A stretch of 64,000 nt of DNA from Barnesiella viscericola DSM 18177. Lineage in GTDB: Bacteria; Bacteroidota; Bacteroidia; Bacteroidales; Barnesiellaceae. Positions 1 to 64,000 of this stretch are shown piece after piece. The stretch spans positions 434,001 through 498,000 of the forward strand of contig NZ_CP007034.1 of NCBI RefSeq assembly GCF_000512915.1. Reading direction: 5' to 3'. Position 1 is the first letter of the stretch, and each line of letters begins with the position of its first letter. A model generated the notes under the pieces. It worked only from the letters and a program-made list of their open reading frames with translations. It searched no databases and was not told the origin of the DNA. The translations under genes and the position numbers were made by a program.

Positions 1-2
1 CC

Positions 3-473
3 GGCGAAATGGGTGCCATGGCAGAGATACAGCAGATGCTGGGCAGCATCAACATCACGCAGTTGCTCATCTGCTTCGTACTCTTCTTCATCGGGGGATA
101 TATCCTCTACGCTTCGCTGTTTGCCGCCATCGGTTCGGCCGTCGACAACGAGTCGGACACGCAGCAATTCATGGTGCCCATTACCTTTATTATCATCTTT
201 GCCCTCTATGCCGGCATTTTCAGCGCCGAGAACCCCGATGGACCGCTGGCCCTGTGGTGCTCGATGATACCCTTTACCTCGCCTATCGTGATGATGGTGC
301 GCATTCCCTTCGGGGTATCGACCTGGGAGTTGGTTCTCTCGATGGTTATCCTCTACGGCTCGGCCATCGGGTTAGCCTGGGTAGCTGGACGCATCTACCG
401 CGTGGGCATACTCATGTATGGCAAGAAACCCAGCTACAAGGAGATGATCAAGTGGATACGCTACAAAGCCTGA
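3..473 (+). CDS. ABC-2 type transporter permease, C-terminal part
   Basis: The reading frame is already open at the window edge, so only the last ~156 residues are present and the true start lies upstream. What remains is hydrophobic, with helices around LLICFVLFFIGGYILYASLF, FMVPITFIIIFALYAGIF and the stretch before VAGRIYRVGILMYGKKPSYK. The last segment, ending in a short basic cytoplasmic tail, is typical of NatB/YhaP-like ABC-2 permeases, which export ions or small molecules with a partner ATPase. The small lipoprotein gene begins 14 bases after the stop, so they may share a transcript. Family is inferred from topology and tail; the substrate cannot be told. Confidence 0.75.
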   Translation, partial: GEMGAMAEIQQMLGSINITQLLICFVLFFIGGYILYASLFAAIGSAVDNESDTQQFMVPITFIIIFALYAGIFSAENPDGPLALWCSMIPFTSPIVMMVRIPFGVSTWELVLSMVILYGSAIGLAWVAGRIYRVGILMYGKKPSYKEMIKWIRYKA

Positions 474-487
474 AAAACGATCTTCAT

Positions 488-898
488 ATGAAAACGATAC
501 GTAACCTCATCGCCCTGCTCTGCGGCGGAATGCTGCTGCTTTCGTGTGGCAGCAGCCGATATGTAGTAGAGAAGAATCCCGCCCGGCACAACCCCGTCGA
601 CGAAATCGCCTGGTTGAAGGAGCAGAAAAAGAGTCTCTCGCAAACCGAGTGCCGCATCACGCTCTATGAAAAAGCAGGCGAACTCTACTACGCCATCTAC
701 ATGCCTACACCTGGAGCATTTGACAAGAATATCACCACCGTCTATGACAGCCAGGGTGAGATATGTCTCAAATACGGGGGCCTCATGCCTCCGGCCCGTC
801 GCAAAGCGGTCGAACAGTTTTTCGAGGGGGCAACCGACAAGGGTATCATCTGGGAATGCCGGTTGCGTGAGACGGAGAAATCACAACCTCAACCCTGA
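488..898 (+). CDS. small lipoprotein of unknown function
   Basis: 136 residues. The start is the ATG at 488, which opens a signal peptide with a basic start (MKTIRN), a hydrophobic stretch and the lipobox LLLSC at residue ~20, so the mature protein should be lipid-anchored after cleavage before Cys. Starting upstream at 254 would bury this signal inside the protein and overlap the permease. The mature part is small and mixed, with no motif I recognise. It follows the ABC permease by 14 bases and is followed by a hairpin that could end transcription. The lipoprotein call is well supported; the function is unknown. Confidence 0.7.
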   Translation: MKTIRNLIALLCGGMLLLSCGSSRYVVEKNPARHNPVDEIAWLKEQKKSLSQTECRITLYEKAGELYYAIYMPTPGAFDKNITTVYDSQGEICLKYGGLMPPARRKAVEQFFEGATDKGIIWECRLRETEKSQPQP

Positions 899-938
899 AA
901 CCGATACGATTTTTACACATTATACACAATAACCACAC

Positions 939-976
939 ATGGCAGAGGCTCGGGAGGGTCGCTGCCATTTTCTTTT
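939..976 (+). terminator. probable intrinsic terminator
   Basis: ATGGCAG (939-945) pairs with CTGCCAT (962-968), followed by TTTCTTTTC. It lies 40 bases after the stop of the small lipoprotein. The loop is long (16 bases), so the call is moderate. The rest of the 899-1087 gap shows no gene. Confidence 0.5.
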
Positions 977-1087
977 CGGTCTCTCGGCGTACCTGACACA
1001 ATATACCAAAGACACCCCCAGCTTCCACAGGATAGCGGGGAAACGGATTATCATGAATCTTCGGGGAGGGACAACAAGAGTGGGCGA

Positions 1088-1870
1088 TTACTCCAACGAA
1101 AAATTATCGGCATCTTTCCACACCGGGAATTTCTCTCTGAAACGGCGTACCTTCGACAGGTCCAGCTCGACCTCGACCACCTGCTCGGTAAAGGGTTCGG
1201 CCTCAGCCAAGATTTCGCCCTTTACCCCCACGGCCATCGTGTCGCCCCGATAAACCATTGAGGTGGAATCTTTCCCGGTACGGTTCACCCCACACACATA
1301 AGCCGCATTCTCGATAGCTCGGGCTATGAGCAGGCTGCGCCACGCATAGCCCCGCGACTGGGGCCAGTTGGCCACGACCAGCAACAGGTCGTACTCGTTG
1401 TTCACGTTGCGGCACCACACCGGGAAACGCAGGTCGTAGCACACCTGCAAGGCGATGTTCCACCCCCGGTAATTGACTACCAAGTGACGGTTACCCGCCG
1501 TGAAATGGCGCCCCTCCTCGCCCATGCGGAAGAGGTGACGCTTGTCGTAGTAATGCGCTTCGCCATCGGGTGTGACGATAAACCCTCGGTTGTAACACCG
1601 CTCACCCTCCCGGGCCATGAAGCTACCCGCCAAGGCCATGCGATACTGCCGGGCCCACACGACAAGAGCCTCGACCGTAGGCCCCGATACCGGCTCGGAC
1701 AACTCTTCGGCCCGCATCGAGAATCCGGTTGTAAACATCTCGGGGAGCACTGCCAGGTCGCAACGGCCCGAAAGCCGCTCCAACACTTGGGCACAACGCT
1801 CCCGGTTACGCGACTTGTCTTCCCACACGATATCGGTCTGCACCAGTGCGACCCTCAGCAAATCGTCCAT
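1088..1870 (-). CDS. carbon-nitrogen hydrolase, omega-amidase-like (YafV type)
   Basis: 260 residues, the usual length for this branch of the nitrilase superfamily. All three catalytic residues are visible: Glu in LPEMFTTGFSM, Lys in YYDKRHLF and Cys in LQVCYDLRFPVW. The pattern PEMFTTGF with CYDLRFPVW matches YafV-like omega-amidases, which hydrolyse alpha-ketoglutaramate and similar omega-amides in the cytoplasm and repair side products of transamination. I chose the ATG at 1870; a TTG at 1879 in the same frame would add three residues. A strong hairpin separates it from the upstream acyltransferase, so it may have its own promoter, but I see no clear one. Confidence 0.88.
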   Translation of the reverse strand: MDDLLRVALVQTDIVWEDKSRNRERCAQVLERLSGRCDLAVLPEMFTTGFSMRAEELSEPVSGPTVEALVVWARQYRMALAGSFMAREGERCYNRGFIVTPDGEAHYYDKRHLFRMGEEGRHFTAGNRHLVVNYRGWNIALQVCYDLRFPVWCRNVNNEYDLLLVVANWPQSRGYAWRSLLIARAIENAAYVCGVNRTGKDSTSMVYRGDTMAVGVKGEILAEAEPFTEQVVEVELDLSKVRRFREKFPVWKDADNFSLE

Positions 1871-1891
1871 CTCGCTCAATTTTACATACTG

Positions 1892-1922
1892 AAAAAGCCG
1901 AACGGGTTGTACCCCGTTCGGC
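1892..1922 (-). terminator. intrinsic terminator of the PlsC-like gene
   Basis: GCCGAACGGG (1897-1906) and CCCGTTCGGC (1913-1922) form a 10-bp perfect stem. Read on the minus strand it is followed by five T (1896-1892), just after the stop of the acyltransferase at 1938. Confidence 0.85.
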
Positions 1923-1937
1923 TCACAAAAAGAACAG

Positions 1938-2495
1938 TTATAATCCGGTTACAAAATTCTCGGGCCTGCGGGCATGAAAATCCTTGTAATAGGTCTTGAT
2001 GGCCCGCATGTCGGCCTCGACATCGCCCGTAGGGGTAAAGGTACGCTCCATGCCAACCCGCTTCGCCCGATAGTCGATATAGGCCAGCACGATAGGGACA
2101 TTCGCCCCCTGGGCTATGTAATAGAACCCCTTCTTCCAGTCGGGGTTGGCCCGGCGGGTAGCTTCGGGTGTAATTGCAATGGCAAAGCGATCGCGCGAGT
2201 TGAATATCTCTACCAACTGTGCCACCATATCGGTGCGCCGGTCGCGCGACACGGCCACCCCGCCCATCGAACGTAACAGCGCTCCCAGCGGCGGGAAGAA
2301 CCACTCCTTCTTCATCATGAATCCCGCAAATCGGCCTACCGACAGATAGGCCAGTTTACCGATGAAGAAATCCCAGTTGCTGGTATGGGGAGCCACACAG
2401 ATGACACACTTGGGATAATCGGGTATCGAAACCGTCACCCGCCACCCCATGACCTTCAACAGGAAGGAACTCAGGGCCCGTTTCATCGCAGTCAT
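1938..2495 (-). CDS. PlsC-like lysophospholipid acyltransferase
   Basis: 185 residues from the ATG at 2495, which overlaps the TGA of the preceding gene by one base; an ATG at 2486 is also possible. The acyltransferase signature HTSNWD (H-x4-D catalytic motif) occurs near residue 38, followed by block II-like FPPLGALLRSMGGVAVSRDR and the block III-like ITPEATRR. This fits the PlsC/LPLAT superfamily, which transfers acyl groups to lysophospholipids or related acceptors at the inner membrane. It is shorter than canonical PlsC (about 240 residues) and lacks a clear N-terminal membrane helix, as in the compact LPLAT proteins of Bacteroidetes. The exact acceptor is unknown. Confidence 0.85.
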   Translation of the reverse strand: MTAMKRALSSFLLKVMGWRVTVSIPDYPKCVICVAPHTSNWDFFIGKLAYLSVGRFAGFMMKKEWFFPPLGALLRSMGGVAVSRDRRTDMVAQLVEIFNSRDRFAIAITPEATRRANPDWKKGFYYIAQGANVPIVLAYIDYRAKRVGMERTFTPTGDVEADMRAIKTYYKDFHARRPENFVTGL

Positions 2496-2776
2496 CAACC
2501 GTTAAGGGCGGCCAGATCTTCAAACACGCCGTCGATGGCCTTGTCGAAATCGGCACGCAGCTTTCTATAATAGGCTTTTACCTTCTTGGGCTCCTTGTCG
2601 CCGTTGGCACCCACACGGCACAGGAAATCGTCTTGGATACCGGCAATCTTGCCCACCAGTTCATCGAGTTTACCGGCATCGACCCCGGGCACGTAATATT
2701 TATTGAACAGGCACTCGGCCAGCAATTCGCCAGCGATGTAGTTAATCTCTTTTTTCAATGATCTTTTGTTAGCCAT
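2495..2776 (-). CDS. conserved small cytosolic protein, unknown function
   Basis: 93 residues, rich in Lys, Glu and Asp, predicted mostly helical, with no signal peptide or membrane segment. A pattern of alternating charged and hydrophobic residues runs through ELLAECLFNKYYVPGVDAGK and the C-terminal FDKAIDGVFEDLAAL, compatible with a small helical bundle. Its TGA overlaps the ATG of the PlsC-like gene, so the two are co-translated from the promoter at 2806-2837. I recognise no named domain. The reading frame, a consensus promoter and the coupled downstream gene make it a real gene. Confidence 0.75.
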   Translation of the reverse strand: MANKRSLKKEINYIAGELLAECLFNKYYVPGVDAGKLDELVGKIAGIQDDFLCRVGANGDKEPKKVKAYYRKLRADFDKAIDGVFEDLAALNG

Positions 2777-2805
2777 AGCTTATCGGTTTTTAAAGTTTCT
2801 ACGAA

Positions 2806-2837
2806 CAAAGATAGCAAAAGGTTAGAGCCAAAGCAAA
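2806..2837 (-). promoter_or_regulatory. Bacteroidetes-type promoter for the 2776 gene
   Basis: On the minus strand TTTG (2837-2834), a 20-base spacer and TATCTTTG (2813-2806) match the Bacteroides -33/-7 consensus exactly. Transcription should begin near 2799, about 23 bases before the ATG at 2776. Confidence 0.75.
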
Positions 2838-3079
2838 TGAAAACCGATTTTTCAATTTGATGATGCCGGACTGCATCTTGTTTTATGGAAAGACAATGAC
2901 TAATGTCAATAAAGGCAAGCAGAAAAACTCGGTTTTCAGCATTTGGATTAGATATAACAACGCGGATCAAATTCTACTTTTTCAATAAAAAGAGTTTTTT
3001 ATCTCTGCGGCCCACAAAATTGTCCACACAAGAATTTGCAAAAAATCTTTTTTCATGCTGTGTTACAAAATATTTTCTC

Positions 3080-3087
3080 TAAATTTG
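3080..3087 (+). promoter_or_regulatory. -7 element for glycogen synthase operon
   Basis: TAAATTTG matches TAnnTTTG, 41 bases before the glycogen synthase ATG at 3129. A clear -33 TTTG is not visible at the right spacing. It shows that the in-frame upstream extension to 3036 is not translated, because that would start before the promoter. The 2777-3128 gap is AT-rich and otherwise holds only the opposing promoter at 2806-2837. Confidence 0.6.
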
Positions 3088-3128
3088 CACTCTCATTCCC
3101 AGGAACAAGCGGGAGTGATTTTACAAGA

Positions 3129-4808
3129 ATGGAAAAACAACTCATACCTGATTATATTTTTGAAGTAAGTTGGGAGGTTTGCAACAAGGTAGGCGGCATA
3201 TACACCGTGCTATCGACCAAAGCAAAGACTCTGCAAAAACAATATAAGGATAAAGTCATCTTTATAGGCCCCGATGTCTGGGGCGATAAACCCTCACCCT
3301 ATTTCACCCGGTCCAAAACGCTTTTGAAGGAGTGGCAGCACGAGGCTTGCCTGCCTCAAAACATGAAAGTCAAGGTGGGACGCTGGAATGTACCGGGCCG
3401 CCCCATCGTGATATTGGTCGATTTCAAACCGCTCTATGCCTACAAGAACGACTTGTATGGCGAGATGTGGAACCGCTACGGGGTAAACTCGCTGCCGGCT
3501 TACGGCGACTATGACGAGTCGTGTGCCTTTGCCTACGCATCGGCCCTGGTCATCGAGAGTTTCTACAAATTCATTCACGGCGAGAAATACAAGGTAGTGG
3601 CCCACTTCGACGAGTGGATGACCGGCATGGGACTGCTGCACATCAAATATACGCTGCCTCAGGTGGCCACCCTGTTCACGACACACGCCACCTCGATAGG
3701 CCGGTCGATTGCCGGGAACGGGAAACCACTGTATGACTACCTGGCCGGGTATAATGGCGACCAGATGGCCGAAGAGCTGAACATCGTATCGAAACACTCG
3801 CTGGAAAAGACGGCGGCTATCGAGGCCGACTGCTTTACGACGGTGAGCAAAATCACGGCCAAAGAGTGCACGCAACTGCTCGACCGCAAGCCCGACGTGG
3901 TAACTCCCAATGGATTTGAACGGAATTTTGTCCCCTCGGGCGAGGCGTATGAGGAGCGCCGCAAGACGGCCCGCCAACGGCTCTTCGACATTACCGAAGC
4001 GCTCACGGGCGAACGGCCCAACAAAAACGCCTTCCTGGTTGCCACCTCGGGACGATATGAATACAAGAACAAGGGTATCGACCTCTTTGTCGATGCCATC
4101 AAGCGAGTAGCCAAAAGTCTCGACAGGGGTCGGGAAATCGTGGCCTTCGTATTGGTACCCGCCTGGGTCGATGCTCCCCGCACCGACTTGCAGGAACGAT
4201 TGAAACAACCGGCTCATGCGACAACACCCCTGCCCGAGCCGTTTATCACCCACACACTCCACAACTTCGACCAGGACAATGTGGTGAATCAGATACACTA
4301 TCTGCAACTCGACAACCAACCCGGGAGTCAGGTAAAAATTGTATTCATTCCCTCGTATCTCACGGGCGACGACGGTATCGTAAACCTGTCGTACTACGAC
4401 CTGCTCATCGGTCTCGACGCCACCGCCTTCCCCTCATATTACGAACCATGGGGCTACACTCCGCTCGAAAGCATTGCCTTCGGGGTACCCACCATCACCA
4501 CCGACCTCTCGGGATTCGGCCAATGGATAAACTCCCGTCAGGAGCAAGGTATGAGAAAATCGGGTGTGAAGGTGCTGCATCGCAGCGACTTTAACTTTGT
4601 GGAGGTATCGGAAGAGTTGGCCGACACCATTCTCGCCCTGAGTCACTGTGGCAAAGCTCAACGCGAAAAAATAGCACAAGCCGCCACTGCCGTTTCGCTC
4701 GAAGCCGAATGGAAAAACTTCATCGAATATTACTCGCAGGCCTTCCATCTGGCACTGGAAAAGGCCTCGCAACGTAAACCCAAAGAAAACAACGACTTGG
4801 AATACTAA
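3129..4808 (+). CDS. glycogen synthase, GT3-like glycosyltransferase
   Basis: 559 residues from the ATG at 3129, placed downstream of a promoter element. It makes alpha-1,4-glucan from a nucleotide sugar in the cytoplasm. The N-terminus EVSWEVCNKVGGIYTVLSTK resembles the eukaryotic/GT3 type rather than the bacterial GlgA (GT5) KTGGL start. The C-terminal half carries the retaining GT-B signature EPWGYTPLE (E-x7-E) followed by GVPTITTDLSGFG. The alpha-glucan phosphorylase follows after 37 bases, pairing synthesis with breakdown in one operon. Donor preference (UDP- or ADP-glucose) cannot be read from sequence; GT3 enzymes usually use UDP-glucose. Confidence 0.92.
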   Translation: MEKQLIPDYIFEVSWEVCNKVGGIYTVLSTKAKTLQKQYKDKVIFIGPDVWGDKPSPYFTRSKTLLKEWQHEACLPQNMKVKVGRWNVPGRPIVILVDFKPLYAYKNDLYGEMWNRYGVNSLPAYGDYDESCAFAYASALVIESFYKFIHGEKYKVVAHFDEWMTGMGLLHIKYTLPQVATLFTTHATSIGRSIAGNGKPLYDYLAGYNGDQMAEELNIVSKHSLEKTAAIEADCFTTVSKITAKECTQLLDRKPDVVTPNGFERNFVPSGEAYEERRKTARQRLFDITEALTGERPNKNAFLVATSGRYEYKNKGIDLFVDAIKRVAKSLDRGREIVAFVLVPAWVDAPRTDLQERLKQPAHATTPLPEPFITHTLHNFDQDNVVNQIHYLQLDNQPGSQVKIVFIPSYLTGDDGIVNLSYYDLLIGLDATAFPSYYEPWGYTPLESIAFGVPTITTDLSGFGQWINSRQEQGMRKSGVKVLHRSDFNFVEVSEELADTILALSHCGKAQREKIAQAATAVSLEAEWKNFIEYYSQAFHLALEKASQRKPKENNDLEY

Positions 4809-4845
4809 TTCAGACAAGACTTAATAATAAATTCAATATTCTATT

Positions 4846-7401
4846 ATGAAAGTACAAGTAAGCAACACAAACACTCCTAACTGGCGTGATATTACTGTTA
4901 AATCGCAAGTTCCGGCAGAGTTGAGCTGTCTGGCTGTCTTAGCAAAAAATCTATGGTGGTCATGGAACAGTGAGGCCAAAAACTTGTTTAAATCGATAGA
5001 TAAGGATTTGTGGAAAGCGGTTCACGAGAACCCCGTTCTATTCCTGCAACGCATCGGGTATGAAAGACTCGAAGAAATAACGAAAGACAAACAACTCATG
5101 CACGACATCAACGAGGTGTATGAGCATTTCGAGAAATATATCAACGTCGAAAAACGCAAAGACGTGCCCTCTATCTCCTATTTCAGCATGGAGTATGGGT
5201 TGAGCCATGTATTGAAAATCTATTCGGGCGGTCTCGGTATTCTGGCCGGTGACTACCTGAAAGAGGCCAGCGACAGCAACGTCGACATGACGGCTGTCGG
5301 GTTCCTCTACCGCTATGGCTACTTCACCCAGACACTGTCGATGGACGGCCAACAGATTGCCAACTACGAGGCTCAGAACTTCAATCAACTGCCCATCGAG
5401 CAGATGACCGAGAAAGACGGTCGCCCCATGGTACTCGAAGTTCCCTACCCCGGTCGCATCGTCTACGCACACATCTGGCGTGTCAACGTGGGTCGTATCA
5501 AACTCTATCTGCTCGATACCGACCTCGACTCGAACAGCGAGTGGGACCGCTCCATCACCTACCAGCTCTACGGCGGTGACTGGGAAAACCGTATGAAACA
5601 AGAGTACCTGCTGGGCATCGGCGGTATCCTGATGCTGAACAAATTGGGCATCAAGACCGACCTCTACCACTGCAACGAGGGTCACGCGGCCCTGTTGAAC
5701 GTTCAACGGCTGGTCGACTATGTACAAAATGATCATCTGAAGTTCAGCGAGGCCCTCGAAGTGGTTCGCGCCTCGTCGCTCTACACCGTACACACTCCCG
5801 TGCCGGCCGGACACGACTACTTCGACGAATCGCTCTTCGGCAAATACATGGGTGAGTTCCCGGCCAAATTGGGCATCGAATGGAAAGACCTGATGAACAT
5901 GGGTCGCGAAAACCCCGATACCAACGAGAAGTTCTCGATGAGTGTATTTGCCTGCAACTCCTGCCAGGAGGTGAACGGCGTAAGCTGGCTGCACGGCAAG
6001 GTGTCGCAAAAGATGTTCCAACCCATCTGGAAAGGATACAGCCCCGACGAACTGCACGTGGGTTATGTGACCAACGGCGTGCACATGCCCACCTGGGCCG
6101 CATCGGAGTGGAAAGAGTTCTATGTCAAGACCTTCGGTCCCGATTTTATGGACCATCAGTCCGACCCCAAAATGTGGGAAAAGATTTACGACGTAGACGA
6201 CGAGATTATCTGGAATATCCGCCAGACGTTGAAAAACAAATTTGTGAAATTCGTTAAGGACGACTTCCGTGAAACGTGGCTGAAAAACCAGGGCGACCCC
6301 TCGCGCATCGTATCGGTGCTCGAAAAGATCAATCCCAACGCCCTGCTCATCGGTTTCGCCCGTCGTTTCGCCACCTACAAACGGGCACACCTGCTCTTTA
6401 CCGACCTCGACCGTCTCTCCAAGATTGTCAACAACCCCAACTACCCGGTACAGTTCATCTTCTCGGGTAAGGCTCACCCTGCCGACGGCGCCGGTCAAGG
6501 CTTGATTAAGCGGATTGTCGAAATCTCGCGCATGCCGCAGTTCCTCGGCAAGATCATTTTCCTCGAAAACTACGACATGAAGGTGGCCAAACGGCTCATC
6601 TCGGGTGTAGATATCTGGCTGAACACGCCTACCCGTCCGCTCGAAGCGTCGGGTACGTCGGGCGAAAAGGCCGAAATGAACGGTGTACTCAACTTCTCGG
6701 TACTCGACGGCTGGTGGTACGAAGGTTACAAAGAGGGTGCTGGCTGGGCCTTGACCGACAAACGTACGTTCCAAGACCAGAACCAGCAAGATCAACTCGA
6801 TGCCGCAACCATCTACTCCATGCTCGAGAACCAAATCGTACCCCTCTACTTTGCCAAGAACAGCAAGGGCTACTCTCCCGAGTGGATTCAATACATCAAG
6901 AACTCGATTGCCAAAATTGCTCCCCACTTCACCATGGAGCGCATGTTGCACGACTACATCGACCGCTTCTATATGAAAGAGGGCAAACGTACCAAGCTGC
7001 TCAAAGCCGACCATTATGCCAAAGCCAAAGAGATTGCAGCCTGGAAAGAGGAGTTTGTATCGAAATGGAACGACATCGAAATCTGCTCGGTTTCGATTCC
7101 CGACGGCCTGCTCTACAATCCTCATGTAGGCGAAGAGTATGAAATGACCGTGGTTATCGACAACAAGGGCTTGGGCAACTGCCTGGGCGTAGAGCTCGTT
7201 ATCGCCAACGTAGAAGAGGGTAACACCGAACCCTACAAGACGATTGAAATGAAACCGGTACAGACCGACGGCACCAAGGTAACCTACAAGTTGCGTTACC
7301 TGCTCAACGACTCGGGCGTATTCCGCTATTCATTCCGTATGTTCCCCCAGAACCCCGATCTGCCTCACCGTCAGGATTTGGCCTACGTTCGCTGGTTCTA
7401 A
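4846..7401 (+). CDS. glgP: alpha-glucan (glycogen) phosphorylase
   Basis: 851 residues, GT35. It releases glucose-1-phosphate from glycogen or maltodextrin using pyridoxal phosphate. The N-terminus has the NLWWSWN segment of the DUF3417 domain found in the shorter bacterial/archaeal branch of this family. The cofactor lysine is in [14 protein letters not shown] (Lys608); here Glu precedes Lys where most relatives have Met (GTSGMK), a small deviation. The phosphate and glucose side shows [15 protein letters not shown] and [12 protein letters not shown]. An extra ~100-residue beta-rich tail (from about residue 745) ends the protein. It is the second gene of the glycogen operon. Confidence 0.94.
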
Positions 7402-7439
7402 TCGGGACTGTCATTCCAAGAAATATGAAGAGGAGGAAA

Positions 7440-7468
7440 AGGGCAAGCGAGGTTACTCGATTTGCCCC
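7440..7468 (+). terminator. hairpin after glgP
   Basis: GGGCAA-G-CGAG-GTTA-CTCG-AT-TTGCCC forms a stem-loop about 40 bases after the glgP stop, followed by CTCTTCCCTC rather than a pure T run. It may be the first of two tandem terminators. Confidence 0.5.
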
Positions 7469-7497
7469 TCTTCCCTCACATGAAAGCTATCTATCAG

Positions 7498-7533
7498 GCG
7501 CCAAGTTCTCTATTAGGGAACCTTGGCGCTTTT
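7498..7533 (+). terminator. intrinsic terminator of the glycogen operon
   Basis: GCGCCAAGTTC (7498-7508) pairs with GAAC-CTTGGCGC (7518-7529) with one bulged base, followed by TTTTATTG. The 7402-7740 gap holds this, the hairpin before it and the prfA promoter. Confidence 0.8.
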
Positions 7534-7709
7534 ATTGTTAAAACACGTTAAGTTTTCCACCAAGGCAAACATTCCTCCACGACACGTGTTTTACCCCTAA
7601 ACTACTACTCTGTATATCAGATGATCCGGTGCAGGCCCAACGACATCTTCGGGCTCTGTACCGAGTCATCTTTTCACCCCTGTCCTTCCCGAAAATCGAG
7701 CGAATTTCG

Positions 7710-7717
7710 TATCTTTG
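7710..7717 (+). promoter_or_regulatory. -7 element for prfA-pyrF
   Basis: TATCTTTG matches TAnnTTTG and ends 23 bases before the prfA ATG at 7741. No convincing -33 box is seen. Confidence 0.6.
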
Positions 7718-7740
7718 TCCCCAAAGCAAATATTCCCCGA

Positions 7741-8853
7741 ATGAGCGAACAATCTTCACTATTAGAAAAACTGGAAGGACTGCTTATCCGATTTGAAGAA
7801 ATAGGAACCTTGATTACCGACCCCGCCGTCATAAGCGACATGAAACGGTATGTCAAGCTGACTAAAGAGTATCGAGAACTCGAAAAAATATCGGAAGCGG
7901 CCAAACGATACAAACAACTGCTGAACGGAATCGACGAATCGCGCCGGTTGCTCGAAACCGAGAACGACCCCGAAATGCGCGAAATGGCCAAAGAGGAGCT
8001 CGAATCGTGTTCGGCCCAGCTGCCCCAACTCGAAGAGGAGATAAAACTGCTGCTCGTACCGGCCGACCCCGAAGACAGCAAAAACGCCATTGTCGAGATA
8101 CGGGGCGGAACAGGTGGCGACGAGGCTGCCATCTTTGCCGGCGACCTCTTCCGCATGTATACCAAATATTGTGAAACCAAGGGGTGGAAAACCGAGGTGA
8201 GCAGTTACAGCGAAGGGGCCTCGGGCGGATACAAGGAGATTATCTTCACCGTAACGGGCGACAACGTGTACGGCACACTCAAATACGAGTCGGGCGTACA
8301 CCGCGTGCAGCGGGTGCCTGCCACCGAGACCCAGGGTCGCGTACACACCTCGGCCGCCACGGTAGCCGTGCTGCCCGAAGCCGAAGAGTTCGACGTGGAA
8401 ATCAACGAGGGCGAAATCAAGTGGGATACCTTCCGGTCGAGCGGGGCCGGCGGCCAGAACGTAAACAAGGTAGAATCGGGCGTGCGGCTGCGCTACAACT
8501 GGAAAAATCCCATCACCGGCGAGACGGAAGAGATTCTCATCGAGTGTACCGAGACCCGCGACCAACCCAAGAACAAGGAGCGTGCCCTCTCGCGTTTGCG
8601 CTCGTTCATCTACGACAAGGAGCACCAGAAATACATCGACGACATTGCCAGCCGGCGCAAGACCATGGTATCGACCGGCGACCGGTCGGCCAAGATACGC
8701 ACCTACAACTACCCGCAGGGGCGCATCACCGACCACCGCATCAACTATACCATCTACAACCTGGCTGCCTTCATGGACGGCGACATACAGGACTGTATCG
8801 ACCACCTCATCGTGGCCGAGAATGCCGAGCGGCTCAAAGAGAGTGAACTATAA
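7741..8853 (+). CDS. prfA: peptide chain release factor 1
   Basis: 370 residues from the ATG at 7741. RF1 reads UAA and UAG stop codons and triggers hydrolysis of peptidyl-tRNA. The codon-recognition tripeptide of RF1 is present as PAT in VQRVPATETQGRVHTS (RF2 would have SPF), and the catalytic GGQ is in SSGAGGQNVNKVESGVRL. The N-terminal helical domain starts with a coiled-coil-like region. The start is set by the -7 element at 7710-7717; a longer in-frame extension lies upstream of it. pyrF follows after 12 bases. Confidence 0.97.
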   Translation: MSEQSSLLEKLEGLLIRFEEIGTLITDPAVISDMKRYVKLTKEYRELEKISEAAKRYKQLLNGIDESRRLLETENDPEMREMAKEELESCSAQLPQLEEEIKLLLVPADPEDSKNAIVEIRGGTGGDEAAIFAGDLFRMYTKYCETKGWKTEVSSYSEGASGGYKEIIFTVTGDNVYGTLKYESGVHRVQRVPATETQGRVHTSAATVAVLPEAEEFDVEINEGEIKWDTFRSSGAGGQNVNKVESGVRLRYNWKNPITGETEEILIECTETRDQPKNKERALSRLRSFIYDKEHQKYIDDIASRRKTMVSTGDRSAKIRTYNYPQGRITDHRINYTIYNLAAFMDGDIQDCIDHLIVAENAERLKESEL

Positions 8854-8865
8854 TCCCCATATATC

Positions 8866-9696
8866 ATGAACAAGAAACAGCTATTTGAAAATATCAAGCG
8901 GAAGAAATCGTTCCTCTGCGTAGGGCTCGATACCGACATCAAGAAGATTCCCGAGCATCTGAAATCGGCCGACGATCCCATCTTTGCCTTCAACCAGGCA
9001 ATTATCGACGCTACGGCCGACCTCTGCGTGGCCTACAAGCCCAACCTGGCCTTCTACGAGAGTCTGGGAGTAATGGGCTGGACCGCCTTTGAGAAGACCG
9101 TCAGCTATCTGCGCGAGAATTACCCCGACCAGTTTATCATCGCCGATGCCAAGCGGGGCGACATAGGCAACACCTCGGAACTCTATGCCCGCAGCTTCTT
9201 CTGCCACCTCGACCTCGATGCCGTGACCGTGGCCCCCTACATGGGCGAGGACAGCGTGAAACCCTTCCTGGGCTACCCCGACAAGTGGGTCATTCTGCTC
9301 GGCCTCACCTCCAACAAAGGGTCGCACGATTTCCAGCTGACCACCGATGCCAACGGCGAACGCCTCTTCGAGAAGGTGATGCGCGTGGCTCAAACCTGGG
9401 CAACCGACGAGCAACTGATGTTTGTCGTAGGAGCCACCCAGGGCAAACTGTTTGAAGACGTGCGCCGCATCGCCCCGAACAACTTCCTGCTGGTGCCCGG
9501 CGTTGGCGCCCAGGGCGGCAGCCTCGAAGAGGTAGCCACCTACGGAATGAACAGCGAGTGCGGCCTGCTTGTTAACTCTTCGCGCAAAATCATCTACGCC
9601 GCGGCCGACGAAACGTTTGCCCAGGCCGCCCGTGAGGAGGCCTTGAAAGTGCAGTACGAGATGGAACACCTGCTGCACAAGAAAGGATTACTCTGA
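8866..9696 (+). CDS. pyrF: orotidine 5'-phosphate decarboxylase
   Basis: 276 residues, the longer (type 2) form of OMP decarboxylase. It makes UMP from OMP in the last step of pyrimidine synthesis. The catalytic D-K-D network is visible in [19 protein letters not shown]; the N-terminus [14 protein letters not shown] and the phosphate-binding [11 protein letters not shown] complete the TIM barrel. It begins 12 bases after prfA and is probably read from the same promoter. The assignment is firm. Confidence 0.97.
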
Positions 9697-9745
9697 TTTT
9701 TAGAGAAAATAGCATTTAATAGTAAAAAGATAATCGATTTTTACC

Positions 9746-9753
9746 TAAATTTG
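9746..9753 (+). promoter_or_regulatory. -7 element for pgk
   Basis: TAAATTTG, 38 bases before the pgk ATG at 9792, in a short AT-rich gap. No good -33 at the standard spacing. Confidence 0.6.
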
Positions 9754-9791
9754 CCAAACAGAAACGAGTTACATACTAAATATTAAACGAT

Positions 9792-11054
9792 ATGCAAACA
9801 ATTGACAATTACAATTTTGCCGGCAAAAAGGCATTTGTACGCGTAGATTTTAATGTTCCCCTCGACGAGAACTTTAACATCACCGACGACACTCGTATGG
9901 TAAAAGCATTGCCTACGTTGAAGAAGATCCTGGCCGATGGCGGTAGCCTCATTATCGGTTCGCACCTGGGCCGCCCCAAAAAAGGTCCCGAAGATAAATT
10001 CTCGTTGCGTCACATCGTAGCTCACCTGAGCGAACTGCTGGGCACCGAAGTAAAATTTGTCGATGACTGCGTAGGCGACAAGGTAAAAGCTGCTGCCGCT
10101 GCCCTGAAACCGGGCGAAGTGCTGCTGCTCGAGAACCTCCGCTTCCACGCCGAAGAAGAGGGTAAACCCAGAGGCTTGGCCGAAGATGCCAGCGACGAGG
10201 AAAAAGCTGCTGCCAAGAAAGCCATTAAAGCCAGCCAGAAAGAGTTTACCAAAGAACTCGCCAGCCTGGCCGATGTATATGTAAACGACGCCTTCGGTAC
10301 GGCTCACCGTGCCCACGCCTCCACGGCTTTGATGGCCGAATACTTTACCCCCGAGAACAAAATGTTCGGTTACCTCATGGGTAAAGAGGTAGCTGCCGTA
10401 AACAAAGTGATGAAAGAGATGGTTCGTCCCTTCACCGCTATTATGGGTGGCTCGAAAGTTTCGTCGAAAATCGACATCATCGAGAATCTGTTGACCAAAG
10501 TCGACAACCTCATCATTGCCGGTGGTATGACCTACACCTTTACCAAAGCTCTGGGTGGCAAAATCGGTAACTCGATCTGCGAAGACGACAAACTCGACCT
10601 GGCACTCGAACTGATTGAAAAAGCCAAAGCCAACCACGTGAACCTCGTACTGGCCGTCGATGCCAAAATTGCCGACGACTTCTCGAACGACGCTCACACC
10701 GACTTCTGCGATGTAGACAAAATTCCCGACGGTTGGGAAGGTATGGACATCGGTCCCAAATCGGAAGCTCTGTTTGCCGACGTTATCAAAAAATCGAAGA
10801 CTATCCTGTGGAACGGCCCGACAGGCGTATTCGAATTCGACAACTTTACATCGGGTTCGCGCGCTGTTGCCGAGGCTATCGTAGAGGCTACCAAGAACGG
10901 TGCATTCTCGCTCGTAGGTGGTGGTGACTCGGTAGCTTGTGTCAACAAGTTCGGCTTGGCCGACCAGGTATCCTACGTTTCGACGGGCGGTGGTGCCTTG
11001 CTCGAAGCTATCGAAGGTAAAGTATTGCCCGGTATCGCCGCTATCCAAGGCTAA
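9792..11054 (+). CDS. pgk: phosphoglycerate kinase
   Basis: 420 residues. It transfers phosphate from 1,3-bisphosphoglycerate to ADP in glycolysis. The signature RVDFNVPLD is near the start; the hinge and nucleotide site show [13 protein letters not shown] and [14 protein letters not shown]. It is somewhat longer than the usual ~395 residues because of a charged, Ala/Lys-rich insert around residues 120-155 ([20 protein letters not shown]). It stands alone between its own -7 element and a strong terminator. Codon use looks highly biased, as expected for an abundant glycolytic enzyme. Confidence 0.98.
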
Positions 11055-11082
11055 TACCCCGACGATATAAATCACATACAGA

Positions 11083-11119
11083 GAGGGCCCGAAAGAAATC
11101 TTCCGGGCCCTCTTATTTT
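11083..11119 (+). terminator. intrinsic terminator of pgk
   Basis: GAGGGCCCG (11083-11091) pairs perfectly with CGGGCCCTC (11104-11112), followed by TTATTTTC. Confidence 0.88.
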
Positions 11120-11201
11120 CACCTGCCCTACCGCCAGCAAGAACAAGGATTGGGGTACAAGATTCGAAGATTTGTCTACAAAAAGGGTACATGGCTCATT
11201 A

Positions 11202-11209
11202 TACTTTTG
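11202..11209 (+). promoter_or_regulatory. -7 element for the 11259 gene
   Basis: TACTTTTG matches TAnnTTTG, 49 bases before the ATG at 11259. It argues against translation starting at the upstream in-frame codon at 11172. Confidence 0.55.
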
Positions 11210-11258
11210 TATCGAGAAAAAAGAGATACCTCAACGTATATCACTAAGATTAAGACGC

Positions 11259-12272
11259 ATGAAGACAAAGTTTTTTATTTTCCACCTGTTTCTAACCCTT
11301 TTTACAATGAATACGATTCAAGCACAAGAGAACGACAAGACGTTTGCCCCGAGCGACCGGGTTACCGTCGAACGGGTACATTTCAAAAATCGGTTTGGCA
11401 TTACCCTGGCCGCCGACATGTATAAACCCAAAAACGCAGAGGGAAAGCTGCCGGCCATTGCCATTTCGGGTCCCTTCGGCGCCGTCAAGGAGCAGGCATC
11501 GGGCCTCTATGCCCAGGCCCTGGCCGAACGCGGATTCCTCACCATTGCCTTCGACCCCTCCTACACGGGCGAAAGTAGTGGCGAACCCCGGTACGTGGCT
11601 TCGCCCGACATCAATACCGAGGACTTCTGCGCGGCCGTCGACTTTCTGTCGATACGCGACGACGTGGACCCCGAACGCATCGGTATCCTGGGCATCTGCG
11701 GCTGGGGCGGTATGGCTCTGAATGCAGCGGCCATCGATACCCGCATCAAGGCTACGGTAACTTCGACCATGTATGACATGAGCCGGGTGAGCGCCAACGG
11801 TTATTTCGACTCGATGGATGCCGACCAGCGTTATGCCCTGCGCCAAAAGCTCAATGCCCAGCGCACCATTGATGCCCGCAACGGCTCCTATGCGTTGGCC
11901 GGTGGTGTGGTAGACCCGCTGCCCGCCGATGCTCCGCAATTTGTCAAGGATTACTATGCCTACTACAAGACGCCGCGGGGTTATCACAAATGCTCGCTCA
12001 ACTCCAACGGCGGCTGGAACGTGACCTCGGCCCTCTCGTTCATCAACACGCCTCTGCTCACTTACAGCAACGAGATACGCAGCGCCGTGCTCATGATTCA
12101 CGGCGAGAAGGCCCACTCACGCTATTTCAGCGAAGATGCGTTCAAGAAACTCACCGGCGACAACAAGGAGCTGATGATTATCCCCGGCGCTTCGCATGTC
12201 GACCTCTACGACCGTGTCGACATCATTCCGTTTGACAAAATCGAATCGTTCTTCCGTGAATACTTAAAATAA
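11259..12272 (+). CDS. exported alpha/beta hydrolase with Cys in nucleophile position
   Basis: 337 residues from the ATG at 11259, which opens a signal peptide (MKTKFFIFHLFLTLFTMNTIQAQ, cleavage probably after QAQ). The fold is the dienelactone-hydrolase-like alpha/beta hydrolase: early beta strands IAISGPFGAVKEQ, a nucleophile elbow GILGICGWGGMA and a late His in PGASHVDLY. The elbow holds Cys where most esterases have Ser, as in dienelactone hydrolases and YcjY-like proteins. Substrate is unknown; a periplasmic ester or thioester is possible. It is the first gene of a three-gene set with the acetyltransferase (9-base gap) and a cyclophilin-like lipoprotein. Confidence 0.82.
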   Translation: MKTKFFIFHLFLTLFTMNTIQAQENDKTFAPSDRVTVERVHFKNRFGITLAADMYKPKNAEGKLPAIAISGPFGAVKEQASGLYAQALAERGFLTIAFDPSYTGESSGEPRYVASPDINTEDFCAAVDFLSIRDDVDPERIGILGICGWGGMALNAAAIDTRIKATVTSTMYDMSRVSANGYFDSMDADQRYALRQKLNAQRTIDARNGSYALAGGVVDPLPADAPQFVKDYYAYYKTPRGYHKCSLNSNGGWNVTSALSFINTPLLTYSNEIRSAVLMIHGEKAHSRYFSEDAFKKLTGDNKELMIIPGASHVDLYDRVDIIPFDKIESFFREYLK

Positions 12273-12281
12273 GGTACAATC

Positions 12282-12863
12282 ATGACACTTCAAGAATTTC
12301 TGCAACATACAGCCGAACGCAAACCGCTTCGAGGAGCCGAAATCGGACAGTTCATGAACGAGATGAGCGACGAGGCCCGGCGCATCACCTGCCAAATGAA
12401 CAACGCCTATCATACCCCCGACGAGATTCGCGAACTGCTTGCCCGACTTACCGGACAGCCCGTACCCGATACGGTGCGGGTATTTCCTCCACTCTATGCC
12501 GACTTCGGCAAGAACATACACTTGGGTGAGAATGTCTTTATCAACGACTGTTGCCACTTTCAGGACCATGGTGGCATCACTCTCGGCGACGGCTGCCAGA
12601 TCGGACACGGCGTGGTATTTGCCACCCTCAACCACGGCCTTGCCCCCGAGGACCGACAGACTACCTACCCGGCCCCTATCGTACTGGGACGCAACGTGTG
12701 GGTAGGAGCCAACGCTACCATTCTGCAAGGGGTAACCATCGGCGACAACGCCGTAGTGGCTGCGGGTGCCGTGGTGACCAAAGATGTGGCTACCAATACG
12801 GTAGTCGGTGGTGTTCCGGCCCGGTTGATTCACGTGATTGAAACCAAACCAGAGACCAAATAA
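12282..12863 (+). CDS. sugar O-acetyltransferase, hexapeptide repeat family
   Basis: 193 residues, close to the usual length for LacA/Maa-type enzymes. An N-terminal helical segment is followed by left-handed beta-helix hexapeptide repeats (ITLGDGCQIGHGVVFATLNH, VLGRNVWVGANATILQGVTI, IGDNAVVAAGAVVTKD). The catalytic His is the one in TLNHG. These trimeric cytoplasmic enzymes move acetyl from acetyl-CoA to sugar hydroxyls, often maltose, glucose or galactosides. It sits between a putative exported hydrolase and a small lipoprotein with gaps of 9 and 6 bases. Substrate not predictable. Confidence 0.88.
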   Translation: MTLQEFLQHTAERKPLRGAEIGQFMNEMSDEARRITCQMNNAYHTPDEIRELLARLTGQPVPDTVRVFPPLYADFGKNIHLGENVFINDCCHFQDHGGITLGDGCQIGHGVVFATLNHGLAPEDRQTTYPAPIVLGRNVWVGANATILQGVTIGDNAVVAAGAVVTKDVATNTVVGGVPARLIHVIETKPETK

Positions 12864-12869
12864 CAATTC

Positions 12870-13385
12870 ATGATGAAACCGCTGATTGCAACCGCCCTTG
12901 CCATACTTTTTGCCATGAGCTCGGGCTGGGCCTTCACCGCTTGCGACCGTAACGACGAACCTACGTCCGTATCGAGCAACTCCGGGAATACTCCTGATGA
13001 CAATGATAATGATAATGACAACCCCGAAACACCCGACGCCATGACACTGAATATGACAATAGGTAACTCTACGTTTACCATTACTCTGGCCGACAATACT
13101 ACGGCCCTGGCCTTTGCCGACCTGCTGCCGCTGCGCCTGAACATGAGCGAACTGAACGGCAACGAAAAGTATATCTATCTCGACCAAAGTTTGCCCTCTC
13201 AGCCCACATCGCCGGGCACCATACAGACGGGTGACCTGATGCTCTACGGCTCGACGTGCATCGTGCTGTTCTACGAGAGCTTCTCCACCTCCTACCGCTA
13301 CACCCGTATCGGACGCGTAGACAATCCGGCTGGACTGGCTGCCGCCGTAGGTTCGGGCTCCGTAACGGTATCGTTTGAACGCTGA
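12870..13385 (+). CDS. cyclophilin-like domain lipoprotein
   Basis: 171 residues. A signal peptide ends in the lipobox FTAC (Cys ~25), then comes an acidic, Asn/Asp-rich linker (residues ~30-55) coded by tandem gataat-type hexamers. The rest matches the bacterial cyclophilin-like fold family (PF18050 type) by its pattern: TIGNSTFTITLADNTTALAF, then ADLLPLRLNMSELNGNEKY, IQTGDLMLYGSTCIVLFYES and TRIGRVDNPAGLAAAVGSG. Members are small beta-barrels without proven peptidyl-prolyl isomerase activity. It probably sits on the periplasmic or outer face of a membrane. The family is recognised from memory of its motif string, so moderately sure. Confidence 0.75.
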   Translation: MMKPLIATALAILFAMSSGWAFTACDRNDEPTSVSSNSGNTPDDNDNDNDNPETPDAMTLNMTIGNSTFTITLADNTTALAFADLLPLRLNMSELNGNEKYIYLDQSLPSQPTSPGTIQTGDLMLYGSTCIVLFYESFSTSYRYTRIGRVDNPAGLAAAVGSGSVTVSFER

Positions 13386-13406
13386 CCCCGGGTTTCACCT
13401 CTACAA

Positions 13407-13454
13407 AAGAAGAGCGTTCGGTCAGGAGCAAGACTCCGGCCGAACGCTCTTCTT
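13407..13454. terminator. bidirectional intrinsic terminator
   Basis: A 15-bp perfect stem (13407-13421 with 13440-13454) lies between the convergent genes ending at 13385 and 13478, with A-rich sequence on the left and TTATTT on the right, so it can serve both strands. Confidence 0.85.
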
Positions 13455-13477
13455 ATTTCGTAAAGACAAGATGTAAT

Positions 13478-14515
13478 CTACATCTGTTGCTGCAAAGTTT
13501 TATCAACCGCCTTGCGGTCAAGCAACTGCTTCCGATAATCCTTCAACATGGCCACATCGGTATTTTCATGTCCGCCCTTCTCCTGAAACAAATCGAGCGA
13601 CTTGTCTACCCATTCGATGGCCTTGTCATACTGATCGTGCAACTCGTTATAAACCGCCAGATTGGCAGCGGCCATAGCCCGATCGGTCTTGTTTTTCTGC
13701 TCCTCATAGACATATTCCCACAGATACGAAGCCTCGGTAAACCGTTGCTGTTGCCAATAGTCGTTCGCATCTTTCATGGCCGGATTGGTCGACGTGTACA
13801 GGTAACGCTCCACCTGATCTACATGCGGGACAAGCAAATCGCGCACCCGTTGGGAAACATGCTGCATGGCGGCTTGAACAAAACCGACGGTCGACGGTAA
13901 ATACCCGTGAGCTTCGACGGGGGTATATCCAAAGGTCTGCCAATAGACGGTATCGACCACAAGTTCAGTGGTAGGATCGACCCGATCGGGCCAGTAAACC
14001 CGCAACCACAGCGTGGTAGCCACCGACAGATTGGTCACGAACAACGTTTCGCCATAATCGTCGTACAACGGCTGGTCCTCCATGGTCACGGCCATATTGG
14101 TCTTGTCGAGAGAGAGCACGGCCGTATGGGAGGCTCCTCCCCTGATGGTCTCTAATTGACGATCGTCCAACAACGGATAGAGGCTCTTGGGCAGCGTGAT
14201 GGAATCGTCATAGAAAATGGTTATCTCGGGGAAATAATGGGCATTGTCCAACTCAACGGCGATATTCTCGGCCAACCGATAGGTGGTACTATCGTGCGGA
14301 ACGACAAGCGTGAACTCTTTTGCCGAAATATCCTTATATCGATTACCCTCCTTCTCCTCGGGCTCAGCCGAATTATTGACCACCATTAACCTCGTGACAG
14401 TGGGTGGAAAAGTTACCTTGGCCGGCCTCCATACATCGAGCGAAAGAACCGATACCGACCGGCAACCCGTCAGCAACAACGCAGCGGCCACGATAAAAAA
14501 CAGACTCTTTTTCAT
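13478..14515 (-). CDS. lipoprotein of the DUF6340-like family with TPR tail
   Basis: 345 residues with a clear signal peptide and lipobox (ALLLTGC, Cys18), preceded by a good ribosome site (GGGAGG, 7 bases before ATG). The first part is a mixed domain with VWRPAKVTFPPTVTRLMVVN, followed by a region with VDTVYWQTFGYTPVEAHGYL. The last ~110 residues (YWQQQRFTEASYLWEYVYEE, AAANLAVYNELHDQYDKAIE) look like two TPR units. This layout resembles the Bacteroidales DUF6340 lipoproteins, whose function is unknown. It ends at the bidirectional terminator. Confidence 0.7.
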   Translation of the reverse strand: MKKSLFFIVAAALLLTGCRSVSVLSLDVWRPAKVTFPPTVTRLMVVNNSAEPEEKEGNRYKDISAKEFTLVVPHDSTTYRLAENIAVELDNAHYFPEITIFYDDSITLPKSLYPLLDDRQLETIRGGASHTAVLSLDKTNMAVTMEDQPLYDDYGETLFVTNLSVATTLWLRVYWPDRVDPTTELVVDTVYWQTFGYTPVEAHGYLPSTVGFVQAAMQHVSQRVRDLLVPHVDQVERYLYTSTNPAMKDANDYWQQQRFTEASYLWEYVYEEQKNKTDRAMAAANLAVYNELHDQYDKAIEWVDKSLDLFQEKGGHENTDVAMLKDYRKQLLDRKAVDKTLQQQM

Positions 14516-14599
14516 ATTAAAACCTCCCTTTCATCACAGGTTTTCTCTACAAATGTAATCATAACAACAGCTTCTCGGGGCAAATCACCTGTATTTAAG

Positions 14600-15133
14600 C
14601 TATTTTAATGATTTGCGCATACGCTTCAACAGGGCCCTCATGCCGGGCGAACGGTCGGCATCGTTCATCTCCACGATTTGCCGCAGCATATCACCGGCCC
14701 ACTCGACCTGACCGGAAAGATGATTCAGGATAGTGAGATACCACACCAACTCCGACACCTTGCCCCCTGGCTCTATACTCCATGCACAAAGGGTTTGTAC
14801 CCACCTCTCGGCCTCTTCGTGAGCAGGGAGATATTCGCCCTGTTCAAGCATGCGGTACAGCAGATGGGCATATATGCGCCTTACGCCCCGATGCGTCACC
14901 TGGCTCCCATCGGACAAGAAGCGGCTCTTGTATTTCAAGAAGAGGGGCCGGTCCCGTTCATATACGATTTCCAGACAGCGTGCCGCCCGAAAGGCCTCGG
15001 CCCCACTACCCCGTACCCAGGACAGCAACTCGTCGAGACACGGGTAGCACCGCATTTGCTCGACCACCCATTCGGTCATGTATTCCTTTTTACAAGGCTT
15101 TGAAACAACCGCCAGCCAATCATTCGGTATCAT
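14600..15133 (-). CDS. hypothetical helical (HEAT-like) protein
   Basis: 177 residues, no signal peptide, strongly alpha-helical. Segments such as AARCLEIVYERDRPLFLKYK and SELVWYLTILNHLSGQVEWA recall a family of small HEAT/ARM-like proteins in Bacteroides, some mis-annotated as adenylosuccinate lyase; I see none of the lyase signature here. The start at 15131-15133 is an ATG with no good ribosome site, and a shorter version starting at MTEWVVEQM is possible. It lies between the M6 protease and the DUF6340-like lipoprotein, all on the minus strand, with gaps of 169 and 84 bases. Function unknown. Confidence 0.6.
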   Translation of the reverse strand: MIPNDWLAVVSKPCKKEYMTEWVVEQMRCYPCLDELLSWVRGSGAEAFRAARCLEIVYERDRPLFLKYKSRFLSDGSQVTHRGVRRIYAHLLYRMLEQGEYLPAHEEAERWVQTLCAWSIEPGGKVSELVWYLTILNHLSGQVEWAGDMLRQIVEMNDADRSPGMRALLKRMRKSLK

Positions 15134-15242
15134 TCACCCCACTCTTTTGACAAGTAAATGTAGCGATTCATTTTTGTTTTCACAACTGTGCTAACAAAAA
15201 TTAGAATATCGATTTGCACCCTTCAAGAGAGAGATAAAAAGA

Positions 15243-15275
15243 TAAAAAAAACGGAGTCGTTGAAAAACGACTCCG
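15243..15275 (-). terminator. intrinsic terminator of the M6 protease gene
   Basis: CGGAGTCGTT (15252-15261) and AACGACTCCG (15266-15275) form a 10-bp stem with a tetraloop. On the minus strand it is followed by a run of T (15250-15244), 28 bases after the stop at 15303. Confidence 0.92.
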
Positions 15276-15302
15276 GACTGTTATGCAGGCTATTCAATCT
15301 TG

Positions 15303-17915
15303 TCATCTCACTACTACCCGAGTTACTTCCGTACCACAACGCACGATATAGATACCCGGTGCGGGAACCGACAGGAGCGCCCGTCCATTGACATCGGTAG
15401 TCACAACGGCTTGTCCCATAAGGTTGATTACCTCTACCGGCAGAGCCGATTCATTCTCGACCACGATACCACCTTCGGCGGCGTAAACCCGATGGTTTAC
15501 TTCAAGTACATCACAGATACCCGACGGAGCATCTAACTTCACTTTCACCACATTGGAGTAGGCACTCTCCTCTCCCTCGGCCGTAACGGCCTTCACTTGA
15601 TAGGTGTAGACATATCCCGGTTCAAGATCGGTGAACTGATGGGAGGTTGAGGTAATACCTGTCAAGGTCAAGGGCCACTCTCCGTCAACGGTTTCCGAAC
15701 CCATTCCGTCCGATTGCACTTCGCCGCTATATACCACGATGTTGTCGATATAGGATCTCTTTCCACTGGTGGACACCACTTCAAGCACGATGCGACTGTT
15801 GGCCGTTCCGCCGGTAAAGGTCAACGTATAAGTATTCATCTCATCGACAGGCAACATATCGGTGGTTTGGGCGTTATCTTCGTCGTCTTCGAGATAGACC
15901 TTCATCACAGACTGCTCTTTTGAGTTATACCGCGAAGCATCGAAACAAACCGTAAATACACCACCGCACGACGAGAGGTCAAGTGCGGGTGTACACAAGG
16001 CCCCGCTATTAGCCGAGTTGCCCAGTTTTATCTTACCCACCTCGGGATAAACATATTTTCCACGCCAACCCGGTGTTTCGAAATATTGGTCGGCAATATC
16101 TTTCATCGACCCGATTCCGCCCACATTGGTCGTGCTTGCAGTCGAAATGTTGTTGAAACTTTCCGATAACAGGATATCCCCCCCGGCCGACGGATCTCTG
16201 CGTCCGACCTTCAACGTGTAGCTGGCAGCATTCTCAACAGGCGACCAACTGGCCGTAAAGCCGGTTGCCGAAACTTCGGTAGCCTCGTTGGCAACCGGGG
16301 CTATTATGGCGGGGGTTCCCCCCATGAAATCGAAAGTTATCACGCCATTATTGGCAGCAATATTGGTCACCGGTTTTCCCAACAGTTCACCCGTGTTGGT
16401 TCGTGCCGCAGGCCGACTGCTGTCGGTAAACGAGTTGTTACCCCCATAGGGATACAAATCGCCATACTCATTTCTTGAACTATACTGGTTATCGGCAGGC
16501 ATGATGGTCATGCGCTGGCGAGTCGACTCATTGTTAACCGTATTTCTATCCCAAACCGACTGGTTGTAATCGACCTTCAATATCATCAATCCCGAGGAGG
16601 CCATATACTGGTCCCACCCCTTTTGCTGACGGTTTTCGAGGGTAAAATACTGATTCTTGTCGCTCGACACAATCTTGTAGGCCTTGTGACTGTCGGCCAG
16701 ATTTTCAAGTGTAATCGATGCCGGCGATGTCAACTCTTCAATCGTGAGCCAACCGCAGAACTCGCGTTCATAAGCACTGTACCCTACGGGAACCGAACCA
16801 TCGCTATACCCGTCGCCATTAGCATCGGGCCCATTGTAACACCCATAATCCATAAGGCTCCATGAACTCATTCCATAATTGGGATTATACGAACCGCTCG
16901 TATCATAGAAATCGGGCAATCCCAGCGTATGACTATACTCGTGACAGAATGAACCTATGCCATCGCGATAGGTTCCCCGATTGCCCAGCAACTCGGCCGA
17001 GCAGGCATAAGCATCAATGTACTTACCGTCGACAAGAACGGACCTCCTTGCTCCTTGATAAACATACCAGGCATGCGGCCACACGGTATCGTCGAGCGAA
17101 CCTTGCGCATCGTTGGCCGATTCGCCATAACCGGCATAAATGACATAGACCAAATCGACAAAGCCATCATTGTTGCGATCGTACAGGGTGAAATCGACCA
17201 TCGACTCGGCCTTCCGGCAGGCATCGATAATCATTTCCGACGCATTGGGGTCAGTGCTGCCATCACTGCCGTTACCGCCATAATAGGCCATCTTCTTATC
17301 GAGTGTTATGGGCCCTACTACATCGAAGATAGGTTGAAACGCACCACCCGACTGAGCGATAAAATAGTCTCGCGCACTGCCTATGGCTCCCTGATAATCA
17401 TACCCCTCTTTATTCATCATCTCGTCGAAAGCATCACGACCGTTCGTGGCGGCAAATTTCGTGTCGCTGAACTCGACCAGAAGCACCAGGCCATGTACCT
17501 CTTCGCCGGTAGTCGCTTGTGTAACCCGGCGGGTAATGTGGCGCTGTGCCTGTTGTTTTTTCAGATTTCGATGAGCCACCAATTCTTGTGACACCCGGCG
17601 GGAGGCCAACTCACTGAGATAGGCCTTGTCCGAATCGCTCCGCAAACGGGCATCACGAGCGATAACCGAACCGGCAACAGCCGCTCCACTCGACGACAAC
17701 TCGGCATACCGATAAAACCCATCGGCACACCGTACCACGGGAATGCCATCGGTTGTCACACGATAGTGATAAAACTCGTCACCAACCAACCGCACGGTAA
17801 TTTCGGTCCCATCGGGCTGAACAACCGTCTGGGGGATAGACCTTGCCGGTATGGCAGAAAGCGAGGTTATTCCCAATAAGGCACTCGCGCACAAGGAGAT
17901 AAATATCTTTTTCAT
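15303..17915 (-). CDS. M6 family metalloprotease with type IX secretion tail
   Basis: 870 residues from the ATG at 17915, which opens a signal peptide (MKKIFISLCASALLGITSLS). After a propeptide-like region comes the M6 (immune inhibitor A) catalytic domain with zinc motif HEYSHTLGLPD (His325, Glu326, His329, Asp335). A fibronectin type III domain follows, interrupted by a jelly-roll-like insert that starts at ESFNNISTAS and ends at SYIDNIVVYSG. The last ~70 residues (LPVEVINLMGQAV, PAPGIYIVRCG) are a type A T9SS sorting domain, so the protein should cross the outer membrane and be attached or released. A secreted protease acting on host or dietary proteins is likely. Confidence 0.9.
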   Translation of the reverse strand: MKKIFISLCASALLGITSLSAIPARSIPQTVVQPDGTEITVRLVGDEFYHYRVTTDGIPVVRCADGFYRYAELSSSGAAVAGSVIARDARLRSDSDKAYLSELASRRVSQELVAHRNLKKQQAQRHITRRVTQATTGEEVHGLVLLVEFSDTKFAATNGRDAFDEMMNKEGYDYQGAIGSARDYFIAQSGGAFQPIFDVVGPITLDKKMAYYGGNGSDGSTDPNASEMIIDACRKAESMVDFTLYDRNNDGFVDLVYVIYAGYGESANDAQGSLDDTVWPHAWYVYQGARRSVLVDGKYIDAYACSAELLGNRGTYRDGIGSFCHEYSHTLGLPDFYDTSGSYNPNYGMSSWSLMDYGCYNGPDANGDGYSDGSVPVGYSAYEREFCGWLTIEELTSPASITLENLADSHKAYKIVSSDKNQYFTLENRQQKGWDQYMASSGLMILKVDYNQSVWDRNTVNNESTRQRMTIMPADNQYSSRNEYGDLYPYGGNNSFTDSSRPAARTNTGELLGKPVTNIAANNGVITFDFMGGTPAIIAPVANEATEVSATGFTASWSPVENAASYTLKVGRRDPSAGGDILLSESFNNISTASTTNVGGIGSMKDIADQYFETPGWRGKYVYPEVGKIKLGNSANSGALCTPALDLSSCGGVFTVCFDASRYNSKEQSVMKVYLEDDEDNAQTTDMLPVDEMNTYTLTFTGGTANSRIVLEVVSTSGKRSYIDNIVVYSGEVQSDGMGSETVDGEWPLTLTGITSTSHQFTDLEPGYVYTYQVKAVTAEGEESAYSNVVKVKLDAPSGICDVLEVNHRVYAAEGGIVVENESALPVEVINLMGQAVVTTDVNGRALLSVPAPGIYIVRCGTEVTRVVVR

Positions 17916-18035
17916 ACTAAGGAGGTTTAGAAAAGTGTAAATATACGAATTAAACGGGAATAACAAACTTTTCCCCTATCTATAATCTGAAAAAATTGTA
18001 TTCCTACATCTCTATTCTCAATCTTCATGAAAGCA

Positions 18036-18074
18036 GAAACCGGGTAGATCCCTTTTCGAGATCCACCCGGTTTC
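18036..18074 (-). terminator. terminator of the mutAB operon
   Basis: GAAACCGGGT-A-GATC (18036-18050) pairs with GATC-C-ACCCGGTTTC (18060-18074), one mismatch, between the mutB stop (18100) and the next minus-strand promoter region. The minus-strand trailing sequence is TGCTTTCATG, not a strong T run. Confidence 0.7.
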
Positions 18075-18099
18075 GAGAGAATATCTTCCTGAAAACGGA

Positions 18100-20235
18100 T
18101 TATTCGTCGAGAAGAATTTCAAGAATCTGGCAAGCGGCTTTGGCTACCGAGGTACCGGGACCGAATATGGCGGCCACACCGGCTTTGTAGAGGAAGTCAT
18201 AGTCTTGCGGGGGAATTACACCACCGGCAATCACCACGATGTCTTCGCGGCCCAACTTCTTCAACTCCTCGATAACCTGCGGAATCAAGGTCTTGTGACC
18301 GGCAGCCAGCGAAGATACACCCAACACGTGCACGTCGTTTTCGACGGCTTGGCGGGCAGCCTCGGCCGGAGTCTGGAACAACGGGCCCATATCTACGTCG
18401 AAACCGCAGTCGGCATAACCCGTAGCCACTACTTTGGCACCCCGGTCGTGACCGTCCTGACCCATCTTGGCAATCATGATACGCGGTTGACGACCTTCTT
18501 TCTTGGCAAATTTCTCGCACAATTCCGTTGCCCGAACGAAATCGGCATCTTGTTTGGTTTCTGATGAATACACGCCTGATATAGTTCTGATTACTGCTTT
18601 ATAACGTCCTACTACCTTTTCGCATGCATAAGAGATTTCGCCCAACGTAGCGCGTACCTTGGCGGCTTTGACGGCCAGGTCGAGCAGGTTGCCCTTCTTG
18701 GTCTCCACACACTCGGTGATGGCATCGAGGGCAGCCTTGACGGCATCGTTGTCGCGGTGCGATTTGAGGTACTGCAAGCGCTCGATTTGCTCTTTGCGCA
18801 CAGCCGTGTTGTCGACTTCGAGGATATCGATGGGAGCCTCTTTTTCGAGACGGTATTTGTTCACGCCCACGATGGTCTGTTTGCCCGAGTCGATACGAGC
18901 CTGCGTGCGTGCGGCAGCCTCCTCGATACGCAACTTGGGCAGACCGGTTTCGATAGCCTTGGCCATACCGCCCAGTTTCTCGATTTCCTGGATATGCTCC
19001 CACGCTTTGTGTGCGAGTTCGTTGGTCAGAGCCTCTACATAGTACGAACCGGCCCACGGGTCAATCTCCTTGGTGATGTAGGTCTCTTCCTGAATGTAGA
19101 TCTGAGTATTACGGGCGATACGTGCCGAGAAATCGGTAGGCAGTGCGATGGCCTCGTCGAGGGCGTTGGTGTGCAACGACTGGGTATGACCCAGAGCGGC
19201 CCCCATGGCTTCGATACAGGTACGACCCACATTGTTGAAGGGGTCTTGCTCGGTGAGTGACCAACCCGACGTTTGCGAGTGTGTGCGCAGAGCCAGCGAT
19301 TTGGGATTCTTGGGGTTGAACTGTTTCACAATCTTGGCCCACAACATACGGGCGGCACGCATCTTGGCAATCTCCATGAAGAAGTTCATGCCGATGGCCC
19401 AGAAGAACGACAACCGCGGCGCGAACGAGTCGATGTCCATACCGGCATTGATACCGGCACGCAGGTATTCGAGACCGTCGGCCAAGGTGTAGGCCAACTC
19501 GATGTCGGCCGTGGCTCCGGCCTCCTGCATGTGATAACCCGAAATCGAAATCGAGTTGAACTTGGGCATATACTGCGAGGTAAACTCGAAGATGTCGGCG
19601 ATGATTCGCATCGAGAATTCGGGCGGATAAATATAGGTGTTGCGCACCATGAACTCTTTGAGAATATCGTTCTGGATCGTACCGGCCATCTCTTCGAGTT
19701 TGGCACCCTGTTCCAGACCGGCGTTGATGTAGAATGCCAGGATAGGAAGCACGGCACCGTTCATGGTCATGGATACCGACATCTTGTTCAAGGGGATTCC
19801 GTCGAAGAGCACCTTCATGTCTTCGAGCGAGCAGATAGATACACCGGCTTTACCCACATCGCCTACCACACGCTCATGATCGGCATCGTAACCGCGGTGT
19901 GTGGGGAGGTCGAATGCAACCGACAGACCTTTCTGACCCGAGGCCAGGTTGCGACGATAGAATGCGTTGGATTCCTCGGCTGTGGAGAAACCGGCATACT
20001 GACGGATTGTCCAGGGGCGTATGGCATACATGCCGCTGTACGGGCCACGCAGGAAGGGAGGTATACCGGCTACGTAGTTGAGGTGTTCAAGACCTTCGAG
20101 GTCTTCTTTGGTATAAATGGGTTTAACGGGTATCTGTTCTGGCGTAATCCAGTTCTCACCCTCGCTGACCACTTTCCCTGCCGAGTGAGTGAAAGCGTCT
20201 TTTGTAATATCTATATTCTTAAAATTAGGTCTCAT
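18100..20235 (-). CDS. mutB: methylmalonyl-CoA mutase large (catalytic) subunit
   Basis: 711 residues from the ATG at 20235 ([15 protein letters not shown]); the in-frame extension upstream has no family match. With MutA it interconverts succinyl-CoA and (R)-methylmalonyl-CoA using adenosylcobalamin, on the propionate/succinate route. The TIM-barrel domain shows [20 protein letters not shown] and [20 protein letters not shown]; the C-terminal B12 domain has the base-off ligand motif DGHDRG (His596) in [18 protein letters not shown]. The gene follows mutA after 42 bases and ends at a hairpin. Length and motifs are canonical. Confidence 0.97.
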
Positions 20236-20277
20236 TGTTTTTTTGTTTTTCTTGACGTGATACAAAATGGTACGACT

Positions 20278-22146
20278 TTAAATCGAGAGTTTCTCGTTAA
20301 ACGATCTCAGCGTATCGAGAACGTTGGAACGCACGTGGATAAACTCGGTAATACCCTGAGCTTTCAAATCGTCCATGCAGGCGGGGGCACCGGCTACGAC
20401 AAACAGGGCACGGCCGTCGAGCAGCTTGAAGGCCTCGGGGGCGTATTGTGCATATTCGTCGTCGCTCGAACAGAGTACCACGATATCGGCCTTGGCTTCG
20501 AGAGCGGCATCGATACCGGCCTGTACGGTTTCAAATCCGAGGTTGTCGATAATCTTGTATCCGGCACAAGCAAAGAAGTTGGCCGAGAATTGCGAACGGG
20601 CCAGACGCATGGCCAGGTTACCGATGGTGAGCATGAACACCGACGGACGTTTGCCCGAACGCTCGGTAGCCAAACGCAGAGCTTCAAAGTCGCTGGCGGC
20701 GCGTTTGGTATTCAGCACGGGGAATTCGGGTTCGCAATGGTGGTCGTCGTGTTTGCCACAACCGCAGCCGCAAGCCTCGCCTTTGGTAATCTTGTCGCCG
20801 GCCACTTCGTTGAAGTTGGGGTACTGGTTGGTACCCAGCAAAATCTCCTTGCGACGGGCTACATTGGTGTGACGGGTTTCGGCCGAAGCGTTTACCTGAT
20901 TTTGTACGAAGCCCTCTTTCACGGCTTTGTAGAAACCACCTTTGTCCTCAACTTCGAGGAAGAGTTTCCAGGCCTGCTCGGCAATCGAAACCGTGAGGGT
21001 CTCTACATAATACGAACCGGCACCCGGGTCGGTAATGCGGTTGATATGCGACTCCTCTTTCAGCAGCAGTTGCTGGTTGCGGGCCAAGCGCTCCGAAAAA
21101 TCATCGGGTTCCTTATAGGCCTTGTCAAAGGGAGTCGTGGTGATTGAATCTACACCGGCCAGGGCAGCCGACATGGTCTCGGTCTGCGAGCGGAGCAGAT
21201 TGACATAAGCGTCGAAAACGGTTTGGTTGAATTCCGAAGTCTGGGCATGAGCCTTCATCTTGCAGGCGCAATCGCAAGCCGGATTGTATTGTTTTACAAT
21301 CTGAGCCCACAACATGCGGGCTGCCCGGAATTTGGCCAATTCCATAAAGTAGTTGGACGAGATTCCGAAATTGAATTTGATTCGATTGGCCACCTCGTCG
21401 ACGGTCAAGCCCTTTTCAGTGAGGGCAGCCAGCCATTCGTTACCCCAGGCGAGGGCAAAGCCCAACTCCTGCGAAATGAACGAGCCGGCGTTGTTCAGCA
21501 TCACGGCATCGACAGCCAGCACTCTGAACAGGGGCAACTCTTTCACGGCGGCGATGATGGCAACAGCCTGATCGGCATAGTCGGCAAAATCGCGACCTTT
21601 GGTCAACATGCGCTTAAACGGATTGAAACGGATAGAACCCGAAATCTTGGTCAAATCGGCACCTGTCGTTTTGAGGTAGGCGGCTACCGTCTCGGCAAGT
21701 TTCACTGTGCTTTTCATGCAAGAGGAGAAGTTCAACTCGACTTTCTCCACATCGATACCATGCAGCAAAGTTCCCAGATTTTCCACCGAAATCAAATCTT
21801 TCGAGAGCTCGAATCCCAGCGACTCGACACCCTTCGTGAGGATATCCAAAGCCTTGGCATTGGCCTCCTTGACATCGGTCACTTTAATATCCTGACGCAC
21901 CAGCCAGTTGTTGTCGGTACGCGTACCCCGTACGTAGGGATATTCGCCGGGAAGCGAATCGGTCGTGTGCAGACCGGCAATGTCTTCGGCACGATACATG
22001 GGGTTTACATTAAACCCTTCGTTGGTCCTCCATACGAGTTTCTTGTCAAAATCAGCCCCTTTCAGGTCGGCAATGACCTTGTCTTTCCATTCTTGCGTGG
22101 AGACCGGCGGGAACTGGTCAAACAGTTTTTCTTTACTTTCTGCCAT
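20278..22146 (-). CDS. mutA: methylmalonyl-CoA mutase small subunit
   Basis: 622 residues. It pairs with MutB as the non-catalytic subunit: the barrel domain is recognisable (GSIRFNPFKRM, DPGAGSYYVETLTVSIAEQA) but the C-terminal cobalamin-like domain lacks the DxHxxG ligand motif, as is normal for MutA. Unusual is a Cys/His-rich segment, ACGCGCGKHDDHHC (Cys459-Cys471), in the linker between barrel and C-terminal domain, which looks able to bind metal. It is the first gene of the mutAB operon, with a -7 element at 22244-22251. Confidence 0.96.
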   Translation of the reverse strand: MAESKEKLFDQFPPVSTQEWKDKVIADLKGADFDKKLVWRTNEGFNVNPMYRAEDIAGLHTTDSLPGEYPYVRGTRTDNNWLVRQDIKVTDVKEANAKALDILTKGVESLGFELSKDLISVENLGTLLHGIDVEKVELNFSSCMKSTVKLAETVAAYLKTTGADLTKISGSIRFNPFKRMLTKGRDFADYADQAVAIIAAVKELPLFRVLAVDAVMLNNAGSFISQELGFALAWGNEWLAALTEKGLTVDEVANRIKFNFGISSNYFMELAKFRAARMLWAQIVKQYNPACDCACKMKAHAQTSEFNQTVFDAYVNLLRSQTETMSAALAGVDSITTTPFDKAYKEPDDFSERLARNQQLLLKEESHINRITDPGAGSYYVETLTVSIAEQAWKLFLEVEDKGGFYKAVKEGFVQNQVNASAETRHTNVARRKEILLGTNQYPNFNEVAGDKITKGEACGCGCGKHDDHHCEPEFPVLNTKRAASDFEALRLATERSGKRPSVFMLTIGNLAMRLARSQFSANFFACAGYKIIDNLGFETVQAGIDAALEAKADIVVLCSSDDEYAQYAPEAFKLLDGRALFVVAGAPACMDDLKAQGITEFIHVRSNVLDTLRSFNEKLSI

Positions 22147-22243
22147 AGTTGTTATTAGTTAAGTTGTTTAAGCCAAACTATTTTTTATTGGTTTATTTAT
22201 AAAATGTGTCAAGCACCAAATCTCTATGCCCGACAACCGAGAA

Positions 22244-22251
22244 CAAAAGTA
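22244..22251 (-). promoter_or_regulatory. -7 element for mutAB
   Basis: TACTTTTG on the minus strand, about 98 bases before the mutA ATG, giving a leader of ~90 bases. The 22147-22465 gap is AT-rich and separates mutA from the divergent HTH gene; no riboswitch fold was recognised. Confidence 0.55.
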
Positions 22252-22465
22252 GTATAAATAGTTTGAAATAAAGAATTTTTTCTGTAATTTTTATACCTGT
22301 CATTCCCCTCCCTGCAAAAGACTTTTCCACAAATAAGGGAGAGCTCTCGAACCCCTTTTGTATAAAGGGATTCGGGTAACCCGATTCTCATTTTTTTTGT
22401 ATATTAGTAACAGGCAACCTACCATAATAGGTTGTTCAGATTTAATCATTTACACATCGATCTAT

Positions 22466-22924
22466 ATGAATGAGGGTAAAAAACTGGTCTATTCTGGCGA
22501 TCTGCTGCGAAAATTTCTGCATCAGAAAAAGCTTACATACAAGGAAGCTGCCAAAGAACTGGGATTAGACAAGAATACCATAGGCAAGGCTGTAAGAGGT
22601 GGAAACATGAATATCAATGTGTTACTGAATATAGCCAACCACTGGAAAATTCCTATTACCAATTTCTTTACATGGGTCAATAATGAGGAGTGCGGAGAAT
22701 CCTATTTTATTAGTTCGGCCAAATATCAGGCATGGCAGGAAGATGAGGATTCAACTGTTTCCGAAGCCTCTAAAATCTATAAAAATATTAAAAATTCATC
22801 AATCGAAAAACCTGATTTGATTGCTTCCAAACGACAGGAAATCGAACTCCTGCAAGAGCTTATTCAAAACTATCAGAAGAGAATCGAGTTGCTCCAACAA
22901 GAGCTACAACATCAAGGACAGTAG
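22466..22924 (+). CDS. HTH DNA-binding protein with C-terminal coiled coil
   Basis: 152 residues from the ATG at 22466. Residues ~10-65 form a Cro/CI-like helix-turn-helix: LLRKFLHQKKLTYKEAAKEL, then LDKNTIGKAVRGGNMNINVL as the turn and recognition helix. The last ~35 residues (KRQEIELLQELIQNYQKRIE) form a heptad coiled coil that would dimerise it. The gene is more AT-rich than its neighbours, hinting at a different history. It is divergent from mutAB over a 319-base gap, so it could regulate that operon or itself; this is inference from position. The domain call is from the sequence pattern only. Confidence 0.72.
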   Translation: MNEGKKLVYSGDLLRKFLHQKKLTYKEAAKELGLDKNTIGKAVRGGNMNINVLLNIANHWKIPITNFFTWVNNEECGESYFISSAKYQAWQEDEDSTVSEASKIYKNIKNSSIEKPDLIASKRQEIELLQELIQNYQKRIELLQQELQHQGQ

Positions 22925-22941
22925 TCCCTACCCTACCATCT

Positions 22942-23628
22942 CTATTTCGTAAAATCGACCGGCGCTATTTTCCCCATCAACGACACGATTTGAGACTGAC
23001 GCCTTAACATATACCCCGAAGGTGCAGCCGAATTGAAACGTCGAGGATTGGGCAACGTAGCGGCAATAAGAGCGCATTGCGAGCGTGTGAGCCGGGATGC
23101 CGACTTGTGAAAGTGCTGCCGGGCTACCGACTCGACCCCATAGATGCCCCTGCCCGTCTCTATCGAGTTGAGATAGACCTCCATGATACGCTCTTTCCCC
23201 CAAAAGAGTTCGATGAGTACGGTAAAATAGGCTTCCAATCCTTTGCGCACATAGGAGTGACCGGGCCACAGAAATACGTTTTTGGCGGTCTGCTGCGTAA
23301 TGGTGCTGGCGCCGCGCGGACGCTTGCGGTGCTTGTTCTCCTCGATGACTTTCTTCAACTCCTCGAAGTCGAAACCGTGATGGGTCATGAACCGATTATC
23401 CTCGGAGGCTATTACCGCCATGGGCATATGGCGCGACATCTTTTCGATGGGGACCCACCGATGATGCCACTCGACCTTCTTGCCATCGGCCAACTGCTCG
23501 ACTGTCCGGATTACCATCAACGGGGTAACATACACGGGGATAAACCGGTACAGCAGCACAACGAAGACGGTCGACAGGAAGAAGAAGAGGACTATGCGTT
23601 TTGTCCAACGCCAAATGGTACGCATCAT
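22942..23628 (-). CDS. mtgA: monofunctional peptidoglycan glycosyltransferase
   Basis: 228 residues, GT51. One N-terminal membrane helix ([20 protein letters not shown]) anchors it to the inner membrane. It polymerises lipid II into glycan strands. The five conserved blocks are visible: the catalytic Glu in [13 protein letters not shown], then [56 protein letters not shown] and [14 protein letters not shown]. No transpeptidase domain follows, hence MtgA rather than a class A PBP. It is last in an operon after the 24485 gene and prmA (7-base gap). Confidence 0.95.
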
Positions 23629-23635
23629 AATTTCA

Positions 23636-24481
23636 TCAATCTTTTATACACTCGACCCGGGCCCATCGGTTTTTCTCGGCGTGACCGGCCAGGCGCAGCC
23701 CCAGCCGCTCGGCCTCGGCCTGTATCGCGGGAATGTCTTCCACATAAAATCCGCTCATGAACAACCGCGACCCGCTCTTCATGTGTGCGACGTAGGCATG
23801 CATGTCGGCCAACAGGATATTGCGGTTGATGTTGGCGAAGATAAAATCGAAGGTCTCCGGCTTCAACGCCTCGACACCACCCAGGCGCACCTCAATATCG
23901 GGCAGGTGATTCAACCGCACATTCTCCACGGCATTCTCGGTGGCAAACTCGTCGATGTCGACCGCCACAATAGGCGAAGCTCCTTTCATGCCGGCCAGTA
24001 TGGCCAACACAGCCGTACCACACCCCATGTCGAGTACCGAACGACCGGTGAAATCGGTAGCCAGTATGGCTTGCAGCATGAGGGTAGTCGTTTCGTGATG
24101 TCCAGTACCGAACGCCATCTTGGGGTCGATGAGTACATCGTAGCGGGCCTGAGGCACATCTTTGTGAAAGGTGCTGTGTATCACACATTCATCGCCCACG
24201 ACAATGGGCTTGAAGTAGTTCTTCTCCCACTCTTCGTTCCAGTCCTTCCCTGCCACGAAAGTGACTTGCCGAGAAAGTGAAACGCCGTCGAGGGGAAAGC
24301 GGTCCAACACGGCTTCAAGCTCTGCTTCGTCGTATTTTCCCTGCGGAACAAAAGCGGTCACCCCCTTCTCGTCGGGGACAAAACTTTCGTAACCGATTTC
24401 ACCCAGCATGGCAGCCAGCACATCGGTGACCACCTCGCTACACGGCTCTGCATCGAGCCGCACCTGCATATAGTCGTTCAT
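23636..24481 (-). CDS. prmA: ribosomal protein L11 methyltransferase
   Basis: 281 residues. PrmA trimethylates ribosomal protein L11 with S-adenosylmethionine. The substrate-binding N-terminal domain is followed by the class I methyltransferase fold: the family hallmark [18 protein letters not shown]-binding [15 protein letters not shown] and the [10 protein letters not shown] region. The gene starts three bases after the stop of the upstream TPR-like gene and precedes mtgA by 7 bases. Motifs and length are typical; the call is firm. Confidence 0.95.
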
Positions 24482-24484
24482 AGT

Positions 24485-25240
24485 TTATCGTTTCTCCCGC
24501 ATGGCTTTCTGAGCACGCGGATAGAGCACATCGCGCACAAAAGCATAACCGGGATATTTATTCATGATAGTTTTATACATGGACAACGCCTGTTCGTAGT
24601 GCTCATTTCGTTCGTTGACCACCCCGATGGTTACCAGCAACTGCACATAGAGCCAATGATGTGCATTGAGCGAAGCATTCTTCTCCATACTCTGACGGGC
24701 ATGCTGATAGCATTTCAACCCTTCGGCCTTATCGCCGCCAAACATACCAGGCATGTAGAAGAGTATGTTGCCATACAAGATAGAGACCCAACTGTCGTTG
24801 GGAGCGAGCTTGTAGGCCTCACGTGCCGAAGAGAGCATGGAGGGTGCCAACGTGGTCGCCTTCAAGGGGGAAAGAGCGATTTTAAGACCCAGCAAATTGG
24901 CATACAGGGCCTTGAATCGGGCATCTTGCGGATATAGCTTCTGATATTTTTCCGAGAGAGCCAATGCGGTTTTCAGATAGTTCTGCGCCTCGGTTTTCCG
25001 CTTTTTGTCGACCAGATGGCCCACCAGTCCGTAATAACCGCACAAGATTTCATGACGACCGTCGAGGGTCGCACACGACTTGTCGGCACTCATCTGTGTC
25101 AAGACGGCGCCCCACTGCGGAATCTTCTGCTCGATAAACAGGTCATACAACTTCTCGCGATAGTCAGCGAGCGAAGCTCCCCTCACGGGCAATTGTGCAA
25201 AAGCCACGCAAAGGAGCAGCAGACATACGATTCGTTTCAT
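24485..25240 (-). CDS. exported TPR-like protein, unknown function
   Basis: 251 residues from the ATG at 25240, preceded by a strong ribosome site (AGAGGAGG, 6 bases away); a TTG 39 bases upstream is in frame but less likely. A signal peptide (MKRIVCLLLLCVAFAQLPVRG) points to the periplasm. The rest is helical, with repeats resembling TPRs: LKTALALSEKYQKLYPQDAR, AREAYKLAPNDSWVSILYGN, EQALSMYKTIMNKYPGYAF. It is first in a unit with prmA and mtgA, reached from the -7 element at 25266-25273. A scaffold in envelope biogenesis is possible but unproven. Confidence 0.7.
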   Translation of the reverse strand: MKRIVCLLLLCVAFAQLPVRGASLADYREKLYDLFIEQKIPQWGAVLTQMSADKSCATLDGRHEILCGYYGLVGHLVDKKRKTEAQNYLKTALALSEKYQKLYPQDARFKALYANLLGLKIALSPLKATTLAPSMLSSAREAYKLAPNDSWVSILYGNILFYMPGMFGGDKAEGLKCYQHARQSMEKNASLNAHHWLYVQLLVTIGVVNERNEHYEQALSMYKTIMNKYPGYAFVRDVLYPRAQKAMREKR

Positions 25241-25265
25241 AATTAATCCTCCTCTGTACGAGGGT

Positions 25266-25273
25266 GCAAAGAT
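25266..25273 (-). promoter_or_regulatory. -7 element for the 25240 gene, prmA and mtgA
   Basis: TATCTTTG on the minus strand, 26 bases before the ATG at 25240. Confidence 0.6.
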
Positions 25274-25351
25274 AGGCAATAAAACCCGAAAGTGAATATC
25301 CTGCGGAGCAAAAATAGGGTTTGCCTCCCTACCCGACTGCTCGAAAAGGCC

Positions 25352-27577
25352 TTAACGGGCATCGGTGATGCCATACATGAGCTGGTCGAGCAAGATGGGT
25401 ATATCGCTCGACGAGATACCGGCCGAGACGAGGTCGGGAATATCCTGCTTGAAGTTGGCCAGGAATTTGGCCGTATTGCCACCGTCGAGTTCGATGCTGC
25501 GCCGATAGTAGTCGATGGCCTGCCGGATATGCCCCAGCGAAAACTCTACATGCCCGGCATTGAGGTAGTCGAGGGCGGTGGGTTTCCCGGCCAGAATCTT
25601 CGCGTAATAGCGACGGGCCTGCTCCTTCTTCCCCACCAGGAACGAACACCAGGCAATCGGCTGCCAAGCCTTCCCGCCGTCGGGGTCGAGGTAGTCGACC
25701 TTGAAATAGTATTTCAACGCCTCTTCATAATCCTTCTGCTCGACATAGCAGTGGCCGATATTCATCTGCACCGACAGGTTATCGGGCTGTATCTTCTCGG
25801 CCCTGTGATAATACGAGAGGGCCATCTCGGGCTTCTTCAAATTGCGATAACAGGTTGCTATGCGGCGAATGGTCCAGAAGTTGTCGGGGGCAATAATCTC
25901 GGCTTTGAGGAAGGCTTCGAGGGCCTCGGCATATTCGCCCTGCTTCTGGTAACAGAAGCCAATCTTCTGGTACACCTCGGCGTCGGAGTGATAGGTAGCC
26001 GAGAGTCGTTCGAAGAGTTCGAGGGCCTCGTCGTAATATCCCCGACGAAAATAGTATTCGCCAATGAGTCGCAGGCTCTCCTGCCCGCTTAACAGCGGTT
26101 CCAGAACCGACACATGCAGCAGGTTGATGTGGCCGGCAAAGGGGTCGGTAAACTCCGAGCGGCGGATATAGAGCTTAAAGAAGCGGTAAAGGTCCTGGAT
26201 ATACCGGTTGGAGATGTTCTCGCGGCTCTTCTCCTTTTTCATCAGCTCCTCGTTGGCCATCTCCTGCATGGCAGCATTCTCGGCACCGAACTGGCCCATC
26301 ATCATCTGACGTTGCGACTCGGGCACCTGCGACAGACTCAGGCAGAACGAGTATTTGTCAGAGTTGCACAACAGGGCCGAAGCCGAGAGCATCTTCTTGA
26401 ACCGCTCACCCCCCTGGCCGTCCAACAACCCCGACAGCGCCGTGTGCTCGGGATTAAACGGCAGGAACCAGTTCTGTATCGACTGGAAGAAAGGGAAACT
26501 TTTCAGGTGCGAAAAGGTGCTCATGAAGACATCGGCACCCTCCATCTGCAAGTCGGTCAACTCCTTCAACTTGTCGGCAATACCGGTCTTGTCGAGCATA
26601 TCCTGCCACTCGGGATTCTCTTCGAGGGCATTGATGTCGTTCATCAAATCTTCCTGTTTGATTTTTTTGTAGAGCGACGGTCCCAGCTTCATCATCTCGG
26701 GCAGCAGCTCCTCGGTCATCTTGCGGGTAATCTTCTCGGTCTCCTGGGTCTTGATCAGTTGCAGAAAGACGGTGCGCACGTCGCCCTTGAAACGGGGCTC
26801 CTCACCCAGCGCATCGATACGGTGCTGCACCCGGGGGAAAAGCGACAGCCGCTCGCGATAGATATACATCACAATCAGTGCCGCACAGAGCGAGCGCATC
26901 TGTATCTCGGGCGACTCCTGCCGGTAGCCGTCGAGCAAGAGGAGCAACTTCTCCTCATCGAAACGGTGCAGCAGATTCAGCAACAGGGCCGAAATCAACA
27001 GCCCCACCAGGTCGTCGGGGAAACGGTTGGCATAGAGGGCATCGCGCAACGTGGCGTAGTCCTCTTCACGAGCCGGATAGTTGGTCCACACGTCCATAAA
27101 CAGGATACCGGCCTCCTCTTCCACCCGACGTTTCAACGATTTCAACTTGGCGGCGTCCTGCTCCTGCCCGCTCAACAGCGAGGCCAGCGAGAGGTCGTTG
27201 AGCGCCTGGTCGCAGCGGTCGCACTGCGAAGCTAGTGTCTCGTTGGCCCGACTGGCCGTCGCGTAACGTTTCCAGCCGTAATACTGGGTAGGCGACACGG
27301 GGGCCGCCAACTCGTCGGAGACCCGATCGGTGAGCGCATAGGCCGATACCACCAGGTGGTCGTAGATGCGCTTACGCTCGGGGTCCTCCACCCCGTCGAG
27401 CATGTATTGTATCATGTATTTATACGACGTCTCCATCTCGTTGAGCTTGTCACGGCTGAGCCAGTCTTGCAGTTCGGTAATCAGCACAGCCAGTTTGCCG
27501 AAGGCATCTTTCAAACGGCGCTCGGCCAACAAGGCGTATATCTCGTATTGTTGTTTGGCAATTTCGGTTGTAATCAT
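25352..27577 (-). CDS. large cytosolic TPR protein, unknown function
   Basis: 741 residues, no signal peptide. The N-terminal ~450 residues are helical with no motif I recognise, including a CDRC pair (QCDRCDQ) and a long helical stretch around QETEKITRKMTEELLPEM. The C-terminal ~220 residues hold about six TPR units, e.g. LIGEYYFRRGYYDEALELFE, QKIGFCYQKQGEYAEALEAF and MNIGHCYVEQKDYEEALKYY. A -7 element lies only 5 bases before the ATG, suggesting an mRNA with almost no leader. A protein-interaction role is inferred from the TPRs; function is otherwise unknown. Confidence 0.8.
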   Translation of the reverse strand: MITTEIAKQQYEIYALLAERRLKDAFGKLAVLITELQDWLSRDKLNEMETSYKYMIQYMLDGVEDPERKRIYDHLVVSAYALTDRVSDELAAPVSPTQYYGWKRYATASRANETLASQCDRCDQALNDLSLASLLSGQEQDAAKLKSLKRRVEEEAGILFMDVWTNYPAREEDYATLRDALYANRFPDDLVGLLISALLLNLLHRFDEEKLLLLLDGYRQESPEIQMRSLCAALIVMYIYRERLSLFPRVQHRIDALGEEPRFKGDVRTVFLQLIKTQETEKITRKMTEELLPEMMKLGPSLYKKIKQEDLMNDINALEENPEWQDMLDKTGIADKLKELTDLQMEGADVFMSTFSHLKSFPFFQSIQNWFLPFNPEHTALSGLLDGQGGERFKKMLSASALLCNSDKYSFCLSLSQVPESQRQMMMGQFGAENAAMQEMANEELMKKEKSRENISNRYIQDLYRFFKLYIRRSEFTDPFAGHINLLHVSVLEPLLSGQESLRLIGEYYFRRGYYDEALELFERLSATYHSDAEVYQKIGFCYQKQGEYAEALEAFLKAEIIAPDNFWTIRRIATCYRNLKKPEMALSYYHRAEKIQPDNLSVQMNIGHCYVEQKDYEEALKYYFKVDYLDPDGGKAWQPIAWCSFLVGKKEQARRYYAKILAGKPTALDYLNAGHVEFSLGHIRQAIDYYRRSIELDGGNTAKFLANFKQDIPDLVSAGISSSDIPILLDQLMYGITDAR

Positions 27578-27582
27578 CGGTG

Positions 27583-27590
27583 CAAATCTA
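27583..27590 (-). promoter_or_regulatory. -7 element almost touching the start codon
   Basis: TAGATTTG on the minus strand ends 5 bases before the ATG at 27577, so transcription would begin at or next to the start codon. Confidence 0.5.
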
Positions 27591-27769
27591 AACGGTAGTA
27601 AATTTACGGAGCTTTCTCCAATATAACAAACTTAGCCTGCAAATAGTGTGCCGCAAAAAGGTTATTTCGTTTTTACATTTTCAGGCCCCACGTTTTCCCG
27701 AAAATCGCCTGACGGCCTGCCATTTTTGCATCGGCGTCATCGCTCGCCAAGAATCTCGTCCGTCCAAAA

Positions 27770-27801
27770 TTTGTTTCTCCCCGGGCTTTGCACTATCTTT
27801 G
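27770..27801 (+). promoter_or_regulatory. Bacteroidetes-type promoter for DUF4293 gene
   Basis: TTTG (27770-27773), a 20-base spacer, then TATCTTTG (27794-27801): a full match to the -33/-7 consensus. Transcription should begin near 27808, ~45 bases before the ATG. Confidence 0.8.
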
Positions 27802-27852
27802 TCAACATCATGCAGCATTTTGCATGACTCAACCGATTTATACACCTATATT

Positions 27853-28356
27853 ATGATACAACGCATTCAATCGATTTATCTGCTGCTGGCCGCTGCATTG
27901 ATGGCCACGTTCCTCTTCTGTCCCATCGCCCAGTTCGATACTCCCGACGGGCTTTACAGTTTCACCGCGCAAGGGGTATCGACCGTCATGGCCGAGCCTG
28001 CCGCACAAGCTGCCGAAGCGGGTGCTACGATTGCACGCACCTCGGTATTCACACCCACATGGGGTGTATTTGCCCTGGGGACGATTATTGCCGTATTGTC
28101 GATTATCGCCATCTTCCTTTACAAAAACCGACCTACACAGGCCCGCATCTGCATGATCAACGCCTTCTTCCTGGTGACCTTCTACGTTGTCATCTTCCTG
28201 AGCGGTTATACCTTCCACGGCGACCTGGCTGCTACCCACACGTCGTGGACGGCCTACCTCATCATGCCTTTCGTCGCTCTCGTGCTTGATGTTCTGGCCT
28301 ACAAAGCCATCAACAAGGACGAGCAACTGGTGCGCAGCATGGACCGCATTCGCTAA
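27853..28356 (+). CDS. DUF4293 family membrane protein
   Basis: 167 residues from the ATG at 27853, after a full promoter; the longer frame to 27646 would begin before it. The start MIQRIQSIYLLLAAALMATF is the hallmark of DUF4293, a Bacteroidetes inner-membrane family of unknown role. Four membrane helices are visible: LLLAAALMATFLFC, FALGTIIAVLSIIAIFLY, INAFFLVTFYVVIFLSGY and YLIMPFVALVLDVLAY. The tail ([14 protein letters not shown]) is the typical cytoplasmic end. The gene is convergent with uvrA and overlaps its 3' end by four bases. Confidence 0.88.
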   Translation: MIQRIQSIYLLLAAALMATFLFCPIAQFDTPDGLYSFTAQGVSTVMAEPAAQAAEAGATIARTSVFTPTWGVFALGTIIAVLSIIAIFLYKNRPTQARICMINAFFLVTFYVVIFLSGYTFHGDLAATHTSWTAYLIMPFVALVLDVLAYKAINKDEQLVRSMDRIR

Positions 28357-31142
28357 ATGCCGAGCTTCTCTTTCAGGAACCGCCCCGTGTAGGAGGCCTC
28401 GCAACGGGCCACCTCTTCGGGTGTGCCGGTGCATACGACGTATCCGCCCTCCTTACCCCCTTCGGGCCCCATGTCGATAATGTGGTCGGCACACTTGATG
28501 ACGTCCATGTTGTGCTCGATAATCACTACGGTGTGTCCGCGCTCGATCAGCTGGTTGAATGATTTCAGCAACGTGTTGATGTCGTGGAAATGTAACCCCG
28601 TAGTGGGCTCGTCGAAGATGAAGAGTGTGGGTTCCTGCCGCTCGTTGCTGAGGAAGAAGGCGAGCTTGACCCGCTGGTTCTCACCGCCCGAGAGGGTCGA
28701 CGACGATTGTCCCAGCTTGATATATCCCAAGCCCACATCTTGCAGCGGCTTCAACCGCTTGACAATGCGCTTCTCCTGACTGCCGTCAACCTCCGAGAAG
28801 AACTCGATGGCCTGATTGATGGTCATGTCGAGCACGTCGCTGATGTTCTTGCCCCGATATTCTATTTCGAGCACCTCCTGTTTGTAACGTTTTCCATGGC
28901 AGGCCTCGCATTCGAGCACGATGTCGGCCATGAACTGCATCTCGACCGTGATGGTACCCTCGCCCTTGCACTCTTCGCAGCGTCCACCCTCGGAGTTGAA
29001 CGAGAAATACGAAGGCGAAAATCCCATCTGCTTGGCCCCCTGCTGGTCGGCAAAGAGCTTGCGTATCTCGTCGAAGGCTTTCAGATAGGTGGCAGGATTG
29101 GAACGGGTCGATTTTCCGATGGGATTCTGGTCGACAAACTCGACCGCCTTGATGCGGTCCATGTCGCCCGTGAATCGGGAATAGGTCCCCGGCATCTCAC
29201 CCCCCTCGCCATAGTAGCGCAGAAGTCCGCGATAAAAGACATCGCGCACGAGCGACGATTTGCCAGAACCGCTCACCCCCGTGACCACCGTCATGACCCG
29301 GAGCGGGAATTTCACGTTGACCGATTTCAGATTGTTCTGGGCAGCCCCTTCGACCTCGATATACTGGTTCCATTTGCGACGGGTAGCTGGCACCTCGATC
29401 TTGCACTCGCCGGTCAGGTAGCGCATGGTGTAGCTGCGGGTGGCCTTGGGCAACCGGGAGAGGTCGCCCTGGTAGACCACCTCGCCTCCCAGCCGACCGG
29501 CCAACGGACCGATGTCGATGATATAGTCGGCTGCCCGGATTATCTCCTCGTCGTGCTCGACGACCACAACCGTATTGCCCAGCTCCTGCAACTCGCGCAG
29601 CACTTTGATGAGCAGATGCGTGTCGCGCGAATGGAGCCCGATGCTGGGCTCGTCGAGGATATAGAGCGAACCCACCAGACTGCTGCCCAACGACGTGGCC
29701 AGGTTGATGCGCTGGCTCTCACCGCCCGAGAGGGTCGACGACAGCCGGTTGAGCGTGAGGTAGTCGAGCCCCACCTCCTGCAAAAAGCGTATACGATTTC
29801 TAATCTCGGTCAACAATCGCTTGGCGATGGCCGAGTCGTGCTCGTCGAGTTGCAGTTCGTCGAAGAAGGTTTTCAGTTCGCCGATGGGCAGATTCACCAA
29901 CTCGGTAATGGAGCGGCCCCCCACCTTCACATATTCGGCTTCGGGTTTCAGACGGCTGCCCTTGCACACCGGGCAGGTAGTCTTGCCCCGGTAGCGGGCG
30001 AGCATCACCCGGTACTGTATCTTGTACTGGTTGGCTTCGAGCATGGCAAAGAAACCGTCGATTCCTTCGAAGTCGCCGGCTCCGTGCCACAAAATATCTT
30101 TCTCGCGGTCGGTGAGCTTATAGTAGGGGCGATGTATGGGGAAATGCAACGCCTCGGCCCGACGAATGAGTGCGTTTTTCCACTCGCTCATCTTCTCGCC
30201 CCGCCAGCACATCACGGCATCGTCGTAAACCGAGAGGGTCTTGTTGGGCACCACCAGGTCCTCATCGATACCGATGACCCGCCCGAATCCCTCGCACTCG
30301 GGGCAGGCCCCCACGGGGTTGTTGAAGTTGAACATCAAGTCGCTCGGCTCGTTGAAGGTGATACCGTCGGCCTCGAAACGTTTCGAGAAGTTGAACTCCT
30401 GCACCCCCTCGGGCGTGTGCATCTGAACGGTACACTCGCCATTCCCCTCGAAGAAGGCGGTCTCGACCGAATCGGCCAACCGACTGACGGTGTCGTTCTC
30501 GTGCGACACGCTCAACCGGTCGATTACCAGGCGCACCTTCGAAGCTTCGGGCAGAGTGTCACCGCCCAACAACTCTTCGATCGACACAAAGCAGCCGTCC
30601 ACCTCGACCCGCGGGAATCCCTCCTTCTGCAAGATTTGCAACTGTGTCTTCAAGTCACGCCCTTCGGGAATCGACAGGTTGGTGAGCAGGGCAAAGCGCG
30701 TACCGTCGGGGAATCCGAGGGCACAGTTTACCACGTCGTCCACCTGGTGTTTCTTGACCAAGGTTCCCGACACGGGCGAATAGGTCTTCCCGATACGGGC
30801 ATAGAGCATGCGCAGGTAGTCGTAGATTTCGGTCGAGGTACCCACCGTCGACCGCGGGTTGCGCGTGTTGACCTTCTGCTCGATGGCTATGGCTGGCGGT
30901 ATGCCCTTGATGTAGTCGCACTCGGGTTTACTCATACGTCCCAGGAACTGCCGGGCATAAGCCGACAGGCTCTCGACGTAGCGGCGCTGCCCCTCGGCAT
31001 AGAGTGTGTCGAAGGCCAGTGACGATTTTCCCGAACCCGAGAGCCCCGTGATGACAATAAAGCGGTTGCGAGGTATCTCTACATCTATATTTTTCAGGTT
31101 GTTGACTCGTGCCCCTTTGATGAAGATTGACTGTTCAGACAT
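28353..31142 (-). CDS. uvrA: excinuclease ABC subunit A
   Basis: 929 residues from the ATG at 31142 ([20 protein letters not shown]); the longer frame upstream is unlike UvrA. UvrA finds bulky DNA damage with UvrB in nucleotide excision repair. Both ABC ATPase cassettes are complete: Walker [21 protein letters not shown] and [14 protein letters not shown], signatures [12 protein letters not shown] and [12 protein letters not shown], and two Walker B/D-loop regions ([24 protein letters not shown]). Zinc modules are seen in [13 protein letters not shown] and [10 protein letters not shown]...[10 protein letters not shown] -7 element lies ~120 bases upstream. Its TAG overlaps the convergent DUF4293 gene end by four bases. 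Confidence 0.98.
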
Positions 31143-31261
31143 AATTTCAGGAATTCTTTTGACTGCTCTGCCTTCTGTCGCACGGGCCCAACGGCTCTCT
31201 TCCATTACCGCCCCGACACGCCACAGATTGAAGGGATACCCCCTTCCCCGCAAAGCGACTG

Positions 31262-31269
31262 CAAAGATA
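31262..31269 (-). promoter_or_regulatory. -7 element for uvrA
   Basis: TATCTTTG on the minus strand; leader of ~113 bases to the uvrA ATG at 31142. The stretch 31270-31383 shows nothing else but AT-rich sequence between divergent promoters. Confidence 0.55.
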
Positions 31270-31383
31270 CGAACTTTCGCGATACGTGATTCGGGTACCT
31301 ACCCTCCTTTATAATTTTTTGTAAAACAATTCATAAAAGCAAAATTCCCGGGCCGTCGGCTAACAAAATTCCAATTCTTTTGT

Positions 31384-31391
31384 TATCTTTG
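31384..31391 (+). promoter_or_regulatory. -7 element for the YtxH cluster
   Basis: TATCTTTG, about 105 bases before the YtxH ATG at 31496; no matching -33 at standard spacing. Confidence 0.55.
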
Positions 31392-31495
31392 GAGTAGATA
31401 GGACAGGACGTGGAACGGCCTACACGGAAAAGGTATTTTTCGTTTGCCACTCGCCTCCTCTTATCTCTTTATAGTCTCATTAAAAAACAAAGATT

Positions 31496-31699
31496 ATGAA
31501 AGGTCTTAATTTACTGTTTGCATTCCTCGGCGGAGCTGCCGTGGGTGCCATGGCCGGTATCTTGTTTGCCCCTGAAAAAGGGTCCGACACAAGAGCTCGC
31601 ATCTGCAAGATGCTTCACGACAAGGGAATCCGTCTGAAAAAAGAAGAGATGGAACAACTCGTCGACCAAATTGCCGAAGAGGTAAAGGGTGTGAAATAA
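31496..31699 (+). CDS. YtxH domain membrane protein
   Basis: 67 residues. The N-terminus LLFAFLGGAAVGAMAGILFA followed by PEKGSDTR is the YtxH pattern: a glycine-rich membrane helix, the APEKG turn, then an amphipathic helix (LKKEEMEQLVDQIAEEVKG). In other bacteria such proteins are stress-linked and membrane-attached, role uncertain. It leads a cluster with a holin-like protein and an 87-residue protein, a grouping common in Bacteroidetes, where the set is often thought to act at the envelope under stress. Short but convincing. Confidence 0.87.
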   Translation: MKGLNLLFAFLGGAAVGAMAGILFAPEKGSDTRARICKMLHDKGIRLKKEEMEQLVDQIAEEVKGVK

Positions 31700-31802
31700 T
31701 TCGCACCGCTGCAACGATGAGGATATCAAGGCTCACCTACGCCGGTGGCTTTGATACTCTCATCGGTATGTATTATTGATTACTCCTCTAATCCCAGTCA
31801 TT

Positions 31803-32168
31803 ATGCCCGATACTACCGAAAACGCATTGAAGAGACTATTCGACGAAGGCAAGAAATACCTCACCCTGCAAATCGATTATGCCAAGCTCACGGCTACCGA
31901 AAAACTATCGGTAATCCTGGGCATGTCGGTGCTGTTTATCATTATCCTGGTCCTCGCCGTAGGAGCCGGCATATACCTCTCCTTCGCGCTGGTCTATCTG
32001 CTGGAACCGCTCGTGGGCATCGTGGGCAGCTACGCCCTGCTCGGTGCCCTGTTCCTGTTGCTCATCGCCCTTGTGGTCATCTTCAAGCAACGGCTCATTC
32101 TCGCCCCCATCACCCGATTCATCTCACGTGTCCTGCTGGACAGCGACAACGACTCAAAGCCTCAATAA
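31803..32168 (+). CDS. phage-holin-3-6-like membrane protein
   Basis: 121 residues from the ATG at 31803 (MPDTTENALKRLFDEGKKYL). A helical, charged N-terminus is followed by two long membrane helices, VILGMSVLFIIILVLAVGAG and YALLGALFLLLIALVVIF, then a basic tail. This is the pattern of the PF07332 holin-superfamily proteins (YqjE-like), which in non-phage contexts are ordinary membrane proteins, not lysis proteins; there are no phage genes nearby. It follows YtxH by 103 bases and its stop is one base from the next ATG. Confidence 0.8.
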   Translation: MPDTTENALKRLFDEGKKYLTLQIDYAKLTATEKLSVILGMSVLFIIILVLAVGAGIYLSFALVYLLEPLVGIVGSYALLGALFLLLIALVVIFKQRLILAPITRFISRVLLDSDNDSKPQ

Positions 32169-32169
32169 C

Positions 32170-32433
32170 ATGAACAAACCGACCTCACATTCAAAAGGGC
32201 TCACGCTCGAAGAGATTGCCACCCGTCGGCAGGCTCTCAAAATCGCTATTGCCGACCAACGAAAGGCTGTGGACGAAGCCTATCGCCAAGTCGTGTCACC
32301 CTTCACCGAAGCCAAGTCGGTCACGAAATATATCGGCAGCAACCTGCTGAGCGGATTCACGCTGCTCGAAAGTGCCCTGTGGGGATTCCGACTGGTCTCC
32401 CGCATCGTCCGCATGTTTCGTCGATTCCGCTGA
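32170..32433 (+). CDS. small envelope-cluster protein, unknown function
   Basis: 87 residues from the ATG at 32170, one base after the TAA of the holin-like gene, so probably translated by coupling. An N-terminal helix rich in Lys/Arg/Ala (EEIATRRQALKIAIADQRKA) precedes a weakly hydrophobic, arginine-rich C-terminal helix (LESALWGFRLVSRIVRMFRR). No domain is recognised. Place and size match the third member of YtxH/holin clusters, which resembles the YqjD-YqjE-YqjK order of enterics; this likeness is positional only. Confidence 0.68.
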   Translation: MNKPTSHSKGLTLEEIATRRQALKIAIADQRKAVDEAYRQVVSPFTEAKSVTKYIGSNLLSGFTLLESALWGFRLVSRIVRMFRRFR

Positions 32434-32633
32434 TTGATTCCCCGTTATCCCCAAACACAGTCCCAACCCTCTGCGGCCTAATTCCCCAGTCCGAATTTCC
32501 ACACACCGACCGACTGTCAATCCATCGCCCCCCCCTTTAATTAACGCCGCAAGCAGGTGTTAATCCCCCACATCGGCTAAACCTTGTTGAAAATCTTCTG
32601 TTTATACCATATAAACGGAAATGTGCAACAACC

Positions 32634-33746
32634 ATGAAATTAGTACGATTAATCGGATACATAGCCCTCGGATTGAGTTTGGCCGGCTGTAACGGGAAAT
32701 ATGAAATTGCGGGGGAAACCAGCCTCCTGCCCGACGGGACCCTCCTCTTGCTGCAAAAGTTGAACCAAGAGCATTTTGAAATCATCGACAGCGCCGTGGT
32801 CAACGGTGGACACTTCGCTTTTCACGGTCGTCAGCGGGAACCGGCCGTCGCCATACTGGTACCCGACAACGAGCGGGCTTCAACCTTCCCCCCTCTGCTG
32901 CTTGCCCTTCAACCTGGCACAATACAGGTTTCTATCGATTCGGTGACTCAAATAGGCGGAACACCCTTGAACGACCGACTGCAAGCCTACGAAGAGAGGC
33001 GACAGTCGTTCGACCGGCAAATGCAGACGATTGCCCGGCAATATCTGAACGATTACCTGTCGGGGCAACTGACCGACAGTGCCTTCCTCGCCCTGAAACA
33101 AGATTTTGAAATCGAACAGAAGGGTCTCGAAAAGATTACCCGGGAGTATATCGCAGCCAATACCGACAACGTGACATCGGTCTATCTCTTCCTGCAAAAC
33201 AGTTTTCTCTTTACTCCCGACGAGCAACGGCAACTCATCGCCAACGCAGCACCGGCCTTCCGAAAGAATGTGGCCATACGCAAAGTGGCCCGCATGCTGG
33301 CCCGGCTCAAAAACGTGGCCCCCGACATGCCCTACATCGACCTGCCCCTGCAAACACCCGACGGACACGAAGCCTCACTCTCGCAATATATCGGGAAAGG
33401 GCGCTATGTACTGCTCGACTTCTGGGCCTCGTGGTGCCCGCCCTGCCAACGGCAAACGCCCTACCTGAAACAACTTTACAACCGATATGACAAACAGCGG
33501 TTCTCGATTGTAGGCATCTCGCTCGATACCGACCGCAGCGACTGGCTCGACTACGTGCGAGCCCACCAGATGAACTGGCCGCAACTGGGCGACCCCAAGG
33601 GGTGGGACTCCGAAGCCATTCTCTCGTATGTAATCCAGGGTATCCCCCACCTCGTGCTTATCGGCCCCGACGGAAGAATCGTGGCCAATAACCCTTCGGA
33701 ATCTGAACTGAATACTCTGCTTTCAACCCGGCTCAAACCATTATAA
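32634..33746 (+). CDS. TlpA-like thiol-disulfide oxidoreductase lipoprotein
   Basis: 370 residues. A signal peptide ends in lipobox LSLAGC (Cys19), so it is anchored in the envelope. The first ~200 residues look like the DUF4369 domain (KYEIAGETSLLPDGTLLLLQ) that often precedes thioredoxin folds in Bacteroidales. The C-terminal thioredoxin/AhpC-TSA domain has the redox motif WCPPC in LLDFWASWCPPCQRQTPYL and the cis-proline IPHLVLIGPDG. These proteins reduce or exchange disulfides in the periplasm. Monocistronic by appearance, between AT-rich gaps. Confidence 0.9.
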   Translation: MKLVRLIGYIALGLSLAGCNGKYEIAGETSLLPDGTLLLLQKLNQEHFEIIDSAVVNGGHFAFHGRQREPAVAILVPDNERASTFPPLLLALQPGTIQVSIDSVTQIGGTPLNDRLQAYEERRQSFDRQMQTIARQYLNDYLSGQLTDSAFLALKQDFEIEQKGLEKITREYIAANTDNVTSVYLFLQNSFLFTPDEQRQLIANAAPAFRKNVAIRKVARMLARLKNVAPDMPYIDLPLQTPDGHEASLSQYIGKGRYVLLDFWASWCPPCQRQTPYLKQLYNRYDKQRFSIVGISLDTDRSDWLDYVRAHQMNWPQLGDPKGWDSEAILSYVIQGIPHLVLIGPDGRIVANNPSESELNTLLSTRLKPL

Positions 33747-34049
33747 ACGGATCAACTTATCTGTAAGTATATTAAAATTTTTCATTATATTTAATCCACT
33801 GAAAATCAGTATACAACATAAAACACCTTGCAATGGTTCATTCCATTAATAAAAAACAGAGAATATCCATCTATATCCTTATTCCCGATTCAATTTCGGT
33901 TACAAACCAGAAATGCGTATAACGTTATACATATGATTTCTATTCCATGTAATTCCGTCAACGGGTATACAGCATTATTTCGTTTTTTAAAAACAATTTT
34001 AAAAAATAAATTTCTAAATTTGCATGCTTATTAAAAGTAATATATTGTT
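33747..34049 (+). promoter_or_regulatory. AT-rich intergenic region with a -7 element
   Basis: 303 bases with no convincing gene. The only recognisable signal is TAAATTTG at 34015-34022, 28 bases before the lipoprotein ATG at 34050; it should serve the lipoprotein and the subtilase. The sequence before it is unusually T- and A-rich. An apparent 68-codon frame across it has no recognisable features. Confidence 0.5.
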
Positions 34050-34499
34050 ATGTGGAAATTTATATGCACAGCGATGTTAATCATCGCCTTGGCAGCTTGC
34101 CACACAAATAAAAGTATGTCAAAAACAGAGCATACGGTCGTGACGACCGATTACACCCTGCCGCAAGAGGTATCCGCATCAGCCTCATTCCGCATGTTTT
34201 GGGATACCTGGACCGCCGATCTCAAACAATCGGGTAAGACACTCGACGAGTATGTCCCCTCGGAACGGCTGATTCAGCGATTCGTATTGCGGCCGCAAAA
34301 CGGAGAATATCTCGTGACGGGATTTCTGCACACCAACGACGAATTTAACGTCGACGCACTCACCCAATTGGGAGGATACGGCGTGAAATACAACAACTCG
34401 ATGTATAGTTTCGCCATTCCACTAAGAAGCCTTCCCCAATTTGTGACCCTGCCGGGCATTACCTATATCGAGGCAGCTTCGCCCGTGCGCAACCGATAA
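34050..34499 (+). CDS. lipoprotein resembling the subtilase propeptide
   Basis: 149 residues, with signal peptide and lipobox LAAC (Cys17). Residues from GFLHTNDEFN to ASPVRN align without a gap over 58 positions with the propeptide region of the S8 protease encoded 33 bases downstream; I counted 20 identities, including FLH-NDE-N, IP, LP, Y-E and PVR. Such I9-like domains normally act as internal chaperones and inhibitors of their own protease. A free copy fixed in a membrane beside the protease gene suggests a dedicated inhibitor or assembly factor. The likeness is seen directly; the function is inferred. Confidence 0.78.
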   Translation: MWKFICTAMLIIALAACHTNKSMSKTEHTVVTTDYTLPQEVSASASFRMFWDTWTADLKQSGKTLDEYVPSERLIQRFVLRPQNGEYLVTGFLHTNDEFNVDALTQLGGYGVKYNNSMYSFAIPLRSLPQFVTLPGITYIEAASPVRNR

Positions 34500-34532
34500 C
34501 CTATTGAACCAACAACTATAATCACTAAATCG

Positions 34533-36755
34533 ATGAAAAAGGTTTTACTTTCGTTTTGTTTATTAGCGGCATTCTGCCAACCGGGATTGAATGCCGATGT
34601 AAAAATGTCGCCATCGACCCAAAACTTTTTGCACAGTTACGAAACTACAACAGCGGCCAAACGCTCGATGTTAAAGTCGGTATACGCTGTTTCACAAAAC
34701 AAGAATCAGACCGTCGTATCGGCCTTCCTCCATCTCAACGATGAAAACAACCTCGAAGGGCTCGAAGAGAACGGCGTAGTCATCAACGCCCAATATGGCA
34801 CCATACTCTCGGTTCGTATTCCGGCCGACAATCTGGAAGCCGTATCCCAGTTACCGGCTGTAAAATATGTCGAAATCGGTCGTCCCGTGCGCAAACTCAT
34901 GAACAACGTGCGCAGCGCGGCATTCACCAATGCCGATGCACTGCATGCCGGAACCGGACTGTCGCAGGCCTACACGGGAAAAGGTGTCGTAGTGGGTATA
35001 ATCGACGGCGGGCTGCAATACAACCATATCAATTTTTATGACTCGCAGAGTAACGAACTGCGTCTGAAAAGAGTGTGGAATCAAAACGTGATCGGTAATG
35101 CTCCCCAAGGATATCATTATGGCACCGAATATACCACTCCCGAGGAGATTGAGGCAGCCCAATACGATGACAAGGAAGAGACCCATGCTACCCATGTGAC
35201 CGGTATCGCTGCCGGTGCCTATAAAGGAAACAGCTACTACGGTATCGCTCCCGATGCCGACCTGGTATTCGTGAGCTACAATCTGGCCGACAACAGCAGC
35301 AGCAACACCAGCATCACCGACGGTATCAAATACATCTACGACTACGCCGAATCGGTAGGAAAACCCTGCGTCATCAACATGAGTCTGGGGCACCACTTCG
35401 GTCCTCACGACGGTACGTCTACCTTCGACCGCATCTGCGACGAGTTGCAGGGCGAAGGCCGGCTGCTGGTCGGTGCCGCCGGTAACGAAGGCGAGATGCC
35501 CATACACGCTCAAAAGACCTTCACGGCCGATGACACAACCATGAAGAGTCTGGTCGAAATTACTCCCTATTACGGATATTGGATAAGCTCCATCGATATT
35601 TGGGGCGATGCCGACAAGGATTTCACCGTTAAGGTAATTGTCTACGATAAAGTCAATGACAAAGTGGTATATACCTCCGATGCCTTCTCAACAACCACAG
35701 GCATAAGCAGAGTAATCAAAAACCCCTCAGGCTCTCTCGGCGAAGTGACTGTTGGCGCAGCAACCGACCCCAACAACCACAAAGGGAACGTGACCCTCGA
35801 TATCGTATTGGAATCGTTGAAAAACAACTACTACATCGGGTTCGAGGTATCGGGCAGCGAAGGGACCACCATAAACTCCTGGACCGATGCCTCTTATTCG
35901 TGGTTCTACGACTCGGGTAATGACGAGTTTACCAGCGGCGACACCCACTCGACCATGGGTGAAATCGGTGGTACCGGCAAACGAATCATCTCGGTAGGAG
36001 CCTATACAAGTTGCAACAACGTCGTGCACTATTACAGCTCCTTGTACAACCGCTCGGGACGAACCCTAAACCAACTGGCCTCTTTCTCGAGCCAGGGTCC
36101 CACAATCGATGGACGTATGAAACCCGATATTACTGCCCCTGGCACAATGCTCGTATCGTCGCTCAACAGTACCACTTGCCAACGTGGAGGATCGGAATAC
36201 GAACATGTAGTTTCTATAGAGAATATAGACGACACCAAATATTACTACGGCTCAATGGAAGGAACCTCGATGGCTGCACCTGTCGTGACAGGTACGCTGG
36301 CTACCTGGTTGCAGGCCCGACCGACCCTTACCCCCGAAGAGGTGCGTGAAGTCTTTTCCAAAACGGCCAAGACCGACAACTATACCGGTGAGATTGCCGG
36401 TGTGGGCGACAACCGCTGGGGCTACGGCAAACTCGATGCCTATAACGGGTTGATTCAATGTATCAATCTCTCGGGCGATGTCTCGGGCTTGGACAAGGTG
36501 GGTGCTCCTACCCACCCGATGGTCTATCCCAACCCGGCCACAACCGAATGCCATTTCCTGTTGCCGAACGACGACCAAGGGGTGAGCGTGGCTCTCTACT
36601 CGCTCAACGGCTCGGAGGTTTATCGCCAGTATGTGGGCGATGTACAGGCCGGTGAGCAGACGGACGTCGCCCTGGACGGTATTGCTCCGGGCATCTACCT
36701 CATGCGCATTACGGGCGAAAAGGGTCTCGTCACAACCAAGTTGACCGTGAAATAA
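34533..36755 (+). CDS. S8 subtilisin-like serine protease with type IX secretion tail
   Basis: 740 residues with a signal peptide. Order: I9-like propeptide (residues ~60-122), subtilase domain with Asp158 (IIDGG), His218 (ETHATHVTGIAAG), oxyanion Asn318 (AAGNEG) and Ser579 (GTSMAAPVVTG), then the T9SS type A tail (YPNPATTECHF ... APGIYLMRITGEKG). An insert of ~150 residues (about 335-480) between His and Ser is a beta-rich domain seen in some Bacteroidetes subtilases. It is exported across the outer membrane. The upstream lipoprotein resembles its propeptide. A 17-bp terminator ends the transcript. Confidence 0.95.
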   Translation: MKKVLLSFCLLAAFCQPGLNADVKMSPSTQNFLHSYETTTAAKRSMLKSVYAVSQNKNQTVVSAFLHLNDENNLEGLEENGVVINAQYGTILSVRIPADNLEAVSQLPAVKYVEIGRPVRKLMNNVRSAAFTNADALHAGTGLSQAYTGKGVVVGIIDGGLQYNHINFYDSQSNELRLKRVWNQNVIGNAPQGYHYGTEYTTPEEIEAAQYDDKEETHATHVTGIAAGAYKGNSYYGIAPDADLVFVSYNLADNSSSNTSITDGIKYIYDYAESVGKPCVINMSLGHHFGPHDGTSTFDRICDELQGEGRLLVGAAGNEGEMPIHAQKTFTADDTTMKSLVEITPYYGYWISSIDIWGDADKDFTVKVIVYDKVNDKVVYTSDAFSTTTGISRVIKNPSGSLGEVTVGAATDPNNHKGNVTLDIVLESLKNNYYIGFEVSGSEGTTINSWTDASYSWFYDSGNDEFTSGDTHSTMGEIGGTGKRIISVGAYTSCNNVVHYYSSLYNRSGRTLNQLASFSSQGPTIDGRMKPDITAPGTMLVSSLNSTTCQRGGSEYEHVVSIENIDDTKYYYGSMEGTSMAAPVVTGTLATWLQARPTLTPEEVREVFSKTAKTDNYTGEIAGVGDNRWGYGKLDAYNGLIQCINLSGDVSGLDKVGAPTHPMVYPNPATTECHFLLPNDDQGVSVALYSLNGSEVYRQYVGDVQAGEQTDVALDGIAPGIYLMRITGEKGLVTTKLTVK

Positions 36756-36776
36756 CAACCTGGGGCAACCATAACG

Positions 36777-36813
36777 AAGAGGGGGCGGAAAGAATCTTTC
36801 CGCCCCCTCTTCG
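36777..36813. terminator. strong bidirectional terminator
   Basis: GAAGAGGGGGCGGAAAG (36777-36793) and its exact complement (36797-36813) form a 17-bp perfect stem with a 3-base loop. It sits between the subtilase and the convergent acetyltransferase gene. No long T run follows on either side. Confidence 0.8.
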
Positions 36814-36836
36814 TCTCTATTTATTCCGCAACCAGA

Positions 36837-37337
36837 CTACCGGTCAAACTCCCGCTGAAAAGCGATACGCTCGTCGCCGTTGGCCAGATAAATGATACCG
36901 CAACGGCTGAATCCGTGACGAATGAGCAACTCCTGCATCACCCGGTTGTCGCGGTGGGTGTCGATGCGAATGTTATCCACGTAGCCTCGGCACCAATCCA
37001 AACAGGCTGCAAAGATACCGCCCACCTTACCGGCCGATGCAATGCGATGAATTACCCCGTAGGGCTTGTCGTTGAGCCAGGCCCCATCGTAGATGGTCGC
37101 ATAGGTGGGTTCGGGTGCCGTCCCATAGCGAAAGCAGAAGGTTCCTACAATCGACTGCGTGTCGTCGAGGCAGACAAAACTGCTGTCGGTGGCGATGTCG
37201 GCTTCGAGAATCTCGCGCGAAGGGTAACCTCCCGTCCACTGGTGCAAATTGCCGTTCTGCCGCATGAAGCGCTTGGCCTGCTCATACACGAGCATTACCT
37301 GCTCGATGTCGTCGATTGTCGTGGGTCTTATCCTCAT
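36837..37337 (-). CDS. GNAT family N-acetyltransferase
   Basis: 166 residues. The start MRIRPTTIDDIEQVMLVYEQ is typical for GNAT beta1-alpha1, and AYD-like FVCLDDTQSIVGTFCFRYG and the V/A-x-R-like turn (IHRIASAGKVGGIFAACLDW) give the acetyl-CoA site in a weakened form. The C-terminal GFSRCGIIYLANGDERIAFQ is the usual last strands. It starts 18 bases after the LtaS-like gene, so the two are read together. Substrate unknown. Confidence 0.82.
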   Translation of the reverse strand: MRIRPTTIDDIEQVMLVYEQAKRFMRQNGNLHQWTGGYPSREILEADIATDSSFVCLDDTQSIVGTFCFRYGTAPEPTYATIYDGAWLNDKPYGVIHRIASAGKVGGIFAACLDWCRGYVDNIRIDTHRDNRVMQELLIRHGFSRCGIIYLANGDERIAFQREFDR

Positions 37338-37355
37338 ATTGCCATGGTTTATAGG

Positions 37356-39188
37356 TTATCGCGACGCCAGGTCGTCATAGAGTTTTTGCAAATAGGCCTT
37401 TCCACGCTTCAACCGCACCTCGTTGCTGTCGTTCCGCTCGATGAGTACCGACTGTGCGGCACAATCGTAGACGGCAGCCCCGTCGCGGTCGATGTAACCG
37501 AAACCGTCGGGGAAAGTATAGTAGGCAAATCGGGTACGAGTCGTATCGGCCACATTCTTGCTGAATGTGAAATCGTCGTAAGGCACATGCAGCTGAGCCA
37601 GAAGCGTGGCGGCCAAATCGGTCTGCGACATGTAATCATCGACTACCCGCGGCGCACGCACGGCTCCACCCGTCCACACCAAGGGAATATGGTGATACTC
37701 GATATCGTGATTCTGCACGTTATAGGGGTAACGGAAGGCGTGGTCGGCCACGAATACCACCAGCAGGTTGTCCCACACGGGGAGCTGTTTGAGCCGGTCC
37801 ACAAAGTTGCCCAGACAGCTGTCGGTATAGGCTACCGAATTCAGGTACTTGTCTTCGAACCGCTGCATGGGGACATCGAACGGCTCGTGGCTACTGAGCG
37901 TGAGAAACATCTTCATAAAGGGCTTCCCCTCGGGCTGCTCCTTGACGAGGCGATACACCTCGTCGAAGGTCACGTGGTCGGGAACTCCCCATTTGCTCAA
38001 CCGCTCGCTCAACGGGAAATCACTGTCGCACACGATGCGGTTCATACCCATTGATATAAAGTAGGAGCGCATGTTGGTAAAATCGGCATCACCGCCATAG
38101 ATAAACTGGGTATCGTAGCCCTGCTGCCGCAGCGATTTCGATATGGCCGGGAGCGACTGCGACTTGGAGGGATATTTCATAATCGAGGCCGTGGGCTGCG
38201 CCGGATAGCCACTCAAAATCGAAGTGAGCCCCCGGTCGGTCCTGAAACTGTTGGCATAACAGTGGGTAAAGAGAATACCCTCCGACGCTATCTGTTCGAG
38301 CCGGGGCATCACCCCCGAGAGGCCGCCCAGACTCTCCATGGTGGCTCCCGAGAAACTTTCGAGCACCACCAGCAACAGGTTGGCTCCGGGCTTTACCCAT
38401 TGGGCCGAGTCGGTAGGGAAGACCGAGGGTCCCCCACCCTGCAACGGCTCGAAAAGGGCATCGGCCTCGGCATCATCGAAAAAGCGATATTGCGACGAAA
38501 AGTCCTCCGACTTGGCAAGCGACGACATCAGGCTGAACACCGGGTTGATGGCGGCATGATTCAACTCCATGCGGTCACTGAAATAGGCTTTGCCCACATT
38601 CATGGTCGAGACCGTGAACCCGCCCCGTATGGGGATAAACAGGGTCGCCGTAAGCAGCAACAGTGCAACCAGCGAGAGCCAGGGCCTGCGCGGTTTTTCC
38701 CATTGCGGAATCCACCCCGACCAGCACCACAAGGGCCACACGAGCAGCAGTGCATAGACCACGATGAGCAACAGAATCACCGCCGTCTGCCAGACCGGAA
38801 TACTGGCCACGGCATCGGCCGGCGAAGCCAGATAGAAAAGCGGCGTGGCATCGATGCGGAATCCCCAGAAACTGTACAGCACGGCATCGCCCAGGGTGAT
38901 GGCCGAAACGACCACGGCTATCAGCACAAAATAGATGCGGAACACGGACTTCCACCAGGTGCCCCGCAGACAGGCCGTCGCGGCGGTGAACAGAGCCGGC
39001 AATACCGTGAGATAGGCCGCCATCGACAAGTCGAGTCCCCGCCCGTGCCACATCACCGCCAGCCACTGCGACAGTGGCGTATCCCCGTAGAGGTCCCAAT
39101 GATAGAGCATGAAAAGGGGCTTCTGCACGACAAACATGATGAAAAACCAGCAATAGATACCTATCAGGAAATAGAGGCGTCGTTTCAT
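37356..39188 (-). CDS. LtaS-like alkaline-phosphatase superfamily transferase
   Basis: 610 residues. Five N-terminal membrane helices (from FLIGIYCWFFIMFVVQ to LSLVALLLLTATLFIPI) are followed by a periplasmic sulfatase-fold domain with VVLESFSGATMES (first metal ligand Glu), the nucleophile Thr in FRTDRGLTSILSGYP and the C-terminal VADHAFRYP. This is the layout of lipoteichoic acid synthase and of MdoB/OpgB-like phosphoglycerol or phosphoethanolamine transferases. Since Bacteroidetes make no lipoteichoic acid, a role in modifying periplasmic or surface glycans or lipid A is more likely. It is followed by the GNAT gene. Confidence 0.88.
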   Translation of the reverse strand: MKRRLYFLIGIYCWFFIMFVVQKPLFMLYHWDLYGDTPLSQWLAVMWHGRGLDLSMAAYLTVLPALFTAATACLRGTWWKSVFRIYFVLIAVVVSAITLGDAVLYSFWGFRIDATPLFYLASPADAVASIPVWQTAVILLLIVVYALLLVWPLWCWSGWIPQWEKPRRPWLSLVALLLLTATLFIPIRGGFTVSTMNVGKAYFSDRMELNHAAINPVFSLMSSLAKSEDFSSQYRFFDDAEADALFEPLQGGGPSVFPTDSAQWVKPGANLLLVVLESFSGATMESLGGLSGVMPRLEQIASEGILFTHCYANSFRTDRGLTSILSGYPAQPTASIMKYPSKSQSLPAISKSLRQQGYDTQFIYGGDADFTNMRSYFISMGMNRIVCDSDFPLSERLSKWGVPDHVTFDEVYRLVKEQPEGKPFMKMFLTLSSHEPFDVPMQRFEDKYLNSVAYTDSCLGNFVDRLKQLPVWDNLLVVFVADHAFRYPYNVQNHDIEYHHIPLVWTGGAVRAPRVVDDYMSQTDLAATLLAQLHVPYDDFTFSKNVADTTRTRFAYYTFPDGFGYIDRDGAAVYDCAAQSVLIERNDSNEVRLKRGKAYLQKLYDDLASR

Positions 39189-39359
39189 ATTCGGCTAAAA
39201 TTTATGGACTGTAAAAGTAATATAAAAATGCCCCCCGAGGCGAAAACAGAACCTTGAAACCCATTGTTTAATATTTATTAAGGGTCGAAGATTAGTTAGA
39301 ATGATTATAATTCGTGAACTTTGTTACCGTTACCAATTGTATCACCTAACACAGTAGTA

Positions 39360-41444
39360 ATGAAAAAATTTTTATTCGTATCAGCCTTAACTGTTTTTGC
39401 AATCATGGCACAAGCTGCTAATCCCTTTTTCGGGCCCTACAAGACGCCCCATCAAACCGTTCCGTTCGACAAGATAAAGCTGTCGCACTACGAACCGGCT
39501 TTCAAGAAAGCCATTGAAGAGAATCAAAAGGAGATCGACGCTATTGTGAACCAACGTTCGACCCCCACGTTTGAAAATACCATCGAAGCGCTCGATCGCA
39601 GCGGTCGCATGCTCAACCGTGTGGCCAACGTCTTTTTTGCCGTGCTGAGTGCCGAGGGTAACGACGAGATGATGGAAATCTCGCAACGCGTACAACCCAT
39701 GCTGTCGGAACACAGCAACAACATCAGTTTGAACGAGAAGCTCTTCGAGCGCATCAAGTACGTGTATGACCACCGCGACCAACTCGACCTCACCCCCGAG
39801 CAACAGACGCTGCTCAAAGAGACCTACGAGTCGTTTGCCCTGAGCGGTGCCGAACTGCAAGGTGCCGACCGCGAGAAATACAGAGCCCTCTCGTCGGAGT
39901 TGAGCCAGCTCACTCTCAACTTCGGGCAAAATGTCTTGAAGGATACCAACCTCTTCTCGATGATGCTGACCGAGGACGAATTGGACGGTCTGCCCCAAAG
40001 CGTGCGCGACGCCGCTGCCGCCCTGGCCAAGAGCAAAGGGAAAGAGGGTTACATGGTCAACCTCTCGTACCCCAGTTACAGCGCCTTCATGAAATACTCG
40101 TCGCGCCGCGACCTGCGCGAGAAACTCTATCGCGCCTACAACACGCGCAACCAGTCGGGCGAATACAACAACATTCCCATCTTGAAACGTATCGCCGAGG
40201 TTCGTCTCGAAATTGCCAAGCTCTTCGGTAAACCCACCTTTGCCGAGTACAACCTGCAAACGACCATGGCCGGCAACAGCGCCAACGTGTACAACCTGCT
40301 GAACCAACTGCTCGACGCCTACAAACCGGCTGCCTTGCAGGAGGTCAAGGAGATCGAAGGCTTCGCCATCGGTAAAGAGGGGAAGGACATGACGCTCATG
40401 CCCTGGGATTTCAGCTACTACTCCGAGCAACTGAAACACATCAAATACGACCTCAACGACGAGATGCTGCGTCCCTACTTCGAGGTGAACAACACCATCA
40501 AAGGGGTGTTCGGCCTGGCTACCCGCCTCTACGGTCTGCACTTTACGAAGAATCCCAAAATCCCCGTATATCACCCCGAGGTCGAGGCCTTTGAGGTAAC
40601 CGACAACGACGGGAACTACGTGGGTGTTATCTATACCGACTTCTTCCCCCGCGAAACCAAACGGGCCGGCGCCTGGATGACCGAATTCAAAGGCCAATGG
40701 AAAGAGGAGGACGGAACCGACAGCCGCCCGCAGGTAACGATCGTGATGAACTTCTCACGCCCCACGGCCGATGCTCCGGCGCTGCTCACCTACGACGAGG
40801 TAGAGACTTTCCTGCATGAGTTCGGCCACGCACTGCACGGCTTGCTCTCCGACGTAACCTACTCGACCCTCTCGGGTACCAACGTATATCGCGATTTCGT
40901 CGAACTGCCCTCGCAATTCAACGAGAATTTCCTCTCCGAGAAAGAGTTCCTCGACAGCTTTGCCGTACATTACAAGACCGGCGAAAAGATGCCTGTCGAG
41001 CTGGTAGAGAAGATTAAGGAATCGAGCCAATACCTGGCTGCTTACCTGTGTGTGCGCCAGCTCACCTTCGGCTTCCTCGATATGGCCTACCACACCATCA
41101 CCGCTCCCGTCGACGATGCCGTATCCTTCGAGAAACAGGCCGTTGCCAAAACCCTGGTATTGCCCGACGTAGAGGGTACCCTCACCGCGCCTCAGTTCGG
41201 ACACATCTTCTCGGGTGGTTATGCAGCCGGATACTACGGTTACAAATGGGCCGAGGTGCTCGACGCCGATGCCTTCGCCGTGTTCAAGGCTCACGGAATC
41301 TTCGACCCGGCCACGGCTGCTTCGTTCCGCGACAACATCTTGAAACGCGGCGGTACCGAGAATCCCATGACACTCTACAAACGCTTCAAAGGCAGCGAGC
41401 CTACCATCGAGGCCCTGATGCGCCGCGACGGTATTATCAAATAA
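39360..41444 (+). CDS. exported M3 family peptidase (dipeptidyl carboxypeptidase-like)
   Basis: 694 residues from the ATG at 39360, which opens a signal peptide (MKKFLFVSALTVFAIMAQAA); the frame extends to 39321 but that part has no signal. The zinc motif HEFGHALHGLLSD (HExxH) sits in the C-terminal half and is followed by the F-x-E-type region NVYRDFVELPSQFNENFLS, as in Dcp-like peptidyl-dipeptidases and oligopeptidase A. They trim oligopeptides. Location is periplasmic or exported, unlike the cytoplasmic E. coli Dcp form. No partner gene is evident. Confidence 0.93.
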   Translation: MKKFLFVSALTVFAIMAQAANPFFGPYKTPHQTVPFDKIKLSHYEPAFKKAIEENQKEIDAIVNQRSTPTFENTIEALDRSGRMLNRVANVFFAVLSAEGNDEMMEISQRVQPMLSEHSNNISLNEKLFERIKYVYDHRDQLDLTPEQQTLLKETYESFALSGAELQGADREKYRALSSELSQLTLNFGQNVLKDTNLFSMMLTEDELDGLPQSVRDAAAALAKSKGKEGYMVNLSYPSYSAFMKYSSRRDLREKLYRAYNTRNQSGEYNNIPILKRIAEVRLEIAKLFGKPTFAEYNLQTTMAGNSANVYNLLNQLLDAYKPAALQEVKEIEGFAIGKEGKDMTLMPWDFSYYSEQLKHIKYDLNDEMLRPYFEVNNTIKGVFGLATRLYGLHFTKNPKIPVYHPEVEAFEVTDNDGNYVGVIYTDFFPRETKRAGAWMTEFKGQWKEEDGTDSRPQVTIVMNFSRPTADAPALLTYDEVETFLHEFGHALHGLLSDVTYSTLSGTNVYRDFVELPSQFNENFLSEKEFLDSFAVHYKTGEKMPVELVEKIKESSQYLAAYLCVRQLTFGFLDMAYHTITAPVDDAVSFEKQAVAKTLVLPDVEGTLTAPQFGHIFSGGYAAGYYGYKWAEVLDADAFAVFKAHGIFDPATAASFRDNILKRGGTENPMTLYKRFKGSEPTIEALMRRDGIIK

Positions 41445-41465
41445 GCATTTGATTCTCCCATAGGA

Positions 41466-41503
41466 AACGGAGTCGGCACTTGGTGTGGGCTCCGTTCTTT
41501 TTT
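41466..41503 (+). terminator. intrinsic terminator of the M3 peptidase gene
   Basis: AACGGAG (41466-41472) pairs with CTCCGTT (41490-41496), followed by CTTTTTTTG. Confidence 0.85.
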
Positions 41504-41740
41504 GAGCTTATGGAGATCTTTCTACGCCCCCTCCCACGAGGCCTCTCTTCTTCACTCCCGCCATCGCCGTCCCCTGCTGTATCACAATACGCACCTGGAA
41601 TATCCAAGGGGGAAAACCGCCCTTGACCACCCGGTCTGTACCCCTCATCAAATGCAGGGAGACATTCGCCCCTCCAACCTAACGAGAATGCGGGTCGATA
41701 CAGCCGACAGACAGAAGAAAGAACATAAGAATAAACAACA
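41504..41740. other. gene-free stretch
   Basis: No convincing gene or regulatory element was found between the two terminators. An open frame of 109 codons on the plus strand runs into the opposite gene and has no features. Confidence 0.5.
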
Positions 41741-41771
41741 AGGGCCGCCTTGCACGGAGCAAAGCGGCCCT
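41741..41771 (-). terminator. probable terminator of the DUF5686 gene
   Basis: AGGGCCGC (41741-41748) pairs with GCGGCCCT (41764-41771). On the minus strand it is followed by TGTTGTTTATT, 57 bases after the stop. Confidence 0.65.
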
Positions 41772-41827
41772 GTCGTTATCGGTTTGAATATATCGGAATC
41801 CTGTCTACCAGCCGGAACGACCATTGG

Positions 41828-44374
41828 TTAGAACGAGAAGTGCAACGAGATGCGCACACCGCTCTTGCTCACGTTGGGATTGTCGCGGTAGGTCAACCGC
41901 CACACATAATCGACCCGCAAGATGGTGAAGATGTTGTCGAGACCTACACCGCACTCCATGTAGGGCATTTTGTCCATCTCGGTACTGCCTTTGGGGAAGA
42001 CGAAGAGGTCTTGATTGTAGAGCGGGTTGTTCTTCTTGCTGAGCGAACCATAGAGTCCACGGAACGAGAAGACCTCGCGCAGCTTCATGTATTTGAGCAG
42101 CGGAATGCGGTTGAACAAGGCTCCGTTGGCGTTGTAGGTAAAGTCCCACGACACATACTGGTCATTGATAAATTCAAGCGCATTCATCAACGCATACGAT
42201 TCGGGCTGAATCGTGTACGAGAGGTTGGCGTTGGGGAGTATCAGCATGGGGAAAGGCACCTTGTCCCACACCTTGCCAGCCTTGACAATACCGTCGAAAT
42301 AACCGAAGGCCGAGAACCAGAAGCGTTTCTGAATGCCAAACTCGGTGCGGTTGTAGGAGTAACGGCTGCCCAGCACATCTTTGAAGGCAAAGCTGTGCGA
42401 GAGGGTGAGCACCGGCGCATCGAGGTTGATGGGATAACGGTTGCTGCGGGTCTGGTAGAACTTCTCGTTGGGAGCAAAGCGCAACTTCACGTCGAAGTAG
42501 GTCTGCATGTAATCCTTCATCTCCTTGCCATACCCGTCGATAAAGGCAATACGGTCGGTCGCCATCTGCTGAATCTCGTTGCGAATACCCAACCCGAACG
42601 AGAAACCGCCCTTGCGCTCCTGCAAATAGGAGAGTTCGGTTTTGCGCAGATAGGTCGCCTTGTTGTCCGATTTGCGCTTCAACGAAAGGAATACGTTATC
42701 CTTGTTGGTGTACATGTACTGCTGTCCCAACTGGTCGATGTCGTAGGTATGGTTCAGCTTAATCGAATGAATCGGGAACTCCCGGGCGTGGAATTTCTTC
42801 TTGTTGAAGGAGTATTCGACCTCGCCCGAATATTTTATCTTCTCGTCTTTCGTACCGTAGGCCACATATCCCCGGGCAAACCAGTGCGGATTGAGTTGCG
42901 CAGTAGTGACACCACCCACCCTGAAACGGGCTCCCTCCACCTCGTTGGCACTGATGGTGGTGTTCATGGGGCCGAAATCGAATTTACTATCCTTGCTGGT
43001 TTCGACATAACCGCCTATAAGTATCCCGATAAATTTCTCGGTATAGTAGAAGGCCGGTACCTCACGTAGCCGGGCCAACAGTTTGTCGACAGCGCCCTCC
43101 TTCTTCTTCACCGGCACATGGCGGTTGTCAATCCAGAACTCCTCGGGCTTGGCCTGCGCATCGATCTCGACCCGCTCGCGCCCCTCGAAATCGTAGACCG
43201 ACAGATCATCGGGCGGCGTGAACGAGAATTTGTCGTAAGTGGTCATACGCCGGGCATACAACCCCTGCGTAGCAGGCATCACCTTGAACTCGATGATGGC
43301 ATCGTCCTTCGTCTTGATACGGGTACCGTCGTCCAGTTTCTTGTAATCCTGTTCGAGATACATGTTCTCGACATAGTTGAGGTTGATGTCGCGAGGCACA
43401 TTCAACTTGACCTTCTTGATGAAATAGGTCGAATCACCCTCGGGCACATAAATATGCCCCGTAAAACCGAACGACTCGGAATTGAACGGTACAAAACCCA
43501 GATCGATGCATTTCACCCCGTCGACGGCAATCGTGTCGAGCAGATAATATTTGTAAAACGAGGTACCGATGTTGGACAAGGGGCTCACAAAGCGGTTGTT
43601 CAACAGCGTGATGTCGTTCCCGAAAATATCGATTTCACGGAACAAGTCGTCGCACAACATCTGCACGCTCTCCTCGTTGAAAATCTCGTCGATGCCGGCC
43701 CGCTTGATACCGGTCACAATCGACTTCTCGGTCTCGGGACTGCGGCGATAATAGTTCTCGGCAATCTTCTCCTTGATCGAAACGGTGAGGATAGGCTTGC
43801 CCGAGACCTCCGACGTGTCGACATAGTCGAAGATAAACTGGAATTTCTTGAACAGCCACTTTTTCTTCTGCTCCTCCGAAAAGTCGTTGAGGGCAAAAGT
43901 CATCTTCTCGTATTTCTCGTAATTGAAAAAGTCGTGATGTTTGGGATTTCCCACGTCGCGCCGATCGATCAGCTTCTTGACAAACTCCACCGCCGGGTTA
44001 TTCTTCTTGCTGTACTTCTCTTTCTTGGGCTTCACCACCACCTCCTGCAAGGTATAGTCCGAAGGCACCAAATCGATTTCCAGGTTATTCTCGGCCCCCT
44101 TTTTCACAAAGACCGTCTTCTCGCGGTAGCCCAATGTGGAGATGCGTACGTTCAGGAAGTTATCCCGCACGGAAACAGCAAACCGACCCTCATCATCAGT
44201 CATGACGCCTTTGTCACTGCCCACGAAAAAAACCGAAGCATAGGAGATAGGTTCATGAGTAATAGAATCCCGCACAATCCCCTTCACCACAGTTGCCTTT
44301 TGTGCCATAACCGAAACAGGCAGACCTATGCACAACAGGCAAAGAGTCAGCGCCACATATATCTTTTTTGCCAT
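41828..44374 (-). CDS. DUF5686 outer-membrane protein with carboxypeptidase-like N-domain
   Basis: 848 residues with a signal peptide (VALTLCLLCIGLPVSVMAQK). Residues ~28-115 form a carboxypeptidase-regulatory-like (CarboxypepD_reg) domain (VVKGIVRDSITHEPISYASV), common at the front of outer-membrane proteins in this phylum. The rest matches DUF5686, with the characteristic NPAVEFVKKLIDRRDVGNP and a beta-strand-rich C-terminus ending in Phe (SLHFSF), which suggests an outer-membrane beta-barrel. Function is unknown. The single ORF has its own -7 element upstream. Confidence 0.88.
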   Translation of the reverse strand: MAKKIYVALTLCLLCIGLPVSVMAQKATVVKGIVRDSITHEPISYASVFFVGSDKGVMTDDEGRFAVSVRDNFLNVRISTLGYREKTVFVKKGAENNLEIDLVPSDYTLQEVVVKPKKEKYSKKNNPAVEFVKKLIDRRDVGNPKHHDFFNYEKYEKMTFALNDFSEEQKKKWLFKKFQFIFDYVDTSEVSGKPILTVSIKEKIAENYYRRSPETEKSIVTGIKRAGIDEIFNEESVQMLCDDLFREIDIFGNDITLLNNRFVSPLSNIGTSFYKYYLLDTIAVDGVKCIDLGFVPFNSESFGFTGHIYVPEGDSTYFIKKVKLNVPRDINLNYVENMYLEQDYKKLDDGTRIKTKDDAIIEFKVMPATQGLYARRMTTYDKFSFTPPDDLSVYDFEGRERVEIDAQAKPEEFWIDNRHVPVKKKEGAVDKLLARLREVPAFYYTEKFIGILIGGYVETSKDSKFDFGPMNTTISANEVEGARFRVGGVTTAQLNPHWFARGYVAYGTKDEKIKYSGEVEYSFNKKKFHAREFPIHSIKLNHTYDIDQLGQQYMYTNKDNVFLSLKRKSDNKATYLRKTELSYLQERKGGFSFGLGIRNEIQQMATDRIAFIDGYGKEMKDYMQTYFDVKLRFAPNEKFYQTRSNRYPINLDAPVLTLSHSFAFKDVLGSRYSYNRTEFGIQKRFWFSAFGYFDGIVKAGKVWDKVPFPMLILPNANLSYTIQPESYALMNALEFINDQYVSWDFTYNANGALFNRIPLLKYMKLREVFSFRGLYGSLSKKNNPLYNQDLFVFPKGSTEMDKMPYMECGVGLDNIFTILRVDYVWRLTYRDNPNVSKSGVRISLHFSF

Positions 44375-44441
44375 AAAAGTCTCAAAAACTGTACAAAGTA
44401 ACCGGTACTTTCATTCGAGTCGCTCGAATTTTTCTCGGTCA

Positions 44442-44449
44442 CAAAAGTA
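44442..44449 (-). promoter_or_regulatory. -7 element for the DUF5686 gene
   Basis: TACTTTTG on the minus strand, 68 bases before the ATG at 44374. Confidence 0.55.
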
Positions 44450-44556
44450 CAAAAAAAGTCCCGCCCGCCGGGCTTTTATTCCCAACAGTTCACGGGTTTA
44501 ACAATGTTTAATAATGGTCTCGATTTTATTCCATTTCTTAAACCAAATAATTGTAC

Positions 44557-44564
44557 TATATTCG
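44557..44564 (+). promoter_or_regulatory. weak -7 element for the CYTH gene
   Basis: TATATTCG, one base off TAnnTTTG, 26 bases before the CYTH ATG at 44590. Confidence 0.35.
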
Positions 44565-44589
44565 CCCCTCTGTTTACATTTGTTAAATC

Positions 44590-45069
44590 ATGAATCTGGA
44601 AATCGAACGCAAATACCGGGTAACCGACCGGTCGTACCGAACGGGAGCAACCCGTTGCACCTACTACAAGCAGGGATACCTGTCGACTAATCCAGCCGCA
44701 ACCGTGCGCATACGCATCGCCGGAGGCCAGGCTTTTATCACGGTCAAAGGCACCACCACGGGGTGCAGCCGACAGGAATATGAATACCCCATTCCCGTGG
44801 CCGACGCCGCCGCCATGCTCGACGGGCTATGCCAATCGGGCCTCATCGAGAAAAAGCGATACCTCTATCCCTACGCCGGGCACACCTGGGAGGTAGACGA
44901 ATTTATGGGCGACAACGAAGGGCTGGTCGTGGCCGAAGTCGAGTTGCAATCCGAATCGGAAAGCATAGCCCTCCCCCCCTTCATCGGTCGCGAAGTTACC
45001 GGAGACTCTCGTTACTATAACTCCAACCTGGCCAAGACCCCCTATCGTGACTGGGTCGAAAAAGAATAA
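44590..45069 (+). CDS. CYTH domain protein (triphosphatase-like)
   Basis: 159 residues, a single CYTH domain. The signature EIERKYRV at the N-terminus and charged strands lining a tunnel (TVRIRIAGGQAFITVKG, EYEYPIPVADA, WEVDEFMGDNEGLVVAEVEL) are those of small bacterial CYTH enzymes, which hydrolyse inorganic triphosphate (or, in some cases, make cAMP). Acidic and basic residues alternate in the expected positions. It stands before tRNA-Ser with a 90-base gap. A short triphosphatase is the more likely activity. Confidence 0.9.
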   Translation: MNLEIERKYRVTDRSYRTGATRCTYYKQGYLSTNPAATVRIRIAGGQAFITVKGTTTGCSRQEYEYPIPVADAAAMLDGLCQSGLIEKKRYLYPYAGHTWEVDEFMGDNEGLVVAEVELQSESESIALPPFIGREVTGDSRYYNSNLAKTPYRDWVEKE

Positions 45070-45125
45070 TTCCGGCATTTAGCTTTTTTTTACAATTAAA
45101 ATAACTGCGTGTCGAATCTTTTCCA

Positions 45126-45133
45126 TACCTTTG
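45126..45133 (+). promoter_or_regulatory. -7 element for tRNA-Ser
   Basis: TACCTTTG, 25 bases before the tRNA 5' end. Confidence 0.6.
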
Positions 45134-45158
45134 CCCCCGTCAAAAACGAAAGACCCTT

Positions 45159-45245
45159 GGAAAGATGCCGGAGTGGTCGATCGGGACGGTCTCGAAAACC
45201 GTTGTACCCTTACGGGTACCGAGGGTTCGAATCCCTCTCTTTCCG
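45159..45245 (+). tRNA. tRNA-Ser (anticodon CGA)
   Basis: The cloverleaf is complete. Acceptor GGAAAGA pairs with TCTTTCC; the anticodon arm ACGGT-CTCGAAA-ACCGT places CGA at 45193-45195, which reads UCG. A long variable arm (GTACCC-TTA-CGGGTAC), as expected for a serine (class II) tRNA, and the T arm GAGGG-TTCGAAT-CCCTC follow. The discriminator is G; CCA is not encoded, being followed by CAACA. It has its own -7 element and terminator. Confidence 0.97.
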
Positions 45246-45249
45246 CAAC

Positions 45250-45292
45250 AAACAGAGCCAATCAGCCATCGCGATTGGCTCTGTTTGTTTTT
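45250..45292 (+). terminator. intrinsic terminator after tRNA-Ser
   Basis: AAACAGAGCCAATC (45250-45263) pairs with GATTGGCTCTGTTT (45273-45286), a 14-bp stem, followed by GTTTTTAG. Confidence 0.92.
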
Positions 45293-45332
45293 AGTTTTAT
45301 TTGCTACTCATTTTTACGCTACGTCTTTTTTC

Positions 45333-46610
45333 TCACTGCAACAAGATGGTAAGATTCTCTTCTTTCAAGCTTATCGTCTGACAGGTTTCGGTAAAAATGC
45401 GGCAACCCTTAATCTCGGGGAAACGGGTAGTACTCTCCTTGTGAATGGGGATAATACCCAGTCGGGGAGCCAACGTGGTACAAACTTGTTGCAACGTATC
45501 GATGTCGGCATGCCCACTTGTGTGAAAACCATCGCGGGTACCCTCCTTGACACAGGAGCCAAACATCGATCGCAGCGAAATCACAGCCTCGTTGCTATAA
45601 TCTTTCCCAATCTCGGCATATCCCTGCCACAACGAATAAATAAGCCACGCCGGTTCATCGTCATAGAGATGAAGCATGGCTTGTATAAGAGCCCGGTGAC
45701 TGGGACGCACGGGCATGAGAAATCCCTGACGCTGCAATCTCTCCCGCACACGACGAGTTGCGAAATTGACCAGCAAAAAGGCATCACTAAACTCGAAAAG
45801 CCTACTCGACAACTTATCGCCTGCATGAGCCGTAAACGTATCGAGTATTTGTCGTTGATATTTATCGACACAAAATACCCGCCCCACAGCCCGGCAAGCC
45901 GCATGAAACGAGGCAAGCCGCTCCATATCGGTAGACGAACAGAGTGCAAAGACATACTTATGGTCCCGAAGCATGCGAATCGTATTTTGTTGTATCTCGC
46001 GTTCATTCACTACCGTCTCGGCCACACGCCCCAACAGGGTTCCCTCGACAATCAACAGGTCTATCGGCCCCACCCGCTTTTTCAACATAGGGAGCAAACC
46101 TTTGCCCAAATAGCCATGACGACGAAAATCACCGGTATGCAAGAGAACCTTGTCTTCACACTCGATTTTAAGCATATAGGCATCGAAAGCCGAGTGACTC
46201 ACCCAGTACGGTGTGACAAAAATTTTCCCCTTCCCTCCCACATCGATACGATGAGCGGCGGTATAGGTAGAGATCCCTTCTATGATTTTCACCACATCGG
46301 GACGATGGAGGTAGTCCCATTTATCAAGCAATACCGCTTTGGCTCCCGAACCGATATACTGCGGTACATGGGCAGGGACTTCGTGTAACAATCCCACATG
46401 ATCGCTATGATAGTGAGTATAAAATATCGCATCGATATCTGCCGTCAACGACTCCACTTGCGACGGAGAGAGGTCCCAATGTTGCCAATCATCACCCATA
46501 CTCCCGGGAAGATTAGTACCCAAGTCTATGATTATCTTGCAACCGTCGGTTGCTATTTCGGTAATACAACCGCCAATCTGACTTGCACCCCGATGGACAA
46601 TTACCTTCAT
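45333..46610 (-). CDS. RNase J-like metallo-beta-lactamase-fold hydrolase
   Basis: 425 residues from the ATG at 46610, with GGAG directly between the TGA of the upstream gene and the ATG. The N-terminus MKVIVHRGASQIGGCITEI and the metal motif THYHSDHVG are those of the RNase J/CPSF-like branch of the fold; later ligands are HTGDFRRHG and the C-terminal FHTSGHAD. The length is shorter than RNase J (about 550) because the C-terminal domain is missing. Together with the upstream PD-(D/E)XK protein it forms a two-gene unit. An RNA or DNA nuclease is likely; the specific substrate is unknown. Confidence 0.82.
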   Translation of the reverse strand: MKVIVHRGASQIGGCITEIATDGCKIIIDLGTNLPGSMGDDWQHWDLSPSQVESLTADIDAIFYTHYHSDHVGLLHEVPAHVPQYIGSGAKAVLLDKWDYLHRPDVVKIIEGISTYTAAHRIDVGGKGKIFVTPYWVSHSAFDAYMLKIECEDKVLLHTGDFRRHGYLGKGLLPMLKKRVGPIDLLIVEGTLLGRVAETVVNEREIQQNTIRMLRDHKYVFALCSSTDMERLASFHAACRAVGRVFCVDKYQRQILDTFTAHAGDKLSSRLFEFSDAFLLVNFATRRVRERLQRQGFLMPVRPSHRALIQAMLHLYDDEPAWLIYSLWQGYAEIGKDYSNEAVISLRSMFGSCVKEGTRDGFHTSGHADIDTLQQVCTTLAPRLGIIPIHKESTTRFPEIKGCRIFTETCQTISLKEENLTILLQ

Positions 46611-46614
46611 CTCC

Positions 46615-47598
46615 TCATTTTTCCAATATCGATCGGACGAGAGTCCCATCTACGGTACAAGTACAAGCCTTCATATCGGGGAGCAACTGCTCTTTCACAG
46701 CCCTGTATCGCTCGATTATTGTGGGTGAAAACCGGTCGTCTCCTACCACCAAAAGGCATTGAATCTGGCCAGACAACCCACTCGGTATCACTCTCCCTGC
46801 GGGCCAATCGATAAGACCCAATTTCACCTTCTGTTCGATCATCTTCTTCACGGTGCCATAAAACAAATCGGCCTGCTCTTGGAGCACTTTTCCCAACTGC
46901 CTGAAATAGAAACCCAACTGCACAGGAGCAAGAGCAGTCCTGGCCGAGGCCCCCTGCTTAATCTCCACAACCACGAGATCACCATCTTTATTCACCCCCA
47001 AAAGATCCACTTCGCCATAAGTACCTCCTATTTCACGCGGAAGATTACCCGTATAGGATTCACGTAAAGCAGCAATACGCCTATTCTGCTCCTCCACAAT
47101 CGTCCGATTCCAATCTATCCGCTCTTGTGCAGAAGCAAAACCCAATACAAACTCCTTGTCAAAAACGACAAAATCGTCATCGGGTTTTAACCCGATTGTA
47201 TAACGCCGTCCTACCAAAGTCTGGAAATAGCCTTCTTTCTTCTCGCCCCGCTCATTCATGTAGTATTTACCCAAAACCGCACTGCGGGAAACAGCCGTTA
47301 CATAACGAGTAAACGAATCCTCGTCAACCGGCCTGTCAAAAAAAGAGGGAGCTATCTTTTTGTAAGTGTCATCGACAACGATCCTCAACCTGTTATTCAT
47401 GCACTCAATGGTCAACAAGCGTCCTGTTCCCCGATACACCGAGAACCACGAACGGTTTTTGTTAGGGTCATTCCCTGTTTGGAAATCAAGATCTTCATGA
47501 TCCCTTACATAATCAACAAGCCAATGATATTGCACCATCAAGCTATGGGCTAACGTTGGATTCATCGTGCGATCATAATACATGGAGCGTCCTTTCAT
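46615..47598 (-). CDS. PD-(D/E)XK nuclease-like protein
   Basis: 327 residues from the ATG at 47598; a second ATG at 47583 is possible, and the longer form (to 47682) is excluded by the -7 element at 47646. The C-terminal half has a PD-(D/E)XK core: GEVDLLGVNKDGDLVVVEIK, with Asp198, Glu212 and Lys214 as catalytic candidates, resembling NucS/RecB-like nucleases. The N-terminal ~190 residues are unfamiliar. The gene is somewhat AT-richer than its neighbours. It is translationally coupled to the RNase J-like gene. Nuclease activity is inferred from the motif. Confidence 0.75.
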   Translation of the reverse strand: MKGRSMYYDRTMNPTLAHSLMVQYHWLVDYVRDHEDLDFQTGNDPNKNRSWFSVYRGTGRLLTIECMNNRLRIVVDDTYKKIAPSFFDRPVDEDSFTRYVTAVSRSAVLGKYYMNERGEKKEGYFQTLVGRRYTIGLKPDDDFVVFDKEFVLGFASAQERIDWNRTIVEEQNRRIAALRESYTGNLPREIGGTYGEVDLLGVNKDGDLVVVEIKQGASARTALAPVQLGFYFRQLGKVLQEQADLFYGTVKKMIEQKVKLGLIDWPAGRVIPSGLSGQIQCLLVVGDDRFSPTIIERYRAVKEQLLPDMKACTCTVDGTLVRSILEK

Positions 47599-47645
47599 AG
47601 TGTTACTTTTAGCAGCAGACTCAATCGTCCCCTCGTCTTCGGGAA

Positions 47646-47653
47646 CAAAGATA
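47646..47653 (-). promoter_or_regulatory. -7 element for the nuclease-MBL pair
   Basis: TATCTTTG on the minus strand, 48 bases before the ATG at 47598; it lies inside the longest open frame and so decides against the 47682 start. Confidence 0.65.
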
Positions 47654-47762
47654 GCCTTTCCCTGTGCAAAGTTGTAGCACACCTCAAAAAAAACTTAACC
47701 AAACAAGCCCTCAAAAAAACAGCACCCGATTATGATTCGATCGCATGGCGCATTCGGTCGTC

Positions 47763-49166
47763 TTACTTCGGCAAACTCACGCGCAGACGAAGGATTGAAG
47801 AGAGGGCTCCGCACAGGGTGAGGATTCCGGCCAGGAGCATGGCGTCGTGCGGAGCGGTATCGCCGTAGATATGGAACAGCAAGGCAACCAATGCGGCCCC
47901 GACAGTCTGTCCCGTGAGGCGGGCGGTGGCAAGCATGCCGCTGGCACTGCCGGTGCGTTGCGGGGGTGCCGAGGTGAGCAGCATGTGGTTGTTGGGCGAC
48001 TGGAAAAAGCCGAAGCCCATACCGCACAGCATCAACCGCCATACGAGTCCGAAATGCGATGTATCGGTCGGGACGAACGAGAGGCTGAAACAGCCTATAC
48101 TCATAATCATCAACCCGGCTCCGCCCAGAATTCCGGGGTGTATCTTCCCGATCAGCTCCCCGGCCAATGGGGCGACAAATATGATTACCAGCGGCCACGA
48201 GGTCATGAGCAGTCCGGTGCCTACGGCATCGTAATGAAAGGTGTTGACCAGCAGGAAGGGCATGGCTATCATACAGATCATCTGGGCCGTGAAGGAGAGT
48301 ATGCTGGTTGCAACCGACATCGAAAAGATGGGGATTTTCAACAAGTCGAAAGGGAGCATGGGGTAACGCTCGCGCAGCTGCATGCGCACATACACAGTAC
48401 CCACAACAGCCAGCAAAACGACTCCGCACAACACCCAACGCACCGGCACATCGTGCGAGTAGGCCTCGACACAGCCGATAAAGAGCCCGAAGGTGGCGGC
48501 ATTGAGCAGAGCCTCTTTCCAGTTGAAACGGCGGCCAAGCACCTTCACGGCATTGTCGGGCAAGAACTTGCGACCCAGAATAAAGGTGGCAATACCTACC
48601 GGTATATTGATGGCAAAAAGCCAGGGCCATGATGCGAACGAAAGAATGGCGGCGGCCAAGGTAGGCCCGGTCACCGAAGCCAGTGCCACGACCGTGGCAT
48701 TGAGCCCTACCCCCTCGCCCAACCGACGTTTGGGATAGATGAGCTTGATAAGCGAGGTGTTCACACTCATAATCATGGAGGCACCGAATCCCTGGAATAC
48801 CCGCGAAAGGACCAGCAACGGCAAATTGGGCGACAGGGAGCACAGCAACGACCCGATGGTGAAAACCACGACTCCCCGCAGATAGACCTGCTTGTAACCC
48901 CACCGCTCGCCCATCGACGAGAAGGGGAGCAGCGTCATCATGATGACCAGCTGGAAGGAGTTGACAATCCAAATGGAATCGGATGACGAGACATGCAGTT
49001 GCTGGGCGATACTGGGCAGGGCCACGTTACAGATGGTACCATCGAGCACCGACAGGAACAACCCGCAAAAGGTGGTTGCCATGGCGTAATAGATGCGGGG
49101 GCGGTGCAACCCGTCCCAATTCAGATCGCCTACAATCTTTTCTTCCTCTTCCACTTCCTTTTTCAT
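47763..49166 (-). CDS. MFS multidrug efflux transporter, DHA2 type
   Basis: 467 residues with about 14 membrane helices, as in EmrB/QacA. Motif C-like and D1-like signatures are visible: the start YYAMATTFCGLFLSVLDGTICNVALPSIA is the DHA2 motif (LDxTIVNVALP), and GSLLCSLSPNLPLLVLSRVF is followed by GFGASMI. It should export toxic organic compounds by proton exchange. A -7 element lies 40 bases upstream. No associated membrane-fusion gene is nearby, so it probably acts alone. Confidence 0.93.
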   Translation of the reverse strand: MKKEVEEEEKIVGDLNWDGLHRPRIYYAMATTFCGLFLSVLDGTICNVALPSIAQQLHVSSSDSIWIVNSFQLVIMMTLLPFSSMGERWGYKQVYLRGVVVFTIGSLLCSLSPNLPLLVLSRVFQGFGASMIMSVNTSLIKLIYPKRRLGEGVGLNATVVALASVTGPTLAAAILSFASWPWLFAINIPVGIATFILGRKFLPDNAVKVLGRRFNWKEALLNAATFGLFIGCVEAYSHDVPVRWVLCGVVLLAVVGTVYVRMQLRERYPMLPFDLLKIPIFSMSVATSILSFTAQMICMIAMPFLLVNTFHYDAVGTGLLMTSWPLVIIFVAPLAGELIGKIHPGILGGAGLMIMSIGCFSLSFVPTDTSHFGLVWRLMLCGMGFGFFQSPNNHMLLTSAPPQRTGSASGMLATARLTGQTVGAALVALLFHIYGDTAPHDAMLLAGILTLCGALSSILRLRVSLPK

Positions 49167-49205
49167 CTTACACTTTTCTTAAACCATGCTCACGCATATC
49201 GGCTG

Positions 49206-49213
49206 CAAAGATA
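49206..49213 (-). promoter_or_regulatory. -7 element for the MFS gene
   Basis: TATCTTTG on the minus strand, 40 bases before the ATG at 49166. Confidence 0.6.
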
Positions 49214-49333
49214 CGAAAAGACGAGGGTAGAGACAAACGGAACCGTAGTTTTCAGATTTAACTATACCAAACCGAATCCTATATTTCCAATGACAGCAAA
49301 AGTGTACGGGTCGTGAAATGAAGCAGGTTCCGT

Positions 49334-49465
49334 TCAAGACTGCTTACGCCTGTTGCTCCATTTGGCATAGAGCCTTTGGCACCCCTTCACCACCATAGGG
49401 GCAAAGATGCCTCCCAACAGTCCCGGAATGAGGATATAGAGGAGAATAAATTCCAGCGTAGTCAT
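49334..49465 (-). CDS. 43-residue single-pass membrane peptide
   Basis: 43 codons: an N-terminal hydrophobic helix (LEFILLYILIPGLLGGIFAP) followed by a strongly basic tail (KGCQRLYAKWSNRRKQS). The frame is complete from ATG at 49465 to TGA, and the hydrophobic-then-basic shape is that of small membrane peptides (toxins, regulators or holin-like). It lies between the MFS pump and the divergent outer-membrane beta-barrel gene and was not in longer gene lists because of its size. Without comparison to other genomes the call is tentative; I see no clear ribosome site upstream. Confidence 0.45.
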   Translation of the reverse strand: MTTLEFILLYILIPGLLGGIFAPMVVKGCQRLYAKWSNRRKQS

Positions 49466-49538
49466 ACTAAAAGATTAGAGGTTGAAGGTTACTTGTACAA
49501 AGAAGGAAAAATAATTTTACAAAACCAAAGAAACTGGT

Positions 49539-49546
49539 TATATTTG
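49539..49546 (+). promoter_or_regulatory. -7 element for the 49574 gene
   Basis: TATATTTG, 28 bases before the ATG at 49574. The ATG at 49553 would lie at the expected transcription start, so 49574 is preferred as the translation start. Confidence 0.6.
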
Positions 49547-49573
49547 TTTCAAATGTCAAGACGAAACGGTGCC

Positions 49574-50212
49574 ATGAAAATACCATACCCCGATATTCCC
49601 CTGAACTTTTGTCGCAAATGTATCCTCGCTCTGCTGTTGCTGTGGCTGGTCGTTACCTCGATTCGGGCACAATGGAGCGTGGGCGGAAAAGCGGGTATCA
49701 ACTGGTCGACGGTGAGATACCCCAAAAACATTCTCAACGACAAAGCCGGATTCATTACTGGCGGACAAGCGGGTATCGTCGTGGCCTACCAGCTCAGCCG
49801 CTATTTTGACATGCAGGCCGAGTTGCTCTATGCTACACACGGCTATAAAGACGACAACCTCTATCTCAACTACGACGGCAACGCGTCGCAAAAGGGATAT
49901 TCGTGCCGCATTCACTACATCGAAATTCCGCTATTGGTCAAGTACTATCCGATTGCCGGATTCAACATTCAGGCAGGACCCCAGTTGGGTATCGGGGTCT
50001 CCCTCTCCGACTCGTGGCAAGAGGCTGTCGATTTTCAGCAACAGGCAAAAACGGAGTTCGGGGTCGTCTTCGGTTTGGGATATGAGTTCGATTTCGGCGG
50101 ATTTGTCGACGCCCGCTATAATCTGGGGCTTACCCGCTCGATACAGGGAGCCGAGAGCGGCTATGAGGGGCGCAACATCAATATCTCCGTGGGGTATCGG
50201 CTCTATCTGTAA
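49574..50212 (+). CDS. outer-membrane beta-barrel protein (PorT-like family)
   Basis: 212 residues from the ATG at 49574. A signal peptide (CILALLLLWLVVTSIRAQ) is followed by a set of amphipathic beta strands with the family start WSVGGKAGINWSTVRYP, then QAELLYATHGYKDDN, YIEIPLLVKYYPIAGFNI and DARYNLGLTRSIQ, ending in the aromatic-terminated strand SVGYRLYL. This is the pattern of the outer-membrane-protein beta-barrel 2 (PorT-like) proteins of Bacteroidetes, eight-stranded barrels of mostly unknown role. No partner gene is coupled. Confidence 0.87.
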   Translation: MKIPYPDIPLNFCRKCILALLLLWLVVTSIRAQWSVGGKAGINWSTVRYPKNILNDKAGFITGGQAGIVVAYQLSRYFDMQAELLYATHGYKDDNLYLNYDGNASQKGYSCRIHYIEIPLLVKYYPIAGFNIQAGPQLGIGVSLSDSWQEAVDFQQQAKTEFGVVFGLGYEFDFGGFVDARYNLGLTRSIQGAESGYEGRNINISVGYRLYL

Positions 50213-50302
50213 CCACTCTGCCCTGTACGGGAAGGACCCAATTCTGCCGGGCCCTATCTCTCCCGGGAAAGGCTACCTCCCCGCTTTGGCTCACGGCGAA
50301 AG

Positions 50303-51355
50303 TCAATCGAGCATCAAGCTCATGTAAGGCCGCACGGCCGGGAGATCGAGCAACGACGACAGATGCGAATCGCCAAACAGCACAAGAGCCAACTCGGCCA
50401 CATCGACATCAAGGTCGCATTGGGCGCTTTCAACCCGACGGCACGCCCCATCACCTATCCGATAAGTACCTTCATTCCCGGGCAACAGCGGGTCGGTCAC
50501 CCGCACCACCGCTTGCCACGACGGGTAATTCTGCGCCACCACCGACAGGAGCAACGGCACATCGACAATGCGCATCATACCCATGCGCTGCAAAAGCCCG
50601 CCCGACTCGTCGGGCGGCGTCACGACCGTAATCGGCACGCCGGGGAAGAGTTGCCCGACCTCGTGCAAAGCGGCCTCACGAGCAGCACCATCTACGGCCA
50701 AAAGCTCTTTGACCCGCGTGCGATCGTCGTCTGGTACAGCAAAAGCCAGAGCCGACAACTCGCCGGCCTCGTCGGCCATCGCTACCACCTCGCCCCCATC
50801 GAGGCGATTGTCGCCACAAATCACCTCAAAGTCGTTCCGCTCGTGCAGCAGACAGCAGGGGCGCTGCCGCAACAGACCGTCGAAAAAGCGATAGAGTTCG
50901 TCCATCGAGGGGGATACCCGGTGATAGCCGGTGGTGACAAACCGATGGGCTGCCGTATAGTCGCACTCCCCCCGGAAGAAGACCGGCGCATATCCCTTCG
51001 TGGCGTAGTAGTCGTACAACCAGGGCTCGGCCGGAATCAAGGCCGATAACGGTATAGCCCGCGACCGCATCACCTCGAACGACTCGCATAACAGCCGTCC
51101 CATCAACCCCCGATTGCGATACTCGGAACGCGTGGCGGCTCCCGAGATGTAGCTCACCGGCAGCACCGACTCGCCATAGGTCATGCGATAGGGAAGCATC
51201 TGCAAGGCCGAGGTCACCACACCTCGCTCCTCGAAGCAACGGGCATTCTCATCGCGGTACAGCCGGTCGAACAACAGATTGACAAAACGTTCGTCATCAT
51301 GAAAACAGAGTTGCCACAACTCCCTAATCTGCTTTTTCTTCTCCTGAATATCCAT
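50303..51355 (-). CDS. GNAT family acetyltransferase, two-domain
   Basis: 350 residues from the ATG at 51355, preceded by a good ribosome site (GGAGG, 8 bases away). The N-terminal ~150 residues carry the GNAT acetyl-CoA site: YISGAATRSEYRNRGLMGRL, with the Q/R-x-x-G-x-G/A-like turn (RNRGLMGR). The remaining ~200 residues resemble the second half of Eis-like acetyltransferases (enhanced intracellular survival type), here without clear substrate clues. It is downstream of rhlE on the same strand but 329 bases apart. Confidence 0.82.
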   Translation of the reverse strand: MDIQEKKKQIRELWQLCFHDDERFVNLLFDRLYRDENARCFEERGVVTSALQMLPYRMTYGESVLPVSYISGAATRSEYRNRGLMGRLLCESFEVMRSRAIPLSALIPAEPWLYDYYATKGYAPVFFRGECDYTAAHRFVTTGYHRVSPSMDELYRFFDGLLRQRPCCLLHERNDFEVICGDNRLDGGEVVAMADEAGELSALAFAVPDDDRTRVKELLAVDGAAREAALHEVGQLFPGVPITVVTPPDESGGLLQRMGMMRIVDVPLLLSVVAQNYPSWQAVVRVTDPLLPGNEGTYRIGDGACRRVESAQCDLDVDVAELALVLFGDSHLSSLLDLPAVRPYMSLMLD

Positions 51356-51385
51356 GACTTTCCCTCCGTTTACCCGTAAAAACAA

Positions 51386-51684
51386 GGCTTCCCAACGGTA
51401 TGTTCTTAACGACTTAAATTTATTTGTAATATGCTGGTTAATAAATATATATAGAACTTATTTATCGTATTCGTTTAATAATAGAATGCATAAACAGCAT
51501 AAATACCTTATTTCAAGACGATTACAGATAAAACCTATATCAAAGATAAAATCTCTTCTATTCACGAATGGCGTTTATCAAAAGACAAACGCCATATATT
51601 CGCATAGCTTCTATTAACTATATAATTACATTATATACAAATGAATACGAACCTATTATAAAGAGATAATTTACATTTGCAAGA
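51386..51684. other. AT-rich gap with hairpin
   Basis: No gene is seen. TGGCGTTT (51569-51576) pairs with AAACGCCA (51587-51594) and may help stop rhlE transcription, although no T run follows. The rest is AT-rich without recognised signals. Confidence 0.45.
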
Positions 51685-53142
51685 TTACTGCTCACTTTGT
51701 CCCGACGGAGTGTTGCCGTTGTTGGACGAGCGGGAGCGCCGACGACGGTGATTCCGACGTCTTGCATTCGAGCTCTTCTGAGCCTGTTGGGCCACGTTTT
51801 CTCCCCCCTCCTTCTTCGGACTTTCGGGTGCGGCAGCCTTCGTATTTTTAGCCGACGGGGGCTTCGAAACATTCTCCCTGGCCCCCTTATCACCCCGACG
51901 ACGATTGCGGGAACGGCCTCCGTTGCGACCTTCACCCCCACCGTTGTTTCTACCGCCACGGCCGCGACGACGACCGCCGTTCTCCTGGGCGGGAGCATAT
52001 ACCGGACCTTCGCCCAAACCCTCGGGCAATTCCCGTTTGGCAATCTCATAACCCAAGAATGATTCGATGCGGTGGAACTTACCCTGCTCCTTCTCCGAGA
52101 CAAAGGTGATGGCCGTACCCTCGGCATTGGCCCGGGCCGTACGACCGATGCGGTGGATATAATCCTCGGGGTCGTGAGGCACATCGTAGTTGATGACCAA
52201 TCCTATCTGGTCGATGTCGATACCCCGCGAAATCACATCGGTAGCCACCAGAATGTCGATTTTGTTGTTCTTGAAATCGAGCATGACTGCCTCGCGCTCG
52301 GGCTGTTCCAAATCGGAGTGCATGGCTGCCACCTTGTACTTTTTCCGTTTGAGTGCGAAAGTCAGCTCCTTCACCTTCTGCTTCGACGACGAGAAGATGA
52401 TGGTCTTCGTGCCGGTGGGCTCTCTGAATAGCCAGTCGATAATCCCCATTTTCTGAGTCTCGTAGCAGACGTAGGCCGACTGGTCGATAGCCTCGTTGGG
52501 CTTCGAGATGGCCACATTCACCTCTACCGGGTCGTTCATGATATTCTTAGCCAACTGGCGAATCTTGGGCGGCATGGTGGCCGAGAACATGATGGTCTGC
52601 CGCTTGGCGGGCAGGCTGTTGCCTATCTTCATGATGTCGTCGTAGAAACCCATGTCGAGCATGCGGTCGGCCTCATCGAGAATAAAATACTCGACGCCCG
52701 AAAAATCAACATTCGAAATGTTCAGGTGCGAGATGAGCCGCCCCGGTGTAGCGATAATGATATCGGCACCCAGGGTCAACCCGCGCTTCTGTTGTTCCCA
52801 CGAAGAGCCGTCGCCCCCACCCGATACCACAGCCGTGGAGATGGGCAGGAAATAGGAGAAACCGGCAAACTGCATGTCGATTTGCTGAGCCAGTTCACGA
52901 GTAGGTGCCACAATAATCGCCCGCACCTTGTCGCCGCTGCCCGGATACTCCGAGAGCAGATTCAACAAAGGCAGGATATAGGCAGCCGTCTTGCCCGTAC
53001 CGGTCTGGGCACAAGCAATCAAATCTCTTCGTTGCAATATCACGGGAATGGTTTGTTCCTGCACCGGGGTAGCCTCTTGAAAGTTCATGGCATCAAGCCC
53101 CTGCATAACCTCTTCCGACAATCCGAATTCTTCAAATGTCAT
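51685..53142 (-). CDS. rhlE: DEAD-box RNA helicase, RhlE type
   Basis: 485 residues. All helicase motifs are present: Q motif (NFQEATPVQEQTIPVIL), Walker A AQTGTGKT, DEAD in FILDEADRMLDMGF, SAT in FSATMPP, and HRIGRTAR in the second RecA fold. The C-terminal ~110 residues are rich in Arg and Gly with RRRGRGG-like clusters, probably an RNA-binding tail. RhlE-type helicases help in RNA turnover and ribosome assembly, mostly at low temperature. A -7 element lies ~100 bases upstream of the ATG at 53142, beside the terminator of the next gene. Confidence 0.95.
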   Translation of the reverse strand: MTFEEFGLSEEVMQGLDAMNFQEATPVQEQTIPVILQRRDLIACAQTGTGKTAAYILPLLNLLSEYPGSGDKVRAIIVAPTRELAQQIDMQFAGFSYFLPISTAVVSGGGDGSSWEQQKRGLTLGADIIIATPGRLISHLNISNVDFSGVEYFILDEADRMLDMGFYDDIMKIGNSLPAKRQTIMFSATMPPKIRQLAKNIMNDPVEVNVAISKPNEAIDQSAYVCYETQKMGIIDWLFREPTGTKTIIFSSSKQKVKELTFALKRKKYKVAAMHSDLEQPEREAVMLDFKNNKIDILVATDVISRGIDIDQIGLVINYDVPHDPEDYIHRIGRTARANAEGTAITFVSEKEQGKFHRIESFLGYEIAKRELPEGLGEGPVYAPAQENGGRRRGRGGRNNGGGEGRNGGRSRNRRRGDKGARENVSKPPSAKNTKAAAPESPKKEGGENVAQQAQKSSNARRRNHRRRRSRSSNNGNTPSGQSEQ

Positions 53143-53241
53143 ATCTTTCTCCTTAAATTTTTTCTTTTCATTTATCTATTTCAACGCGAGGAATTACAAG
53201 CCATCGAGGCCTCATTTCCCCTGCTCCTCTCTTTTACGGAG

Positions 53242-53249
53242 CAAATGTA
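53242..53249 (-). promoter_or_regulatory. -7 element for rhlE
   Basis: TACATTTG on the minus strand, ~100 bases before the rhlE ATG; it abuts the T tract of the DUF4301 terminator. Confidence 0.6.
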
Positions 53250-53250
53250 C

Positions 53251-53282
53251 AAAAAAAAGGCGATATGCCGTTGCATATCGCC
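53251..53282 (-). terminator. intrinsic terminator of the DUF4301 gene
   Basis: GGCGATATGC (53259-53268) and GCATATCGCC (53273-53282) form a 10-bp stem with a 4-base loop; on the minus strand eight T (53258-53251) follow. Confidence 0.95.
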
Positions 53283-53314
53283 CTCTATTCCGTAGTTATA
53301 TCGTCGCATCGTGA

Positions 53315-54832
53315 TTACTGATGTTGAGGACGCAACAAATCGTTGACCGTCTTCACCGGATTGAAGGTCTCGGCAGGGACCTCGACAAACACGGTGTTCC
53401 AGTCGCTCATGGCCCCGTTCCACAGGCCCGGCAGTTCAAGCGCCTTCAACTCGCGTCCGTTCTTCGACTTGTGCGAGATGAAGCCGGTATTCTTGTCGAC
53501 ATAGCGGGGCAAGTCGTATTTCACCCCCTGCCCGTTCCGTACGGCACATACCAGGTCGACGGGATTGAAATGCGTGCCCGACTCGAATTGTTTTCGAGCC
53601 TCGGGATTCGACATATCGATTTGCGAACTTTCCAGAATTTGCAGCGAAGTGGTTCCGTCGGCATTGTAGCCCACAAAGGGGCCTCCGCCCGGCTCGCCCG
53701 AGTTGCGTACCATGCCGCACACCCGAATGGGACGATCGAACTTGCGCAACAGATACAGTGCCAGTTCGGCATCTTCCAGATTCTTGGTCTCTTCGTTACG
53801 CACAAAGAGTTTCCGGTGCAGGAACTGAATCATTTCGCGCAAATCGTCGATGGTATATTTGCCGCTCTTCAACATGGCGGTATAGCGGTTTATCTCGGCC
53901 TGCAAGGCCACCAGCACGCCGCCGATAATCTTTTTATAACGCACGGTGGGAGCTTTGAGTCGGTCGGGCACCACGTTGTCAATATTCTTGACAAAGATTA
54001 CCTCGGCGTCGATGTCGTTGAGATTCTCGATGAGAGCCCCATGACCTCCGGGACGGAACAACACCTTGCCATTCTCACGGAAGGGCTCGTTGTTCATGTC
54101 GACGGCAATCGTGTCGGTCGAGGGCTTCTGCTCCGAGAAACTGATGTTGTAACGCACCCCGTAACGTTTCTCGTAATCGGCCTTCTTCGAGGCGACCAGC
54201 TCCTTGAAATGAGGCAGATGCTCGTGCGATACCGTGAAATGGATATTCACTTCGCCGTCGGAACTGGCTGCGTAGAGAGCACCTTCGGTCAAGTGCTCCT
54301 CCATGGCCGTGCGGTCGGTCGTCGTATAATGATGGAATTTAAGCAAGCCTTTGGGCAGGGCACCGTAATTGAGGCCCTTGTCTTCGAGCAGATTCGACAC
54401 CACGACCTTGTAGTTGCCGGCAGCCATCAGGTCGGCAATACCTTTCCCCTCGTTCTTCCGGCAAGCGGCATCGAGGTCGGCATAGAATGCAAAGTGATTG
54501 ATCGAGTCGAAAAATTTCTTTTCAAAGTCGGTTTCAGGTTCGTTATAATCGGCCGAAAGGAAGGCAAACAGGTCTTTGAACATGCGGCTTGCGGCGCCCG
54601 ATGCCGGGACAAATTTCACCACCTTGTGACCGTCTTTCAAATACCCCTCCCACAAATCGAGGTAGTGCTCGGCCTGCTGCTCATCGAGGGCCAAAATCCC
54701 ATTCCCCACCGATGCCGATGAGGCTATTTTCAGGAACGGAAATCCCCGTTTGAACGAAGCCAACTGGTCTTCGACCACCCGAATGTCGATACCTTTCTCG
54801 GCAAACAAGTTTAAATCCTCTGTTGTAAACAT
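53315..54832 (-). CDS. DUF4301 family protein
   Basis: 505 residues from the ATG at 54832 (MFTTEDLNLFAEKGIDIRVV), between a -7 element and a strong terminator. The DUF4301 pattern is visible: KVVKFVPASGAASRMFKDLF, RPGGHGALIENLNDIDAEVIF, CGMVRNSGEPGGGPFVGYNADG. The PASGAASRMFK and FRPGGHGALI segments recall nucleotidyltransferase/kinase-like folds acting on sugar-type ligands, but no function is proved for the family. No signal peptide, so cytosolic. Confidence 0.9.
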   Translation of the reverse strand: MFTTEDLNLFAEKGIDIRVVEDQLASFKRGFPFLKIASSASVGNGILALDEQQAEHYLDLWEGYLKDGHKVVKFVPASGAASRMFKDLFAFLSADYNEPETDFEKKFFDSINHFAFYADLDAACRKNEGKGIADLMAAGNYKVVVSNLLEDKGLNYGALPKGLLKFHHYTTTDRTAMEEHLTEGALYAASSDGEVNIHFTVSHEHLPHFKELVASKKADYEKRYGVRYNISFSEQKPSTDTIAVDMNNEPFRENGKVLFRPGGHGALIENLNDIDAEVIFVKNIDNVVPDRLKAPTVRYKKIIGGVLVALQAEINRYTAMLKSGKYTIDDLREMIQFLHRKLFVRNEETKNLEDAELALYLLRKFDRPIRVCGMVRNSGEPGGGPFVGYNADGTTSLQILESSQIDMSNPEARKQFESGTHFNPVDLVCAVRNGQGVKYDLPRYVDKNTGFISHKSKNGRELKALELPGLWNGAMSDWNTVFVEVPAETFNPVKTVNDLLRPQHQ

Positions 54833-54865
54833 ATCTATATAAATAATGAATTTTAATTCTGTTCC

Positions 54866-54873
54866 CAAAACTA
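54866..54873 (-). promoter_or_regulatory. -7 element for the DUF4301 gene
   Basis: TAGTTTTG on the minus strand, 34 bases before the ATG at 54832; divergent from the RelA-type promoter at 54916. Confidence 0.55.
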
Positions 54874-54915
54874 CAAAAAGCTCTAAAAAAAAGCACATTT
54901 TTAACTATAAAAATA

Positions 54916-54923
54916 TATATTTG
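54916..54923 (+). promoter_or_regulatory. -7 element for the rel gene
   Basis: TATATTTG, 32 bases before the ATG at 54955. Confidence 0.55.
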
Positions 54924-54954
54924 AGACAGATTTTTTTGATAATAGTCACACCTT

Positions 54955-57171
54955 ATGCCCGAAAAAAGCTATTTCACCCCCGAGGAAAGAGAGAATGTCC
55001 TGTCGGCCTATCGGCAATTGCTGCGTCACAGTGTGCCGGTCATGTCGCTCAGCGACTTCAATCGAATGCGCAAACTCATCACCGAAGCAGTCACCACGGG
55101 GCACTACCAGCGAAACAAACAGGGCATCAATCCGGTCGTGCGCAACCTCAACACGGCACTCATCTTGTGCGACCGCGTGGGGGTGGAACGCAGCATGCTC
55201 ATTGCCGTATCGATTTTCAATCTGGTCGTGAGCGAGTTTCTCACCATCGAAGCCGTGCAAAAGGAGTTTGGCGACGACATTGCCCACGTCATTCGGGGCC
55301 TTATCAAGTCGAACAGCCTCTATGCCAAGCAGGCGGCCGTCGAGAGTGAGAACTTTCGCAAACTGCTGCTCTCGTTTGCCGAGGACATTCGGGTCATCAT
55401 CATCATGATTGCCGACCGCTTGTGTGTGATGAAGATGATCAACCATCACCCCAACGAGAAATACCGTTACGACGTGGCTTGCGAGGCGTCGTACCTCTAC
55501 GCGCCGCTGGCCCACCGGCTGGGGCTCTACTCCATCAAATCGGAACTCGAAGACCTCTCGCTCAAATATACCAACCGCGAAATCTACGATCAGATAGCCC
55601 ACAAGCTCAACGAGACGAAACGGAGCCGCGACAAATACATCACCGAATTTATCGAACCCGTCAAACGGAAGCTCGAAGCCGAAGGGCTGAACTTTGAAAT
55701 CAAGGGGCGTACCAAGTCGATTTTTTCCATCTGGAACAAGATGAAAAAGCAGAAGGCCGACCTGGAAGACATCTACGACCTCTTTGCCATTCGGGTGATT
55801 TTGGAGACTCCGCTCGACCAGGAGAAGGCCGACTGCTGGAAGGTCTACTCGATTGTCACCGACATGTACCAACCCAACCCCAAGCGTATGAAAGACTGGC
55901 TCTCCATTCCCAAGTCGAACGGGTATGAGTCGTTGCACATCACCGTGTTGGGGCCCGGTCAACGCTGGGTCGAGGTGCAGATACGCACCCGCCGTATGGA
56001 CGAGATTGCCGAACGCGGACTGGCAGCCCACTGGAAATACAAGGGCATCAAGAGCGAGTCGGGACTCGACGACTGGATGAACAACGTGCGCGAGGTGCTC
56101 GAAGCGGCCGAACACGGCGGAGCCTTGGAGCTGATGCGCGACTTCAAGATGGACCTCTACGACAAGGAGGTGTTTGTCTTCACCCCCAAGGGCGACCTGT
56201 ACAAGCTGCCGCTGGGGGCCACCCTGCTCGACTTTGCCTTCCTCATTCACACCGGGCTGGGCTGCAAATGCGTGGGCGGTCGCGTGAACGGGAAAATCGA
56301 GACCATCAAATACAAACTCAAAAGCGGCGACACCATCGAGGTGCTCACCTCGCCCAACCAGACTCCCAAGCAAGACTGGCTCAACATCGCCGCCACCTCG
56401 AAGGGCCGGGTAAAAATCAAGCAGGCTCTCAACGAGCAGCAGAACAAGGATGCCGAGTATGGCAAGGAACTGCTACAACGCCGCTTCAAGAACCGCAAAA
56501 TGGAGATGGAAGACGGCATCATGATGAAGCTCATCAAAAAAATGGGCTACAAGACGGTGACCGATTTCTACAATGAACTGGCGGCCGAACACATCGACGT
56601 GAACCGGGTAATCGACCTCTACCTCGAAATCGAACGGAAAGAGAACAACGAACCGTATGAGGTGCGAACGGCCGAGGATTTTACCCTGCAACCGAGCGAA
56701 CACGACGAGACGAAAGAGGACGAGCTCATCATCGGCGGCGACGTGAAGGGTATCGACTACAAACTGGCCAAGTGCTGCAACCCCATCTTCGGCGACGACA
56801 TCTTCGGATTCGTGTCGACCGAGGGAACCATCAAGATACACCGCAAGGACTGCCCCAACGCCAAGCACATATACAGCCGCTACCGCTACCGGGTGGTCAA
56901 CGCCCGCTGGTCGGGAAAGATGGGATCGAAATACATCTGCGTGCTGCGGGTGGTGGGCAACGACGACATCGGTATCGTCACCAACATCACCTCCATCATC
57001 TCGAAAGAGAAGAACATCTATATGCGAGGCATCTCCATCGACTCGAACGACGGGCTGTTCCAGGGCCACATCACCGTCATGGTCGACGACACCTCGGCTC
57101 TCAACGGTCTCATCAAGAAACTCAAAACCGTGAAAGGAGTGAAAGATGTGCAACGGAGTTCGGTAAATTGA
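54955..57171 (+). CDS. RelA/SpoT homologue with degenerate hydrolase domain
   Basis: 738 residues, full long-RSH layout: HD domain (~40-190), synthetase (~230-380), TGS (KMDLYDKEVFVFTPKGDLYK), a CC/zinc-finger-like segment (AKCCNPIFGDDIFGFVSTEG) and ACT (VVGNDDIGIVTNITSI). The hydrolase His-Asp pair is gone: where bifunctional enzymes have HD-VVED, this one reads IFNLVVSE (residues 87-94), and the earlier His is Asn (INPVV). The synthetase is intact, with RMKD (311-314) of the bifunctional type and IPKSNGYESLH. It should make (p)ppGpp but not break it down. Placing this in the stringent response is established family knowledge; lack of hydrolysis is inference. Confidence 0.93.
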   Translation: MPEKSYFTPEERENVLSAYRQLLRHSVPVMSLSDFNRMRKLITEAVTTGHYQRNKQGINPVVRNLNTALILCDRVGVERSMLIAVSIFNLVVSEFLTIEAVQKEFGDDIAHVIRGLIKSNSLYAKQAAVESENFRKLLLSFAEDIRVIIIMIADRLCVMKMINHHPNEKYRYDVACEASYLYAPLAHRLGLYSIKSELEDLSLKYTNREIYDQIAHKLNETKRSRDKYITEFIEPVKRKLEAEGLNFEIKGRTKSIFSIWNKMKKQKADLEDIYDLFAIRVILETPLDQEKADCWKVYSIVTDMYQPNPKRMKDWLSIPKSNGYESLHITVLGPGQRWVEVQIRTRRMDEIAERGLAAHWKYKGIKSESGLDDWMNNVREVLEAAEHGGALELMRDFKMDLYDKEVFVFTPKGDLYKLPLGATLLDFAFLIHTGLGCKCVGGRVNGKIETIKYKLKSGDTIEVLTSPNQTPKQDWLNIAATSKGRVKIKQALNEQQNKDAEYGKELLQRRFKNRKMEMEDGIMMKLIKKMGYKTVTDFYNELAAEHIDVNRVIDLYLEIERKENNEPYEVRTAEDFTLQPSEHDETKEDELIIGGDVKGIDYKLAKCCNPIFGDDIFGFVSTEGTIKIHRKDCPNAKHIYSRYRYRVVNARWSGKMGSKYICVLRVVGNDDIGIVTNITSIISKEKNIYMRGISIDSNDGLFQGHITVMVDDTSALNGLIKKLKTVKGVKDVQRSSVN

Positions 57172-57194
57172 TATGTACAACTAAAAAACACAAT

Positions 57195-58046
57195 ATGATT
57201 AAACACTTCTACCTGTGGATATGCGCCAGTGCCATTTTGCTATCGACCTGCGGCGACAACAGCCACGAAGCCAGCGAGCAATATGAAAAAGCCGTGAAGC
57301 TCTTCGAGGCTGGTCAATACGAAAGCGCCCGAAATGCCATCGACAGCATCGAGCAATTGTACCCCAAAGCCTTCAAGCAGATTAAAGAGGGTATGTTGCT
57401 TCTGTGTAAAGTCAAACAGAAAGAGAGCGAACGCAACCTGCTCTATATCGACAGCGTACTCAAAGTGAGACGCAGCGAACTCGAAGCGGCCAAAAAGGCT
57501 TTCCGGTTCGAGAAAGATGCCAAATATCAAACCGAGGGAAACTACGTCTACAACAAGTTGCCCAAACAGGAGGCCATCACCCGCAGCCAGTTGAAAGTGC
57601 TGGTGACCGAAAACGGTCAGATGCAACTGGCCAGCGTCTACTACGGCAGTGCACCGCTGAAACACAGCTCCATACGGGTTACCCTCCCCGACAAAAGCAA
57701 AGCCGAGACCCTGGCCATCGGGTATGACGGGGCCAACAACTACCGATTCAGCAACGACGGAAAGTATACCGAAATCGTCACCTACAAAGACGGACAATGC
57801 TCGGCCGTGGCTTCGCTCATCGCCGACAATACCGACAAGGCCATCACCCTCACCTATCTGGGAGGCAGCCGCTACACGCTCGTCCTCGACCGCCTTACCC
57901 GCGAAGCGGTCAAGGCGACCCGCGACCTTTACAACCTGATGCGTAGCGTCGACGACCTCTCCCGCGAATACCAGCTCAACGTGCGCACGCTTGAACTGGC
58001 CGACAAACAGGTAATGCAGCTCGAAAAGCAACAGGCCGAAAAATAA
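57195..58046 (+). CDS. lipoprotein with helical body, unknown function
   Basis: 283 residues from the ATG at 57195. A signal peptide and lipobox (LLSTC, Cys19) are clear. The mature part begins with a TPR-like segment (ASEQYEKAVKLFEAGQYESA), a coiled-coil-like stretch around LKVRRSELEAAKKAFRFEKD, a beta-rich middle (YRFSNDGKYTEIVTYKDGQ) and a helical C-terminus. It starts 23 bases after the rel gene, so both may be read from one promoter, linking an envelope protein with stress control only by position. No named family was recognised. Confidence 0.72.
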   Translation: MIKHFYLWICASAILLSTCGDNSHEASEQYEKAVKLFEAGQYESARNAIDSIEQLYPKAFKQIKEGMLLLCKVKQKESERNLLYIDSVLKVRRSELEAAKKAFRFEKDAKYQTEGNYVYNKLPKQEAITRSQLKVLVTENGQMQLASVYYGSAPLKHSSIRVTLPDKSKAETLAIGYDGANNYRFSNDGKYTEIVTYKDGQCSAVASLIADNTDKAITLTYLGGSRYTLVLDRLTREAVKATRDLYNLMRSVDDLSREYQLNVRTLELADKQVMQLEKQQAEK

Positions 58047-58131
58047 ATCGTACTCCCCGCAAGGGAGGGAGAGCGTAAAAAAAGAGAATAGCGTTCAGAA
58101 TCAAACGGCCGCCCCGACCTAATCACCCGGC

Positions 58132-59163
58132 CTAATCCAGATTGTTGCTACGTAGCCAGCGGAAGATTTCGGTATAGACCGATTGGCGTGCAGCCGGTTT
58201 CGACAACACCAGGTCGTGCAGCCCCTCCTGCACCTCAAACTCGGTTACCCGGGGACCCAGCGTACGACCGTAGCGGGCAATATCCTTCACATCGAGTACC
58301 GCATCGCCCGACTGATGTTGCGGAGTCCACTTATCGCCCTGCACCGATTGACTCGAATACATCAACAAGATGGGACACGGTATGTGCAACCCCTTGTGCA
58401 CCTGATTGTGGCCACGATGTATGGCACGCACCCAAGCTGCCGTAACAGGCGGCGAGACCTTGAATTTCAAGTTGGTATCATACTCCCACTCCCCGTGATA
58501 GGCCTTCAACAGACTCTCGGCATAGGCTGTGGAGTTGCCTTGGCTTATTTTCGTACCCTTGAAACAACGGCCCCATGACGACACAAGGGGGACCAACACC
58601 TTCTCGTAAAAGCCGCTCATGTTCATGTCGAGGAAAGGGCTGTTGAGGATAAGCCCCTGTACCGGCAGGCTGTCGCGATGTGCCTCGCAGTAGAGCGAGG
58701 TGATGAGCCCTCCCGTCGAGTGCCCCATGAGCACAATCTCGCGGTTTCCCTCCTGGCGAATCAACGTCAAAGCCGTATCGATGTCGGCAAAATACTCCTG
58801 CAAATCGCGCACCTCAAAGGGCGTCTGCCCCGGCAGCAGCGAGCGGCCATACTTGCGCAGGTCCACAGCATAGAAATTGAAACACGAATCGGTAAAGGTT
58901 TGGGCCATCGACTTCTGGAAGAAATAGTCGTTATACCCATGCACATAGAGGATTGCCCGATGCACATCGCCACACGGCGACAGGCTGCGCACCAGCGTGG
59001 TCACTACCCGGCCGCTGTAATCGTCGGGCATGACCAATGTTCGAGACTCAAACCCTTCGCCCAAACGGTCGGGGCCGTATTGCGCCAACGAAAGAAAAAC
59101 CCCCGTAGCTACCCCTAGCAGCACGACGACGGCCAGAGACCTGGAAAACCTAATCTTCTTCAT
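58132..59163 (-). CDS. exported or membrane-anchored alpha/beta hydrolase (S33-like)
   Basis: 343 residues. One N-terminal hydrophobic helix (SLAVVVLLGVATGVFLSLAQ) is an uncleaved anchor or signal peptide. The hydrolase core has the oxyanion loop ILYVHGYNDYF, the nucleophile elbow LMGHSTGGLITSLY (Ser in GHSTG), the acid GDAVLDVKDI region and His in QEGLHDLVLSK. This resembles serine aminopeptidase S33/monoacylglycerol lipase-like hydrolases, which cleave acyl esters or lysophospholipids. It is the second gene behind the MarR regulator (21-base gap), which probably controls it. Confidence 0.88.
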   Translation of the reverse strand: MKKIRFSRSLAVVVLLGVATGVFLSLAQYGPDRLGEGFESRTLVMPDDYSGRVVTTLVRSLSPCGDVHRAILYVHGYNDYFFQKSMAQTFTDSCFNFYAVDLRKYGRSLLPGQTPFEVRDLQEYFADIDTALTLIRQEGNREIVLMGHSTGGLITSLYCEAHRDSLPVQGLILNSPFLDMNMSGFYEKVLVPLVSSWGRCFKGTKISQGNSTAYAESLLKAYHGEWEYDTNLKFKVSPPVTAAWVRAIHRGHNQVHKGLHIPCPILLMYSSQSVQGDKWTPQHQSGDAVLDVKDIARYGRTLGPRVTEFEVQEGLHDLVLSKPAARQSVYTEIFRWLRSNNLD

Positions 59164-59184
59164 TACTTTTTTTACCTTTTACCG

Positions 59185-59640
59185 TTAATCTTCCAACGAG
59201 TTTTTCAAATTACCGAAAACCTTGGCCAACATCGCGCCAGCCATCTCGACCTCGCTGTCGGAGAAGCCTTCGAGTGCCATGCGCATGATGGCCGTGACCA
59301 GCGGTTTGGTAGAATCTTCGAGCTCCCTACCCTTGTCGGTGAGGTGTATGAGATTGATGCGACGGTCCTTCACACCCGGTGTGCGGATAACGAGCTGCTG
59401 CTTTTCCAGATTGTCAATCAGGCGAGTCATACTCGGCTTGTCCTTGAAAGTTACGTTGCACAACTCCTGCTGCGTCACCCCGTCGCGCGACCACAAATAG
59501 TACAACACGGTCCACTGCTCGGGAGTGATGTCAATCGACAACTTGCGGAAACTGCGGTGCAGTTTCCGATTGATGGCCGCCGACAGCTTCCCGCTCATGA
59601 GAGCAAAGAGCATCTCTATGTTTAGTTCCGAAAAGTTCAT
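59185..59640 (-). CDS. MarR family transcriptional regulator
   Basis: 151 residues, the usual size. The winged helix is clear: LSIDITPEQWTVLYYLWSRD, then GVTQQELCNVTFKDKPSMTR (recognition helix), LIDNLEKQQLVIRT and the wing RTPGVKDRRINLIHLTDKG with the conserved D-R pair. MarR dimers usually repress their own and adjacent genes and are released by small phenolic or lipophilic ligands or by oxidation. It is co-transcribed with the hydrolase downstream, from a full promoter 26 bases upstream. Confidence 0.94.
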   Translation of the reverse strand: MNFSELNIEMLFALMSGKLSAAINRKLHRSFRKLSIDITPEQWTVLYYLWSRDGVTQQELCNVTFKDKPSMTRLIDNLEKQQLVIRTPGVKDRRINLIHLTDKGRELEDSTKPLVTAIMRMALEGFSDSEVEMAGAMLAKVFGNLKNSLED

Positions 59641-59665
59641 AAGTTAATCATTGCTTAAACAACTA

Positions 59666-59697
59666 CAAAAGTAACTTAACTATACCACAAAAACAAA
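59666..59697 (-). promoter_or_regulatory. promoter for the MarR-hydrolase operon
   Basis: On the minus strand TTTG (59697-59694), a 20-base spacer and TACTTTTG (59673-59666): a full match to the -33/-7 consensus. Partly palindromic AAGTTA/TAACTT-like stretches (59641-59680) around the start could bind the regulator itself. Confidence 0.75.
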
Positions 59698-59846
59698 TTT
59701 AGCCTCTCTTTTGCTCACATTTTGCAAAAAAGAGGCTGTCCTATTTCGGGGGACAACGCTTTCCACGCCGCTCCCGGTCACCGCGCTCCGTCCCTCCCCC
59801 GACGCCTCTACACGAGAGCCATCTTGGGTGGGGAGCCGGCCCCCGG

Positions 59847-61052
59847 CTACATCTGCTCGTAATCCTTGGCCAAACCGCCTTCACCCGTCTCCTTGTAGAG
59901 TGACGGCAGGTCATGGCCGGTCTGCTTCATCACCTCGACCACCTTGTCGAACGATACCCGGTGATTTCCGTCGGTAAAGGCCGAATAGATATTGGCATCG
60001 AGTGCCCGGGCCGCGGCATAGGCATTCCGCTCGATACAGGGTATCTGCACCAGACCGCACACCGGGTCGCAAGTCATGCCCAGGTGGTGTTCGAGCCCCA
60101 TTTCGGCGGCATACTCGATTTGTGCCGGACTTCCGCCAAACAGCTGGCTGGCCGCAGCCGACGCCATGGCGCAAGCCACGCCGACCTCGCCCTGACACCC
60201 CACTTCGGCTCCCGAAATCGAGGCATTCTGCTTCACGATATTTCCCACCAGGCCAGCCGTAGCCAAGGCCCGCAAGATGCGCATGTCGCTGAAATCGCGG
60301 CTCCGCTGCAAGTGATACAGCACGGCAGGCACCACACCGCACGACCCACAGGTAGGTGCCGTGACAATGCGGCCGCCCGAGGCATTCTCCTCGCTCACGG
60401 CCAGCGCATAGGCAAAGACCAGTCCCCGGCTCTTCAAGCTGTCCTTATACCCCTTGGCCTTGATATAATAGGAAGAGGCTTTCCGGCGCAAGTTCAGCGG
60501 GCCGGGCAATACACCCTCCTGGTCGAGACCCCGCTCGATGGCCTGGCGCATGACGGTCCATACCTCGCCCAGATAGTTCCAGATTTCACTATCCTCGCAC
60601 TCCTGCACATACTCCCAATAGCTGCGTCCCGTGCGTTCGCACCAGTTGAGAATCTCGGTCATGCTGTTCATGGCATAGAGTTCGGGCGAGGCGTCGAGTT
60701 CCTTGCCCTCTTCGGCCAAAGCGCCCCCACCGATACTGAACACGGTCCACTCGTCGGTCACCTCGCCCTGGCTGTTCTTCGAGCGAAAGGTCATGCCGTT
60801 GGGGTGGAACGGAAGGAATACCGACGGCTTCCACACAATCTCGACCGGAGCGTGCGGACGCAGCGTGTCGAGAATGGCCACGTCGGTCAAGTGTCCCCGC
60901 CCCGTAGCAGCCAGGCTACCATACAACGTGACCTCGAAAGCAGCCGCCTCGGGGTGGCGCTCCAAAAACAGTTCCGAGGCCTTGCGAGGCCCCATCGTAT
61001 GGCTGCTCGACGGGCCATACCCTATGCGATATATCTCTCGAATCGTTTTCAT
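59847..61052 (-). CDS. sdaA: L-serine ammonia-lyase, single-chain iron-sulfur type
   Basis: 401 residues from the ATG at 61052 ([20 protein letters not shown]); upstream in-frame codons lie at the promoter. It converts L-serine to pyruvate and ammonia with a [4Fe-4S] cluster. The N-terminal beta domain holds the SSSHTMGP signature; cluster cysteines are visible in [34 protein letters not shown]. Length and both domains in one chain match the bacterial type 2 enzymes. It is a single gene with its own -7 element at 61079-61086. Gap 59641-59846 carries only the MarR promoter and no gene. Confidence 0.96.
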
Positions 61053-61078
61053 CACACCTATTATATATAAGTATAGAA

Positions 61079-61086
61079 CAAAGATA
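61079..61086 (-). promoter_or_regulatory. -7 element for sdaA
   Basis: TATCTTTG on the minus strand, 27 bases before the sdaA ATG at 61052. Confidence 0.6.
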
Positions 61087-61224
61087 CGACAAATGCACAT
61101 CGTCCGGTCGACCGGAAGTGGAAAAATTTCTTAAACCCCTCATAGTCTAATTCTGGCACAGTAGTCCAAGGGAGAAAGCGAGAAAGGAATCACCTTCCAA
61201 AAGGGTCGAAGCGGTCGCTCCCCA

Positions 61225-61281
61225 GGTGACAAATAGACCACTTCGGCGCAAGTATGTCCACTCCGGCGCACTCTTGTCACC
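61225..61281 (+). promoter_or_regulatory. candidate activator-binding site (paired repeats in an inverted frame)
   Basis: Two near-identical 13-mers, CCACTTCGGCGCA (61238-61250) and CCACTCCGGCGCA (61258-61270), start exactly 20 bases apart, two DNA turns. They are flanked by the inverted pair GGTGACAA (61225-61232) and TTGTCACC (61274-61281). This is what binding sites of a cooperating dimeric regulator look like, and they lie 33 bases before the sigma-54 -24 element. The regulator itself is not in this window. Confidence 0.55.
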
Positions 61282-61313
61282 CCTACTGCCGGGAAAAAGG
61301 GGAAAAACAGCAT

Positions 61314-61329
61314 TGGCACACCCTTTGCA
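61314..61329 (+). promoter_or_regulatory. sigma-54 (-24/-12) promoter of hsp20
   Basis: TGGCAC (61314-61319), five bases, TTGCA (61325-61329) matches the sigma-54 consensus TGGCAC-N5-TTGC at every fixed position. The start would be near 61340, leaving a ~73-base leader before the ATG at 61413. No TAnnTTTG element was seen between this site and the gene. Confidence 0.75.
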
Positions 61330-61412
61330 AGTAGTTAGGCGATTTCGGTAATCGAAAGAGAGCCGAGGTCCAAAACAGATAATAAACAACTTAAAGATAG
61401 GAGATTATAACT

Positions 61413-61841
61413 ATGGTACCCATGAGAAAAAACCAAGGTTGGTTGCCCGACATTTTCAATGACTTCTTTGATAACCAATGGATGGAAAGAGCCAACGCTA
61501 CAGCACCTGCTATCAACGTAATCGAACATGAAAACGACTACTGCGTAGAAGTGGCTGCTCCGGGTATGACAAAAGACGATTTCCAGGTTCACGTCGATGA
61601 GAACGACAACCTCGTGATCACGATGGAGAAAAAATCGGAAAACAAAGACGAGAAGAAAAAAGAGCACTATCTGCGTCGCGAATTCTCTTACTCGAAATTC
61701 CAACAGACCATGATATTGCCCGACGATGTCGACAAAAACAAAATTTCGGCTCATGTCGAACATGGCGTTTTGTCGGTCGAACTTCCCAAATTGCCTGTTG
61801 ACAACAATGCCGGTGTAAGAAAATCGATCGAAGTTAAGTAA
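61413..61841 (+). CDS. small heat shock protein, Hsp20/alpha-crystallin
   Basis: 142 residues from the ATG at 61413, with AGGAG nine bases before it; a second ATG at 61422 is less well placed. The alpha-crystallin domain runs from APAINVIEHENDYCVEVAAP to the signature HVEHGVLSVELPKL, ending in a short polar tail. Such proteins form oligomers that hold unfolded proteins. It is a single gene between divergent sdaA and a strong terminator, and its promoter looks like sigma-54 type, unusual for Hsp20 in this phylum. Confidence 0.96.
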   Translation: MVPMRKNQGWLPDIFNDFFDNQWMERANATAPAINVIEHENDYCVEVAAPGMTKDDFQVHVDENDNLVITMEKKSENKDEKKKEHYLRREFSYSKFQQTMILPDDVDKNKISAHVEHGVLSVELPKLPVDNNAGVRKSIEVK

Positions 61842-61868
61842 ACGATTTCGGGAGAGTATCCCAGTCAG

Positions 61869-61904
61869 GCCGCGACCTTTTGCAAAAAGGCCGCGGCTTT
61901 TTTT
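61869..61904 (+). terminator. intrinsic terminator of hsp20
   Basis: GCCGCG (61869-61874) pairs with CGCGGC (61892-61897), with the inner CCTTTT/AAAAAGG also able to pair, followed by TTTTTTT. Confidence 0.9.
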
Positions 61905-62037
61905 ATTGCCCGCCTGTCATAAAAAGAGAATCAAAAGTATTGTACAACCCGCAAGAATTTGCGTCCTTTGCACCCGGTTTTCGCAGGGGGCTGCCTTGAC
62001 CGACACGCCCTGCGTTCAATAGGTTATTAAGGTACGT

Positions 62038-63189
62038 ATGAAAAAGAGTCTTATCGCTTTGGCATTCGGCACGTTGGGGCTTGGAATCGCCGAGTTTGTC
62101 ATGATGGCTATCCTTCCCTACATAGCCACCGATCTGCACATCAGTATTCCCACGGCCGGGCACCTCATCTCGGCCTATGCGTTGGGCGTATGCGCGGGAG
62201 CACCTCTGCTCACGCTGGCCCGCCGACGTCCGTTGAAGAATATCCTGCTCGGGTTGGCCACCCTCATGATGGCGGGCAACCTCTTTGCCTCGGTAGCTCC
62301 CAACTACTGGACGATGCTTATAGCCCGCTTCATCTCGGGGCTTCCCCACGGGGCCTACTTCGGGGTCTCCTCGATTGTGGCCGAGAAACTGGCCGACAAG
62401 GGCAAGGGGTCGGAAGCCGTGTCGATTATGATTGCGGGCATGACCATTGCCAACCTCTTCGGGGTACCGCTGGGCACCTCGCTGAGCACGCTGCTCTCGT
62501 GGCGACTTACCTTTCTGTTGGTGGGCGTGTGGAGCCTGATTGTACTCTATTTCATCTGGAAATGGGTGCCACAGGTCGAGGGTCTGCCCGACACGGGATT
62601 CAAAGGGCAGTTCCGGTTCTTGAAGACGAAAGCCCCCTGGCTTATTCTGGGAGCCACGCTGCTGGGCAACGGCGGTGTATTCTGCTGGTACAGCTACATC
62701 AACCCGCTGCTCACCCAGGTATCGGGATTCTCGGCCGAGAGCATCACCCTGCTGATGGTACTGGCGGGATTCGGTATGGTGGTGGGCAACCTGCTGGGAG
62801 GACGACTCTCCGACCTCTACACCCCCGGCCGGGTAGCTGCCTGCACCCAGTTCATTCTCTTCGTGGCCCTGCTTGCCATCTTCTTCGCAGCACCGACAGG
62901 CTGGCTCACCGTCCTGCTCATGTGCCTCTGCACCACCGGACTTTTTGCCGTATCGAGCCCCCAGCAAATCTCCATCATTCACTTTGCCAAGGGTGGTGAG
63001 TTGCTGGGTGCCGCCTGTGTGCAGGTAGCCTTCAACCTGGGCAATGCCATCGGCGCCTTTCTGGGTGGACTGCCTATCGAGGCCGGTCTCGGCTACCAAT
63101 ATCCGGCTCTCATCGGGGCTCCGCTGGCCCTCGTAGGCTCCGTACTGCTCATGCTGTTCTACAAAAAATACGAACCGAAAAGAGTCTGA
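62038..63189 (+). CDS. MFS transporter, DHA1 (AraJ-like) family
   Basis: 383 residues, 12 membrane helices. The start SLIALAFGTLGLGIAEFVMM and ALGVCAGAPLLTLARRRPLK (motif A) are those of AraJ/YdhP-like sugar or drug efflux proteins; FISGLPHGAYFGVSSIVA is the next conserved block. The substrate cannot be told from sequence. The ATG at 62038 has no upstream -7 element that I can see; an 8-base gap element remains unclear. It is separated from hsp20 by a terminator and stands alone before the rpsF operon. Confidence 0.92.
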   Translation: MKKSLIALAFGTLGLGIAEFVMMAILPYIATDLHISIPTAGHLISAYALGVCAGAPLLTLARRRPLKNILLGLATLMMAGNLFASVAPNYWTMLIARFISGLPHGAYFGVSSIVAEKLADKGKGSEAVSIMIAGMTIANLFGVPLGTSLSTLLSWRLTFLLVGVWSLIVLYFIWKWVPQVEGLPDTGFKGQFRFLKTKAPWLILGATLLGNGGVFCWYSYINPLLTQVSGFSAESITLLMVLAGFGMVVGNLLGGRLSDLYTPGRVAACTQFILFVALLAIFFAAPTGWLTVLLMCLCTTGLFAVSSPQQISIIHFAKGGELLGAACVQVAFNLGNAIGAFLGGLPIEAGLGYQYPALIGAPLALVGSVLLMLFYKKYEPKRV

Positions 63190-63246
63190 CAGCGACAAAT
63201 ATCAGACGGCAACGGCAAAAATTTGCAGAAAAAGAGCCTCAAAAGG

Positions 63247-63277
63247 TTGTATAATTGCCAGATAATCTCTACCTTTG
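63247..63277 (+). promoter_or_regulatory. promoter of the rpsF-rpsR-rplI operon
   Basis: TTG (63247-63249), a 20-base spacer and TACCTTTG (63270-63277); the ATG of rpsF is 47 bases further on. Confidence 0.75.
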
Positions 63278-63324
63278 CCCCGCAAATAAAAAACTATTAA
63301 CCAAATACGTTAAACTAAACGAGT

Positions 63325-63684
63325 ATGAACCATTACGAAACCGTTTTCATTTTAACTCCCGTTTTGTCTGATGTACAGATGAAGGAAGCGGTAGACAAAT
63401 TCAAAACGATTCTCACCGAGCAAGGTGCCGTAATCGTGAATGAAGAGAACTGGGGATTGCGCAAGCTCGCCTATCCTATCCAAAAGAAAACCACCGGTTT
63501 TTACAACCTGCTGGAATTTGACGCCGACCCTTCTGTCATCGCCAAATTGGAAGTTCAATTCCGTCGTGACGAACGTGTAATCCGTTTCCTCACGTTCAGA
63601 ATGGACAAATTTGCCGCCGAATACGCTGCAAAGAGAAGAAGTGTTAAATCGTCTAACAAAGTAGAAGAAGTAAAGGAGAACTAA
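63325..63684 (+). CDS. rpsF: 30S ribosomal protein S6
   Basis: 119 residues. S6 pairs with S18 in the platform of the small subunit. The start [20 protein letters not shown] and the conserved W-G-x-R-K-L-A-Y-P-I segment ([20 protein letters not shown]), followed by [15 protein letters not shown], are the family hallmarks. The C-terminal ~20 residues are a charged extension typical of the phylum. It leads the rpsF-rpsR-rplI operon, 3 bases before rpsR. Confidence 0.97.
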
Positions 63685-63687
63685 AAA

Positions 63688-63957
63688 ATGGCACAAGCAC
63701 AATCCGAAATCAGATATTTGACTCCCCCGTCGGTAGACATCAAAAAGAAAAAATATTGCCGTTTCAAGAAAAACGGTATCAAGTATATCGACTATAAAGA
63801 TCCTGAATTCCTGAAAAAATTCTTGAACGAACAAGGCAAAATCCTGCCCCGTCGTATCACAGGAACTTCGTTGAAATTTCAACGTCGTATTGCACAAGCT
63901 GTGAAAAGAGCCCGTCACCTGGCGCTGCTCCCTTATGTAACTGATATGATGAAATAA
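63688..63957 (+). CDS. rpsR: 30S ribosomal protein S18
   Basis: 89 residues. It binds 16S rRNA together with S6. The core shows [20 protein letters not shown] and [20 protein letters not shown], followed by [14 protein letters not shown]; all are standard. The start at 63688 is three bases after the rpsF stop. rplI follows after 22 bases, with AAGGAGGA before it. Confidence 0.97.
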
Positions 63958-63979
63958 TTAAACGAAGGAGGAATTTAGC

Positions 63980-64000
63980 ATGCAAGTAATATTGAAAGAA
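63980..64000 (+). CDS. rplI: 50S ribosomal protein L9, first residues only
   Basis: Only seven codons, MQVILKE, are inside the window. This is the usual start of L9, and rplI normally follows rpsR in this phylum. A clear ribosome site (AAGGAGGA, 63965-63972) precedes the ATG. The rest lies beyond the window. Confidence 0.9.

Follow-up and report, generated by a model that had tools for sequence, protein, structure and literature searches.

A lipoprotein of 149 residues, encoded immediately upstream of a T9SS-exported subtilase, is a relative of that protease's own propeptide, and it probably acts as a propeptide in trans, facing the periplasm and plugging the active site of enzyme that has become active prematurely. 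Both genes lie in the window, the whole stretch of 64,000 nucleotides that was analyzed. We computed the homology of the lipoprotein to the propeptide, its fold, its chain end at P1, the intactness of the protease, its T9SS tail, and the conservation of the pairing. The features are as follows (window coordinates):

34015..34022, + strand: candidate promoter element TAAATTTG, an exact match to TAnnTTTG, which we take to be the Bacteroidota -7 promoter consensus and by which the element is read (-7 only)
34050..34499, + strand: lipoprotein ORF, 149 aa, proposed trans-propeptide inhibitor of the downstream subtilase
34050..34100, + strand: signal peptide ending at the lipobox LAAC (Cys17), with no acidic residues at +2 to +7
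34305..34496, + strand: lipoprotein domain that follows helices 45-61 and 72-77 (AlphaFold2 model, PDB propeptide matches)
34470..34496, + strand: residues 141-149, with helix-capping Glu141 and a product-like tail (P4 Val146; P1 Arg149, the chain end)
34533..36755, + strand: subtilase ORF, 740 aa, T9SS-exported S8 protease of Csp type
34596..34898, + strand: the subtilase's own propeptide, about residues 22-122 (model)
35004..36269, + strand: catalytic triad Asp158, His218, and Ser579 with oxyanion Asn318 (family motif assignment)
35538..35885, + strand: beta-rich insertion (residues ~336-451) where Csp proteases have their jellyroll (model strands; CspB alignment over 123-655)
36522..36752, + strand: T9SS type A C-terminal sorting domain (TIGR04183, PF18962)

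The earlier note on this DNA had described a 149-residue lipoprotein with a T9SS subtilase 33 bases downstream. The ORF coordinates give a gap of exactly 33 bp, the lipobox is in place (C17 is invariant in lipoprotein alignments A1/A3), and the subtilase scores above the cut-off for PF18962 (Por_Secre_tail) as well as TIGR04183 (40.7 bits against a cut-off of 23). The subtilase begins with a signal peptide, followed by the propeptide, the Peptidase_S8 domain (E 2.8e-45), and the T9SS sorting domain, and the T9SS translocon SprA is encoded in the same genome. The promoter candidate TAAATTTG is located just upstream of the lipoprotein gene; TAAATTTGC occurs three times in the window, against 0.63 expected. 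Directly upstream of the pair (window 32634-33746) lies a gene for a thioredoxin-fold (TlpA-like) lipoprotein. A TlpA-like gene precedes the pair in most genomes of the genus, a link that is possibly positional only.

The lipoprotein is a relative of the subtilase propeptide, and the similarity is real. Recounting the identities reported in the earlier note gave the same number: the best gap-free window of 58 residues (lipoprotein 89-146 against subtilase 62-119) holds 20, a value reached by none of 1000 shuffles (maximum 16). BLASTP aligned the lipoprotein with the subtilase over 70 gap-free residues at 30% identity (E 6e-9), and comparing both segments as profiles, as the earlier note had suggested, yielded an HHalign probability of 97.1% over 78 columns for nine lipoproteins against nine propeptides. 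Across the entire closed genome of 3.08 Mb, the top nonself match of the lipoprotein was the neighboring subtilase (E 6.6e-6); one T9SS-tailed paralogous subtilase ranked second. Searches with the lipoprotein against Pfam and NCBIfam returned no significant match; neither collection contains a profile for this family, which is therefore easily missed. A PDB sequence search with the lipoprotein profile gave no credible match. Inhibitor_I9 (PF05922) did not match the lipoprotein up to E 10 and was absent among the 25 families listed for 51 relatives. The CspB prodomain profile PF18425 matched 12 of these 51 sequences weakly (best E 1.1e-4) and the subtilase at E 0.16, leaving the window lipoprotein unmatched.

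Structural models agree with the sequence comparison. AlphaFold2 predicted residues 41-140 of the lipoprotein at a pLDDT of ~96-97 as an alpha/beta ferredoxin-like domain (E86-95, H102-106, E110-113, E118-124, H125-131, E137-142). Foldseek matches of this model in the PDB were modest (best E 8.6e-3), and nearly all leading rows were subtilase propeptides; on structural re-alignment, the best 20 rows were all subtilase propeptides or pro-subtilases (Z 5.3-7.4), with the longest coverage for CspB (model residues 34-149 against CspB 5-96). The subtilase's own propeptide, modeled at lower confidence, has the same order of elements including the helices, so the relation spans the whole domain, and the fold that the earlier note had expected the two segments to share is found in both models.

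The lipoprotein tail is predicted to end at the P1 position of the active site. When the structures are aligned, residue 149 coincides with the final residue of propeptides that have been cleaved (Tk-subtilisin 69, BPN' 77, PCSK9 152, CspB 96) and with the terminus of POIA1 (76), a free inhibitor. In the gap-free alignment, it stands opposite subtilase residue 122, which lies within the mature start (residues 120-123) predicted independently from the subtilase model. Lipoprotein Glu141 corresponds to Glu69 of BPN', a helix-capping residue (PMC6993865). We tabulated 16 tails, 14 of them from paired lipoproteins. The capping Glu is kept in all 14, P4 is Val, Ile, or Ala in all 14, and P1 is Arg or Lys in 12. 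Five of the 14 chains run 5-11 residues beyond P1 and two more extend 2-3 residues beyond it; these seven would not form a neat product end.

The protease itself appears competent. Asp158, His218, Ser579, and Asn318 are intact and invariant among 34 relatives (alignment A5), and with the triad intact, an inactive protease partner was ruled out. Its mature chain is predicted to start near residue 120-123, since model residue 123 aligns with mature residue 97 of CspB and residue 121 with subtilisin residue 2. Among solved structures, CspB is also the one nearest to the subtilase (Z 43). Despite the latter being a T9SS cargo in Bacteroidota, its closest structures are the clostridial spore-germination Csp proteases (CspB, CspA, and CspC).

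As to the side of the membrane, lipoproteins that reach the surface in Bacteroidota bear an acidic export signal behind the Cys (PMC5080379), and nine SusD-like lipoproteins of the same genome are acidic at this place. By contrast, no acidic residue occurs at +2 to +7 in the subtilase-paired lipoproteins. This absence suggests an anchor that faces the periplasm, in line with the periplasmic or outer-membrane-held location put forward in the earlier note.

The pairing extends beyond this genome. Unrelated folds and a pairing confined to one genome were the two outcomes by which the earlier note would have been refuted; neither was seen, and its interpretation is partly supported. All nine genomes of the genus encode the two genes on the same strand, the spacing ranging from -4 to +42 bp; in two of them the genes overlap at an ATGA. 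A wider search in 393 genomes sampled from the order found three further families, four in all: f61 (three genomes, spacing 2-16 bp; the other two genomes have neither gene), f8 (one genome, 1 bp; three others of its genus have neither gene), and f79 (one genome, 33 bp). All five paired subtilases checked outside the genus have a T9SS tail. The genes flanking the pair differ among the families, which indicates that the pair itself is conserved and not the neighborhood. In two f79 genomes, a single chain combines a lipoprotein-type N terminus, the propeptide, and the S8 domain, without a T9SS tail:

L058:4721-6760, - strand: single-chain lipo-subtilase
L059:6038-8110, + strand: single-chain lipo-subtilase

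These two chains are membrane-anchored proteases in a family in which another genome has the separate pair. Orphan lipoprotein relatives, with no adjacent subtilase, occur in two other families of the class (L076:1501-1971, L079:1465-1935, L080:1486-1956, and L100:900-1364). Three of the orphans are preceded by a PorP/SprF-like gene and by one encoding a gliding-type C terminus; the fourth comes after a gene with a T9SS-like tail. The orphans depart from the paired lipoproteins in their capping and P4-P1 residues, so that they may have another function near the T9SS. The genome studied here has a T9SS-tailed subtilase paralogue with no lipoprotein partner (G000:C1:958972-961089; L116), which implies that T9SS export of such proteases needs no partner in itself; upstream of this paralogue is a different T9SS-tailed gene.

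Phylogeny argues for an old relationship. The domain tree unites the genus lipoproteins with those of f61 in a supported clade (99/89) that the f8 lipoprotein and the lipo-subtilases join less firmly (92/87), and the neighboring propeptides fall in clades of their own; because of long branches, placement is unsure for the f79 lipoprotein and the orphans (L035, L100, and the L076 group). Because the lipoproteins of two families form a clade apart from the neighboring propeptides, the lipoprotein is an old duplicate. A recent local duplication of the neighboring propeptide was ruled out by this separation, and the word copy, chosen in the earlier note, is misleading. In the catalytic tree, subtilases that are paired in the genus and in f61 fall into one group (86), to which the unpaired paralogues do not belong, and from the two groupings, both genes have probably been inherited together since before these families split. 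The f79 single chains are mixed, their propeptides grouping with lipoproteins and their catalytic domains with f79 subtilases, as expected if the two genes had fused or, in reverse, one chain had split; in both cases, the same domain acts in these chains as a propeptide in cis. Distance matrices of lipoproteins and subtilases correlate at 0.95 over 13 pairs and 0.45 within the genus, a correlation that shared descent alone can yield and from which we therefore drew no support for binding.

T9SS cargo is believed to pass through the periplasm in a folded state, so an exported protease endangers its own cell. In the mechanism that we propose, the lipoprotein would be cotranscribed with the protease gene, exported by Sec, and tethered through Cys17, presumably on the side of the envelope that faces the periplasm. 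The protease would be folded by its own propeptide, which is then presumably removed. Were the enzyme to become active before T9SS export, the ferredoxin-like sheet of the lipoprotein would pack against the same catalytic-domain surface, and its tail would lie in the substrate cleft like a precut product, with Val146 at P4 and Arg149 at P1. Once past the outer membrane, the protease would be beyond the reach of the tethered inhibitor and free to act. Inhibition would be expected from the fold, the chain length, and the relatives of the lipoprotein. The CspB prodomain stays bound and blocks the active site; supplied in trans, it restores folding and prevents active-site labeling, and the block is lost on removal of P3-P1 (PMC3567191). 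By analogy, the lipoprotein is the putative natural in-trans counterpart of a CspB-type prodomain, ending at P1, and this analogy together with the P1 end makes a tethered guard against periplasmic protease activity before T9SS export its most likely role. That the pair is kept together in four families suggests that the plug probably holds the enzyme off within the envelope. Speaking against this role are the unpaired T9SS-tailed paralogue, the paired lipoproteins whose chains overrun P1, and the orphan relatives with no adjacent subtilase.

The main rival, which we regard as unlikely, is that the lipoprotein is a folding chaperone or export pilot that aids periplasmic folding or hand-over to the T9SS, any inhibition being incidental. 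It draws on the restoration of folding by the CspB prodomain in trans (PMC3567191), which makes chaperoning hard to separate from inhibition, and on the subtilase being made right after the lipoprotein. However, the subtilase retains its own propeptide with the same elements, and neither the P1 end nor the kept P4 residue is needed for folding. Alternatively, the lipoprotein could be a surface tether or receptor that retains the protease at the outer membrane after its export or cleavage; the lipid anchor and the two single chains that combine anchor and protease fit such a role, but a tether with a propeptide fold would obstruct the active site, and the lack of acidic residues at +2 to +7, compared with the nine SusD lipoproteins, also speaks against it. 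We consider it improbable.

Hardly more probable, and if anything slightly less so, is a potempin-like dual inhibitor that also blocks noncognate proteases, such as host or competitor subtilases, with the neighbor as a secondary target. Orphan members of the family away from subtilases would suit this reading, whereas adjacency is strict in all paired genomes and a free propeptide inhibitor, SUB1-ProM, is highly selective (PMC6993865). Finally, the existence of lipo-subtilases with the same N-terminal part might hint at a functionless remnant, a decayed subtilase that retained only signal and propeptide. We give this very little credence: the gene is retained throughout the genus (nine of nine genomes) and in three more families, and the dN/dS of the lipoprotein across the genus, ~0.08-0.29, indicates purifying selection. 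A pseudogene or remnant was ruled out by dN/dS and conservation.

A broader version of the periplasmic-plug reading can be offered tentatively, as a possibility that we rate below even chance: an old Bacteroidota family of lipid-anchored trans-propeptides may form the periplasmic safety lock of T9SS-exported Csp-type subtilases, existing now as an inhibitor gene of its own, now fused in cis to a membrane-anchored protease and swapping between the two states, with side branches beside other T9SS genes.

Although the lipoprotein would act much as the Tannerella potempins and the free propeptide inhibitors of eukaryotes do, it does not belong to the potempins and is not matched by Pfam I9. Potempins are reportedly (Ksiazek et al. 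2023) beta-barrels, OB or up-and-down, that are unrelated to the protease; the lipoprotein here is modeled as a ferredoxin-like relative of the protease's own propeptide. In Tannerella forsythia, small lipoprotein genes of this class lie directly upstream of T9SS KLIKK proteases and are reported to encode specific inhibitors (PMC4404884, PMC7296668). The gene order is the same here, but the subtilase ends in ...TTKLTVK, the KLIKK ending being absent. Free propeptide-like inhibitors (Plasmodium SUB1-ProM, Toxoplasma MIC5, Pleurotus POIA1, the yeast peptidase B inhibitor, and Arabidopsis SPI-1) share the stand-alone propeptide fold and the C-terminal tail at the active site, and the SUB1-ProM gene also adjoins subtilase genes (PMC6993865). 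Those proteins, however, are eukaryotic, with no lipid anchor and no T9SS link, whereas this one is bacterial and lipid-anchored. The T9SS KP-43 peptidases of Bergeyella cardium are likewise T9SS-tailed S8 proteases kept inactive by a propeptide, one reported to be without I9 similarity (PMC11982257), but no lipoprotein partner has been described for them. Clostridial CspB resembles the present system in both the structure of the protease and a prodomain that stays bound and inhibits, also in trans (PMC3567191); there, the prodomain belongs to its own spore protease, whereas here a second prodomain is a separate lipoprotein gene. In the literature searched, we found no described bacterial lipoprotein of this kind. 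If our reading is correct, the pair would represent a second route, beside the Tannerella potempins, to a dedicated lipoprotein guard, in this case a guard related to the propeptide that the protease itself carries. It would also add a bacterial, membrane-anchored case, from a genus of gut commensals, to the free propeptide inhibitors that fungi, plants, and parasites are known to have.
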